DNA of 64,000 nucleotides from Antedon mediterranea (lineage: Eukaryota > Echinodermata > Crinoidea > Comatulida > Antedonidae). Position 1 is the stretch's first letter; each line of letters begins with the position of its first letter. The notes under the pieces are model-generated. The model was not told the origin of the DNA. It ran no database searches and saw only the letters and a program-made list of their open reading frames with translations. Location: assembly GCF_964355755.1 (NCBI RefSeq), contig NC_092676.1:10522288-10586287 (forward strand). Reading direction: 5' to 3'. The translations under genes were made by a program, and so were the position numbers. Below, one piece after another: positions 1 to 64,000 of the stretch.

Positions 1-1026
1 CCAAAATTAACACCTAGAAACTTGTCACAAAATGAGTCGAAATTTGTTATTTGGACTCATTTAAACAAACCCAATTTTGTTAAATTATTTTTTATATTTC
101 TTTATTATCCAATCATTAACGAAGTATTTTTTGTATAGGCCTATAAATAATATACCACTAAATAGAGTAAAACATTTCCGATTTAATACTTTATTGAAAC
201 TGTCACTGTCTCATGGTCGATTGACATAGTAAAGTACATTTAAAGACCACTAATACGTTTATATTTTTGTAATTATTAATTAATACAAACGTTGAGAAAC
301 AACTGACGGTAATAAAGTATTATATTATTATGTGTTTATAATCTAAAAGTAGGGACTACCCACACTCACAGTGATAAAGTTTATTAGTATATTTGTTTAT
401 ATTATATCTAACAGTAGCAACACACTTTTGATTCAAATGGCGATCAAAAGTGGTTAATACCTATTTGCAGTATTGTATAGCATTACAATACTATTTCTGT
501 TTATTCTCCAAGGGTCTATAAATTTACCTACTTGTGTTAAACCATGGAGGTATGCAATAATTTGGAATGTTTCATTCATTGCAAATCAATACATTTCTAT
601 AAACGTATATTAAATCTATCAAAATAGTATTTTGTAAAGAAAATCGGCCTGTCTTCAACATTATGATGCTGTACTCTAGCTGTTCAACCGGTTTTCAGCT
701 ATTAAAAACAATTATCGTAGGAGGAGATAGAAAAATGCGAAGCCTCCTCGCATTTTTGTGGTGGGTATTTTTCAAGATGGACATCCATTAGACAGTGTAT
801 ACCACGATCGAAAAACACCCCTATTTGGGGCAAATCGTTGAACCTAAATTCGTTTTAATCGTCAATAACTAATTATCTAACTTAATTTAATTAGGAAACA
901 GGGTTACATCAGGTGGTTAAAATCAGTACCGAAAGTACGAACCAACTTTATATACCATCGAGTAAAAATTCTAGAAGTAAGGCGCGATTTACCGAATTTT
1001 GCCCTTACGTAAATTTATATATAGAT
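1..1026. other. AT-rich non-coding stretch, no gene recognised
   Basis: No open frame of useful length and no recognisable protein or RNA gene was seen on either strand. The sequence is AT-rich, with scattered TAGGCCTA palindromes. Confidence 0.5.
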
Positions 1027-1870
1027 ACTGATTAAGGATTCATTATTTAAGTTTAAAATCCGGGCCAAAGTCACTTAAGAAAAGGTTTGAGGTGTGGAGT
1101 ATGTAGGACCCAGAAATGGGTCCTGTTCAATTTTAAGGGGATGACCATTCCTGTGCTAATTTAACCTAAGAAAGACTTATTGTGCCACTAATGAATGAAT
1201 GAATGAATGATGGTTTTAAAAAAGTCTCACTTTGTAGAAAAAACCCATTCTGTAGAATGTGCAGTGTCCGGATTTATAGATAAATCAATTATTTCAGTCA
1301 TATTTCAATTAAATTAAATTTTAGTTAATATTTTAAGTAGGCCTACATCGACCAAACCAATTTTAAAATGTTCACTGACCTATCAGGAATCAAGATCTAT
1401 AATTCCTAAATGATCCATTCCTGTGCTACATTAATTTAAGAACGCCCTTAATTAGTGCTAGACATTTAATTATTATTTAAAAGTACATCAACGAGATTCA
1501 CACCACACACACTTTGAAACATACTGATTAAGGATTCATTATTCTTAAGTTTGAAATCCGGGTCCAAAGCCACTTAAAAATGGGTCAAACCCATTTAAGA
1601 GTGGGTTAAAGGTCAAAATAATCAAAAATCATATTTAAGTCGTATATAGAGTAGCCTACATTGACCAAACAAATTTTAAAATGTTCTCTGGCCTAATGTT
1701 CTATCAGGAACCAACATCCTTAATTCTTAGATGACCATTCCTGTGCTAATTTAACCTAATAAAGACTTATTGTGCCACTAATGAATGAATGATGGTTTTA
1801 CAAAAGTCTCACTTTGTAGAAAAAATTGTCCGGATTTATAGATAAATCAATTATTTCAGTCGTATTTCAG
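1027..1870. repeat. degenerate direct duplication of ~300-bp modules
   Basis: A block beginning TACTGATTAAGGATTC occurs at about 1027 and again at about 1521. A block containing CCATTCCTGTGCTAATTTAA followed by a short GAATGAAT run occurs at about 1143 and 1737, with a shorter partial copy near 1411. Both blocks continue into the same GTCCGGATTTATAGATAAA tail. The copies are ordered directly and differ by small indels, so this is an old tandem or segmental duplication. No coding content was recognised. Confidence 0.65.
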
Positions 1871-2660
1871 TTTAGTAGTAGGTCTAAGTATTGGACAAAA
1901 CTTAGTCGAACATTGGAATAACATTTGTTAGACAAAAGATAACTTCTGATAAGATTAAACCTGCATGGATATATAAAGCATGGCAAGGATCTACAATAGC
2001 CCTGCTGCCATAACCCTTCTGATAGAGTGAGGATAGAAACAACATCAAGTCCACTAATACAGGAGTCTCTTAAATTATTAGGGAAAGCACCACTGTATGA
2101 TTGCAAAACAAGAGAACAAGAGATAAGAGTCTAAGAGTAATCTCAAAGTGTAGCAGGGATACAATTTAATGGGTTGAATTTTATTAGCAATCAAACCTGG
2201 ATTTACATATCGAGGATACCCTCTGACGGCAATTGCACTTCCATTTTGGTAATCTAGCTGGAAATTTAAAACGTCTGAAAGTTCAATGTTTAAACGTACC
2301 TTACAGTATTGTAAGTGCCTAAATAATAGATTCTTTTCTATGGAAGATATCAACATCTTCCATCCACTATAAGCATAGGGTTAAAACATATACATGTCGA
2401 TGTCTGGTGTTAATGATGAATGAATATACATTATTTCCTCATACCAATACTTTATATTATTCAGAAAGCTCTTCTTTTCCAGTGTATCAATTAGACTTTG
2501 TTGGATCTCTATCAGAAAGGGAACTGATTTGGATAGATCTTTGTTGCCACGCTGATCATCCGTACAGGTTTATCAGACGCCATGCCATCTCTTGCTATTT
2601 CTTGAAGCAGCTTCATCATTGCTAGTGCAATGAGGTCTACTCTTGAATATGACTGGAATA
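1860..2660 (-). pseudogene. possible decayed coding region, unrecognised
   Basis: Several short minus-strand frames follow one another (about 2640-2500, 2356-2078 and 2106-1867). They read like fragments of real protein, with balanced composition rather than low complexity, and appear separated by frameshifts and stops. I do not recognise the family. It could be an old transposon gene or chance open frames in AT-rich DNA. Confidence 0.2.
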
Positions 2661-2849
2661 ATTGATTTGTATGTTCTCCAGATACTGAATGTACCTTAAT
2701 CCATCATCTATCCATTATCAGCGCAGTTCATCAACCTCAGAATCTCAGAGCCATATTATTAGAATTAATGTTCTTTGCCTGTTGTGTTAATATTTTATAT
2801 ATGGCTCTGAACATTCTCTCATGTTGCATGCTAGGTTTACTCTGGTTTT

Positions 2850-3180
2850 ACCGAATGCCACTTCGCCGACAGACTACTGGTCGACAGACTATTCACCGAC
2901 CAGACATTTTGCCGACAGGACATTTGGCCGAAAGGACATTCGCCTACAGAATCGACATTTTGTCGAAAACCATTTTGCCGACAGAAAATTTGCCAACAGA
3001 CAATTGATCCACAGACACTCGACTGACAAGTCATTTTGCCGACAGGCATTTGGCCGACAAGGTTTTCTGACATTTATACAGTTGGCCGACATACAATTAA
3101 TCGGCAGACAATACACTCACAGGTTACATTTTGCCGACAGGATTCTTTGCCGACAATATTACTGGTCATCAATACACTAA
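2850..3180. repeat. degenerate short tandem repeat, GCCGACAG motif
   Basis: About fifteen loosely spaced copies of a 15-20 bp motif close to CATTTTGCCGACAGG run in one orientation, with substitutions such as TTGGCCGA and TCGACAG. They open long but meaningless frames on both strands. Arrays of this kind often form one arm of foldback elements, but no inverted partner was seen nearby. Confidence 0.6.
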
Positions 3181-3315
3181 TTATAAATATGAGTTTTGAA
3201 CTGAATTGAAAACGTTTTGCATGTTACGAACACCGAAAAATAAAGTGAATACAAGAATAAATGTATAAACAATTATTCCAAAAAATCAGATTCATATTAT
3301 CGTATTACAGTCCGT

Positions 3316-3487
3316 TTTGATAACCCCCCCCCCCCACCCCTTGCAAAAATGTTGAAATATTATAACAAATGCTTGGTAAATTGTAGAAAACAGTGTGATG
3401 AATTCTAATACAAAAATATTATAATTGTGTTATTATAAATGTGAATGGACGTTTATTATATAGTTGGGTTGGGGGGGGGGGGGGAAT
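3316..3487. repeat. short inverted repeat with C-run and G-run ends
   Basis: A run of C preceded by AA (about 3325-3340) and a run of G after TT (about 3468-3484) face each other across ~130 bp of AT-rich DNA. This may be a very small inverted-repeat element, or simply two homopolymer runs. Confidence 0.35.
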
Positions 3488-3490
3488 TAT

Positions 3491-4921
3491 TATTCAAAGT
3501 AATGTTTTATTGGAGAGGTGTTTATTAAAATAAATACCATCTTAATAATTATTAATACATTATTTAATTTAAACATCTTTTGAAACTAACTGCCGTGACA
3601 GAGTGGGCCCAAGAAAGAAGACATTACGGCTTGCAACATGGGCAGACATCTCGGTCCTAACGGGACACAGGAAGATAGTCTACAGTTATTCCTGCCAGCT
3701 TACTCAATAAAACTCAGCTATCGGGATTTCACTCGATTTAAAAAAAATGTCTTATCATCAAATCTCGACCCTATGTAATTTTATAATACTATTCCCCACA
3801 ATATATTCCGATTCTTTATGGCGTATATTTAATTTGTTCTTTATTAATTTGCAGTATAATTTCTATTTTTTAACTACTGTACCTTCAAACACGCGCGGTA
3901 TGTTTTAAAATAAACAAAAAACTGAAATGGCTATGACTAATGGCCAACTTAAGCTCCAGTCCTACTATCTGATTTTTTTTTTCGTCTTCCAAAGGGACAC
4001 TGTATTGATTGATGGAAAGTGCCTGTTTCCCGTCACCTTTAGGGTCAAATCTATTATTTTAACTGCTCCCTTGTGTATAAAAGAGAGAAAATAGTTGAAA
4101 CCAGGTTGTTGCAAGGTGAACTTATCGTAAACCCGGAAATTACTTTGACCGCGAAGAATTGAAATTTAGTTGAAAATCTACTGTTGAAATCATAAATTTT
4201 GTTAAAAAACTCTTTATAATATCTTCCTAAGATAGAAATATGGAACAATAGCGTCGAACTGAACACTAATGTTATCAAATCTACGTTTCGCGGTACATCT
4301 GAGATAGATAAGGTAGGTAGGCCTATCCAAGGCAGAGATTTGTACCGAAGTTTTTGCATTGTGCTCGCCTATGTCAGAATTAACCATAATTTATATATAG
4401 ATAAACAATTATTGAAGCATCCGTGCATTAACATCCATCAAACAGTGTGTAAAACGTTCGGAAAACACCCCTCGTGTGAATTTCATAATCGTCTAGGCCT
4501 AATAAATATTGATTTAGATTATCTGTCCTAATTATTTAGGCTTAATTTTAGTTTGTAATTGATGAATTATGATGCGTTTTTAACCTGATGTTCAGGTTTG
4601 ATTAATCTGCCATATTCGTGTTTTATTTGCGTGTGTTCAGCTTGTATTGTAAATAGGCCTATAAAGTGAGCCACAGGTGAAATAGGTTAAAAACGGCCGA
4701 TTTGGAGGTTTTAAACTGGGTTAGGTTGAATAAGACATTTTATTTAATGCTTTTGGTAAAGCCTAAGTGGGGGTGACATAAACTGACATTAGCGACATTG
4801 CCTACCGCTCCATAATCAACTCCAACCTTTGTGTAGGCCCTAATTAGGATGTAGGTAGGCCTAGGCACTAAACTTATTTATTTAGTGTAGTTCCACTTCG
4901 ACGAACGTTTCTCATTGTATG
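3491..4921. other. non-coding stretch, no gene recognised
   Basis: Only short unconvincing frames occur here, the longest being 101 codons on the minus strand at 4054-4359 with no recognisable motif. No RNA gene or bounded repeat was identified. Confidence 0.4.
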
Positions 4922-5400
4922 TGTTATGCGCGATTTGAACGATTTGCGCAATTTAAAATTGCGCAAAGAATTCCTTGCGCAATTTGAATTGAAACATCTG
5001 TTTCAAATTGCGCAAGCAACGTATTAAATTGCGCAAGTAATCTGCAAACTGCGCAAGGTTTTTCGACAGATTGTGAAATCATGCACACCCATATTTTCAT
5101 AGTAATTTCTAAGAATGATTCAAAATTAAAGATAATATATCGCATTTCCTTATTTTAGTAGTGAAAATATTGTTATTGTTAGCATACCGTCGAAGACCCG
5201 ACAAAGGACCACAAAGGTGGTGTTCCCGGCGGGCGGCTAATAGTAATACTACTCTAGCCAAAGATGCTCTAGCCTACTGTATGGCTATGTTTTGATAGCA
5301 AGTCTAAACGTTGGTGGCGGTAGACTGTTGTGTATTACTACATTATTTTTTGTTATTTTTACATTTATTTTGATTTAATTTAAGTTAATATTAAGCTAGT

Positions 5401-5575
5401 TGTCGTGTATCGTCGTAGACAAATTAATAAGTACGTTGAGATGAGTATAATAATGAACGTATTTAATGAAACCAGCTAGTAGTTATGAACAATAGTATAG
5501 AACGTTTTGTAGGCTAACCTCGTCCGACCATATGCGCAGTACGCATATATTATATGTGCGCGTGCATATACTACA
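5401..5575 (-). repeat. 3' LTR of the Ty3/Mag-like element
   Basis: This 175-bp repeat is almost identical to 9985-10159. In element orientation it begins TGTAGTATATGC and ends with the complement of TGTCGTGTAT. The purine-rich tract lies immediately inside it. The right-hand half carries a run of alternating ATATAT/GCGC sequence typical of a small LTR promoter, but no initiation site can be fixed by eye. Confidence 0.92.
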
Positions 5576-5818
5576 CTCCTCCTTTCTTATTTTAACGTTA
5601 ACATTATATCAATAAGCACAATAAACTTTCGTTAATTATTTTGTTAATCAAATAGGTTAATCATCGTGATTAAATTACTGCTTCTATAGTTCCAGATAGT
5701 TCTTATTTGGTTCCTCATAATAATTAACAAATGTGAGTAATTCTCACCATTATAATTTTGTGTAAAAACATGAACAACATAACTTTAACGTTCATAATAA
5801 TAACATTGTTCACAAGTT

Positions 5819-8800
5819 CTATATCTCTTCGATAAGTCGTGTTGGCTTCCTTCGAAGTCGCGTGGAGCGTCGTGGAATAACCTCAGGCGATGAAGACAAT
5901 CTATGTTCCTCTTCAACCGGTTGGTTGGTGGATGTTTGCTCTTTGTTCGCAATCATTTCGCTCGCAATCGTTATTGGTACTGTCTGTTTAATCTTGTGTT
6001 CCAACTCGCTATGTGAAGTAGGGGTTTTACTCGCGTACGCGTCCGCGTCTGTCGCTTTCAACTGGTCAATGTGTCTTTTCCACACTCGGCCATCCTCAAC
6101 ACTAATTACGTATGATTTTGGAGCGGTACGTTCTATCACGGTACCTGGCCACCACTTTCCCTCTTGTCGGAAATCTTTCACTAATACCATTTCACCTGTG
6201 TAAAATTCTCGTAGATCTTTCGTTTTGTCGTGATGAAGCTTCTGATCACTCTGCTTGTTAAGTACCTTGTTTTCTGTACTGGGATGTAAAAGTGATACTC
6301 GCGTTCTTAACTCACGGCCCATGAATAACTTCGCTGGCGTTTGTCCCGTAGTTGCGTGTTTTGTTGTGCGATACGATAAAAGAAATCTGTCCAAACATTG
6401 TTGGAAATCCTTCCCATTAGCTCGGCTTGCCGCTAACGATCTTTTGAAAGATTGAACCATTCGTTCTGCTGCTCCGTTGCTTGCGGCGTGATAAGGTGCA
6501 ACCTTTACATGTTTCACCCCGTTTTGCTTTAAGAAGAATTCAAATTCGTCGCTAACAAATTGAGGTCCATTATCGCTTACAAGTTGAACAGGCAATCCGT
6601 ATCTACTGAACAACTCTCTCATCGCTTTGATGGTCGCTGCACTCGTCGTACTGTTCATCTGAACGACTTCTGGCCATTTCGAATATGAGTCAACCACTAC
6701 TAGATAATCTCGTTTATCTTTCTGCGCATAGTCAATATGTATTCGTGTCCAAGGCTGATTTGGCCAGATCCAGGGCATCATTGGTGCTACGCTTGGTCGA
6801 CTTTGTGTTTGGTGACATGCTTGACATTGCTTCACCAATCGTTCAATGTCGGAATCTATCTGGGGCCACCAGACATGACTTCGCGCAATCTCTTTCATAC
6901 GCACGATTCCGGGGTGAGCACAATGAAGCTCCTCCAGAACTGCCCCTCTGAGTTTCGGTGGAATCACTACCCTGTATCCCCACAGCAAACAGTCCTGTTC
7001 TACACTCAATTCGTCTCTTCGGTGTAGGAATGGTTTTAGATCGTCGTCGTTTTCTGACTGCCATAAACCTGTCTGTACCATGTATAACACTTTGCTCAAT
7101 AGCGGGTCTTTCCTGGTATGCTGTTGTACGTTCGTACTCGTGACTGGCAAATTGTCTAATGTATGCCCCGCTATGTTATATACTGCATCGTCTTCCCGTC
7201 CTTCGTATGGCATTGGGAGACGTGAGAGTGCGTCGGCAATTACGTTCTGTTTTCCAGGAATGAACTTTAAATCGTATTCGAACGCTGACAGCACGATTGC
7301 CCATCGCTGTAATCTCTGTGCGGCCAGTGTCGGAATAGCTGATTTAGGTCCTAGAATGCGTTCAAGTGGCTTATGATCAGTTCTTATCGTGAATTTCCGT
7401 CCGTATAAGTATGTTCTAAACCTTTGAAGTCCAAACATGATGCTTAGGGCTTCCTTGTCTAGTTGTGCATAACCCTTTTCGTGTTTATGCAGGCTTCGCG
7501 ATGCGTACGCGATCGGTGTTTTGATATTGTTCTCGTTTACGTGGCAAATGACTGCGCCAACTCCGTATGGTGATGCGTCCGTGTATAGTTCCAGTGGTTT
7601 TAATGGGTCATAATGCGTCAACATCATGTCTTCGCTAATAATTCGCTTTACCACGTTAAACGCTTTACTACAGTCGACAGTCCATGACCATGGTTTGCTT
7701 CCCAACAGCTCATTCAAAGGATGTATCATCGTCAATAATCGTGGAATAAATGACGCGTGATAGTTAACTAGTCCTAGCCAGGATCTTAGTTCTGTTGCAT
7801 TCTGTGGTGCTCGTGCATCCTTGATGGCTTTCACTTTATCGTTTGTCGGTTGAATTCCTGCTGCTGATAGCTTACGTCCCATGTAGACTACTTCCTTTTG
7901 TACAAACGCGCATTTCTCAGCTTTCACTCTGAGACCATACTTGTTAAATCTCTCAAATAGTTTCTCAAGATTACTAATATGCTCTTTATCAGACGCACCT
8001 GTAACAAGAACATCGTCCATGATCGCACATGTTCCTTTAAGTCCTGCTATCACCTGTTCTATGAATCGCTGCCATATGGCTGGACTGGACGAAATACCAA
8101 ACGGTAACCTCGTGTATCGATATAATCCGCGGTGCGTGTTGATCGTTACCAACTCTTGCGCCTCGTCTTCCAGTACTAACTGCTGGTACGCACATTTCAA
8201 ATCAATCTTAGAAAATCGCTTTCCACCTCCCAACTTGGTGAAAACTTCCTCTGGGGTCGGAATTGGATATTGGTCGCAATTTAAACTCGGGTTGACTGTT
8301 ACTTTATAATCTCCGCAGACACGTACCCTGCCATCGGCCTTTGGAATACATACCAATGGGGTTGCCCACTGACTAAAGTCTACCGGATAAATAACTCCTT
8401 CGTTTTGCATTCTGTCTAACTCTACCTCAACTGCGGAGCGTAGCGCAAATGGAACATTTCGAGCTTTGCAGAATTTTGGGATTGCGTTCACTTTTAGATG
8501 TAATGTCGCTTTGTGTCCCTGAACCGTACCTAATTCCGTTCGGAAAACTTCTGGGAACTTCCGTTTGAATGACTGACCGACATCGTTATCTATTTCTACC
8601 GAATTCTGAGCAAGCGATGGTGGAAATAATGACTTCCAGTCCAACTTAATCACTTCTAACCAGGTTCTTCCAAGCAAGGGTGGTGAGTTTCGTCGCTGTG
8701 TTCTCACTACTATCAGTGGGAGAACGTTACTCTGGCCCCTATAGTTCACGGTGACTTTAATTTCTCCTGCTATATCGAGCTTAGTACCTGTGTATGCGTG

Positions 8801-9094
8801 AAGTGTACGTTTTACTGACTTTAATGGTAGATGGCTAAGCTTGCTTTCGTAATCGTCAAAGCTAATTATCGATACTGCTGCGCCCGTATCTACTTCAAAA
8901 TCAATATCTATATCATCAACTCGCATCTGTACCGTTATTGGTGGTACCGAATTGTCCTGCTTAATGCCTACGCAAAACATTGTATCTACAAAATCGTCAT
9001 TACCTTTGTCGTAATCCGGCGCTTCTACTTGCTTGATGGATTTAGGTTTATATTGTTTTGTTGATTTACTCGACTGCGCGCCTGCATTCTGATT
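5819..9094 (-). CDS. pol: pol polyprotein: protease, RT, RNase H, integrase
   Basis: The frame is open from 9094; its first ATG is at 8980, giving 1053 residues. By residue counted from that ATG: the protease active site is DTGAA at 31. The reverse transcriptase has its first catalytic Asp in KIDL at 260 and the IMDD box at 320-323. RNase H has TDAS at 466 and later TDHKPL and DALSR. The integrase zinc finger runs from HCAH (686) to CQAC (719-722), and its DDE triad is D750, D803 and E839 with the usual 35-residue spacing. No chromodomain is seen. The upstream part overlaps gag in another frame, so translation probably needs ribosomal frameshifting. Nothing appears broken. Confidence 0.95.
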   Translation of the reverse strand, partial: NQNAGAQSSKSTKQYKPKSIKQVEAPDYDKGNDDFVDTMFCVGIKQDNSVPPITVQMRVDDIDIDFEVDTGAAVSIISFDDYESKLSHLPLKSVKRTLHAYTGTKLDIAGEIKVTVNYRGQSNVLPLIVVRTQRRNSPPLLGRTWLEVIKLDWKSLFPPSLAQNSVEIDNDVGQSFKRKFPEVFRTELGTVQGHKATLHLKVNAIPKFCKARNVPFALRSAVEVELDRMQNEGVIYPVDFSQWATPLVCIPKADGRVRVCGDYKVTVNPSLNCDQYPIPTPEEVFTKLGGGKRFSKIDLKCAYQQLVLEDEAQELVTINTHRGLYRYTRLPFGISSSPAIWQRFIEQVIAGLKGTCAIMDDVLVTGASDKEHISNLEKLFERFNKYGLRVKAEKCAFVQKEVVYMGRKLSAAGIQPTNDKVKAIKDARAPQNATELRSWLGLVNYHASFIPRLLTMIHPLNELLGSKPWSWTVDCSKAFNVVKRIISEDMMLTHYDPLKPLELYTDASPYGVGAVICHVNENNIKTPIAYASRSLHKHEKGYAQLDKEALSIMFGLQRFRTYLYGRKFTIRTDHKPLERILGPKSAIPTLAAQRLQRWAIVLSAFEYDLKFIPGKQNVIADALSRLPMPYEGREDDAVYNIAGHTLDNLPVTSTNVQQHTRKDPLLSKVLYMVQTGLWQSENDDDLKPFLHRRDELSVEQDCLLWGYRVVIPPKLRGAVLEELHCAHPGIVRMKEIARSHVWWPQIDSDIERLVKQCQACHQTQSRPSVAPMMPWIWPNQPWTRIHIDYAQKDKRDYLVVVDSYSKWPEVVQMNSTTSAATIKAMRELFSRYGLPVQLVSDNGPQFVSDEFEFFLKQNGVKHVKVAPYHAASNGAAERMVQSFKRSLAASRANGKDFQQCLDRFLLSYRTTKHATTGQTPAKLFMGRELRTRVSLLHPSTENKVLNKQSDQKLHHDKTKDLREFYTGEMVLVKDFRQEGKWWPGTVIERTAPKSYVISVEDGRVWKRHIDQLKATDADAYASKTPTSHSELEHKIKQTVPITIASEMIANKEQTSTNQPVEEEHRLSSSPEVIPRRSTRLRRKPTRLIEEI

Positions 9095-9809
9095 TTAGGT
9101 GTCCTTGTTTGTTGCATTTAAAACATGTAGCGTTTTTGTATTTACACGTATCTCTTGTATGATTGTTCATACCACAGCGGTCACATTTCTGCGTTCGTGT
9201 TAGTTTCGACGCTTGATAAGTTTTCGTAGACTTCCTGCTGTTAGACGTAACGTGGTTGATTGGCTTGTCCACATCGTGCGACATACTTTTCATATTCGCT
9301 GTTGCTGCCTCCGAGGCTATGGCTATGTCTGTTGCTTCCTTGAACGTATGGTTCTTTGTCAATAATTTCTTTTGGATGCTCTGACTTATTAGTCCACATA
9401 CGAACTGATCACGCAGTGCGTTTTCCAATGCCTCTCCTTCAAAACCACAATGTATCGCCTTTTTCTTTAGATGGGATACAAATTGAGAAATAGTCTGTCC
9501 CGGTGTCTGTTTTACATTTCTGAATATAAATCGTTCAGAAATCGTTATTCGAGTAGGTTTGTAATGCTCTTTGAGCTTGGTTGTGGGCGTATCGTACGAT
9601 TTTGTACTTGGTTTATCAGGAAAACACAAATCTCGTATCGTTGTGTATCCAGTCTCTCCTAAACTACTCAATAATATCGCTCTTTTCTTACCTCCGTCAT
9701 TGATATCTAATGCCACAAAATATTGTTCCAGCCTGTCCACATACGTATCTATGTCTCCATCCTGGACGTTGAATTCCTCGAATAGAATTCTGGTATTAGC
9801 CGCTGCCAT
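9066..9809 (-). CDS. gag: gag polyprotein with two zinc knuckles
   Basis: The 247-residue frame starts at an ATG just inside the 5' LTR and leader. The N-terminal two thirds resemble a Ty3-type capsid region. The C-terminus carries two CX2CX4HX4C zinc knuckles, beginning CDRC and CFKC, followed by a short basic tail. The stop is at 9066-9068. The pol frame opens at 9094, so gag and pol overlap by about 29 nt, and by coordinate arithmetic pol lies in the +1 frame relative to gag. Confidence 0.92.
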   Translation of the reverse strand: MAAANTRILFEEFNVQDGDIDTYVDRLEQYFVALDINDGGKKRAILLSSLGETGYTTIRDLCFPDKPSTKSYDTPTTKLKEHYKPTRITISERFIFRNVKQTPGQTISQFVSHLKKKAIHCGFEGEALENALRDQFVCGLISQSIQKKLLTKNHTFKEATDIAIASEAATANMKSMSHDVDKPINHVTSNSRKSTKTYQASKLTRTQKCDRCGMNNHTRDTCKYKNATCFKCNKQGHLKSECRRAVE

Positions 9810-9984
9810 TACCGCGCTTCGCTCTGTACGTTCAGGGCGCTCAGAATCGTTATTAGCCTGTGCGGTTCCTTGGTTACGGTTGCCGTTGTTTGAAAATCAA
9901 AAACTGCTAGCCTAGGCCTAGTTTTATAATATTATTATACTTCCGTTTCTCTCTATGTAAATGTGCCTGTATCCTCGTCGCCAG

Positions 9985-10159
9985 TGTCGTGTATCGTCGT
10001 AGACAAATTAATAAGTACGTTGAGATGAGTATAATAATGAACGTATTTAATGAAACCAACTAGTAGTTATGAACAATAGTATAGAACGTTTTGTAGGCTA
10101 ATCTCGTCCGACCATATGCGCAGTACGCATATATTATATGTGCGCGTGCATATACTACA
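9985..10159 (-). repeat. 5' LTR of the Ty3/Mag-like element
   Basis: This is the partner of 5401-5575, with the same 175-bp length. The visible differences are AACTAG versus AGCTAG and CTAATC versus CTAACC. Such low divergence points to a recent insertion. Confidence 0.92.
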
Positions 10160-10319
10160 CTAGTGATAATATTATTTAATTGTGTATGCCATTGATGTTG
10201 TGTATTATACACATGTAATATCTTCGCATTTATTATGTTTCATTTTGAGTTATTAGTTTCTAATAAATTATCATTGTTAACCGATCGTCGACTACGTTAG
10301 CACGCATTCTGGTAGAATT

Positions 10320-10510
10320 CTGCTGCGCAATTTGACAATTTTACAAATTGTGCAGCGCAATTTGAAATTGCGCAAGGATTTTCTTGCGCAATTTGATATT
10401 GCGCAAGTTGATTGCGCAATTTGAAATTGCGCAATTTCAAATTGCGCAAGAATTCTTTGCGCAATTTCAAATTGCGCAAGGAATTTTTTGCGCAAATTGA
10501 AATCGTTCAA
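10320..10510. promoter_or_regulatory. array of TTGCGCAA palindromes, C/EBP-site-like
   Basis: About ten copies of TTGCGCAA occur in under 200 bp, several as the full ATTGCGCAAT or ATTGCGCAAG. ATTGCGCAAT is the established consensus for C/EBP-type bZIP proteins. The array is the right arm of the TIR element and ends ~475 bp before the start codon of SLC22-like gene A. The motif is plain in the sequence; a regulatory role is inference. The short frames it opens are artefacts. Confidence 0.5.
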
Positions 10511-10523
10511 ATCGCGCATAACA

Positions 10524-10985
10524 TATGCATGTCTTATTGAATAAGATAAAGGTCTACCAGTAATAATAAGATCAATTTACTAGGTCTACCTAGCATGATT
10601 ACTTATAAAGGTAGGCCTGTTGCAGCATTTAAATGTACATTATGAAAATATGATATTATATGTAGGCCTACATTATCATAATGGCTTATAGGATAGGATA
10701 GGACACGCATGAATGTACTCAGCTGACACATCGTTTACTATTGCTGGTATGTGACACACGAATAAGCATAAATTCGTATAGGCCTACACATACTAGGCAT
10801 GGCACTTTATAACAATACTGTTATTCGGTAACCGATATTAGTATAAACAGTGATGATGGTAAGTTTATCAGACGACGAACATAATCTATACCCTGTGGCG
10901 ATCGAAAGTGGAATAGTCCATTTACTCAACAAAGTTTAGAAATTTGTTGGCCAGCAGGCAAAAAAACTGAACATAATCGCCAGCC
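10524..10985 (+). promoter_or_regulatory. 5' flank and presumed promoter/leader of SLC22-like gene A
   Basis: The stretch between the TIR element and the gene A start codon contains no other gene. It should hold the promoter and 5' untranslated region. No convincing TATA box could be assigned, and a non-coding upstream exon cannot be excluded. Confidence 0.4.
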
Positions 10986-11399
10986 ATGAAGTTTGATGAT
11001 GTACTAACCTATCTAGGAGATTTTGGGCTCTATCAAAAGCGTACATATTTATTAGTTTGTTTGATAACAATACCATGTGCCTGGCATCAACTTCTACAGG
11101 TTTTTCTGGCAGCAGAAACGGACCACTGGTGTTCTGTAAGCGATTTTAAGGGTATTAACTGCTCGACTTTATCTTGGGACCTCACCAGTGCAGAGTGTGA
11201 TGAAAGAAAGAAGAAATTTACGATACCACCTGCAGCTGATGATGATGATACCGATTATACACATAACTGCTACCGTTATTCCAATGCTACCGTTGAGTCT
11301 TTCTTGTCTGGAGACGTCTCGACCTCCGATTGGCCACTTGAAGCTTGTGAAAGTTGGGATTATGACACTTCGCAATACAAGACCACCATTATCCATGAA
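10986..11399 (+). CDS. gene A coding exon 1 (residues 1-138)
   Basis: It starts [11 protein letters not shown], the usual SLC22 cytosolic start, and encodes TM1 and nearly all of the big extracellular loop with its cysteines and a GAT-repeat run of four Asp. The donor is GTAAGT and the phase is 0. Confidence 0.93.
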
Positions 11400-14300
11400 G
11401 TAAGTTTTATTTTAGGCTTATTTGATTGAATATAAGTGTAATTGAATGAACAATAAGAACATTACATAGCTATCATAATCTTTAAAAAATATTAACAATA
11501 ATATTGCTATATGCCACCTGGTAGAATTAAAGATGTATTGTCTCCCAAAAACATGAAAAATGAAGATTAATTAAATCAGAATTTGAATAGGTTATTTTTT
11601 AGTTTTAACAAAGTTAATCCTTTCCATAAAAAACGGGAAAAAATCATGTTTTCTCATATAAAATGACAAAATAAATGGTCAAATTCAACCAAAAACCCAT
11701 TGGCTGGCAAATTGACTTTTTTTTTTGCTTAAAATTACAGTTTTTCAGGTAAGTACATTTTTTTTTTCGATTCAATTTTTTTAAAAGTTGGTAACTATTA
11801 TGTCAAATTAAAATGGCATATTCAACAACAACAATTTAAAAAAAAGTATTTTTTCAGGGGACAATATAATCTTTAAATGAATGGGGAAAAGCCTATTAGA
11901 ATTATCATGGAGGAAGTAATAAAGTAAACTTTACTTATAAAACTTTTATGTGTAACTAAGTTTACACCTCACGAACATGAATACATGAGAATTCATATGA
12001 AATTGGTCCTGATCGATATTAATCAATTTACAATGGCTACTAGTTAAATCTTTTCATTTTTTCATAATTATTGTATTTGTAAATTTATGAGACTAGTTGT
12101 AGTTGTAAATTGACAAGAGACTAGTTTTGAATGTATTGCATAATAATTATTATTTTACTAATTGTGAAGGAAGATTGTAGATTAAAGTTTTGAAAAACTG
12201 GCTATGAAGATGAATTTTTTGAAAATCATCATCCTAAATTCTTATTAAGCATACTATTTAGTGCTATATAAGTAGACTTATATATCTCAATTATCCTCAC
12301 TAGGTACGTACAAAGAAAACAAACCTATTTACGTGTTTGGTATAAAGGTCTATACCTACTTCATTTACCGTATACTAACTACATGTCTATTATTTTGTGT
12401 AGTGGGACTTGGTTTGCAATGACAAAACAAAACCAGCCGTTTCACAGTCGGTCTACTTTGGCGGTGTTCTATTTGGGTCATTTTTCTTTGGTGTATTGGC
12501 TGATTGGTAAGTACCACCTCCGTTATCACCATCATCATCATCGTCACCACCATCAACATCTACATCAATAACAATCATCACTCACTACGCACAATATCAT
12601 TTCTGCGAGTACTCTCTTTGGTCAACCAGGGTTGTTGTTTGCAAATTTACTTTCATTTGATTCTATTATTTACAAAGTATATAGAATTAGAGTCGAGTGG
12701 CCGAACTGTTTAAGGAGCACAGCAAACCATATCCATAAATCGAAGGTCCAAGGATCTTCTCGACACCAAGTTTACTAAACTAGGTCATGTACACTGTAAA
12801 CAAGTTATGCACCTTCTTTCTTCTAGTTGTTTGTGGTTGTGTAGGATGAGTGCCTTACGTGAGATCGACATAAAAGTAGGCCTATTCCTAGGTGAAAAGA
12901 AGATGTCATTATAGGCCTATAACAATTATATATGTGAATTATGGCTCAACTCTTTTAAATATATTCAACACAATATTTTTCTTTTTAAACCTACACAATA
13001 AACGAGCCTGGATAAACACACGTCACACGTAGGCCTATTGAACGGCTTCATGTAAATATGTTTAACAATAATAATGCGAAATAAATTCTGATTATATAGT
13101 AACTATACCGTTTTATAGCACACACACACACACTGGATTGACCCTTTTGTTACCTCTTAAGCAAACGATGTAAAACTCGGACTCTAATGTGAATCGGAAA
13201 GTATATAACGATAATGATAACATTGATATTTTTTTTACCATACATATAAGTGTCGCCGGCGCTAAACACACTTGATAACATCAACATATGTTTTATAAAA
13301 AACGTGGCATTATCAAGGCCTACCCTCTCGGTAGCTGGTATTGCAAGGGATCCTAATGTATATGCCTTCTTAAATGTAATAACTTTATAATCATGCAAAG
13401 CGTTGCTATTTTAAAGTACTTATCCGGCCACCGGCAAAAATGACATATTCCGTCTGCCTCATCACTACGGTTGGCTATGTGTAGGTTGTGGCATCGATAT
13501 TTTGTTGTTATTGAATAGGGTCATTTTAATGTCACACACTTACTTTGAAAAATAATTGGATCGAAAAAATAATGATAAAACCGTAATATAAAGTATTTAT
13601 TTTCATCCATTAGGCATACATATAGGCCTACGTATTATGATTTTTATTGTGAAGGATAATGAATTAAGTCACTTATAATGGTTATCCTCTAGAAATTTGC
13701 CTATAAATATATTTTAAAAAGTAACAAAACAACAACAAATTATCGAATGTTAGTAACTCATGTAACATGACCTCATAACAGTATGTGTATTAAATTAAGT
13801 GTATTCAGGATTTCCGTTTTTAAGATATGATTAACAAGGCCATATACATGGCTGTAGTCGCGTGCTCAAGTTAGTGTATACCGACCGACCGACCGACCGA
13901 CATAGTGAGCTGTAGAGTCGCGTTGCACGCGACTAAAAACCAGATTATACAAACTGGTACACGTATCACGCGTCCCCATGGAAATGTTAAGCTTTATGAT
14001 GATGACGTTTTCGAGATAAAGATTCTGACAAAAAATGTTAAAAGTAGTTACGTATAAATATTAAGGCAATGTGATGGTAAATATCATACAAAATGCAAAA
14101 TACTATTAAATTAACAAATGTTATGTAGGCTTATTAGTTACGTTTGAACCAATTGAAGGAATCACGATCAAAAGCACTTGAATATCGGGAAATTGCTTGT
14201 TTCCGTTTTAATTGAATGTCATCAAATAATTTATAGTACCGTAATTAAATGTTATACTTTGCTTCAAATTTGGCACGTTTTTACAAAAAAACACAAAATG

Positions 14301-17300
14301 GCTTAACCATCTTCCAAGAATTTACAGTGCGGATGAAATTAGGAAGTTAGGCCTATATAAACTATCAGTACATTTTGTATAGGCCTACTCACACATCTAA
14401 AAATAGTGTTTGGAGAGAGTTATAGAAATTAGACAATTGATTGTGTCACAAATGAAGCGAATAGAAGCGAAAAGATATTGAGTTGTTTTGTTTCCCTTTT
14501 CTTGTTTAATGTTTCTATAGTGGATTGTACGTCACGGGTTCCTGCCCGTTGTCACATGGCCTTTTGCCACCAGGCCTTTAAGGAAAAAACACGGCAATTT
14601 CGGTCGCAAAGAAAAATGATATGTCAGTACAATAAATTAAACTAAAATGGAAATAAAGGTGAGTGAATCTCACATGTTAATTTAAAATTATTTAATATTA
14701 AAATACAATGTCACTCATATAATACAAATTATAATTATAATATTCAAATCGATTGGTAGATGCAATACTACTAGAAAATGAACTTCCATTTAAGTGGTTA
14801 AGAATCTTGAAAATCAGGAGTACTGCAAGAAACGGTATACACACACACATACATAGTAGTTTAATTGATTAAAAAAATTTTTATGATTTTACCAGTGAAA
14901 TGCTTACACAAATACATCCTTTTCAGGAACATTACAAACAGACTTTAATAATTAAGAGAGAATATCAAATATACTGTACTTTATTTGATTGTAATGTGAT
15001 GACCGGTTCAAATGGTTAGAATTTGGATTTTGGCCAAAAAGCACTTTTGGATTTCTACTACGACGTCAATGACATTTTCGTTTTTAGAATGCTGAAAGTT
15101 AACAAAAATGAATATGCTATCCGAATGTGAGTATACTAAATGCCAAATAAAACAATATAAATATGCTCTTGTTGATAAACTTAAATATAAAAAAAGAGAT
15201 ATTCACTCACAAGTGTTTATTATTCTAGGATTGGTCGAAAGCCGACGTTAATCATATCAATAGTAATTCAATGTACCTTTGGACTCGCAGCAGCATTTTC
15301 CCCTTCTTTGACTGTTTTTATCTGCCTCCGTTTCGTAGTAGCTGCTGCCAACTATGGAGTCTTCTTGATAGCATTTATAATAGGTAAGTCTTGACCTGGC
15401 GGTTTAGGAGTAGGCCTATATTTGGTCAAGTCATTATTAATGGTTAGGAATACTATACTTACTTAATAATGCACTAGTTCGAGTGTTGATATTACTTTCA
15501 TGGTATTACAAACATACAGCCATGTGTTTTTAATATTGTAATTTGGCCTATCATTCTATTATTTTGGCAGTATAGGCCTAACTAAATTTCTCTATTGCAA
15601 CGCTTGAATTCATACATTTTGATAATCGGAACACGAGGAAAGACTGTTAACCTAAGAATGTTTCGAAACAAAAAAATGTTAAAATAATACTGTCAATCAA
15701 ATATAGCCATCGAGGAACACGTTGCCAACGTATTAACTGTTATATTTAAATTATGGCTTATTTTAACTGTTTGTACAATGTATACTAAATTACGATTTTT
15801 CGGTTTTTCTGAAGGGACGGAATTGGTAGGTCCTTCGAGGAGGACGTTTGCTGGAATTGCGATAGAGTTTTTCTGGGCTTTTGGATACATGTTTCTAGCT
15901 GCGATTGCCTATTTTATACGAAAATGGAAAACGTTGGCTCTCGTTATATCACTGCCAGGCTTCTTATCCATTGCACTTTATCCGTAAGTGTTTTAAATTG
16001 AATACAGGATGTTCTCTAATTAAACATCCATTTGACAAATTTAAAACATAATATGCGCATGATTTTGTTTGTCTCTTCTCCAGCTTTATGGTAATAAATG
16101 TATCTAAGACTGACGACCGGACAGTGTATTAATGTAAACAAAAATGTGATTTCATATTCAATTGTCTTTTATTTCCACGTAGACCTATATACATGCAAAA
16201 GGAGAATATTGTTTTAAAAGATCTGTGCTATCCATAGCAACGATCTTATATTTTTATAATATTTTATCTATATTACATGTTATAATCTTTTCAGCATGTT
16301 TAAAACAAAAATTTAAAATAAATTGGGAAACTTTTACATTTTGCATATTATCATAAAAAATATATGTTTTACCACGAAAGAGCGAGAGATAGAGATAGGC
16401 GGCAAAAGGAGACAATTTAAAAATAAATCGCGTAACTATATACTATTTTAAACGGCGACGTATTACAATGAGTGAAACAGGCTCATAAAAGACAAACATA
16501 ATAAAAATAACAATAACAACAGAGTTAATTAATTGCTCTGTTAATGATAATACTTGTATTATTGCTAATATTTTTACAGTGTTATTCCTGAGTCTGTTAG
16601 ATGGCTTCTAAGTCAAAAGAAGGTTGAAGAGGCAGCAGAAATTATCAATAAAGCTGCAAAAGTTAATAAAGTTAAACTTCCAGATGGGATATTTGATGAA
16701 AAGAATTTTGGAAAGGTCAATTAACATTTTCTTGTTCTTTATATTTAATTTTTATGGCAAAAAAAAGCAATCAGGCCTGCAATTATCGTTGGTCATCTTT
16801 CATTGTTTGTAGACAGATCTTAAGTTGACTTTTAAGACTGTGTAAGTAAGGGTGACTTACAGTTACGGGAAATGACGAGGACGAAACATGTCTGTGGCAT
16901 ATCTAACAACAATTGAATTTGAAAATACCTCGTAAATTATACAATATCTTTTCTTTTCTAAACTTCTTTGTATGTATTTCTCAATTTATCTTGTCGGTTT
17001 GTAGTATTAAGTGTGAACTGTGTGTAAGCCTCTTGACATCAACCTCCGTAAATCCAGTGTATTGTTGTTCTCGATCTGGAAAAGCAAATTATCTAATAAT
17101 TTTTATTGTTACTAATTACAGGAGCCAACTAGCGAATCTCCAAAGCGAGCGACTGCAATTGATCTGTTTAGAACCCCAAAAATGCGATTAAAAACGATTA
17201 ATCTCTTATTTAACTGGTAAGTGTTTTATCACTTGTTATTTGTGAAAAACGAACAGAAATAAATAAAAATATATATGATTCAGCTGTTTAAGAATAGTAA

Positions 17301-20300
17301 TTTACAGTTTATACTTGCCCCAAGTCTGTAGTATCTGTTTTATATTATATATTAGTCAACTAGTCGATATGTTGATTTGTGTCTAAAAATTAACTCATTT
17401 ACTTATTTTGTTCTTTTTAAAAGGTTCGTCAACAGCATGGTATACTATGGACTGTCTCTGAGTACCTCTAACCTCGGTGTTGATGATTACATTGCTTTTC
17501 TTTTGTCTGGTGCTATTGAAATCCCAGCATATGCTCTCAGCATATTTACTATTGACTACTGGGGTCGAAGATGGAACTTATGCGGTACTTTGGTACTCGG
17601 TGGAGTAGCTTGCCTCCTTACTATTCTAATGCGTAAGTTTAATATAGGCAGATAAATTAGAGAAAAATAGAGATAATTACATGACACACTAGCCTATAAA
17701 TAAATTAATTAAAGAACATCTAATCTATTATTAGGCACGTGAAAAGGATGAATTTATGATGTAGTTAATGCATAGCGTACCTGGATATATTTTAAAGACG
17801 CGTATTTAAAGATTGAAAGATTGACTGCTCTATTTAACGAAGTGGATTCATTATTATTCATTTGTTTTATAACACACCTACTGTTCCTAAACTTTTATTC
17901 AATTAATCCATAATAATCGCCCAAGGCTATGTCAGGAAGCTAGGCCATTCAAAAAGGCATTATGTCAACACGTGATGCGTAATTAAACAATAAAATTGTA
18001 AAAATACAAGCAGGTGTGGTAAATAGAGGATAAAAGATTATATTTATTTTTATTTATTTAATAAATTATTTATTCACGATAACATATCAGGTAAAGATGA
18101 AGCACCTGTTTTACACATGGTTCTGTTTTTAACAATAGGTTAAAAAAACACTTTCAATTTAAACACACACCTCATTACATTACACAACACTCAATACAAA
18201 ATACATAAAATATAATTATAAATAGAACTACCGTATATATTGAACGAAAAGTTATCAGAGAGTGAGGATATTTAGTGTGTGTTACATTAATATTATTATG
18301 ACTATGATTTAAGCAGACGTCCGACGGCCAAACATCATTTTAGTTCATTTTGCACATGTGCCAATATTGGGACATGTGTCCTCGGCACAGGTTTGATGGT
18401 CTCTAGGTCCAGGCGACGACCTCATCGATTGATCTGACCTAGGTTGGTCGTCGATATGATTGCAATAGTAGTGCTGCTAATGATAGTATGTTATGCCTAT
18501 AGAAATCTAATCAATTGCATTAATACACAATGTATGTTTTTTTTCAGCATTAGGTGCATGGCGCATCACGGTGGCTATGATTGGCAAATTCGGTATCACC
18601 GCATCTTTTGGAATTGTATACATCTACTCAGCAGAAATATACCCAACTCCTGTTAGGTGATACTTTACTTAATTACAAACAACATTTTCCATAGAATGTG
18701 ATATATATGAACACAACAGAAACTAATTAAAATGAATAATCTGAAAATGGTAGATATAACTTTACCTCAGCTCATGACTTACATTACATAATTATGTATA
18801 CAGAAATAAACTGTACTGACGAATGAAAATAAGAGAGGCTGCATTTCCAACTTTGACTTATAAGACACTATATCTACTATCGTTGAATTAATTCTACACA
18901 TCAGGCCACATGAAAAGACGCTGGCACTACAATATCAAGGCCTTCGCAACAACATTCTTGTGGCATACGATAGATCTCAAGGCACCTTGAGTATTTTCAA
19001 ATCATTTCCGATTATAGTTGCATCTTATATGATTGTACCACAATATATATTTACACAGTATTTTCTAAATAAAACACATATCACATCAGCAAAACACACG
19101 CTACATTTTCTGACCAATGACTGGTACTGATACCAATGTGTTAACATGATATGATATAGTTGGTATGCGTGGTTTAAAGAACATTGTGAGTAATGTAAAC
19201 AATATTTAACTGGCATTTTAAAGATATAACAAAACATCCCCGTTCATAATTCCATAACGTACAGTAATATAGGCCTCTAGAAATAAAATCTCGCAGTACT
19301 ATCGTTAAAATAGTTGTTACTCTAGAATATACAAAGACTATGAAATAGCAATAATAGTAATACGGCTTCACCACGTTGAAACACCGGTTCTCGTCATTTC
19401 ACCGAAGTTAAGCAACGTTCGGCCTGGTTAGAGCTTGGATGGGAGACCATCTGGGAATATGTATTTGGAGCTGTGCCTAATCGTTAGAATAGTTGTTTCT
19501 TTATGATAAGCCATTACCGATATGATAAGACCAGATCAAAGGTCAAACTGCCAGAAACTGCAGTAGCGACCATTTTTTTTACAAATTTTCTTATAGAGCA
19601 AATAGGAATGTATATATCGTGAACTATTTGACACCAAAATCAATACCCTACGACAAGCGGTTACAAAGTTATAGACTAATTAAAATGGCAACCATTTTGG
19701 ACGCCATCTTGGATTTCTCAGAGAGCACAAGGAGGATTTTTCAGGACTTTTAGTATGATGTTCCAATCATAGTTCTGGACCTTTCCTGAAAAAAAATAGC
19801 TTGTTACCAGAAATGTCCGAGTCTGCCCATATTTATGAACTAATGCTCTTGGACTATTAGGCATTTTAAATCAGCACTGCTGACTCTTATGGCAGCCCTG
19901 CATCTAGTATCTGCCTCAGACGTATTGGCCCATGTTTTTCCTCTGGTCAAGGTGGGCACTGGACGAGAGAAGCCCTTGATCAATGTTAGGACCGATCAAG
20001 GTGCTTTAAACAGTCCTGGCTTTGTTTGTATCAAACATGTTAGCGGTGGTAATTATCGCTGTTGGTTTCGATTGAATAAAATAAAATTAAAAAAATAATT
20101 AAGATTAAAAATGCCAATCTTTTATTTATGATTCCGATTACAGGAGTGCAGGTATAGGTATTTCGTCAGTCGCAGCGAGAATCGGTGGTATTCTTTCGCC
20201 GTTTGTCTTAGAATTTGAAAGCCTGTATGAGCATCTTCCTTTGATTATATTTGGTAGCCTATCTATTGCTGCTGGTTTGCTGGTGCTGTTTCTTCCTGAA

Positions 20301-21402
20301 ACCAATGGCAGACAGCTTCCTGAAACGATGGCAGACGGTGAACAATTTACAAGGTAATTTATTATTACGAAGGTACGTATATTATTGTTGCTGATGATTG
20401 TGATGAATCAAATTACTAATATGTATTTCCAAATACAATCATGATATTCCACAATTGATTATTTTGAAAACCCAGACATTTGAAAAAATGATGATTTAAC
20501 ATTTTAATGATAATGTAGCTGCAAGTGTTAATATTCGTTTTTTTCTGTTTGGGGGTTAGTATAAGATTTCGATCCCTTAACAGTTCTTATTATTGTATTA
20601 TTTATTCAGCTGTAAATTAATACATGTGAATGAATATGAATATAATGTAACTATACTGACGATTGTTATGATAGACAAATGCAAAATGGACTAAACCAGA
20701 TTAGATTTTTGTTTTATTACAATAACATAAATTAATGTTTGACGATGACAATATAGGAAAACGCAGTGTCAATATTAATGATGTTGATTACAATAGTGAG
20801 AATATAGAGGATGAGGATTTTTGGTAATGCGGGGAGAGTATTAAAGATGTATTGTCCCCCAAAAACATGAATATGTTATTTTGTAGTTTTAATAAAGTTA
20901 ATCACTTACGGTGAAAAAAAATGTAATGTTTTCACGGTATGAAATGACAAAAAAAATGTTAAATTTCACCAAAAACCATTGGCTGGCAGCCAATTTGACA
21001 ATTTTTTGCATCAAATTACATTTTTTCAGGTAATTATATTTTTTTCAATCCAATTTTTGGTCAAAGTGGATAATTATTATTTGACATTAAAATGGCATAT
21101 TTGACTAAAAAAATTACAAAAAATATCTTTTTCAGGGAGACAATACATCTTTAACAATTAGAAAGTTTATTATGGTTATAATCTATAGATTTTATGTTTT
21201 GTGGAATACTAAGTAAGTAAACAAAAACAACTTATGTTCTGAAGTTTGAAGTTGAATTTATCCTTAACTGTCTTCATAATGTTCTAATTTTTAAAGAACA
21301 AACAATGGAATGTTGAGTAACATGACTATGCCGTCAGATGTACAACTGGAAATCAAATCTGGAGAAGAGAACGAGGCATATAAAACAGAAGAAAAGGCGT
21401 AA
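10986..21402 (+). CDS. SLC22-family organic cation/anion transporter-like protein A, 10 coding exons
   Basis: Exons 10986-11399, 12403-12506, 15229-15383, 15815-15983, 16580-16715, 17122-17216, 17424-17632, 18548-18656, 20144-20353 and 21297-21402 join in frame into 568 residues. All introns begin GT and end AG. The product is a major-facilitator protein expected in the plasma membrane with 12 helices. A large Cys-rich, glycosylatable loop (NCS, NAT) lies between helices 1 and 2. The loop motif LADWIGRK, the PESVRWL signature and a DYWGRRW motif follow. The hydrophilic tail ends EEKA. At the TM11 site where classical OCTs carry Asp, this protein has Arg476, as OAT and OCTN members do, so the substrate is not predictable. 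Residue 173 is Trp where motif A normally has Arg. Family assignment is firm; the exact orthologue is not. Confidence 0.93.
11527..11876. mobile_element. TTAA-flanked MITE in gene A intron 1
   Basis: Inverted ends AGATGTATTGTC and an imperfect GACAATATAATCT are flanked by TTAA on both sides. The ~340-bp interior is T/A-rich and includes ACCCATTGGCTGGCA. It has no coding capacity. TTAA duplication is known for piggyBac and Kolobok types; which one applies here is not clear. Confidence 0.8.
11877..12402. other. rest of gene A intron 1
   Basis: AT-rich intronic DNA. Nothing else was recognised before the exon 2 acceptor TTGTGTAG. Confidence 0.5.
12403..12506 (+). CDS. gene A coding exon 2 (residues 139-173)
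   Basis: It encodes WDLVC, the conserved end of the loop, then TM2 up to LAD. It ends in TG before GTAAGT, so codon 173 is split across the intron (phase 2). Confidence 0.93.
12692..12870 (+). mobile_element. degraded tRNA-Leu/Ser-like SINE in gene A intron 2
   Basis: The stretch GAGTGGCCGAACTGTTTAAGG matches the A-box region of a tRNA-Leu/Ser-type head. The B-box is eroded. A similar head is better preserved on the minus strand at 22957-23040. Confidence 0.45.
13845..13940. repeat. GTCGCGTGC/GCACGCGAC inverted-repeat element
   Basis: The sequence runs from CAGTCGCGTGC-type DNA through a (GACC)n run to ATAGTGAGCTGTAGAGTCGCG and GCACGCGACTAAAA. The ends are inverted relative to each other. 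A partial second copy lies at about 31828-31898, so this is a dispersed family. Confidence 0.6.
13941..15228. other. rest of gene A intron 2
   Basis: Intronic AT-rich DNA. No further bounded element or gene was recognised. Confidence 0.45.
15229..15383 (+). CDS. gene A coding exon 3 (residues 173-225)
   Basis: It completes codon 173 as TGG (Trp), followed by IGRKP and TM3-TM4. Acceptor TTCTAG, donor GTAAGT, phase 1. Confidence 0.93.
15815..15983 (+). CDS. gene A coding exon 4 (residues 225-281)
   Basis: It encodes [10 protein letters not shown] and TM5-TM6. The acceptor is TTCTGAAG after a T-rich tract, the donor GTAAGT, phase 2. Confidence 0.92.
15984..16579. other. gene A intron 4
   Basis: Intron without recognisable features, with consensus GTAAGT and TTTTACAG ends. 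Confidence 0.6.
16580..16715 (+). CDS. gene A coding exon 5 (residues 281-326)
   Basis: It encodes the PESVRWL signature and the start of the large cytoplasmic loop. The donor GTCAAT is weak beyond the GT; reading through would reach a stop four codons later. Phase 0. Confidence 0.9.
16716..17121. other. gene A intron 5
   Basis: Intron with a weak donor (GTCAAT) and a good acceptor (AATTACAG). Nothing else was recognised. Confidence 0.55.
17122..17216 (+). CDS. gene A coding exon 6 (residues 327-358)
   Basis: It encodes the end of the cytoplasmic loop, with the conserved DLFRTP motif. It is 12 nt longer than the matching exon of gene B. Phase 2. Confidence 0.92.
17424..17632 (+). CDS. gene A coding exon 7 (residues 358-428)
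   Basis: It encodes TM7-TM9, including the second-half DYWGRRW motif. Its length of 209 nt is the same as in gene B. Phase 1. Confidence 0.93.
17633..18547. other. gene A intron 7
   Basis: AT-rich intron. A T/A-rich patch near 18035-18075 looks like the tail of a retroposed sequence but could not be assigned. Confidence 0.45.
18548..18656 (+). CDS. gene A coding exon 8 (residues 428-464)
   Basis: It encodes the conserved [11 protein letters not shown] helix and SAEIYPT. Phase 2, donor GTGATA. Confidence 0.92.
19358..19480 (+). pseudogene. 5S rRNA-derived sequence in gene A intron 8
   Basis: About 120 nt align by eye along the whole of a metazoan 5S rRNA: a TACGGC start, CACCGGTTCTCGTC, CACCGAAGTTAAGCAACG and the strongly conserved internal promoter CTTGGATGGGAGACC, ending CTGTGCC. 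Differences include CATCTGGGAATAT for CGCCTGGGAATAC and a poor end-to-end stem. It is either a 5S pseudogene or the head of a 5S-derived SINE; an A-rich stretch lies near 20075-20095. It is a single copy within an intron, so it is unlikely to be a working rRNA gene. Confidence 0.8.
19481..20143. other. rest of gene A intron 8
   Basis: It contains a module reading AAAATGGCAACCATTTTGGACGCCATCTTGG, given here only as two parts (AAAATGGCAACC and CCATCTTGG), similar in style to the foldback arms at 52.8 kb. It may be the body of the 5S-headed repeat. Confidence 0.35.
20144..20353 (+). CDS. gene A coding exon 9 (residues 464-534)
   Basis: It encodes TM11-TM12 with Arg476 in SSVAARIGG and the terminal LPET motif common in this family. 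Phase 2, donor GTAATT. Confidence 0.93.
20841..21154. mobile_element. second TTAA-flanked MITE, gene A intron 9
   Basis: Perfect ends AGATGTATTGTC and GACAATACATCT are flanked by TTAA on each side. The interior matches the copy at 11527-11876 over most of its length, sharing CCATTGGCTGGCA and TTTTTCAGGTAA. It is non-coding. A third, one-ended relative ends at about 50872. Confidence 0.85.
21297..21402 (+). CDS. gene A coding exon 10 (residues 534-568 and stop)
   Basis: It encodes a charged cytoplasmic tail ending EEKA, then TAA. The acceptor follows TTTTTAAAG. The frame joins exon 9 exactly. Confidence 0.88.
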
Positions 21403-21549
21403 ACAAAATTAAAAGATACATCATTTATTTGTTTTCACGATGGAAATTTTTAATATCAAATTATTACATTGAATTATATGTAATAATATGTAAAATTATA
21501 ATTTATCTTGATAAATAAGATAATTTCTGAATGAATACATTGTATGTAA

Positions 21550-21555
21550 AATAAA
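21550..21555 (+). other. candidate polyadenylation signal of gene A
   Basis: AATAAA lies ~150 bp after the stop codon of gene A. It is the canonical hexamer in a plausible place, but AT-rich DNA yields such hexamers by chance. Confidence 0.45.
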
Positions 21556-21735
21556 ATGGTCTTCGTTATAAAAAATATATAATATTTTCTTTGGTGGGAT
21601 TTCTTTTAGATAAAATAAAACCTGATTAGTCTTTTGATTGATTTTGTAATTATAAAAATATGTACTATTTTTAGTTTTAATTTGTTTAGTTTCCTCGATT
21701 TATATTGACATTTTTTAATATATCGTCGTTATTTT

Positions 21736-22838
21736 TTAAACCTCTATGTCAACTCGATAAAGTTTGTATTTGTTCTCTTTGGTTATTCCGTTATACCAGA
21801 TACTACAACAGAAACTCATAACTGATTTAATAACAGAATCATAAAATAATTTCATTATAACGGTATTCACCTTAAAACTTTTCAACTTCCTTAGAAAGTA
21901 GATCCTCTTGTTACATTTCAGCGTCACAGCGGCGCTATTGCTACTCCAATTTAATTTATCATCCACTAAGTTACCTAGATATTTATGTTCTTTAACCGTT
22001 TTGACATAGCCCCATTTAACAATAACTGCTCATGATTCTGAATCTTTCTGAAATCTACAATAATTTCCTTTGTTTTTGATGTATTTAACTGAAGGAAATT
22101 ATCTGAGCACCACTTACTAAAAGCATCCACATAAGCCAGATAAGCTGAAGTATCATTATTTCGGATAAGGCCCACAAGACATGTATCATCAGCAAATTTA
22201 ACGTGAAAACATTTCATATTCTCTATGGGCTGTACAAGGTACTAAATCGTTAGCATACAAAGAATATAGCAGCGGTGAGAGTGAACAACCTTGAGGTGCA
22301 CCAGTATTACATAGAAGGGGGGACGATACTTCACCTATAAATTTAACAACTTGAACTCTATCCTTTAAAAAAATCTGCAACCCATAAACTTAAAATAGGG
22401 TTAATATCCATAGCACATAGCTTTAAATGCAGACTTAAAATCTAAAAAAAGAATCCTAGCCTAGCAACCAGATTTGTCCAAATGTTCATGAACTTTATGA
22501 GTAAGAGTACCAATAGCATCATCAACGCATCGATCCTTCCTGTAAGCGAATTGAAAAGTATCTAGCAATTCTGAAGTTGAGTCCGTCAATTTAAACTTAA
22601 TCAGTTTTCCAAACATTTAATGGGTACTGCAGTCAGAGCAACAAGTCTGTAGTCATTCAACACCAGCAGTTTTTTAATCTTTGGAATTGGAATAATGTTC
22701 GAAAGCTTCCATAATTTAGGTACGTTGTGACTGTCAATACACCATTAGTATATATATTTGAAAATACCACTTAACTCCAGATAACAAGATTTAATGATTC
22801 TTCCTGAGATGCCGTCCGGTTCAACTGCTTTAATGAAA
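21736..22838 (-). pseudogene. non-LTR retrotransposon (LINE) reverse transcriptase fragment
   Basis: Minus-strand frames give, in order, a PDGISGR motif (~22810), a palm region, GAPQGCSLSPLL (~22310), FADD (~22180) and the downstream LNTSKTKEIIVDFRK and KLFYDSVI regions. This is the RT domain of a jockey/CR1/L2-type LINE. It is broken by several frameshifts and stops, is 5'-truncated, and ends about 330 bp after gene A. No endonuclease domain is present. Confidence 0.85.
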
Positions 22839-22840
22839 AC

Positions 22841-23040
22841 CGGGGTAACCCCATACTCGTCTCGAAAGATGTACGAGGTTATTAAAGTGAGCTAGATGTG
22901 TACACTGGACCTACGGTTTATAGTCCTTATCCAAGAATCCAAGAAGACACGTTGTACCACCAGAATCATGACTCGAACCCTTGCCGATGTTATAGCTACG
23001 TAATTACGGGCCCACTGTCTAAACCGCTCGGCCATCTACC
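22841..23040 (-). mobile_element. tRNA-Leu/Ser-like SINE
   Basis: Read on the minus strand, the head at 23040-22957 has A-box TGGCCGAGCGGTT and B-box GGGTTCGAGTC, typical of a long-variable-arm tRNA. A ~110-bp body follows, down to GGGGTTACC at 22841. It abuts the broken 5' end of the LINE fragment exactly. Confidence 0.75.
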
Positions 23041-23084
23041 ATTTTTATTCATCCGTCATATCAAAGATACATATTAATAGATGT

Positions 23085-23330
23085 TCGTTCTTCAACACAA
23101 CAGACACAGAACATTCATTCTAAACCGCCTAGTGATATTCTGAAATGTCATTAATTCATTTAAAACGATAAGGATGATGAAGAAAAGTCTTCGCAACCGA
23201 GATTAGAAACTGGAACTTTCTGCTTAATATGGAAATGTCCTAACCATTAGACCACTCATGGTGTTGTTCAAACTCGATTGGATACCGACTGTTCAACACT
23301 CTCGGCGTGGTACGGCGGAAATCCCCCAAT
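23085..23330 (-). mobile_element. tRNA-derived SINE, family 1, copy C
   Basis: On the minus strand it begins TTCCGCCGTACCACGCC. It has a tRNA-like middle (GTGGTCTAATGGTTAGGAC, then a decayed B-box) and ends in a tail with ATATCACTAGGCGG. The same family occurs at 36111-36395 and 36476-36755 on the plus strand. Confidence 0.8.
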
Positions 23331-23429
23331 AGTCTATAGGACCTGGGTCAGATTTGTATGCATTTAATTTAGGAGAGAATATCTCAACTGTTATACGATA
23401 ATTTGACCCCAACAAACAACATGGAATGT

Positions 23430-24345
23430 GTGCCAAATTCGCTATCCGGGGCGAACATGTCCAAAATCGGGGTAAATGGTTAAAAATTTGAGGTTCTTAT
23501 ATCTTGACAACCACTTGTCGTACAGATTTGCTTTTGGTCTCAAATTGGTCAGAATATACATATTTATATTCGGTATAACACAACTTTTAGCAAAAAAATG
23601 ACGGTAAATGCTTTTACTGACACATTTTCGGGTTAAATCATTTTTTAAAATGCCAATGGACAAACTGTACGATATCAAATGAAAGCATACACAATATGCT
23701 ACCCATTTCTACCCAACTTATATTGAACATTTTTAATTATTAAGCTAATTGTATGGAAAATGTGCATATTTTGATTACTTTTATACAAAAAATGAATATT
23801 TGGTAGCGTAATTGTTATTACTCTAGTCAACTTTCGTATGCACATTGAGGTCCAGATAATTCAGAAATTGGTTTTAGGGTGGTCAAACAATCAATTTTGG
23901 CTTGGCTACACATTTTGAAAATGTGGCGGATTTGCGTATTTTGGCATAATTTGCGTATTTGGGCAAAGCATAGCGCCCTCAATTTGCGTATTTTGGTATG
24001 ATTTGCGTATTTTGGCAAAACATAGCGCCCTCAATTTGCGTATTTTGACAAAATTCTTGCGTATTTTGGCAAGGTTCTCACCAACCCTAATGAAAATGAC
24101 CGAAAATGCCATTTCTGACCTTTGACCCACAACCCATGGCATGTATGTATCTCCATAACTATTGGTCGTAGACACTTAAATTAGGTCTTACATTTTGTTA
24201 TTTGTTACACATTTTGAAAAAGGTCAAAGAGACAGGGTCAAGGGTTATATGAACAAATATAAATAGGTTCTTGTATCTCGGCAACCACTGGTCAACAATT
24301 TTAGTCTCAAAATGTTGAGAAGGCATTTATCTATTTTTAATTAAT
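23430..24345. repeat. repeated ATCTC-AACCACTGGTC modules and a TTGCGTATTTTGG array
   Basis: A ~150-bp module with TATCTTGACAACCACTTGTC followed by TTTTGGTCTCAAA occurs near 23500 and 24275, with a related piece near 24110. Similar modules make up the arms of the foldback at 52.7-56.5 kb. At 23930-24075 lie about six copies of TTGCGTATTTTGG with AGCGCCCTCAA between them, ending CACCAACCCTA. That is the same arm as in the foldback ending at ~58790. Confidence 0.65.
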
Positions 24346-24453
24346 TAATTGAGAGCGCTTTTTCTATAATATTTTAACATATGCTTTACAAAACCTATCA
24401 AGAATATTCATAACTTTCTTGCTGAAGAGATAATTATCACTTCCCAGAAGATG

Positions 24454-24586
24454 TGTGATGGGTTTGTCACACGTAACTAACCCCTCTAGAGAGAAAGAGG
24501 GGAGATGGATAAAGATGGACGACAACTACAACGTGGTTTGTTATGTTATTATTGTTGGTTTCAGCCTAACGAGCAAGCCCGTAACA
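24454..24586 (+). repeat. 5' LTR of the Gmr1-like element
   Basis: It starts TGTGATGGGTTTGTC and ends CCCGTAACA. It matches 29109-29241 except for a handful of substitutions. Confidence 0.88.
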
Positions 24587-24741
24587 AATTGGGGGGTCAT
24601 CCGTGAACAAAGTACGGAATTGGGCGGAATTGTAGTTGTAGACTTATAGATCGAACTGATGGTAATTTTATTCTAAGCTGGTTTTAGGTTTAGAGGCGTT
24701 TTATAGCGAACGAGGTTTGGCGGTCGTCGAGCCAGTATATT

Positions 24742-25339
24742 GGGTAACGGGACGATTCGGCCCTGAGACGATTCGGCCCGGGACGATTTGGCCCTGAGAC
24801 GATTCGGCCCGGGACTATTCGGCCCAGGACGATTCGGCCCTGAAATTCGGCACACTTAAATTTATCGGCTTTGATATGCATTTTATAAGCATAAAATATT
24901 GCTTTTTTCCCCAAACTTTATTTTCAGAGAAACTATGGGGTAGTACTACTAGGGATAAAGATGCAATAAAGAAACATTTTGAAAACATTGTCGAAAATAA
25001 TCATTTTTTAGTCAAGCGAACGATGTAAACAAGTTACGCCCTCTGTTGACCGCTTGAAAAATGCACGAAATAAACAAGGTTTTCGAAGTAATAAATTGAA
25101 TATAAAATTACGTTTTTAAAGTAATTTATTATATATATTATATCAACATTGTCAATATCAATAAAATACGGATTGTTAAATACCTTTAAAAACTTGATAA
25201 ATACTAAAAAAATGAATATGAATTTGGTCAAAAATGAGACGTTTCGGCCCACAAAGTGGGATGTTCCGGCCCAAAGGTAGGCCGAATCGTTCCACCAAAA
25301 CTGGGCCGAATAGTCTCAGGGCCGAATCGTCCTGGACCC
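24742..25339. mobile_element. foldback/hAT-like non-autonomous element inside the Gmr1-like leader
   Basis: The left arm has about seven copies of GACGATTCGGCCC(T/G) in tandem (24750-24850). The right arm has four or five inverted copies (25235-25335). The flanks GTATATT and GTACATT may be a 7-bp target duplication. The interior at 24955-25200 resembles 41625-41830 of another hAT-like element. The frames it opens are repeat artefacts. Confidence 0.7.
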
Positions 25340-25406
25340 GTACATTGTGTAGTGGTTTTAGGCTTGTGTAGGTGTTTAATTTATATTTGAAGGAAGAAAA
25401 ATAGAA

Positions 25407-26185
25407 ATGGAAAAAGGAAAACATGAATTTGAATTAAGAAAATTAAAATTAGCTAACCACATGGGTCACATCACACGGGTTTCTACACCTAATGATTCAG
25501 AGATTACTCAGAATATTAAATGGGTTCCCAAGTTTAATGAGGATAAAGTAGAGACATATTTTTTAGCTTTTGAGAAAATTGCTAATAGATTAAAGTGGCC
25601 TGCTAGACACTGGACTGTGTTGTTACAAACTGCTTATGTGGGTAAAGCCCAAGAGAAAGCTATGATGCGGTTAAAACTGCTGTTTTGTCAGCTTATGAGT
25701 TAGTTCCAGAGGCGTATCGTCAGAAATTGAGGAACTTAGGTAAACATTATGATAAAACTTTTACGGAATTTGCACGTAAGAAGCAGATTCTTTTTGATAG
25801 ATGGTGTAGTTCGGAAGGAGTAAAGGGTGAATTTGGAAAGCTTCGCGAGCTTATGTTAGTTGAGGAGTTTAAATCTTGTTCCCCTACTGAAGTTTGTACA
25901 CATCTAGAAGAGCAGAAAGTTGATAATTTAATGAAAGCGGCTTCTGTTGCCGATAATTATGTGCTCACGCACAAGGTGGTGGATACTAAATTGGTTTCAA
26001 AATCTGTTGTTGATTCTAAGGTCCAAAGTCAGAAAACTACAGTTAATAGTAATAGTAAATTTGTAAGAACTTGTTTTTATTGCAAGAAAAAGTGTCATAT
26101 AAAGGCAGATTGCTGGCTGTTTAAAAAGGGGATAATAAGAAACCCCAATCACTTCCAAACACGTTGGTTAATACAGTCCCGTTAA
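25407..26185 (+). pseudogene. gag: gag of the Gmr1-like element, frameshifted
   Basis: It starts MEKGKHEFELRKLKL. A capsid-like region is interrupted by a frameshift at about 25685-25700. The distal frame continues with a basic linker and one zinc knuckle, CX2CX4HX4C (beginning CFYC, ~26073), in which the usual Gly before His is Cys. The nucleocapsid then loses its frame. Confidence 0.8.
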
Positions 26186-26199
26186 AAGTGACAGATAGT

Positions 26200-26766
26200 C
26201 ATGACGTTGATGAAAGTGATAAGTTGATCCAATCTTCAGATCCGGAAAAAGTGCGAAAGCTATTTAAGCCTTTCCTCTCCACTGGTTCTGTAGCATTGAT
26301 TAACGACGTGAATCTGAGTAAAGTTCGTGTCTTAAGAGACACAGGGGCGTCACAATCCCTGATAATATAATCGGCATTGTCATTTTCAAACGAGTCTTCT
26401 GCTGAAGCAACTGTGCTCATTCAAGGTGTTAATGGGGGTTATAAGGAAGTCCCACTTCGTGTAATTCGAATTGAAACAGATATTGTTAGTGGAGATTTTG
26501 TTGTCGGTGTCGTTCCGAGTCTTCCAGTATGGGGTGTCACACTCCTTTTGAGGAATGATTTGGCCGGAGACAGAGTGACAGTAGAACCGGTTGTGTGCAG
26601 GAGTCCTGTTGAAGACGAAAGCACGGTGTGTTTAGAGAAAAAATTATCACATGTGTTTCTATCATGTGCGGTGACGCGATCTATGGCAAATAAAACCATA
26701 GATGAGGATGAGAGTATTGACTTATGTGATAGTTTTTACGGAGAAATTACAGATCGCGTTTCCTAA
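26200..26766 (+). pseudogene. protease region of the Gmr1-like element
   Basis: RDTGASQSLII contains the aspartic protease active site, but the frame is cut by TAA at 26368-26370 a few codons later. It resumes through a beta-rich protease body and an AVTRSM segment that commonly follows the protease in these elements. Confidence 0.78.
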
Positions 26767-26826
26767 GAGGCTGTCTGCTTAGGTCCCGGATCACACACTG
26801 CCCAGGCTGAACAACAGCACCCAAAA

Positions 26827-28100
26827 GTGTGTGATTTCGGTCCGACAGTTCTCAATCGGTCTAGGTTAGTGGAAGAGCAGAGTAAAGATCTTGATTTGTT
26901 GTCATTTGGTCAGCAAGCTCTTTCTGTAGAGGAAATGTCTATTGTTCCTGTTTGTTATTATATAAAGGATGGCATACTTATGCGTAAGTGGAGGCCACCA
27001 GATATTCCAAGTAGGGATGTTTGGAATGAGATTCACCAGATAGTTATTCCTAGTGGATACCGTCAGGATATTATTGGTATTGCGCATGATGATCCTCTTT
27101 CAGGTCATTTAGGTGTCAATAAAACGGTACACAAAATTCTCAGGCATTTCTTTTGGCCAGGTTTTAGAAAAGATGTGTCTAAATTTGGTAAATCCTGTCA
27201 TGCGTGTCAGGTAGTGGGGAAGCCTAATCAAAAGGTTCCAGTAGCCCTACTTAAGCCTATTCCTGCATTCGGTGAACCATTTTCAAGGGTTATTGTTGAT
27301 TTGTGTGGGACCATTACCACGTACTAAAAATGGAAATGAATATCTATTAACTATAATGTGTGAATCAAGTAGGTTTCCAGAAGCGATTCCTCTTAGGCGA
27401 AGAACGTTGTTAAAGCATTGGTAAAGTTCTTTACATGGGCAGGATTGCCTAAAGCTGTTCAGTCCAACCAAGGATCAAACTTCATGTCAAAGCTATTTAA
27501 ACAAGTCTTAGAGCAGTTAGGTGTTGCCCATATAAGTTCAAGTGCTCACCATCCAAAGTCTCACGGGACACATGGAAGATTTCATCAAACACTTAAGAAT
27601 ATGCTTAAAACCTACTGTTTTCAATGTGAAAAGGAATGGGATATTCCCTTATTGCTATTCGCTGTTCGTGAAACAGTCCTTAGGGTTTAGCCCATTTGAG
27701 TTGGTGTATGGTCATTCGGTCCAAGGCACTCTTAAAATAGTCAAAGAAATGCTGTTAGGGAATGCAGAAGAGTCTGTATCGATACTAGATTATATGTTTG
27801 AATTTCGTGATCATTTAAATCGTGCTCGTGAGATGGCTAGAAAGAATCGTGTGAAAGGGTAAAATAAAGAGATTGTTTGATAGGAAATCAGAAAAGAGAA
27901 ACTTTAGTTCAGGTGATGAAGTGTTAGTTATGTTGCCTCTTCCCAGTCAACCATTATCTGCAAGATTTGCTGGTCCTTACAAAGTATTAGAAAGAGTAGG
28001 AGAAGTTGACTATGTGTTAGATACTCCAGGTAGACGTAAGAAGAAGCGACTGTGTCATATAAACATGTTGAAACCATACACGGCGAGAAAAAAATAGTGA
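26827..28100 (+). pseudogene. integrase of the Gmr1-like element, catalytic residues lost
   Basis: The zinc-finger region (GHLGVNKT to CHAC) is complete. The core follows across frameshifts near 27325 and 27410. The first Asp (VDLC) is kept. The second Asp is Asn (QSNQGSNF, codon 27466-27468). The Glu is replaced by Gly (HGRFHQTLK, codon 27574-27576). The C-terminal part ends HINMLKPY at ~28080. The enzyme would be inactive. Confidence 0.85.
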
Positions 28101-28860
28101 TAGTTGTACGTCAACACCAGTTACGTGTGTTGTTGAAGAGAGAGTTTGGGGATCCTGATACATTTGTTAAGTTCAGTAATTCAGATTTCCTTGCAAACAT
28201 TGAAGGAAAAGTTGGTCATTTATCTCGTGATCGTAAGGTTGAAATTGTTAGTTTGATATTTGGAAATCTGCAGTTGTTTTCGGATGTTCCAGGTCAAACG
28301 AACTTAGTGGAGCATGACGTTAAGAAAGCTGATTGTTCAACAAAAAAAAAATACAAATAGAGCAAATCCGTTCAAGATGAAGATACTACAAAATAAGATT
28401 GATTACATGATTAAGAATGATATCATCGACGAGCCTAGCTAGTTGCAGTGCTTGGAGTTCTCCATGTATATTAGTTCCGAAGCCAGATAAATCGTATCGT
28501 TTTTGTATTGATTATCGGAAGGTTATTGCCAAATTTACTACAGATTCATATCCCATACGGAGGATAGACGACTGTATTGATCATGTGGGTAGTGCTAAGT
28601 TTGTCAGTAAATTTGATCTTCTAAAGGGTTACTGGCAAATTCCTAACAGAGCGTGCAAAAGAAGTGTCAGCTCGTAACTCCCATTGGTCTTTATCAGTAT
28701 AAGGTCATGCCTTTCAGTTTAAAAAACACGCCAGCCACGTTCCAGAGATTGGTTAATGGTATAATTTGAGGGTTGGAGGTCTGTGAAGCTTATGTAGACG
28801 ATTTGGTTGTTTATAGTGATACATGGGATGTCCATGTGCAGAGAATTAATTTAGATAAAA
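28101..28860 (+). pseudogene. reverse transcriptase of the Gmr1-like element, truncated
   Basis: It continues straight from the integrase: LFSDVPGQTNLVEHDV (~28275), WSSPCILVPKPD (~28455), KFDLLKGYWQIP (~28610) and YVDD (28791-28802). The sequence then stops matching, and RNase H is missing before the 3' LTR. Several frameshifts and stops occur. Confidence 0.83.
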
Positions 28861-29108
28861 CATGAAATGATTCTTAAAAGTTTGTTGATTTTAAAAGTGT
28901 TTATTTAATTATAATTTGTTAGTTGTGATAGAGTGATGCATTAATGGCATACATGGATTTAAAGTCATTAGAACTTGTAAAATGTTAAAGAAGCAGTTGC
29001 AGTAAAATCATATCAACGACCTGTTAAAGTAACTATAAGAAAAGATTTTAGATGTTGTAGTAAACAGTTATAAGTTTAATCAAATCAAAATTTTGTTAAG
29101 TGGGGGTG

Positions 29109-29241
29109 TGTGATGGGTTTGTCACACAGAAGTGAGCCCTCTAGAGAGAAAGAGGGGAGATGAATAAAGATGGACGACAACTACAACGAGTTTTGTTATG
29201 TTATTATTGTTGGTTTCAGCCTAACGAGCGAGCCCGTAACA
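29109..29241 (+). repeat. 3' LTR of the Gmr1-like element
   Basis: The partner of 24454-24586, preceded by the polypurine AAGTGGGGG. Confidence 0.88.
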
Positions 29242-29255
29242 GATGTAATTTAACG

Positions 29256-29560
29256 TCAGTGTTCCCAAATGTTATTATAACCAAATGATTTCAGTTGTAA
29301 CTTTAACCTTGTATTTTCATCGGTCCTTATCTCATTGAACACAAGACATTCAAATAAAAAGTGTCTGATATTTTCTTTACAATTATCACTACAAAGTTTA
29401 CACAAACCATTACATTCTGGTGCCCAGTCACATATTCTACCTTCAAAGTGGAGAGTATTTGATCGTAATTTAAACTTAAGATTTAACCCCTCAAAGTCTG
29501 TATTATCTAACAAGTAATTCTCAAGATTAAAAATTGTTTTTAATGTAATATAATCACTAA
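29256..29560 (-). pseudogene. C-terminal fragment of a LINE ORF2
   Basis: The minus frame contains CKLC followed by RHFLFEC, the Cys-His segment usual at the end of LINE proteins. It is truncated on both sides and lies directly beside the 3' LTR flank. Confidence 0.65.
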
Positions 29561-30526
29561 GTTAAGTGAAGACTTACTGGTTACTTCTTCAATCCAATTT
29601 TGAATTAAAACTTCACTAATAAAATACCTGAGTTTCTCTCTTTTTGTTATTACAAATCTGTCAATCGACGTACGAATCGTAATTTGTCAATATCGTGTGA
29701 CCATTAATCGATTGAAGTAATTTAGTGTTGCTATTACTGTAACCTGCTGAGATATGTTTTTTACCTAAGCCATATGTAATTACATCTTAAATTATATAAA
29801 TCCACTAATCATTTTATATTTGGTAAATTTTAATAGTGTCTTGGAAACCAATGGAAACTGGGAGAAACCATGACATTTCACTTAAAAAGAGCAAAAACAA
29901 CAGTTTTGATAAATTCCCTGTTATTTTTTCTAGAAAAAAGCAATGGATTTGATAATGCATGCCATTTTTATCAGTTATTAAGCATATTAAGCAATAACAA
30001 TTTCAATTATTGCTTTATTTTGAGGTTAAAAGTTACCAAATACAGGCAAAAAAATGGTAAAATAAAACCATTAAATAGTTTAGATTCACGACGATTCACG
30101 CGCTAATTTTGACATTAAAATTTCGAGCAAAGTTTAAACTTTACGGTAACGGGTAATGCCAAATTTGGCTCCGACAATCCACGACCATTCATATAGCAAG
30201 CGATTTAAATTTCCATATGCATTCGATGTTCGTAATAAAGCAGCTGAATGGACAGATTCACAAAGTTGTATATTTCATATATGGAGGCCATGTTAACTGT
30301 AGCTTAATGAATGAAAGATTAATCTCATGTGGTTGTAGCATCCCCTTTTCCAATAGGCCTACAGATGCGTTGGAAAGTCCTTCGTCGATCAGGTTCGTGG
30401 TACATCAATTTGAGCAAACAAACATAACCGTGCCTATATGTATTATACATTTATCTTAAAACGACTCATTTAGAAAACATTTTACATCTCTGTGAAAGAA
30501 GATTTTTATCTTTCTTTTGAAGAAGG
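29561..30526. other. non-coding stretch, no gene recognised
   Basis: AT-rich sequence with only short chance frames. The first ~150 bp may be a further upstream part of the LINE fragment. Confidence 0.4.
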
Positions 30527-31822
30527 TCAGGCCAAAAAAAAAAAATAGTTTGTTTGCTGTCATCCGCCGCCCCTAATTTCGCCAAAAATTTGGGGCGGAA
30601 ATAAGAAAAAGTTTTTTTTTACGTTGAGGGCGCTTTAAAAAAAAAAGTTTTTTTAATGTTTTTTTTGGCCGAAAAGGTGTAAAAATCGAGTGTGCGAGGA
30701 TGAAACAATAAAAATAATAACGTAGCGTATATTTCGGTGTATAATCGCACTTTTGACACGCAAATTTAACCTCTAAATTAAGGGTGCGTCTTATACACCG
30801 AACATAAATGCCTCAACACACAGATATCGCCACCTCGTTGGCTAGGCCTGGGCTTTTTAAGGTAAGGCCTAGGCTAGGCCTATTTTAGTATTACTAAAGT
30901 CTAAAGAGTAGGCCTAGCCTAGCTACAGTGTACTAGCGTAACAGCAACCTGCTAGTTTTCAAGGCATTTTAGCGTGATTTTGTACTAAATATGATGAAAA
31001 GATTTGTTCATTATGGAGCTGTTTTAGGCGCTCCGATAAAATTTCATTTTAAAACGACGTTTACGATTGGAATAGTATTATAGTTATACGCACGACCGTC
31101 GTACCCCCAGCGCGAGCGAGCCCGATCTTGGCAACCACATTGTGTACACAGTATTCGACTACTATATTCGCCAGTTGATTATAGCATAGACCTAGCGTAC
31201 ACACTTCTAGGATACATAGATACTAATCGAATACGATTGTCCGTGAAAACGTGCGCCTCTCGATAAAAGGATCGAGCGAGGCTAGCCCACACACACGTGC
31301 GGTCATGCACTCGATGTTGCGGGTGCGAAACTCATTCATAACAAGTTAGAAAGAACTGACGGAATGGGGGACTTCCCTTCTTGTTGAGGCTGGGCGCGGC
31401 CGTCTTATACATCGACGATATACAAAATACCGATATTTTACTCTCACGTTAGGGGTGGGGTGCGTCTTATTATACACAGGTGCGACTTATACACTGAAAT
31501 ATACGGTACACTAACTTCTAAAAATTAAAATATTTAATTAGGCCTGCTAACAACGACCTACTGTGTAGTAGTAGGCATAGCCTAGGCTAGTTTAGACACA
31601 GGGCCTAACGCGCCCAAAACAGAATTAAAGTGTGAAACAAATTATGAATAGATGTTTGAGCTCGTTGTGTTATTCAGTGTGTTTTGTTACTCTCAAATTC
31701 GCGAGCAATTAACAGAGAAATTAACATTAAAAAAAAAAAAAAAAAAAACTTTTTTCCACCCGCCCCCCCCTACCAAAAAAAAAAAACTTGACAGCAAACA
31801 AACTATTTTTTTTTTTAGGCCT
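30527..31822. mobile_element. TIR element with A-rich ends, containing a second TIR element
   Basis: The outer ends are CC(A)12 then TAGTTTGTTTGCTGTCA at the left, and the reverse complement TGACAGCAAACAAACTA then (T)n at the right (31788-31817). Inside, a second inverted pair runs from TATATTTCGGTGTATAA (~30729) to TTATACACTGAAATATA (~31505), each beside a GTGCG(A/T)CTTAT module. No transposase was found. Confidence 0.6.
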
Positions 31823-31827
31823 CATAT

Positions 31828-31898
31828 ATATGGCTGCAGTCGCGTGCTCAAGTTAATGTTTACAACCGACCAACCGATCGACATAGTGAGCTGTAAAA
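31828..31898. repeat. partial copy of the GTCGCGTGC family
   Basis: It matches 13852-13915 from GGCTGCAGTCGCGTGC to ATAGTGAGCTGTA but lacks the far inverted end. Confidence 0.55.
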
Positions 31899-32043
31899 AT
31901 GATTGTAATAAAAACGTTAGCAATATCTAACCTGATATATAATGGACGTACCGAAATAGATAAAAGATTTCACTTGTTACTGTTTTTCTACGGATATCAA
32001 TCCTTCACATTTCACATAATTGTCATAAGAAAGTGTATTTAGG

Positions 32044-32310
32044 GTGGTTTTGATCAAAGCTACGAAAGAAAAATTGATTAAAAATCTATCTAACAGACTT
32101 CTATCCAATGTTGAAAAGAACTTTCTTGCGGAAGGTCTGAACAACTACGCCATCTCACCTGGAATAACAGTTACTGAATCAGCCATAAAGCACAACCGCA
32201 TTGGGAATGCGTTAGCCGATGAATTAAGAACCAAAGTAACAACATTTTTTATTTCAACAATATTTCAATCATTAGGGACCCTCACTACAATACAGGACAA
32301 AAACCTGAAA
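32044..32310 (+). pseudogene. Penelope-like element, N-terminal fragment
   Basis: The translation LSNRLLSNVEKNFLAEGLN, then (I)SPGI and ADELRTKVTT, resembles the region upstream of RT in Penelope-like retroelements. The frame is open for 91 codons, but no RT follows, so it is a fragment. Confidence 0.55.
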
Positions 32311-32319
32311 AAAAAATAA

Positions 32320-33160
32320 AATTTGACAAAAAATGATTATAAATAAAATGTATACATTATTTAACAATTAAAGAGAAGAGGAGCTTATCATTTTATGCTT
32401 TTCAGTCCTTGTTAATAATTGTTTATAGTATTTCCTGTAACCCTTCTGTGTTTTTTACTTTGTTAATTTTACTCATTGTTCTTGATTACTTTTTTTTTAA
32501 AAGTTATATAGTAAACGTCTCTTAATTCGCATAAATAATTAACTAAACAAAAATAATGAATAAATAAAATAAATCTTAAAAACAGAAAATAATCTATAAC
32601 AAAAAGAAGAATTAAAAAAATATATATATAAATAAAATAAAATGGCCATCAAAGAGAAAAGACAGGAAGCAATTAAACAATAATGAGATGGTTCTTGAGG
32701 ACACATTTGAAGGAAGAGTGAAATGAAGAAGGTCGCATGTCGAAAAGAAGATAATTTAGTTTAATCAGGGAGAACTCCCTGGTTTAATAAAGTATAAAGC
32801 AAGCAGATTGCGTGGCTTCCTAACCTAACCCTTAACCTAGCATATGATACAGGCACCAAATGTGATAAAAATTAGTTGCTGTATTACCAAATATTACTAT
32901 GATACTTCGGAAATAGATAGTATGTGGAGATACAGCACTGGGAATCGATATTTTGAAAGTAAGGTTCCTGGGACACATCTTATTTTATATAATTATTATC
33001 TATTGAAGACTTATTTGAATTACATAAACTTTTATTATTATTGAAAGGTTACTCTCCTCATTCTTTCAATGAGTATATTCAAATTTGTGAAAGATGTCCG
33101 GGTAGGTTTTAACGTTAGAATTCAAAAGGCAATAGTCATCATAATTCTGTATTTGTTTCC
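32320..33160. other. non-coding stretch
   Basis: A/T-rich with homopolymer runs. Nothing was recognised. Confidence 0.45.
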
Positions 33161-33164
33161 TTTC

Positions 33165-33260
33165 CTAGGAGCAAAATACCAAATGACATAAAAGTTTCAA
33201 AAACAATTTCAATATTTAAGAATGCTCTAACAAAACACTCTATTTCATGTTATGTATAGT
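33165..33260 (+). pseudogene. short LINE C-terminal remnant
   Basis: The translation RSKIPNDIKVSKTISIFKNA is close to the LP.DI..S.TV..FK ending typical of jockey/CR1/L2 LINE proteins, followed by a stop. Confidence 0.45.
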
Positions 33261-33634
33261 TTTGTATGTATTACAATTGTTTAATTTTCTTGTATAAGGT
33301 TTTATTTTACCTGTTTGTATTGTATGGATTGAGTGCAGAATCTGAAATACAAGAAAGTGAATTTATTTTCGAAAGACTTCAAACTCGAATTGAAGAAATA
33401 TGGAAATATCTTTTGGTGCAAAGATAGTATTTATTATCATTTATATTATATTTCTAAAAATTAACGTAATTAATTTCTTTATTTTACAAAGGAAAACGTA
33501 TTTATAACGTAGATGGAGGAACATAGTATTTTAAAAACAATTCTTAATTGAGCTAAATTGTATTAAATAAATATTATGACATGTGGTGAATATTAACCAG
33601 AAGGTCAAAGTGTGGATTTCCTAATACACATCCT

Positions 33635-34055
33635 AATTTTCAGTATGTCACCAGGCGGCTTATTATAATTTCTTCTATGCCTATAAATTCATAAATTTGC
33701 AAGCATAGATAACCTCTATACCGGCCGGCCGGTGATATACTGTAAGTTGATTAATTTAAATTTAAACTTTAAAAATGAAGACATCTGAAGAATAATAAAA
33801 CGCCGCGCCAACTAAGATTCGAATGAATATTCAATAATTAATGTTATACGCATATGCATGTGCCTGCGCATTTATGTATTTTGGTGACATCTGTGCGCGT
33901 GAGTTTCTATTACATGTAGATCTATCGCGTGATAACAAACATAATGTACCGCAGAAAGTCGTCCCTACCGAAATTCGAACACGAAACCTTCTGCTTAATA
34001 TGCAGATGTCCTAGGCATTAGACCACTGGGGCTTTTATGGTATTGTTCACTGTAA
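33635..34055. mobile_element. SINE family 1 remnants: a plus-strand tail and a minus-strand head
   Basis: TTTCAGTATGTCACCAGGCGG (in two parts, TTTCAGTATG and TCACCAGGCGG) at ~33638 is the family tail on the plus strand. At 34052-33950 on the minus strand is a tRNA-like head, GCCCCAGTGGTCTAATG, with a B-box-like GTGTTCGAATTTC. Confidence 0.6.
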
Positions 34056-34059
34056 AAAA

Positions 34060-35850
34060 TATTCGAATTTTACACCATATTATCGAGTAAATTTGTTTCC
34101 TCCTTGGAGAAAACTCTCCTTAAAGTTTTTAAGATTGCAAGTACCCCAACACTGGGAAAGTCCGACGGTTACACTACGAAAGGGGTAAACTTACTCCGGA
34201 AAAGTTTTCCACAAATGAGCGTGAAATGTATTACACTGGATTCACAAGAAGTGTGGAAAGCATGCGAAATGATGACTGTCGCGTGGAACAAGTCCATTAT
34301 TTTAAATAATTATTTTTATTTTGCATATAAGACCTATTTTTGTATCAGAAAAGCCTACTATATACAGCTAAAGTAGATGTTATCAGCCATGGGCTAAAAT
34401 ATGAAAACAATTAGGTAAGCTTAAAAGTAGGCCCTAGTTAAGTTTAGCCTAACTGGTGGGGTCTGCTCTGTAGGCGCACAGTGCACGAGGGTATTGTGAA
34501 GTGTAATCAGCCTAGTAGGCTTGGTCTAGGCCTGATGACTTTTACATTGCTTAGCCTAGATTTCCGTATGAATACATTGTTTTTATTGTTATTTATTATT
34601 ATCAGTTTCAGTTTCAGTTTCAGTTTATTTTCCATTTCAATTTCTGAACATAAGATAAACAACTTATATGGATGGATACCCGTAAGAGCGAAGCTCGTTT
34701 GCCGGTCACCCATTAGTGCAGTGACATTACAGACAACATAAAGACAAGACAAAGGTGCAATACATAACAAGACATTGTGAACACTTGTGTTTGCAACCTC
34801 TTGGATAAAATAATATATTTATATAAAGGAGAAAATTAGATATGATATTTCTTTTTGATCATACATTGATAATTTTTAAATTACTTCTTAAGAAGTTTAA
34901 CATGAAGATTACATATAGTTATTTTTATTTTTACTAGTACATGGTAATAAAATCTGAATATCATCTTTTAGATAAAAAATGTAATAGATTTACATACACA
35001 CACATATATACTGTATGTATATATACATATTGATTAAGTAAACTTAAATAATGTTACTCTACTAATTAAATAGTATAACATAATATTACTGATACGTTGA
35101 TAATAAACTGTAAATATATTTCTTCTTAAATAAACTTAAGGTACATTGGTTCTTAATAAAATTGCTTATATCATTCCACAATATAGGTCCTTGCCATTAT
35201 TGTATGCCTAAATGTAGCCGACATGATCTAGCCCAGTTAAATTGTTAGTTGATTATCTTTGATTTAATTGTATTTTGCAGGTGACGGTTGAAGTCATTTA
35301 ATTGAAGATTTTTTTTAAAGGCCAGCTCACTTTACTGAAGACCAAGTTAATTTCTGTGTTTTTTGCAAGTAGGCCTAATATATTTTCATTAACAATAAAC
35401 TATTTTCAGAATATTTTTTTAAAAATAGAATAGTACATGGTATGTCTATTGAATTATAAACAAAACGAAAATAATAAATATTATTGTTTGAATTGAGTTC
35501 ATCTCTGTAAATTTATTTTTTATTTTGATCAATAAAAAATCATGTGATTTCTTAAATATATTTTTCTATCTTGTTTCTGTTTTTGAGGAAAACCTACTTA
35601 AATCGACATTTTGGTGCAACAAGATTACCCAAATAGTTGGTTGATACTTTGCTGCCACCAAAAACTGGTGTAAAAAACGATTTCATTACAAGTTGGCTAT
35701 TGTAACCCGAAATACCCGGGTAAACTTATTTTTCCCTGACCAAGGAAAATCCAATTTCCCAAAAAGGGAAAATCAGTATTTACTCCACTAATTGGTGGAA
35801 GCCTGATGGCACCCACTTTATGGGGGTAAATTAAGCATATATTTTTTTAC
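34060..35850. other. non-coding stretch, no gene recognised
   Basis: AT-rich intergenic DNA. It includes a short TTTCAG repeat at ~34602-34626 and a possible retroposon tail to 34780. Frames present are short and unconvincing. Confidence 0.45.
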
Positions 35851-35851
35851 A

Positions 35852-36110
35852 GTGTTCAAACGGCGGAACAGTACTAATCCCTTAATTGTACGCATGCAAA
35901 GAAGGCATAGGTTGGTGAATAGAGGTTGGAGAGAGTAAGAGAAGGAAGAAGATAGCTCCGTAGATACAAACAATTTTGGAATGGAACTAAAAAAAAACCA
36001 AATCAAGGTGGTTAATTTTAAAACTTAAATTTAGGTAGTCAATGAAATAATTTTACCGATCTGGGAGTATGTTCCTTAATGTTAAGTCCAAAAGGTTTTA
36101 TCGTAAAATT
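35852..36110. other. intergenic DNA with a SINE-start-like scrap
   Basis: The minus strand carries AGTACTGTTCCGCCG near 35855-35875, like the start of SINE family 1, without its body. Confidence 0.35.
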
Positions 36111-36395
36111 GAGGGACTGGTGCTGTTCCGCCGTACCACGCCAAGAATGTTAAAGAGTCGCTATCCAATCGGGTTTGAACAATACCATGAAAGTCCCAGT
36201 GGTCTAATGGTCAGGACATCTGCATATCAAGCAGAAGGTTCCGGGTTAGAGTCTCGGTTGGGGAGACTTTTCCTTGTTCTCACAGATTTCCTCATCTTAT
36301 CGTTTCAAATTAATTAATTAAATTTCAGTATATCACCGGGTGGTTTTGAATTAATGTTCATTGCCTAATGTGTTTATATATATAAAAGTATCTCT
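36111..36395 (+). mobile_element. tRNA-derived SINE, family 1, copy A
   Basis: A 5' leader (GGGACTGGTGCTGTTCCGCC) is followed by a tRNA-like 36193-36265 with A-box TGGTCTAATGG and an eroded B-box GGTTAGAGTCT. The tail contains ATATCACCGGG and a TATATA end. The anticodon-loop position reads ATC between 5-bp TCTGC/GCAGA arms, so an Asp-type ancestor is possible. Confidence 0.82.
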
Positions 36396-36475
36396 TCGGA
36401 GATCCCGCCTCGTGAATAAAAATACTGAAAGACGAGGGCGTATCAATTTGATCTCTGGTGCGCGTGCGTACAACT

Positions 36476-36755
36476 GAGGACTAGTGCTGTTCCGCCGTAC
36501 CACGCCGAGAATGTTAAAGAGTCGCTATCCAATCGGGTTTGAACAATACCATGAAAGCCCCAGTGGTCTAATAGTTAGGACATCATCTGCATATCAAGGA
36601 GAAGGTCCGGGTTCGAGTCTCGGTTGGGGGGACTTTTTCTCATTCTCACAGATCTGGATATATTCCTCATCTTATCGTTTCAAATTAATTAAATTTCAGT
36701 ATATCACCGGACGGTTTAGAATTCATGTTCTGTGCATGATGTGTTCCGTATTTTT
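36476..36755 (+). mobile_element. tRNA-derived SINE, family 1, copy B
   Basis: It is a near repeat of copy A 365 bp downstream. The tRNA-like part (36557-36631) keeps a perfect B-box GGTTCGAGTCT but has a 3-bp ATC duplication in the anticodon arm. A and B differ by small indels, so two separate insertions are likelier than a recent tandem duplication. Confidence 0.82.
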
Positions 36756-37447
36756 AGTTACAATTAATTCCGTGGGTTGAAATTTAAATATTGTTCAGCA
36801 ATAAGAAATAATTATTTGAATAGATCAGAATGTTGGTTATTAAAATGCTGGTGATGATGTCACTGCCAATAATATAAGTAAGTGTACTGCTAACTAATCT
36901 ATTTATTGTTTAAATCTGGACACATTTTCGAAATACGCACAACAATACAAAGCAGAAAGAAACGTAGTTCGGTCACTATAGAGAGAAAGTGCAACTCATA
37001 TACTTGTCTTATTTATTTTTAAGTAAGGGCTTTTCTTTAAAATCTAATTTAAATTGGAGATATGACGAATGAATGATTTAAAAACACCTTTTTTTAATTA
37101 CACAGTACTGTAGTTTCGAAATATTACAATTTACAAACCAGAGTTATTGTACATTATTATAAGGGGAGACCAAAAGCAAGATATTTCAACAAACTCTTTT
37201 ACAAAACAATGAGGGACTGTACATTAACAGTAATAGTGAGGTGTACATTATTATTATAACATTAAATTTAAATGTTATATATACTAAGTAAAATAACATT
37301 TATTCAATATTTAAAGTAGTACCTACATTTTCTACCCTTTTTGAAATAATGAACCATTCCATAGAAAATACCAACGATTGTTATCAGCAAATCAGGCACT
37401 GTGTTAGTCTCTCCTATCTCGTTCGGATGTACAAGTTTTAAGTAAAC
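36756..37447 (+). promoter_or_regulatory. 5' flank and presumed promoter/leader of SLC22-like gene B
   Basis: No gene or bounded repeat lies between SINE copy B and the gene B start codon. The promoter and 5' untranslated region should be here, but no specific element could be assigned. Confidence 0.35.
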
Positions 37448-37834
37448 ATGAAGTTTGACGATTTAGTTAAGTATGTTGGAGAGTTTGGTTTCTATCAGAA
37501 AGCGATAATCGCTACTATGTGTTTATCTAATATTCCTGCCGCTTTTCATCAAATGGGTCAAATATTTTTTGCCGCAAATGTTGATTTTTGGTGTACAACA
37601 TCAGAATTTGAAAGTATAGACTGTCCGTCTTCGTGGAATTTTACCAAACAGCAATGTGAAAAGGAAAAATTGTCATTTCTAATGCCAACGGAAGGAGAAG
37701 GCTGTCTGCGATTTACGAATACAACGACAGAATCATTTTTAGCCGGAGATAAACCAACAGGTAACTGGCCCATTAGCCGATGTGAGCATTGGAATTATGA
37801 TAGGACAGATTACAAATCAACTATTATTCAAGAG
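37448..37834 (+). CDS. gene B coding exon 1 (residues 1-129)
   Basis: TM1 and the large extracellular loop, nine residues shorter than in gene A because the poly-Asp stretch is absent. Donor GTAAGG, phase 0. Confidence 0.93.
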
Positions 37835-40800
37835 GTAAGGTTGCGGTATGTTAGAGGGTTAGGTCTACGATAAAACGGAATTCATTCGGTTTCTATTAAT
37901 GATATCGATTGTTCGTGTGTTGCGTCCCGGATGAAATGTTCGCGCAATTAGCTAAAGATCAGTATTTTACAAAAATTGATCTAAATAAATGATATTAGCA
38001 AATACCAATGGCTCCTGATTGTAAACATTTGACTGCGTTTATAATACATGAAGGACTGTATGAGTTAAAATGTACTCCTTGGTTTGAATATATATATATA
38101 AAAAATAGATATTAGGCCTACCAATTATAAACCCATCCAATGTAATCGTAAATAATATTAGGCCTACCAATTATAAACCCATCCAATGTAATCGTAAATA
38201 AAGCGACATCCTTTTAATCATGTCTACTCAGTAGTCCGCACCGACATTATCCTTCCCCATTATAACTTGAATCCGACCCCGAAAAGGTTGCAAAGCTATT
38301 AAAATTCTGCCATTTTCCACTCGAGAATTATTTTGTTAATGGTTTATGATCGGTTTCAATTATAAATTTCGTTTGTTTGAACACTCCAAACGATAGCTAA
38401 GCATACACACATATTCCTCCAGTCTCTTGTAAGCAATGTCGCTCCCACACCTACATCGGATGCGTCTGTTCTTAAAACAAACGTTTTGTTAATTTCAGGT
38501 AATTGTAAAATTGGTGAACTACATAACTTGTTTATAATGAATGGAAGGACCAATAACACTTTTCTTGGGCAAGAAATAATATTTGAATTTCTTTAACCTT
38601 TCAAATACCTCTGAGACTTTTCTTATATGTTCCTCCTAAGTCTCAGAAATATATGTTTTATCAGCAAAAATATGTTTTTTTTTAACTGTATTAATCATAA
38701 TTATCCTCATAGATTTTACGATATGATAAATGTAATGTTAATGTCTATAACTACAACACTAGGTCATCCTCCTATATTCATCTCCCAAAACACAGGATTA
38801 TATAATATTTCACCAAAGTATTAGATACTCTGGTGAAGACATTGGAATGTTTTGCCTCTTTTGTTCCAAAACATACAAAATGTTAAACAGTTAAAAAAAT
38901 ATTGCAAACTATTATTTATTATCAAACAAATTTGTTTTGTTTGCTTTTGAATGTTTTGTTTTGGCGTTCCTGACACAAGATTTTTCTTTATTGGTGACGC
39001 CCCACTTTTGGAAATAAATGTTAATTTTGATTGATGATTGATTGGATGAGGATAACATCTATGTAATTATGAACCTTCGTTATACCTTTTAATAATTTAC
39101 GCATTACCTGACTAAATAAAAAGTAGCAGCAGCAGCGTGCACTAGGCCAATATCGCAGCAAATTCTATTAGACCCATCTGGCTTCTTCACAACGAACACA
39201 GGACTAGCATATGCACTACTACTAGTTGATACCACTCCCATTCTAAACATCTCCTGCACCTATTTTCATATCCACTTTCAAGTTATATGGGATAGGGTAT
39301 GTTTTATTACGAACTGGTTTGCATTAACCACTATCTTATGTTCTCCAAGGTGAGTATGCTCTGATTTATCTGTCAGAACAACATAATCAAATCTTGTTTT
39401 TTATTTAATTTTGGATTAATGTTAACATCACTCACACTTTCACCTTGGTGGACCAAACTACAGCAAATCATCATTGGCATAACTTTTCAACTCAGATGCA
39501 TCTACAACGAATGAACTTTGCTCTTCTTCAATTACTAAAGTGCATGCAATATCATATACGCTTTGACAACATGCCATAGGAATTGGTCTACCCTTATATT
39601 GTTTTAACATATGGAGGATTTATGACTCATATTTATGATATAGTTTAACGAATTTACCTTACCAATCACAGGGAATGGTTCCTTATAATGTATTAAAAGT
39701 TTATTATTGTCGGTTGGAAGCAATCATTTACTTCTAGACATTTGCGCGCTTATTGATAAGGTTTGAAACGATTCGCTGCACGTGCGAGGTTTTCACGAAC
39801 CAATTCACACGTTCTCTCTAACCGTTCTGGTTAGTAATGGATCAATATATCTATCCCAATCAGTAGGGCGTTCTTCGCTCATTATTTTTCAACATGGGCT
39901 TTAACGTTCCAGTAAACATTTCTCCTAACCCGTTGCACATTGTATGATATGACGTGGTATTTACACTACGTATAGATAACAAACGGTTAATTAACCCAGA
40001 CGTGACTTGCGAACCCGTATCGCCAAGTATTTCGGAATCCTAACCTAGAATACATAAATACGAGCATTTTGCTACCGTTCCCATATTAATATTCTTAATA
40101 GGTATTGCTTCCGGATATCGTGTCGCATAGTCTACCAACAACAGAATATATAATGTCCCCTTGTAGTCGTTGGTTTGATTGGCTTTGAAAAGGTTCCTCC
40201 ATTGTAGGCATTTCATCCACTGGCTCTTTTAGATACTGTTCGCTGGCATATGTCGCACGACGACGTACATCGGATTGCAACCCAGGCCAAACACATTTTT
40301 TTTAAATGTTGTAATTGGTTTTCTTACCCCTAGGTGACCGCCTAATACAGATTCATTGGCCAACTGCAAAACTACCCCTCTACGAGTTTTAGGAACAACT
40401 ATTTGTCTTACTAATTTACCAATTTCCACATTAGGAGACACATTCTCTCTTACTTTATTATCTCCATAAGAAGAAATTACAGTAGCTTGCAAAACAACAG
40501 GGTAAAACATATACATACAAATAAAAGATCAGACCACCTCACAAGTTACCTTTTATGATCTTCATTTAAGAAAACAATACCCTTAGCTACAAAAGAATCA
40601 CGGTATCTCTTGGTGGCAAAAGTAGGAACTCTCATACGTCCACTTCTGGGAATAAAATGCCTGACAATCACATCATGGAGAGGATGAGTCTCATCAGTTA
40701 TTATAATTATGACAAAACACATTTGTAACCATGACTCTAAAAAGAGAGTCAGCAGAAGGCAAACAGACACCAGTGATTCTGCTAATTTTAAGCGTTCCTT

Positions 40801-42659
40801 TTTTTAAGACAGTACATACGAGTATTTAATTTCTTGCTAATATATTCTAAATGTTTAGAAAATTTAATTTAATTTATCATCAAAAATCACTCCTAGGTAC
40901 TTATACCTACATTCTTTCTCTACTTTCAATGATAATAACATCAGCAGATGCCTTTAATTTAGTGCGAAAATCTATAACCATTTCCTAGGTCTCTGCAACA
41001 TTAAGTTGAAGATAGTTTATATTACAGAACATACAAAATAGTCAATTTCATATTTATAATGAATATAGTTGTCATGTTTGATAAAACCGAGGATGGAACA
41101 TTCCCAAAAATTATGCTAGGAATATGGTTTGTACTTACGAGCACGTAATTTCTTTCGTATTCCACCTGCTTTCCCGCGTTTTCTGATCCTTATTTGTCGG
41201 TTCATTTCGTCTCTTGGGTAAAAACTCGTCAAAGTTCACAACAGAACATGGTTTGTTCAGGGCGTGTAAATCTTCCAGTGAATAAACAATACACAAGAGG
41301 AAAAGCAAATACAGTAAAAATCCACAAATACTACGTTTAAACATAAAGAAGAAAGCACAGACTACAGCACAGCACATCACAACACCAACATCAAAAGCAC
41401 AGACAAACCACACAGTGGCGTATCCAGGATGTTGAAGTTGCCGACAAAATCAGTGTCATTACCTGTACTGTAAATGCCTCAATATATGTTCTAGGATTGC
41501 ATAGTCATGTTGTCTTATATGGGATAACGATGCAAAATTAAGACCAAATTAAACATTATCTGTTAGTATGTTGTATTAATATTACAATAAAGGAAGAATT
41601 ACGAAAATCTGATTTGTAGTTTTTGAAATATAGGGTCTAAAACATCGCCGAAAATGATCGTTTTTAGCCACGAAAGAAGTAAAACAACTTGCGGCCTCAG
41701 TCGACTATTCTATTAACTACGCCATTTTTGGTTAAAATAATTACATATAATTACGTTTTTTAGTAATTTATTTTATATATCACCATTGGAAATATCAATA
41801 AAACATGTTATTAAATGCTTATGAAATATATAAAGTTGTTTAATTAACGGAATTCGGACAAATTCATTGCTCTAACTTTGTATAGTACCGATCAGAGAGA
41901 GCCATGTGATTTTATGGTAAACGCGCAAGAGAAAACATTCCGCTGCCGGTGATTCGCATTCACCAATTAAATCAGCCAGAATCCAAAATCATTCAACAGT
42001 GAGCAATGCCAATCACGGGAAAGCCCAGCGTTGATTGGCTTACGATGGCATCATATCACAATATGGTGGTTTTGTAGTTGAGCCTCGCGGAATATTCTGT
42101 TCCAAAAATGAAATACATGGATTTTTGTTATGGTATGTGTGCCTTTTCTTTAAAAAATGTGAATAATAAAGGCCTCATATCGAGAAAAAAACGGGGCTTT
42201 TGGCAAATATATTTTAGGGAAAAAAGCACATGGCATGTGGAACTATATAATCTTAGCGTAGGAAGACATACAAATCCCAGGTCATGAGAGGCTCAACTAC
42301 AAAAACAATCTAGCGCGTACGGCCGTACGTGCTAGATGATAAGATATTTTAACCACATTTTTTTCGTGGTTGGTTAGATGTAATGAAAATTTAAAATAGT
42401 TGATCTGAAGGGAATGATATGATATGTAAATAAACAAACACTCAAAAGAATTATGTTTACAGTTCAACTATTGTCAGAATAATAGTTTATTCTTATTTGC
42501 CTAACTTTATTTTTCCCCGGTACTTTTGTTTGCCGACGGACGCGATGATGTGCCGACGGACACAAAATCAGGGCCCCCCCACTGGATACGCCACTGAAAC
42601 TACAAAACAAGCAAGCTAAACGTCGTCCGCAGGAGCAGCGCCGTAACACGTCTGTTCTC

Positions 42660-42695
<36 letters not shown>

Positions 42696-45600
42696 GTTTA
42701 TCCCCCGCTTTGCCAAATCTCTAACTTTCCCCAATGTAGAGTCATAATACTGGTCCTCGATTAACCTTTTCTGAGTCACATCAATTGGTAGGCCTATAGG
42801 GGAGTAGCTAATTTTAATTGTCTAAGTGGTTTTCTCGCGGCATTTTGTTGGCTTCTGGTCATGGTTCCGCATTTCTAATACCATTAACGACATTTTATTT
42901 TCTTTTATTTTACTGTTACTAATTTTTTCAGGATTATTCGGATTCCTTACCCCTGTAACATTTCCAAAAATTAATCGAAATACATTATTTTCCATACAAA
43001 TCGCCTTTACTGGTCAGGACACAATTGAGGTATTAAAATTAGCTGTAGCCAAACGCCTTACAGTTTTATCTATCAATACACAAGTACTAAATTCCCGTTA
43101 GTTGTTCAGGTTTCGCAAAGGATCGTTTCATCACGACACTACTACAACCAGAGTCACGCAAAACTTCGGTAATATCATTTTCTACTAAACCTTTCCACAC
43201 AGGCATACCCGGATTACTTCCACATGCCGCTGTTAGAATAGGCAATTTATGACCGCAGTTAAGAATCCATCTTTCATAGCAGGTTCAAAATGGGAATGAG
43301 GTCGTTCACAACCACACACGCATGGCTAAAATCAGCTCTATGTCTATTCTTCTGCAAAAATAACAAGGCTCGACCCACGGCTGGTTGCTGACCAAACTGA
43401 TTATAACTAAGTTTTGCACGCCCAGGTGGTAGCCCAAAATGTTGACCCTGCTTTGGTACATACTTATTACCCTTATTTGTTGTATTTAGAATCTAAATAA
43501 ATTCCTATCATTTGAATCAGATTGAATAAAAGGTAGGCTTACACATGGATACATTGAAACAGTAAATTTTTTTGTAACATATTTACATTGCAAAACAATT
43601 ATATATATTTGATTTTTAAGTATAATATATAAATTATAAAATATTATATTTATTTGAATTTGTATAAACCTACTGTATTGGGAATTATGTCAACGAACGA
43701 CCAACCAAAGGCAGATATACCATATTATATAACACCTAAATAAATTCCTGTTATTTGATTAGACGATTGTGGGTCACATGGCGTGCAATAGTACGCACTA
43801 TTAAATGATCGTTTAATAGTACTTTTTAAAACATTTTTGTGTACGAAAAAAAACCAAACGTTTCGCCGATGAAAAAAAAATCTAGTATACAAAAATGAGG
43901 GTATCACGAAACCTAAGACCACGAAAGCTAAGACCCCCTAAGACCTAAGATCACGAAAGCTAAGACCCAAGAACTAAGATTACAAATATTTATCTTTCGC
44001 ACCTGCCTTGTATATTAACTCCCAACATTTATTCTGAATACCACACCTTAGAATTAGCACTTTTATGAAAAAGAATCACATAAAAAGTAACAAATACATT
44101 TTTAAATTGATGATTTTACAGACGTTTTTCTCGCACACATACTGTTTGCGAATTTCGCATGACTAGCCTAACAGTACAGTAGGCCTACCCCATGTTCAAT
44201 GTTTTTGTTTCTATGGAACGTCAAAAGAGCAAAAATTATATAGAGGGCTGAAAACTCTATGGAGTCCATCTACAGTGATGGAACAATGTAAAATTAAAAT
44301 TGTAATGATAATACTGTAGTATAATCATGCTAGTACGAAGAAATAAATACTCGCAAATAAAATTTAATTTAAAAATCATGATATTAAATAAGTGTTTTGT
44401 TTCGTTTTTTTTTCTGTTTTTATTCTTGTACTATTATTGTTGCTCTTTTGGTGCTCCATAGAAACAAAAACATTGAGCATGATGAGTTACAGTATACAAA
44501 GAAACACGTCTGTAAAATCATCAATTTAAAGGATTTATTTATTTGTTTTTATGTGTTTCTCCTTCTGAAAGTACTTATAAGTTCTAATTTTAAAGTGTGG
44601 TATTCAGGATAAAGTTAGTTAACACATTTGGAGTCAAAATACAAAAAAAACATCCTCTGAACCAACACAATGGAGTAAATATATACCAACAAACAACCCG
44701 TCAAGTTTGTTTGTTGTAAAGAAAAAATATACATTTACTCAACGGGCGAAAATAACGTGAGTTTATCTATGTTTTGCGGTAGTATTTAATTATATTTATG
44801 GTAATAAATGAAACCTACTATGTTTAAAATTATGTATGGATAAGCAAGTATTGTTTTTAAGCTGTAGTATATCTTAGAATATGTAATCTTAGTTCTTGGG
44901 TCTTAGCTTTTGTGATCTTAGGTCTTAGGGGGTCTTAGCTTTCGTGGTCTGAGGTTTCGTGACACCTCCAAAAATGACTGTGAAATACAACAGCGCCACT
45001 TGTTGTGTCCTGCCTCAGTCTGTTTGTAAACACCACCACGAGATATGCAACAGCAGCAGATTTTTGTGTACGATTTGGAGATATAAATGTATTAATTTCA
45101 TTCAAAAAGGCATTTAAATTAGCTTTAGATCGTTTTTAGAAGTTTGATTAATTAATGGGGACATCCATACAAGACGTGGAATCGTTGAAAAAACCATAAT
45201 TAGCCTAGATAAGTTCCAATTTGTCTGTCAAGTTTTGCCTTTCAGCCAAGCTAGTACAACTGCCAGGTCTAGCCTAGGCTAGCTAGGCCTGTTAGTATTA
45301 GGCTAGGCTTAGCCTAGGCGTTTTAGCCTTGCTAGGCATATGATTGTTTGGTCGTCTGTTGACATAATTAACACAAGTAGGTGTGTCTATAAAATCCATA
45401 TAAATATAACATTTAATATGATATTAAAAACCAAATGTTACTGTTTTAATCAATGTGAATGAAATGTACTAGGCCTCTTGGCTAGGGCTACCTTTTATTT
45501 GATTCAAATGACAGGAATCAATTTAGATGTTATATAAAACAAACAATGAATGTTTTATATTCGTGTAATGGTGAAAGGTTATATCAACGAGGCAACGCCT

Positions 45601-48600
45601 AGCTGATATAACCTTTCATCATTCACCTCATGCCATTATTTGTACCATTACACTCATAAACATTCATTATTTGTATACTATTTAACGTACTATTGCACGC
45701 TATGTGACCCACAATCCAATCAAATGACAGAAATAGATTTAGTTGTTATATTATGTATTAGCACAATTAACCAATATAGGGGCGGATCCAGGATTTTGTT
45801 AAAGGGGGGCGCTAGACTTGCCCCAAGTCTGTATTAACTTTTTTTAAAATTTATTTGTTTTTATTTCGACCGCGATTTTTGTCGGAAAATACAGACTTGT
45901 GAAACACGTATAGAAATCGATTTGCAGACCGCAAACATCCGATAAGAATGACGTAGGTTATCATACCGTATTTGGCTATATGGGGCGGGCGGTATGTAAA
46001 TATGGATTTCGAATCAACCAATGATCATTTTGTTTCAAAATGAAAAATATCGAGTAAGTGACGGTGACGGACAGTGCTGAATGTACGATCGAGACTGTTG
46101 AAATATAAAATCGTAATGCCAAGTTGTTTTGTTTATTAATTGTTTAGTCCTTGGCCTAGGCCTCTTTCGTAGGTCCTACTCAACTCGCACGTATGACCTG
46201 CCAAATAAAACGCCAATAAAATAGGCCTACATACCACCGGCACACAACAGGGCTACACCACCACACAGAACAGGACGCGACAGGACAGGGTCTGGGTGGG
46301 AATTAAATCAAAATTATCTCCGCGTAATAAATGATCCATTCAATGTTTGATTTTCGGAGAAGCTAGCCTATCATTATCAAGACGAGTTTTCATGTTCTTG
46401 GGAAAAATCCCATCAAATGTTTACCAGACTACTAGGCATATAAAATAATTTCTAGCCTTCAGAAACTTTCATAAATGTAGGCCTACCCAAGTACACATTG
46501 TCTAAACGTAACATAGCGCATGCGCATCATCTTAGTTGTTGAGTCTTTGAAATTCTGAAATATGAATATTAAAACGGTGTACGAGTGAGTAGCCAATCGC
46601 ATGCAGCTGAAACTAGTCAACCGGATAATCGTATGCACCAAGAATTCTTGGTGTCAAACCACGTGAATTGTGCGTGTTTCCCCAGACGGAGTATCCAAAA
46701 TCAAGTAGTATACGTATGAAACGCCATATGTGCCAAAATATTTATCTTTTTACTAATATTAAGACAAAACTCCGTCTGGAACCCAGACTAGGGGGGGCGC
46801 AACTGTAGAGAGACGATTTTGAAAATGTAAAACCTCTAGGTGGTCGGAAATGGCACTCTCACGTTAAATAGATGTATTAAAAATTGATATTAATTTAAAT
46901 ATGAAAACTGAGGTACTAGCTCTAATTTGCAGGAAAAGACACTCTCATAATAATGCAGCATGCTACCAATGAGCAAAACGATCATACTTTTTCCCTCCAA
47001 TAAACACACGTGACTAATTACAGGACGATATAACATTTTGTTGCCGATTTCATTCACTCAGTATTTAGTTTTGATTGCGTTCAAGTTCAATGCGAACGTC
47101 CATCTAGGGGAAGCCCCTCAAATTTAATGCTTACTATGGCTCAAAATTTATTTACATCAATTTTTTGAAGAAATTAAATATATAAATAGGTATTGATACA
47201 GTTGGGTGGGTGGCCTAGAAAAAAATCAGTTACCACAGTAGGCCTACGATATTATTATTAACTCTAATAATAATCCTCTATGATGATGATCTGTAGGTAA
47301 CCACGGCGTTCCATTTTTGACGTACTATATACACTTTTATTTATGCTTGCTGACTGCCAGCGATCTAAACAATAGGTAGACCTACGCGGTTGTATGGTGT
47401 CCTTTGTAAGAATCGTTCGAGCCCGAGTATGGGTACGATACACGCGTCAATATCATGTTACATCCAGGGACCAAAATGCGTTTATTTTTCAGGTGAAAAT
47501 AGGCAATTCATTTCGCAACTCTTAGAAATTTACAGCAACGGCAATGGTGACCTTTAATAAAAAGTAATTTAGCACGGCGCTGAAACAATGTATTTAAATC
47601 AAAAGTGAAAGTTTTACTCTTTTTTACGCTTCTTTTCCCGATTTTTTTCCCCTTATGGTAGGATAATTTTTTTCCCCAGATTTATAGGGGGCGTGCGGAG
47701 GGTGCGCCTCCCTAGATCCGCCACTGCAATAGAATACTACCTAGAAACAAACAACAATACAACATCAAATAAGTTACACACAATTTCCATATATATGTTT
47801 ATGTACTTTTATTAATAGATTTGTGGAAATTAATGTATAAGCAAATCCATAAGAGTTACAAATTACTGTACTAATAAATAATTACGATGTATTTTATAAG
47901 AATGATGGTACAACGTATAGAATAGAAAATTTTGAGTTAAGTTATATGTTAAACAATAACTGTCAATGTAATATTTATTGATTTATGATTTAAAATTATA
48001 ATGTTTGCTACATATTCTTCTATAGGCCTAAACGTGAACAATTTAAGCTACAGATCTGATTGGGTTCAATATACACACGCACCCCTACATACTTACACAC
48101 CTACACACACCCATACATAATTTAAATGTTTAACAGATAGACGACAACAAAAACATAAATTGTTTTAAAATAGTGAAATATAGACTTTCTCAGTAGTTCA
48201 AGCTGCTGTTACTATCTAGTATTGTCTCCAGAAAATGAAAAACAGTACAAAGAAAAGTTGATGGGTTTACGGTGGATACTTTAATATAGTGCCAAAAATA
48301 TCTATTAAAAAAATCTTTTGTGGAGCAACACCATTTTTATTCACATTATCTCATGTCATTACATAACATCATATTATCTAACACATTTTTGTTAATTCAA
48401 ATGTTACAATTCATCAGGAACATTTTTACATATTTTAATTCCGTATAACCCCTTTTCATTAATTTTCTTATATATATTTCAGAACCCGGATTATACAATT
48501 TATTTATATACATTATATATATAAGATAAAACGAATAAAAATCATAATATATCAGTACCTGTAACTCGTATCACAGTAATTCCTTTTCTGATAAATCGTA

Positions 48601-51600
48601 TAAAATTAGAAAATATATTAGCATGTAGTATGTCTTAAAGCTATCCATTTTTCTATACTTATTTCTTTATTGTTATATGGTTCACATTCAATGTTATATA
48701 GCATATTGCTTTTAAATGATCTCCATAAAGATTTACCCACTGGCTTATTTAATGTTGATAACATTTTTATTCTATAAATAGCGGAAGGCTGCAAATTTGT
48801 AAATATAATCTACTAGCTTATCTCCCGTTCCTAGTATTATTGCTTATATGATATATTATTGTGGTTTAAACTTAAAAAGATACTAAACATTTTCCTCCAA
48901 AATTTTTGAATAAATCTACAACTAAAAAACAAATTGTTTTCATTTTCAATTTCTCAACATTTGTCACTTCACACGTTTGTGTTTCTCTAACTTTCCACTG
49001 ATAAAGCCGTTTGTTGGTAGGCAGTATTCTATGTAACTTCTTATAATAGATTTGTGCTAATTTCTTATCCTTCAATTTACACACTTTCCGTAACCAAGTA
49101 ACTTTTAATATTAATGATTTATTGATTGGGATTTGGATGTTTACTTTCAGTTAGTTGAAAAATGTTTGCCTTGCATTATAGGCAACTATCAGAAGTTTGT
49201 AAAATAGAAACACAATGAAGCAACTCAGTGTGTATGTTAAATTCAAGTTATTCCAGTCAACTTACGTCTATATCATTATCTGGTAAAATGTTTTGCCTCA
49301 CCGTTTTTTTTTATGTATGTATAAAAACAATATAATGAAATATCTATTCCCTACTGATGAGAAATTTATTTTGAAAAGCAATAAACACACACCCACACAG
49401 AATCTCGAGAAATATCAAGGATCAATAATATTATTGGAATGTATGATGTTCTATTAAAATGTTTGCCTGGCCTTTAAGGTCACGTGACATTATTATGTCA
49501 TTCGTTTCCTTTCCTGATCAAAACCAATTATTTATTGTTTCTTTCTTCTTAATTAGTGGGATTTGGTCTGTGAGGATAAAACTATACCTGCCATTGCTCA
49601 GTCTATTTTCTTTACAGCCGTTTTAGTTGGATCGATGGTTGTTGGTTCTTTGTCTGACAGGTATGCCTATGATACGTAGCACTACAATAGATATAATAAA
49701 ATAATACTGAGAAAAGCATAAGTAACTTTTCTAGGTATTTATTTATGCATTATTTTCGTTTGTTTTACTAGATATGGAAGAAAACCAATGTGGTTCATAT
49801 CAATTATAGTACAGTGTATTGCTGGATTTGCTGTTGCATTTTCTCCCAATTTGATTACGTATCTGTGTCTGCGATGTGTTGTAGCGGCTTGTAATTTTGG
49901 AATGTTCACTTTGTGCTATATTATCGGTGAGTCCGTAAACTATATGTGTTATACTTACGTAGCCGATTACTTGAGATAATCAATACGAAAAATTTGTTAT
50001 AGGTTTATTTTAAAATAAATTTGTACATTATGCATAAACTTGCTTGGGACATCAGAATATTGGAAAGATGAACATAAATGGTCATAGGCTACTGGAGCTA
50101 CACATCTATCATGACATCTGTATTATAAACACTTAAAAACCATAGTACTGTATCATGGAAAATCCCAGATCTCATCAATGGCATCAACTTGATCTGATTA
50201 TCACTAGGCGGTCTTCATTAAATAACTATAAGCTATCGTAAAGTGCGTCTTCAACTTGGTAAGATTCACCACTCCAATGCAAATAATCGTTAGCCTGTAT
50301 CAGGCCTAGCATATTTCAATTTTATGCAAGGTCTGCTCTTCTAAACCTTCCGAATCAAGATGCTACAGCCAAATGGAACACCATGAAAGAAGCAAATTAC
50401 AATACAGCTACAGTATTTCTACCTTTAGAAAGAAGGAAAGAATTACAGTAGTCACAACTTTCAAGTAATTGAACGAGCAATTGAGGCTAATAATGTTTAG
50501 CAGACACAAGATTTCCATATTATACAGTACTCAGTCACTTTGTTAACACTTAAGAGTACTTGTGGTGCTAATTAGGATTGTTTACAACTCGTCACGATTG
50601 AGAAGGTGTTCTCACACAGATCGCGAGGAAGTTTTATGATTATGTATACAGAGTAGCCAAACAAGCGCGTTGCATTATGAGATGTGTTTTGATCGAACAC
50701 TTTGAACAAAAAACGTCTGTATTTCAGTTAAATGATTGTTTTTTTCGACAAATTTTTGGTGAAAGTTAATGGCTATTATGATACTTGAAAATGACCCACT
50801 TTTTTCGAAATTGTTTTATTTTATTTTTTTTGGGAATTAATCAAAGCGAGAATACATCTTTAAGGAATGATCTAATTTATATCTATGCATGGTGTATACA
50901 CATTCTGGGCATTATTTCAATATGAACATAATTGACACACATTACGATGACAGTGGCTTTTTCGTATTATCACAGTTTTTTTTCGTTTTCTCGTTTGAAT
51001 TAAATTAATAATTACTTGATTTTCAGTGTATCATCGGCGGTTTAGAAATGTTGTTAAATTCATGTGAAGGTTTATTATTAGTCCGTGTACTATCCATGGT
51101 GTAACACTCGTAGCGTCTTGTTGTGGTGTATACAATCAAAAATGAAAATTATAACAAATAGGCATAATGAAGAAACTAAGCCCTAAATACAGTAATTGTA
51201 AGGTTGACTTAGATAAATGGAGTACTATGCCTGGTACAAGCCTATAAACCAAGAAGAACAAATTCAAAACAACCTGTCCAGTGTGCATAGGTATACCATG
51301 GAAGAGTGGTCAATTCACTCTTCTCTGGGTATACTGCCTGCAATAAACTGAACGGTGTGCATAGGTATACCAGGGAAGAGTGGTCAATTCACTCTTCTCT
51401 GGGTATACTGCCTGCAATAAACTGAACGGTGTGCATAGGTATACCAGGGAAGAGTGGTCAATTCACTCTTCTCTGGGTATACTGCCTGCAATAAACTGAA
51501 CGGTGTGCATAGGTATACAAGGGAAGAGTGGTCAATTCACTCTTCTCTGGGTATACTGCCTGCAATAAACTGAACGGTGTGCATAGGTATACCAGGGAAG

Positions 51601-54600
51601 AGTGGTCAATCAACTCTTCTCTGGGTATACTGCCTGCAATAAACTGAACGGTGTGCATAGGTATACCAGGGAAGAGTGGTCAATTAACTCTTCTCTGGGT
51701 ATACTGCCTGCAATAAACTGAACGGTGTGCATAGGTATACCAGGGAAGAGTGGTCAATTCACTCTTCTCTGGGTATACTGCCTGCAATAAACTGAACGGT
51801 GTGCATAGGTATACCAGGGAAGAGTGGTCAATTCACTCTTCTCTGGGTATACTGCCTGCAATAAACTGAACGGTGTGCATAGGTATACAAGGGAAGAGTG
51901 GTCAATTCACTCTTCTCTGGGTATACTGCCTGCAATAAACTGAACGGTGTGCATAGGTATACCAGGGAAGAGTGGTCAATTCACTCTTCTCTGGGTATAC
52001 TGCCTGCAATAAACTGAACGGTGTGCATAGGTATACCAGGGAAGAGTGGTCAATCAACTCTTCTCTGGGTATACTGCCTGTAATAAACTGAACGGTGTGC
52101 ATAGGTATACCAGGGAAGAGTGGTCAATTAACTCTTCTCTGGGTATACTGCCTGCAATAAACTGAACGGTGTGCATAGGTATACCAGGGAAGAGTGGTCA
52201 ATTCACTCTTCTCTGGGTATACTGCCTGCAATAAACTGAACGGTGTGCATAGGTATACCAGGTAAGAGTGGTCCATTCACTCTTCTCTGGGTATACTGCC
52301 TGCAATAAACTGAACGGTGTGCATAGGTATACCATGGAAGAGTGGTCAATTCACTCTTCTCTGGGTATACTTCCTGCAATAAACTGAACGGTGTGCATAG
52401 GTATACCAGGGAAGAGTGGTCAACTCACTATTCTCTGGGTATACTGCTTGCAATAAACTGAACAAAAAGCTCATGGGAGCATAAATAAAAAGACATGTGC
52501 ATAATGTCTGTCATAATGGTGTGGTACTAAATAAAGAAAGAAATAAGTAATATATAGTTCTACTCTACTAATAAGTAATACACGGTATTAGGGTTAACGA
52601 GAAAAACGTGCTTATAGACGACCAAAGTTGTTGATCTAATGTTTATAGACAGGTTCCATTTCTCAAAAAACGGCCTAGAAAACGAATCAAGAGGCATTTT
52701 TGGGTAGAAGCTGGGATCCACTTGATTTAGGATATTTCGACCTCGCTGATTACAAATATGGCGGATCCCAAGCGAAATTCGGCCATCTAAGCCCTTAATT
52801 TGCATAATTAAAAATGGCGGCCATTTTTTATATCTACCCTATATCTCAAGAACCACTAGTCACAGATAATTAATTTTGGTCTGAAAATGTTTTAAATATA
52901 TGTTTTTATATTCACTTTAATGACACATTTTCTCCAAAAATGGATGCAAGTCTTATTTCTGACATTTTGACCTTTGACCTTTATTTATCGTATCTCAGTA
53001 ACCAATAATCGGAGAGACATGAAATAGGGCTCAAATTGTTCAGAAACTATACATTCATATTTATTATAATGAAATGTTTTTACAAAAAATGGCCGATTCT
53101 ACAACTATTGACCTTTGAACTATTAGTCAAATATAATAATATAATAATAATATAACTTTGAAAATTGTGGTCTTATGAATTTTTTTTCTTTTTAAATTGT
53201 TTAAAACATGTGTGTTTCTATCCAGTCTAATGGCACATTTTGTACAAGAATGGCCGATAGTATGGTTATTGACCTTTAAACTACAGCATAGGCCTACTGT
53301 ATACTAAATATAATATAATTGCATAACTATGAAATTATTTATACACAATAATAATTAGTAAATTATAAAATTCACTGCCATCAAATATGATGTGTTATGA
53401 TTTATATAGATTTAAAAAAAAATTGAACACGCAAGTTACATTTGTTGAAATTTGAAATTTGAAATTACCTGCCATCAATATGATGGTGTATGATTATAGA
53501 TTTTTTTAAATGTGAACATGTCAGCTACATTTGGAAATTACCTGCCATCAATATGATGGATTATGATTATAGATTTAAAAAAGAATTTGATCACGTAAGC
53601 TACATTTGAAAATTACCTGCCATCAATATGATGGATTATGATTATAGATTTAAAAAAGAATTTGAACACATAAGCTACATTTGGAAATTTGGAAATTACC
53701 TGCCATCAATATGATGGATTATGATTGTATAGTACCTGCCATCAATATGATGGATTATGATTATAGATTTAAAAAAGAATTTGAACACGTAAGCTACATT
53801 TGAAAATTACCTGCCATCAAAATGATGGATTATGATTGTATAGATTTAAAAGAAAATGTAAACACGTAAGCTACATTTGGAATGAACATGTTAAGGGCAT
53901 CAGTTTAAGATCATTCATGCAAAGGTTTCCGTCATCTTTAGCGTTGTTTACAGCGGCATAAAGCTGTACATGGTAGTTTTGACTTCTTGCACCTACATCT
54001 ATTGGTTATGCATCGTGTCTTGCATCCACAATAAATCATCTCTAACGAAGCAGTAGGAATAGCTTCATTTTTCAGAAGCACTGGTTGAAGTTTACCATTA
54101 GATAGCTCCCAACCAAAATCTGTTGGTGATGGCAAATGCTGGATTGGCGATACAGCTTTTTTCCATACGAGTGCTTGGAAGTGTGCTCTTTTTATATGTT
54201 GGTGCACTGCATCGCTTGTTGGAGGTAATGCCTCTGGTTTTTTTGTTTTTTTTTAAAGCCTAACTTCATTGGTAATTTTAACTTGACCAACACCGTAAAC
54301 GTAGCAAATGAATCCTTCCAATTTCATAATAACTTGGTCACTGATAGGTTTTCTCCCAGGTCTTTAATTAGTTCATAATTTTGTTTTAATACTTCCCATG
54401 CCGATGCCTTTGAGTGACCACTTAGATATGAACAGGGAAGAGTTAAATTACTGTATGTATGTATTAATGTAATTTAACTCTTCCCTGGATATGAGGTAGT
54501 ATTGCTTCCACTAATAGTGTGGAATGGAATCAGTGCTTTTGCATAACCCCCGGGCAAGGCTTGAAAAATGTCTTTTATATTATAGATACTTTCTTTTTTT

Positions 54601-57600
54601 GGATGTCTCTGTCATCATCCATTTGGATACCATGCTTTGGTAGTGAGACACTAGAATCACTAGTACGCCTGTATCCCTAGAAGCAACTACAACTGTGTCG
54701 TATCGGACATTGGCAGCATGACAAGTCTCGTGTCCGATTTTTCATGATCTGCGACCAGAGACAACGTATTCGTGTAGACTTTTGATGATTTAACAACTGA
54801 TTCTTTCATAAATCCACCAGCTGTGACAATTTCTTTGTCTATAGGAGCTTGACAAATCAACTCCTCTGATAGAAATCGTGCCAGATCTGCTTTATTATCT
54901 TGTAATGCCAAAAAGTTTGACCAGCAATTTGGCAGCGGTATTTCACCACTTTCTATAATTCGACGAATTGGTCTCTGTGTTTTGATTCATCTTTGTCTAG
55001 TGGTGTCCTTTATCGACAGTTTTAAGTTAGGCATGCCATGTTAAAAAAACAAAAAAAACCAGAGGCATTACCTCCAACAAGCGATGCAGTGCACCAGCAT
55101 ATAAAAAGAGCACACTTCCAAGCACTCGTATTGAAAAAAGCTGTATCGCCAATCCAGCATTTGCCATCACCAACAGATTTTGGTTGGGAGCTATCTAATG
55201 GTAAACTTCAACCAGTGCTTCTGAAAAATGAAGCTATTCCTACTGCTTCGTTAGAGATGATTTATTGTGGCTGCAAGACACGATGCATAACCATATAGAT
55301 GTAGGTGCAAGAAGTCAAAACTACCATGTACAGCTTTATGCTGCTGTAACAACGCTAACAAAGATGACGGAAACCTTTGCATGATGAATGATCTTAAACT
55401 GATGCCCTTAACATGTTCATTCCAAATGTAGCTTACGTGTTCACATTTTCTTTCAAACCTATACAATCATAATCCATCATATTGATGGCAGGTAATTTCC
55501 AAATTTCCAAATGTAGCTGACGTGTTCAAATTCTTTTTTAAATCTATAATCATAATCCATCATATTGATGGCAGGTAATTTTCAAATGTAGCTTACATGT
55601 TCAAATTCTTTTTTAAATCTATAATCATAATCCATCAAATTGTTAGCAGGTAATTTCCAAATGTAGTTGACATGTTCACATTTTTAAAAATCTATAATCA
55701 TACTCCATCATATTGATGGCAGGTAATTTCAAATTTCAAATTTCAACAAATGTAACTTGCGTGTTCAAATTTTTTTTTAAATCTATATAAATCATAACAC
55801 ATCATATTTGATGGCAGTGAATTTTATAATTTTACTAATTATTATTGTGTATAAATAATTTCATAGTTATGCAATTATATTATATTTAGTATACAGTAGG
55901 CCTATGCTGTAAAGGTCAATAACCATACTATCGGCCATTCTTGTACAAAATGTGCCATTAGACTGGATAGAAACACACATTTTTTAAACAATTTAAAAAG
56001 AAAAAAAAATTCATAAGACCACAATTTTCAAAGTTATATTATTATTATATTATTATATTTGACTAATAGTTCAAAGGTCAATAGTTGTAGAATCGGCCAT
56101 TTTTTGTAAAAACATTTCATTATAATAAATATGAATGTATAGTTTCTGAACAATTTGAGCCCTATTTCGTGTCTCTCCGATTATTGGTTACTGAGATACG
56201 ATAAATAAAGGTCAAAGGTCAAAATGTCAGAAATAAGACTTGCATCCATTTTTTGAGAAAGTGTGTCATTAAAGTGAATATAAAAACATATATTTAAAAC
56301 ATTTTGAGACCAAAATTAATTATCTGTGACTAGTGGTTCTCGAGATATAGGGTAATTATAAAAAATGGCCGCCATTTTTAATTATGCAAATTAAGGGCTT
56401 AGATGGCCGAATTCCGCTTGGGATCCGCCATATTCGTAATCAGCGAGGTCGAAATATCCTAAATCAAGTGGATCCCAGCTTCTACCCAAAAATGCTTCTT
56501 GCACCATATTTCAGAGGAAATAGAACTTGTCTATTACTTGCACTTAAAGGGTATAGATGTTGTGAAATGGATTGTACACGAGTTTTAAATCATTCAAAAT
56601 AAATATTTTCTTGCTTGCACAATTTTGTTTCATAGGTACTGAATGGGTAGGACCAAGTTACAGAAAAGCCGTTGCTATTTACACATCAATAATGTGGGCA
56701 ACAGGCTACATGCTGCTTGCTGTGTTTGCTTACTTCTTTACAAACTGGAGAACATTGGCAATGGTGACTTCCCTGTCAGGTGGACTATTATTGATACTTT
56801 ATCCGTAAGTAGTAGCCTTCTAAAATATATTGAAAACACAGTTTAAACGAATACAAATTAATATTAATATAAGAAGGATAGCAATAGAATGATTAATAAT
56901 TTGTGTATTATTTATTATTTTATCATAATAAAGACTTTTATAAAATCCGTTTTTTACTTTGCCTAATCCTATTTTAACTAAAAAACCGATGTGATTCAAT
57001 TAATAATTTAGGAATCTCTCGTCCATAGAAAATAACATAATTACGTATAAAATCGATGTTATTACCGAATTCCCAAGAGAGTCATTTCTTATTCCAGATT
57101 GTTACTTGGTAGAAAAGCATTTTTTGTACAGTATTTCCCAGGGAGTTATTACTTCAAACAATTTATTTTATCATTTTATTGAGAAATAGGCCTAAAGCTA
57201 TGAAAATAAACAAGTAATCCTTAATATTAAATTTATACTTTAAAATGATGTAAAACTAATGTTTTATGATTTTTTTTATCTGTGAAATCTATATAATGAC
57301 ATTTTGAAATAAAATTGTGATTTCATTAATTTATTCATCAGTGGAAAATTACTTCTATTCATTGTCATTTGCATATGAAATATACTCTATATGCTCTAAG
57401 ATATACAAAATACGTCAATTTAGAACTGCTTGTAATTTTCCAAAATACGTCAACTTGAGGGCGCTATAAATTATCTAAAATACGTGAATTGTCCAAAATA
57501 CGTCAAATTGAGGACGCTATTCATTTTCCAAAATACGAGATTTGTCCAAAATACGTCAATTTGGGACTGCTAGTAATTTTCCAAAATACGTCAACTTGAG

Positions 57601-60600
57601 GGCGGCAAATTTTTTTCCTAAAATACGAGAGCCTTTAAAACAAACAAGTACATTTTAGTTATAAATGAAATTATTGGAAGGCAGATTTTTTGGTAAATAA
57701 AATGTAATAGAGTAGCCAATTATTATTTTTCAATGTAATCATTTATTACTGAATAAAAACAAATATGTGCCAACATCAGTCAATAGACACAGTGCCTATA
57801 ATCATTAATAATGTCTGAACGATGTACAATTGCATTGCCTGACGTAGCTAGTTTAAATGAGGAATAAACCGACTACAAAAACAGCATGTACAAGTATAGT
57901 CATAGGTGTGTGTTATATATTTTGGTGATCTACAAAATTGATATTTTTCCATAGCTCGACAGACCAACATCGCTTTCAATTTAATGTACTTATGGTCTAA
58001 TACAAGTTACCTAATCTGAATTCTAACACAATAGTTAGTTTATATAGTAATAAAAATAATAAAAAGGTATATGGTATTGTAATTAAAATAATATCAATAA
58101 TTGGTTAGAAGAAGTAAAGTAATTATTTTTTTACACGAAAACGTCGGCCAAATACCCATAGTTAAAACAGTTAGTTAAAGTTCAAAATGGTTAGGTTAAG
58201 CGAGAGAGATCTAAATGTAATTTTATAGTATTTTTGAAAACAGCCTCGCGTTTTGAAGGTTCGAAGATTTTTTTGGAAAATTCGCGTATTTTGGAAAACT
58301 GTGCCTTCGGATAACTTTCTTATTGTAGAAAATTAATAGCACTACAAAACTTGTTTTAAGTTGGATAATTTTCCTAATTTAGAAAATTAATAGTAGCCTC
58401 AAGTTGAAGTATTTTGGAACAAGTGCCACAAAAATTATATTGGAGAAATTGTGTATTTAAGCAAATAATTAGCGCCCTCAAGTTGACGTATTTTGGACAA
58501 AGCGCGTGTTTTGGAAAATGAATAGCGCCCTCAATTTGACGTATTTTGGACAATTCACCTATTTTGGATAATTTATAGCGCCCTTAAGTTGACGTATTTT
58601 TGGAAAATTACAAGCGGTTCCAAATTGACGTATTTTGGACAATTTGCGTATTTTGGAAAATGAATAGCGCCCTCAAGTCGACGTATTTTGGAAAGACTCG
58701 CGTATTTTGGATTAGTATAGCGCCCTCAACTTGAAGTATTTTGGAAAAAATTTTGCGTATTTTCGACTGAATTTCACCAACCCTATCGCATTAATAAGGC
58801 TTTCCGATCGCTTATGATATTAAATACTGTAAACGTGCAATCCAAACGCCAGAATTTTGATTAATTAATTAATTTGTTTTGAATAGATATTTTCCAAACA
58901 TTATGAAATAGCAAACATTTTGTTTCAAGAAAGTCTACCCTCGACCTAATGGTAGCTATCCCATAACCATCATGATTAAATTCAAATCCTTTTCAAAGAC
59001 AGTATATTTGAAATGAAAAGTCTCGGCGGTTGATGAATGCTTCATGGATTGGTTTGGCAGGAATATCCGCCTAAGGCCTAATCTTGAGAGTTGGCTATCT
59101 TTATCATTGAGATCTCTAAATACATAAAAGGATTTTTAACATTCGATAAACATGAAGCTGGCACGACTGTTTGGTAAAACAATCTTATACCCGCATCGAA
59201 TACTAAACCAATCCAATCAATGCCAAGTATATTCATATTTTATAACTATAACATTTGTCAAGACGGAGGTTGTTTATCTGTTTGTTAGAAAGATTACGTC
59301 AACACTGCGCAATATAGATACGTGAATTTCTGAAGTTACTCTTTTTATTCCCAACTGGAAATCATACACCATTACGGCTCAATACACTGCGGCATATATT
59401 TATCTCAAGCAGTAGACGACTAGAAGAACGTATAATTTTTCAACTTTCACTCAACTCTCAAACTCAATGGACTTAATGTATCATTTAAATCATATAGGAA
59501 TTGAGTTATATCTTGTCTATCTGATTGACATGAGTTATTATTATGTAATACCTTTTGTTTGTCAATGCTTTTGTCAATTTGTTATTTGCTTGTTAATTGT
59601 TACACCCAATAGACTCCTTTGTTTTCTAGTGTACCCCTTTTCTATATGTATTCGTCTTTTACCAATACTGTATTCTATCAGTACCTGATGATATCCTATG
59701 GTCGAAAGTACTCGTACAATAAATATTTTATTTTAAAGCAGAAACAAGAAATTTGTCTGTTTTATCTCAAGCACGTACGTTTTAGACTATTTTAAGCATT
59801 TCGTAAATTCCGTAAATTCACATTTTTCGACCGAATAATCATCACGATTGTAGATCGGTTTTCTCGTTTCACCAATGGCGCAGGTTGGCACTCTCTTATT
59901 TTTCTCGTTATTCTTTAATTCTAGATTTATACCTGAATCGGCAAGATGGTTGATGACCCAAGGTCGTATCGACGAAGCGTTGAGGGCGATAGAGAAAGCA
60001 GCAAAAGTAAATGGGAAGAAATTGCCTGATTTGATATACGATAAACACAATTTTACCGTTGTATGTATTAAATCTTTTTATGTTGCTCAGTAGTTAATTC
60101 TACAAATTTATTACACAGTCAATAAAGAGCTATTCATTAAAAAAAACCAAAAGATTAAACGTAAACTGCTAATATTAAATCTAATTTTTTAGCTTATGGA
60201 ATTTTATTCACTAATTATCGTCTCTACAGTATATAGAATCGAAACTATATTATAAGAGATATTGATGTAATAATAATAATAATTTATTTGGAGATTACAC
60301 TTTTACAACAGTGGCACTCGACCAAATGGAAGGTGCATCCAAGAGAAATATACAAAAAAAAAAAAAAAAAAAACATGATATAGAAAATAACAATTACAAT
60401 AAAAAGTCGACGTAGGTCAACATGTCAAAACAATTCAACTACAGTAACTACAATACCATTGAACTGACACCTAAAAATACAAAATTACAAGAAATAAACA
60501 TATAGAATAGGTAGGAACTGTACAATATAAAATGAATTGGGCAACAACAATGTAGACCTAACACTATAATGAGATAGATATCAATCATTTAGTGAGATAG

Positions 60601-61935
60601 ATATCAATCATTTAGTTTGATTGATATGAACATTACTAATAATACGATACATTATTAATAATAATAATAACTAGAATTTAATTCGTCACTTTGACGAATT
60701 ATAGATGATCATTTTTAAAATTTTAATGAAATTAACATCTTTTAAACATGCATGTACGTTAACATACGATTGTAAAAAGTTGATGTACACCATCCTATGA
60801 CATGATGCATATGCGCTTATTATGTGTCATGTATATTATGTACGGTATTATACTGTATATTCATATACAGTGTAGCATAGGTGAAACATTCTTATTTGAT
60901 TGTGAAAATTTATCCTCCATAAGAAATTTTTGTTTTAATAAATTGAAAATGGACTTAATGAAGACTATTTGGATATTTATATTATTGGTTCAACATACCT
61001 ACTGCTAGATAACATATGCTTATATGATTTTTACCAAGATAAAACAATTATCCACATTTTGTACAACGATAATAAATCATTTTTAATGAAAGTTATGGCA
61101 CATAGGAGAGAAACATTGAAAAAACATTTCTACCCCTTAATGAGTTTATTTTTATGTGCTTTATATAATCCGTAGAATGTGAATATTACAATTTAATGAT
61201 AATTACAACGTTCTTAACTTATTTACGGTTTTATTAGCATCTCTCATAATAATATTCATTATTTCTATTTATCTTGACCGTATTGAAATAAATTGGGCTG
61301 TCGCACAACGAAATAGAAAAACAAACATTAATCTGCGAAAAGTGGTAGTAATAGGCCTATACTAAAAGATATAAATGACTTTCTATAGGCTGAAGATGAG
61401 AGTGGTACCATATTAGACCTGTTCAAGACGCCAAACATGAGAAAAAAGACACTTATAATGATGTATAACTGGTAATAATGATTTTTAAACTTTTCCAACT
61501 GTTTTGTAAGTAACAGTGATTTTATTTGTTATTGTTAAATAATCACACTTGTGGCTGAGTAAGTAAACTATACTTTGCAGTACTGTAGCCTGTTCTTATC
61601 ATTAAACCTATAACATTAATGCGATATTATGTGTATAAGGTTTACACACAAGCTCCAATTTTGAAGTGTTAAAACTACTGTACAACCAGGTAAGGCAAAA
61701 TTCATTAATTGTTGTCTAAATTACAGGTTTGTTGTTGCTTGCGTTTATTATGGGCTGTCACTTAGTACATCGACGCTTGGAGTTAATGATTACATTGCGT
61801 TTTGGATATCTGGCATTGTAGAAATACCAGCCTGTTTACTTTGTATGTTTGTTGTTGACAAATTTGGGAGGAGGTGGAGCCTATGTTATACTATGCTAAT
61901 TGGTGGCGTGGCCTGTATTTTGACTATTTGGACAC
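37448..61935 (+). CDS. SLC22-family organic cation/anion transporter-like protein B, 5' part (7 exons in window)
   Basis: Exons 37448-37834, 49557-49660, 49772-49926, 56636-56804, 59925-60060, 61389-61471 and 61727-61935 join in frame into 414 complete codons. They cover the N-terminus to the end of about TM9; the last exons must lie beyond 64000. The start MKFDDLVKYVGEFGFYQK parallels gene A. The extracellular loop has paired cysteines and NFT/NTT glycosylation sites. Motif A is canonical (SLSDRYGRKP), and PESARWL and DKFGRRW are present. Every shared intron has the same phase as in gene A. Introns 1 and 3 are 11.7 and 6.7 kb because of inserted repeats. No stop or frameshift is seen. Confidence 0.92.
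37928..38095 (+). pseudogene. Ty3/Gypsy RT palm fragment
   Basis: The translation KDQYFTKIDLNK, then stops where GYWQ is expected, then IPMAPDCKHLTAF and HEGLYELK is an RT palm segment. It is on the plus strand, opposite to the larger element beside it. Confidence 0.7.
38109..38203. repeat. 46-bp direct tandem duplication
   Basis: Two essentially identical copies of a unit starting ATTAGGCCTACCAATTATAA lie head to tail. Confidence 0.85.
38356..38640 (-). pseudogene. RT thumb and RNase H start
   Basis: HIRKVSEVFERL, then LQLPEINKTFVLRTDASDVG: the end of RT and the first catalytic Asp of RNase H. Later RNase H motifs are not found. Confidence 0.75.
39130..39500 (-). pseudogene. RT N-terminal region
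   Basis: GEHKIVV, then MFRMGVVSTSSSAYASPVF and KKPDGSNRICCDI are the first RT motifs of a Ty3/Gypsy element. Stops interrupt the frame. Confidence 0.78.
39750..40516 (-). pseudogene. integrase zinc finger and catalytic core
   Basis: LGGHLGVRKTITTFKK-type zinc finger (~40370-40290); then RYPEAIPIKN (~40100), DTGSQVTSGLINRLLSI (~40020) with the second Asp, and MCNGLGEMFTGTLK (~39930) with the Glu. Frameshifts and a stop break it. Confidence 0.78.
40540..41060 (-). pseudogene. LINE RT C-terminal fragment
   Basis: LQLNVAET.EMVIDFR, then YKYLGVIFDDKL (~40900), and after a gap TKRYRDSFVAKGIVFLN (~40600) match the end of CR1/L2/jockey-type proteins. Stops and frameshifts are present. Confidence 0.7.
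41413..42596. mobile_element. non-autonomous hAT-like element
   Basis: The ends CAGTGGCGTATCCAG and CTGGATACGCCACTG are inverted repeats. The flanks AAACCACA (41405-41412) and AAACTACA (42597-42604) match at 7 of 8 bases, fitting an 8-bp hAT-type duplication. No transposase is present. A smaller inverted pair, GTTTTGTAGTTGAGCCTC (~42069) and its complement (~42287-42306), marks another element inside it. Confidence 0.85.
42663..42692. repeat. (GA)n microsatellite
   Basis: About fifteen GA units. Confidence 0.95.
43085..43400 (-). pseudogene. nucleocapsid remnant and protease active-site region
   Basis: VLRDSGCSSVVMK is a DSG-type retroviral-like protease site. Upstream on the minus strand a CYFC...HRAD segment in shifted frames is the remains of a zinc knuckle. 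Confidence 0.65.
43895..44968. mobile_element. foldback element with ~340-bp arms
   Basis: The left arm starts with TCACGAAACC, then GTCTTAGC-type repeats in complement. The right arm ends with the same sequence inverted (CTTAGCTTTCGTGGTC). Matching continues inward through the TGAATACCACACC segment to TTTTTGTTTCTATGGA (44207) and TCCATAGAAACAAAAA (44454-44469). The spacer is ~200 bp. The right arm has extra sequence (about 44630-44870). It is non-coding. Confidence 0.8.
45569..45622. repeat. strong hairpin
   Basis: GAAAGGTTATATCA is repeated inverted as TGATATAACCTTTC, 17 bp apart, at the right side of the nested foldback region. Confidence 0.7.
45777..47726. mobile_element. hAT-like non-autonomous element, second
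   Basis: The left end AGGGGCGGATCCAGG and the right end CTAGATCCGCCACTG form an imperfect inverted pair of the CAGTGGCGGATCCAG type. The ~1.9-kb interior shows no transposase. No clear target duplication was found because the flanks do not align directly. Confidence 0.65.
47727..48830. other. gene B intron 1, AT-rich
   Basis: Highly AT-rich, with no recognisable element. Confidence 0.5.
48830..49130 (-). pseudogene. LINE C-terminal remnant
   Basis: KKLHRILPTNKRLYQWKV, then ETQTCEVTNVE and, after a shift, a FLV(V)LFKNF(W) ending resemble the Cys/His tail of a LINE RT. It is short and frameshifted. Confidence 0.45.
49557..49660 (+). CDS. gene B coding exon 2 (residues 130-164)
   Basis: WDLVC and TM2, ending in the AG of the conserved Arg164 codon. 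Same length (104 nt) as gene A exon 2. Confidence 0.93.
49772..49926 (+). CDS. gene B coding exon 3 (residues 164-216)
   Basis: YGRKP and TM3-TM4. 155 nt, donor GTGAGT, phase 1. Confidence 0.93.
49927..51282. other. gene B intron 3, first part
   Basis: Mostly unassigned. The TTAA-family MITE end AATACATCTTTAA lies at ~50860-50872, and a SINE family 1 tail (GTATCATCGGCGGTTTAGAA at ~51028-51047) follows at 50985-51060. Confidence 0.5.
51283..52463. repeat. 74-bp tandem satellite, 16 copies, palindromic monomer
   Basis: The period is exactly 74 bp from GTGCATAGG at 51283 to the last start at 52393. Each monomer contains a near-perfect hairpin, GTATACCAGGGAAGAGTG facing CACTCTTCTCTGGGTATAC, with a 7-nt loop, then a ~30-bp linker. 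Diagnostic variants (ACAAGG, ATCAAC, ATTAAC) recur, with many shared 444 bp (six monomers) apart, so there is higher-order duplication. Frames running through it are artefacts. Confidence 0.95.
53400..53885. repeat. ~75-bp minisatellite in the left foldback arm
   Basis: About six copies of a unit with ACCTGCCATCAATATGATGG, then an A/T-rich stretch and GTAAGCTACATTTG. The right arm holds about five inverted copies at 55440-55815. Confidence 0.85.
53938..54920 (-). pseudogene. transposon-associated protein with CXC-type Cys cluster, broken
   Basis: Reading down the minus strand: DKEIVTAGGF, ADHEKSDTRLVM (~54735), SRDTGVLVIL, TSKKRKYI, HTISGSNTTS (~54500), a palindromic insert, SGHSKASAWEVL (~54395), LPPTSDAVHQHIKRAHFQ (~54180), GWELSNGKL and a terminal cluster with CGCKTRC, CRCKK, CTALCRC (~53960). 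I know this architecture as a repeated, probably transposon-borne protein in aquatic invertebrates; its enzymatic class is unclear to me. Frameshifts, stops and an insertion break it. Confidence 0.6.
54432..54488. mobile_element. 57-bp palindromic insertion with 6-bp target duplication
   Basis: GGGAAGAGTTAAATTAC pairs perfectly with GTAATTTAACTCTTCCC across a 17-nt loop. The direct repeat ATATGA flanks it (54426-54431 and 54489-54494). Removing one repeat plus the insert brings the two parts of the interrupted protein (TTSY and SGHS) together, so it is a real insertion. Its ends, CAGGGAAGAGT/ACTCTTCCCTG, match the satellite hairpin. Confidence 0.8.
55038..55330 (+). pseudogene. duplicate C-terminal end of the CXC-type gene (right arm)
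   Basis: It is an inverted copy of 53938-54230 encoding the LPPTSDAVHQHIKRAHFQ to CGCKTRC region. It has no upstream part in this orientation. Confidence 0.75.
56636..56804 (+). CDS. gene B coding exon 4 (residues 216-272)
   Basis: GTEWVGPSYRK and TM5-TM6. 169 nt, donor GTAAGT, phase 2. Confidence 0.93.
56805..57400. other. gene B intron 4, first part
   Basis: AT-rich, nothing recognised. Confidence 0.5.
57405..58790. mobile_element. foldback element of TACGTCAA / TTGACGTA modules
   Basis: The left arm (57405-57630) holds about eight copies of CCAAAATACGTCAA with TTGAGGGCGCTAT between them. The right arm (58275-58770) holds a dozen inverted copies (TTGACGTATTTTGG, AGCGCCCTCAA), ending CACCAACCCTA. 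The ~640-bp centre is non-coding. The same arm occurs alone at 23930-24075. Confidence 0.75.
58791..59466. other. gene B intron 4, unassigned
   Basis: No gene or bounded repeat. The latter part (from ~59150) may belong to the retroelement 3' end that follows. Confidence 0.4.
59467..59730 (+). mobile_element. probable Penelope-like 3' end with hammerhead-like core
   Basis: CTGATGA (59685-59691) is followed by a short imperfect stem and GAAA (59704-59707), then GTACTCGTAC and AATAAA (59718-59723). The layout parallels the clearer motif at 62553-62579 after a GIY-YIG fragment. The upstream frame has no recognisable domain. Confidence 0.4.
59925..60060 (+). CDS. gene B coding exon 5 (residues 272-317)
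   Basis: PESARWLMTQGR and the start of the cytoplasmic loop. 136 nt, donor GTATGT, phase 0. Confidence 0.93.
60061..61388. other. gene B intron 5
   Basis: It contains a retroposon-like tail (AATAATAATAATTTATTTGG at ~60270) and a poly-A run at ~60353-60373. A 28-bp duplication lies at ~60570-60625. Otherwise AT-rich. Confidence 0.5.
61389..61471 (+). CDS. gene B coding exon 6 (residues 318-345)
   Basis: End of the cytoplasmic loop, with DLFKTPNMRKKT. 83 nt, donor GTAATA, phase 2. Confidence 0.92.
61727..61935 (+). CDS. gene B coding exon 7 (residues 345-414)
   Basis: TM7-TM9 with DKFGRRW. 209 nt, donor GTGAGT, phase 1. The next exon is not in the window. Confidence 0.93.
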
Positions 61936-62039
61936 GTGAGTTTTTAAATTTTTTTTGTATAGGCCCTATTCATAATAATTAATGGATTATAGTGTAAAGT
62001 CGTTTATGCAAAAATACAATATGGTAACATCATTAGGAT

Positions 62040-62640
62040 AAGACAATCAATTAAAGCAAAAAACACTCTCCGTATGAGAATGACACAACATAGATCAGCT
62101 ATCAAAACATTAAAGCTTGATCAACCTGTAGCCGAACATTTTAATTCAGCTGGTCACTCGATTGCAAATTTCAGTGTTATTGCAATAGACCACGATGTCA
62201 AATGGAGCGACAAAACTCGCAAAGACAAAGAAAACCACTGGGAATTACTACTTAAAACCACAAAACCTTTTGGACTTAACATTAGGAACATACTCCCAGA
62301 TCGGTAAAATTATTCCATTGACTACCAACATTTAAATTTCAATATTAACCACCATTTTAGCTTTTTTTACTTCCATTCCAAAATTGTTTATATCTCTACC
62401 AAGCTACCTTCTTTGTTTTTCTACTCTTATTCAGTCTCCACCCACTATTCAACACGCGCTGTTTCTATTGTTATATTTCTTTTATTCCTGTCCACCCAGG
62501 CAGTACTTGCCAACTCATATGCTATGACTTTATCCAAATTCCTTCACTTGCACTGATGAAGGGCTAGTGTTGCCCGAAAGCTCTACTAACTTTTCTGGCT
62601 GTTTACTTTATCGTTTTGATTTAGCTTTTCGCTTTTTTTT
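62040..62640 (+). mobile_element. Penelope-like element 3' end with GIY-YIG C-terminus
   Basis: The frame 62074-62307 reads MRMTQHRSAIKTLK, PVAEHFNSAGHS and ENHWELLLKTTKPFGLNIR, which is the end of the GIY-YIG nuclease region in Penelope-like retroelements. It is 5'-truncated, and the GIY and YIG boxes themselves lie outside the fragment. About 330 bp of 3' sequence with a hammerhead-like motif follow. Confidence 0.8.
62553..62579 (+). ncRNA. hammerhead-ribozyme-like motif in the Penelope-like 3' region
   Basis: CTGATGA (62553-62559) is followed by GGGC (62561-62564), a 7-nt loop, GCCC (62572-62575) and GAAA (62576-62579), the conserved core and stem II of a hammerhead. Hammerheads are established in Penelope-like elements. 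One extra A lies before stem II, and stems I and III are not convincing by eye, so activity is doubtful. Confidence 0.5.
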
Positions 62641-62689
62641 GTATCTCTATTGAGATCCAGCCACTGATACCCACAGCATTGTCATTTAT

Positions 62690-62746
62690 ATATTATATAA
62701 TATATATATTATATTGTCATATATATATATATATATATATATATAA
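62690..62746. repeat. (AT)n microsatellite
   Basis: A mostly pure TA run with small interruptions. Confidence 0.9.
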
Positions 62747-62862
62747 ATCATACTGTAAATTATAGAAACAGTGCTCATATTCGGAACATGATCTCATAAT
62801 CGCGTCGAGCATAGCTCATTGGCGAAAGTTCCATATTTTTTAGTTGTATGAAAAAATGTCTC

Positions 62863-62935
62863 TGGCTGGATTCGAACCTGCAACCTCTCGCTTACAGGGC
62901 GAGTATCATACCACTAGACCACAGAGCCTTGTATG
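62863..62935 (-). tRNA. tRNA-Thr(TGT)-like sequence, SINE head or pseudogene
   Basis: On the minus strand, GGCTCTG pairs with CAGAGAC with one mismatch. The D region has GGTCTAGTGGTA, an anticodon stem CTCGC/GCGAG holds loop CCTGTAA, and the T-arm has GGTTCGAATCC. The anticodon would be TGT. Position 33 is C rather than the universal T, and no termination T-run follows cleanly on this strand, so a working tRNA is unlikely. Confidence 0.55.
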
Positions 62936-63081
62936 GTATTATCACAGATTTTCACCCACCAGATACATTCTCTCATACAACAAACGCCCTCACAATCAGT
63001 GGAGGCTTAACAAGTCAGAATAAATTCCAACTTTAATTCGCAACGGTTTTTTAAATAATATTGTGTATATGTAAATCAATG

Positions 63082-63083
<2 letters not shown>

Positions 63084-63119
<36 letters not shown>
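63084..63119. repeat. (AT)n microsatellite
   Basis: An uninterrupted TA run. Confidence 0.95.
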
Positions 63120-63124
<5 letters not shown>

Positions 63125-63385
63125 TCACAATGGACTTTTTACTGCCTGTGTGAGCGCATAATGGCATTTGACCTGCTTGTGTAAGATCACAATGGCATGC
63201 GTTCTGCCGCCATGAGAGCACATTGGCAGTTGTCCTGCGTGTGTGAGGCCCTTTGGCATTTACCTGCTGGCATTTACCTGCTTGGACCATGGCATCGGAC
63301 CTGCTCCAGTTGAGAGGTGTGGACAATTTCGAACGCGTTTGCTATACGTCGGCAACGTTATGATTTCTCTTTGGCATTTACCTGC
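63125..63385. repeat. degenerate ~30-bp repeat, TGGCATTTACCTGC
   Basis: About eight imperfect copies of TGGCATTTACCTGC or TGGCATTTGACCTGC are joined by TGTGTGAG-type linkers. All are in one orientation. Confidence 0.7.
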
Positions 63386-63539
63386 TGACTTTCAGGCTCT
63401 GCATTAACTATATTTTTGGAAAAGTAAATAAACAAAGAGTCCGATCTTCCTCCATTCGATGCGAAGATTAAAATTGAGTTGGGTTTTGTTAGTAAGAGGT
63501 AAGAAAAATAAAATACATCTATTTTCTGATTACATCATA

Positions 63540-64000
63540 CTGACTGCTAGGCTAATAAAGTACATTTTAGGCAAGGCCTATCATAGAGAAGATGGTATAT
63601 AGAATAGGCCTAGCCTAGGCTAGACTATGCTAGCCTACTAACTAGGCCTAGGCCTAGTAGTAGGACTAATAGGCATAGGGCTGGGATGCTAGGTAAGGCG
63701 CCTACCTAACACAGGCCTTAGTTTAGGGGTGCCTGCCCTAAAGGCCTACGCTGGCTAGCTTGCTCTGCCTATGTAGTATTGCATGCTTACTGATTTTTCT
63801 TTGTTTTTATTTGCAGAAATTCAATATAGGCCTATTTATATACTGCCTGACCAAGTTTCTGAGAATTTATGAACCATCAAACTGTACACAGTACCTTTGC
63901 ATACACACATTATAGGCCTTACTAGGCCTAATATAATATAATTATTGTTAGCGACATTAATTACAAATAAATAATGTAATGTTAAATTATATAGGCTAGG
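63540..64000. repeat. AGGCCTA-rich tract
   Basis: Dense overlapping AGGCCTA, CTAGGCCTAG and TAGCCTAGG sequence, a concentrated form of the palindrome found all over the window. No gene is seen to the window end. Confidence 0.6.

Follow-up and report, generated by a model that had tools for sequence, protein, structure and literature searches.

A short palindrome in a foldback repeat of Antedon mediterranea is very probably the excision footprint of a P-superfamily transposon

A palindrome of 55 bp occupies positions 54433-54487 of the window, the whole stretch of 64,000 nucleotides of Antedon mediterranea DNA that was analysed. The question is whether so small a unit moved by itself or was left behind by something larger. 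The earlier note on this DNA had read it as a mobile unit of no nameable family. We conclude, with a probability of roughly 0.9, that it is not a mobile element but the excision footprint of a P-superfamily transposon.

The palindrome has two perfectly complementary arms of 19 bp and a centre of 17 nt, and not the total of 57 bp and the 17-bp stem claimed before. The direct repeat that is exact in the window copy is 7 bp, GATATGA (54425-54431 and 54488-54494). The flanks of this copy are 8-bp target site duplications, GATATGAA on the left (54425-54432) and GATATGAG on the right (54488-54495), the left one differing by one substitution from the ancestral GATATGAG, and in the paralogues L023, L024, L025, L028 and L029 an intact 8-bp GATATGAG lies on both sides. 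Five genome matches to the 29-nt empty-site sequence, with one to two mismatches, are natural copies of the host repeat that lack the insertion; four hold a single GATATGAG and the remaining one holds AATATGAG. Paralogues and empty sites together rule out the 6-bp duplication proposed earlier: the length is 8 bp at this site, and most other loci have 7 bp. Read on the minus strand, the sequence of the empty site gives TTSYLSGHS. The net insertion at the window site is 63 bp, so the minus-strand frame continues in phase, and a stop is introduced (TTSY-PGKS*...-SYLSGHS). When the window was scanned for palindromes flanked by exact duplications, three low-complexity rows were the sole result; the palindrome at 54433-54487 was missed because its duplication carries a substitution.

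Compared with the 33-bp terminal inverted repeat (TIR) of longer elements in the genome (L032, L084 and L099, described below), the left arm is a retained transposon end on the plus strand, with 19 nt identical to the parent TIR (54433-54451). The right arm is the opposite end, on the minus strand (54469-54487), and arm measurement against the TIR gives it 19 nt, or 21 nt with the two preceding bases. The centre (54452-54468) is composed of a 15-nt filler, TGTATGTATGTATTA, and 2 nt (AT) that match the TIR of the opposite strand as well. The row for L023, which has the sequence of the window copy, accordingly gives retained arms of 19 and 21 nt and a filler of 15 nt. What the earlier note said of an insertion, a true target duplication, an interrupted reading frame and paralogous empty sites was therefore borne out, whereas the duplication size and the reading as a mobile micro-unit were not. 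The paralogous copies do not all carry the hairpin, and most of the fetched genome matches do have flanking duplications.

The host of this scar is a long foldback repeat (52900-56289) with inverted arms, for example 54003-54253 against 55043-55293, which are 98% complementary. Three open reading frames in the window were searched against Pfam and matched no family. The scar and its flanks are common to the window copy and nine fetched copies of the host repeat. At 51281-52463 of the window, a tandem array contains 16 copies of a 74-bp unit. The unit includes another scar of the family, 31 bp in length and with one mismatch in its right tip, between two GGTATAC repeats; here a scar has turned into satellite DNA. 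In L072 (positions 1-970), about 26 CAGGGAAGAGT units of 37 bp stand in tandem, with a palindromic scar at the end of the array. Positions 10355-10503 of the window hold tandem, partly palindromic GCGCAATTTGAAATTGCGC repeats. L138 and L157 represent a single host site present twice on C3, and their scars, of 35 and 41 bp, differ by a short internal stretch.

We searched the genome (354 Mb in 18 contigs) for further copies. The 19-nt arm, with at most one mismatch, occurs 431 and 403 times, compared to 0 and 1 in the control. The genome contains 389 palindromes in which exact ends of 11 nt are separated by 0-30 nt, and the reversed-pattern control gave 0; the combination of palindrome and flanking direct repeat noticed earlier is thus confirmed far above chance, with its details corrected. 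By length of the centre, the searches returned 114 palindromes (0-7 nt), 106 (9-16 nt), 96 (17-22 nt) and 68 (23-52 nt), all of them lower bounds, as the searches required exact arms of 11 nt or more. In the last class the 55-mer of the window, with small variants, makes up 27 of the 50 matches listed (68 counted). The loci for analysis came from among the matches listed, 50 places per search: the first 28 near list order, ten (L021-L030) from the 19-mer list, and 80 chosen by eye in favour of different sequences. These 118 palindromic loci and the window copy give 119, which grouping by flanks reduced to 101 independent loci. Outside the 101, 20 single-arm matches (L063-L082) comprise 12 pairs with a near-perfect duplication, one 37-bp tandem array and 7 without a pair. 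L031 (C1:3581915-3582741), a 427-bp sequence with matching TIR tips, was excluded from the counts; its flanks are mutually inverted and it has no target duplication.

Perfect duplications flank the palindrome at 68 of the 101 independent loci, 61 of them 7 bp and 7 of them 8 bp long. Ten more loci have a duplication with one mismatch (8 of 7 bp, 2 of 8 bp). By the criterion used, 23 of the 101 are without a duplication, and 11 of these 23 are partial matches, compared to a chance expectation of 13% per locus. When left and right flanks were re-paired at random (2000 runs), the mean was 1.1 and the maximum 6, against 68 observed, where the control took the first copy of each group and the observed count the best copy. 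The 7-bp duplications have a palindromic consensus, GTTATAC, with G at 40, T at 53, T at 37, A at 29, T at 28, A at 50 and C at 36 of the 61 sites.

The full-length relatives L032, L084, L099 and L100 are 2.4-3.2 kb long. Their 33-bp TIR is exact in the first three and has one substitution in L100, and their duplications are 7, 7, 7 and 8 bp. In three of the four, a subterminal inverted repeat of 15 bp lies 55 and 117 bp from the ends. A search with L032 (2,593 bp) found two copies at 99% identity and several at about 96%. The inner half of the TIR, GAGTTAAATTACATGGAAAACTC, occurs only 30 times in the genome with at most 3 mismatches, versus 834 places for the 19-nt tip. These parent elements have the architecture of the P superfamily: a TIR near 31 bp, a subterminal repeat and a 7-8-bp duplication. 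No transposase was found inside or adjoining any CAGGGAAGAGT element, none of the 35 genome matches to PF21787 being placed in one, and the other fetched P loci have no CAGGGAAGAGT ends. A tblastn match in L095 was rejected as a link to a transposase since it is a low-complexity repeat. A family can nevertheless be named where the earlier note saw none, as mechanism and architecture, rather than protein, suggest that the CAGGGAAGAGT parent belongs to the P superfamily. At about positions 258-300 of L085, a TIR tip of about 14 nt directly abuts an element end from which the first 5 nt are missing, an arrangement that resembles the cutting and rejoining of a single end.

Retained arms were measured at the 101 loci (202 arms) against three TIR variants. 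They span 11-21 nt, the lower limit being set by the search, and none of the 202 reaches 22 nt of the 33-bp TIR; 36 arms are 14 nt long, 33 are 18, 35 are 20 and 11 are 21. Because centres as long as 52 nt were admitted in the search, any longer arms would have shown. One possible exception, outside the fetched loci, is C2:25421606, where the match to the TIR continues past 21 nt. The 21-nt arms may be chance extensions beyond a cut at about 20 nt. The two tips are joined through a filler at 52 loci, by an overlap at 31 and flush at 18, and the fillers of L104, L109 and L122 contain 10-nt copies of the arm (L122 is without a duplication). Palindrome sequences are distinct at 86 of the 101 loci. 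Where independent loci do have one palindrome in common, the joint is an overlap or flush in every case, as microhomology predicts. Fillers of at least 3 nt differ from each other at 40 of 40 fetched loci, a diversity favoured by the choice of distinct sequences by eye. Filler-bearing sequences that recur in the genome were not all fetched (a frequent 41-mer on C3, sequences of 41 and 42 nt on other contigs, a 38-mer on C5). Those fetched repeatedly (the L001 group, L004 and L019, the 55-mer, the L109 group) have their flanks in common, and each is therefore one event copied along with its host.

These measurements bear on the idea that the 23-66 bp palindrome is an ultra-short MITE, a unit that a transposase moves by way of its ends, with a 7- or 8-bp duplication made at each new site. 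Such an element would account for true duplications at many unrelated sites and for identical sequences at independent ones, for example a 24-mer and a 29-mer at 5 loci each. We nonetheless consider it very improbable. The sequences at more than one independent locus are just those with overlap or flush joints, the fillers vary from locus to locus in a sample drawn partly by eye, and the filler-bearing copies fetched more than once trace back to single events. Arms that end at 21 nt of a 33-bp TIR also speak against a mobile unit, and the Drosophila P element, as described in PMC1562414, requires 138 and 216 bp at its ends for movement.

P-transposase families in the same genome provide an internal control. 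PF21787, the P-type RNase H, has no matches in 14 control genomes. The CTGAGACAACA family was bounded by L051-L053, which have 7-bp duplications and a 794-aa open reading frame matching PF21787 and PF21788. The CAAAGATCTTAT family was bounded by L061, with the duplication GTTTCAG and matches to PF21787 and PF12017. Palindromes of the tips occur at 14 sites for CTGAGACAACA and 22 sites for CAAAGATCTTAT, with 0 in the reversed controls. Among ten palindromes fetched from each family, 5 of CTGAGACAACA (two of which share their flanks) and 8 of CAAAGATCTTAT have perfect 7- or 8-bp duplications, and the maximum arms are 17 and 19 nt, respectively. A possible exception to the 17-nt limit is a CTGAGACAACA palindrome outside the fetched set (C4:11928009-11928059), the filler of which holds AAAGAGATTGG, element sequence from beyond the limit. 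Families that encode P transposases thus leave the same type of scar in this genome.

Some of these elements deserve mention in their own right. The three 5.5-kb P elements L051-L053 (C1:2819415, C3:37946354 and C8:6204861) are 99.0-99.5% identical, and this near-identity together with the open frame suggests recent activity. L083 (C5:18467400-18474400) was considered as an autonomous CAGGGA-type parent and rejected, as its transposase belongs to another P element, one of the CAAAGATCTTAT family, which is nested at 2889-6308 and has GTTTCAG on both sides. That nested element and the one in L061 (1198-4583) are of one family, occupy the same GTTTCAG site and resemble each other in their flanks; the site, already filled, was therefore copied along with its host.

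The palindromes could also be remnants of internal deletion, in which slippage or aborted gap repair removed the interior of full elements of another superfamily, such as hAT, and excision played no part. Elements of the hAT superfamily also often begin with CAGGG, and their duplications are mostly 8 bp. Some loci are indeed products of this kind: one end of L087 survives as 19 nt and the opposite end as 102 bp, and L086 has one end only. As a general account we judge internal deletion to be highly unlikely. Its end points would be expected anywhere in the 33-bp TIR or beyond, contrary to the arm limit; the perfect duplications are predominantly of 7 bp and not of the hAT length; and families with P transposases leave equal scars alongside. 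A palindrome maintained by selection as a protein-binding or replication site, with accidental duplications, would fit the perfect palindromes and the amplification of some in tandem arrays, and is scarcely credible: for most loci the duplications, perfect at two-thirds of them, already refute it, and the natural empty sites and a centre that varies freely also speak against it.

An excision footprint is the reading indicated by the flanking duplications, TIR tips with a fixed inner limit, joints of the end-joining kind and the same scars from known P families. A P-superfamily transposon with 33-bp TIRs starting CAGGGAAGAGTTAAATTAC would have entered the host repeat and created the 8-bp duplication. 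Later, a P transposase would have excised it with widely staggered cuts, about 20 nt in from either end, so that some 20 nt of each end stayed on the flanking DNA as single-stranded tails. End joining would then have reunited the tails, in part through microhomology and in part with short, sometimes templated filler, and the product would read, in order, duplication, TIR tip, filler, inverted TIR tip and duplication. A cut at this distance followed by end joining would explain both the arm limit and the types of joint. In our best explanation the foldback host repeat multiplied after it had been scarred.

The excision mechanism itself is already known, and what is new is the number and readability of the natural scars. 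A literature search of titles and the beginnings of abstracts returned no report of a genome-wide set of P-excision scars, which is no proof of absence. Junctions of P excision had been described in laboratory flies, and this one reference genome contains hundreds that arose naturally, representing at least three families and accompanied by their target duplications. There is an even chance, in our estimate, that the genome is a graveyard of P-type excision, in which scars of the CAGGGAAGAGT family outnumber resident elements by more than 10:1, its own transposase or a related one has all but eliminated the family, and the cut offsets of extinct or unknown transposases (about 20 nt, with 17 and 18-19 nt in two other families) as well as germline repair over evolutionary time can be read from the scars by themselves. 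If this is true, the length of the stagger is a variable trait within the P superfamily and is not fixed at 17. Excision without re-insertion, later loss of elements and copying of scars with host repeats may all contribute to the excess of scars over elements. With natural scars, three questions become matters of counting: the position at which an unseen transposase cuts, the way in which germ cells joined the breaks (microhomology, templated filler), and the extent to which a family is lost by excision as opposed to decay. They also call for caution in repeat annotation, since a palindrome of 23-66 bp flanked by good target duplications can be a scar rather than a miniature transposon.

Several known systems can be compared with these scars. 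The P transposase is described as cutting 17 bp inside the 31-bp TIR and leaving long tails (PMC7776569; PMC10983969), and the canonical P element/THAP9 of Drosophila and zebrafish (Pdre2) as having a 31-bp TIR and an 11-bp subterminal inverted repeat at unequal spacing (PMC7776569). The CAGGGAAGAGT family resembles this description in its TIR and in the unequally placed subterminal repeat of three of its four elements; it differs in its end sequence, in that no transposase was found, and in a cut that would lie nearer 20 nt. Galileo, a member of the P superfamily in Drosophila, has duplications of 7 or 8 bp with the palindromic consensus GTATTAC according to PMC4168063. The duplication lengths here are the same and the consensus GTTATAC is similar, whereas the TIRs of Galileo are very long and foldback-like and those here are 33 bp. 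The Anopheles P-MITEs are presented in PMC1562414 as short non-autonomous relatives of P with its TIRs and duplications. The scars are likewise short and combine TIR sequence with duplications, but P-MITEs have P-derived ends of less than 100 bp each around an unrelated core and are read as mobile, while the scars keep at most 21 nt of each end. P{wa} junctions in Drosophila melanogaster have the same anatomy. According to PMC2895639, two copies of an 8-bp duplication there enclose tips of both TIRs, at most 17 nt each, and the joint between the tips is flush, uses microhomology or contains templated filler. The same paper reports that long microhomology joints are lost among P-excision junctions of Drosophila pol theta mutants. 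The scars share this order of duplication, tip, joint, tip and duplication. The P{wa} junctions, as reported there, were made in the laboratory at one locus, with 8-bp duplications and 17-nt tails, whereas those of Antedon mediterranea are natural, number in the hundreds at differing sites, and have mostly 7-bp duplications and tips of up to about 20 nt.
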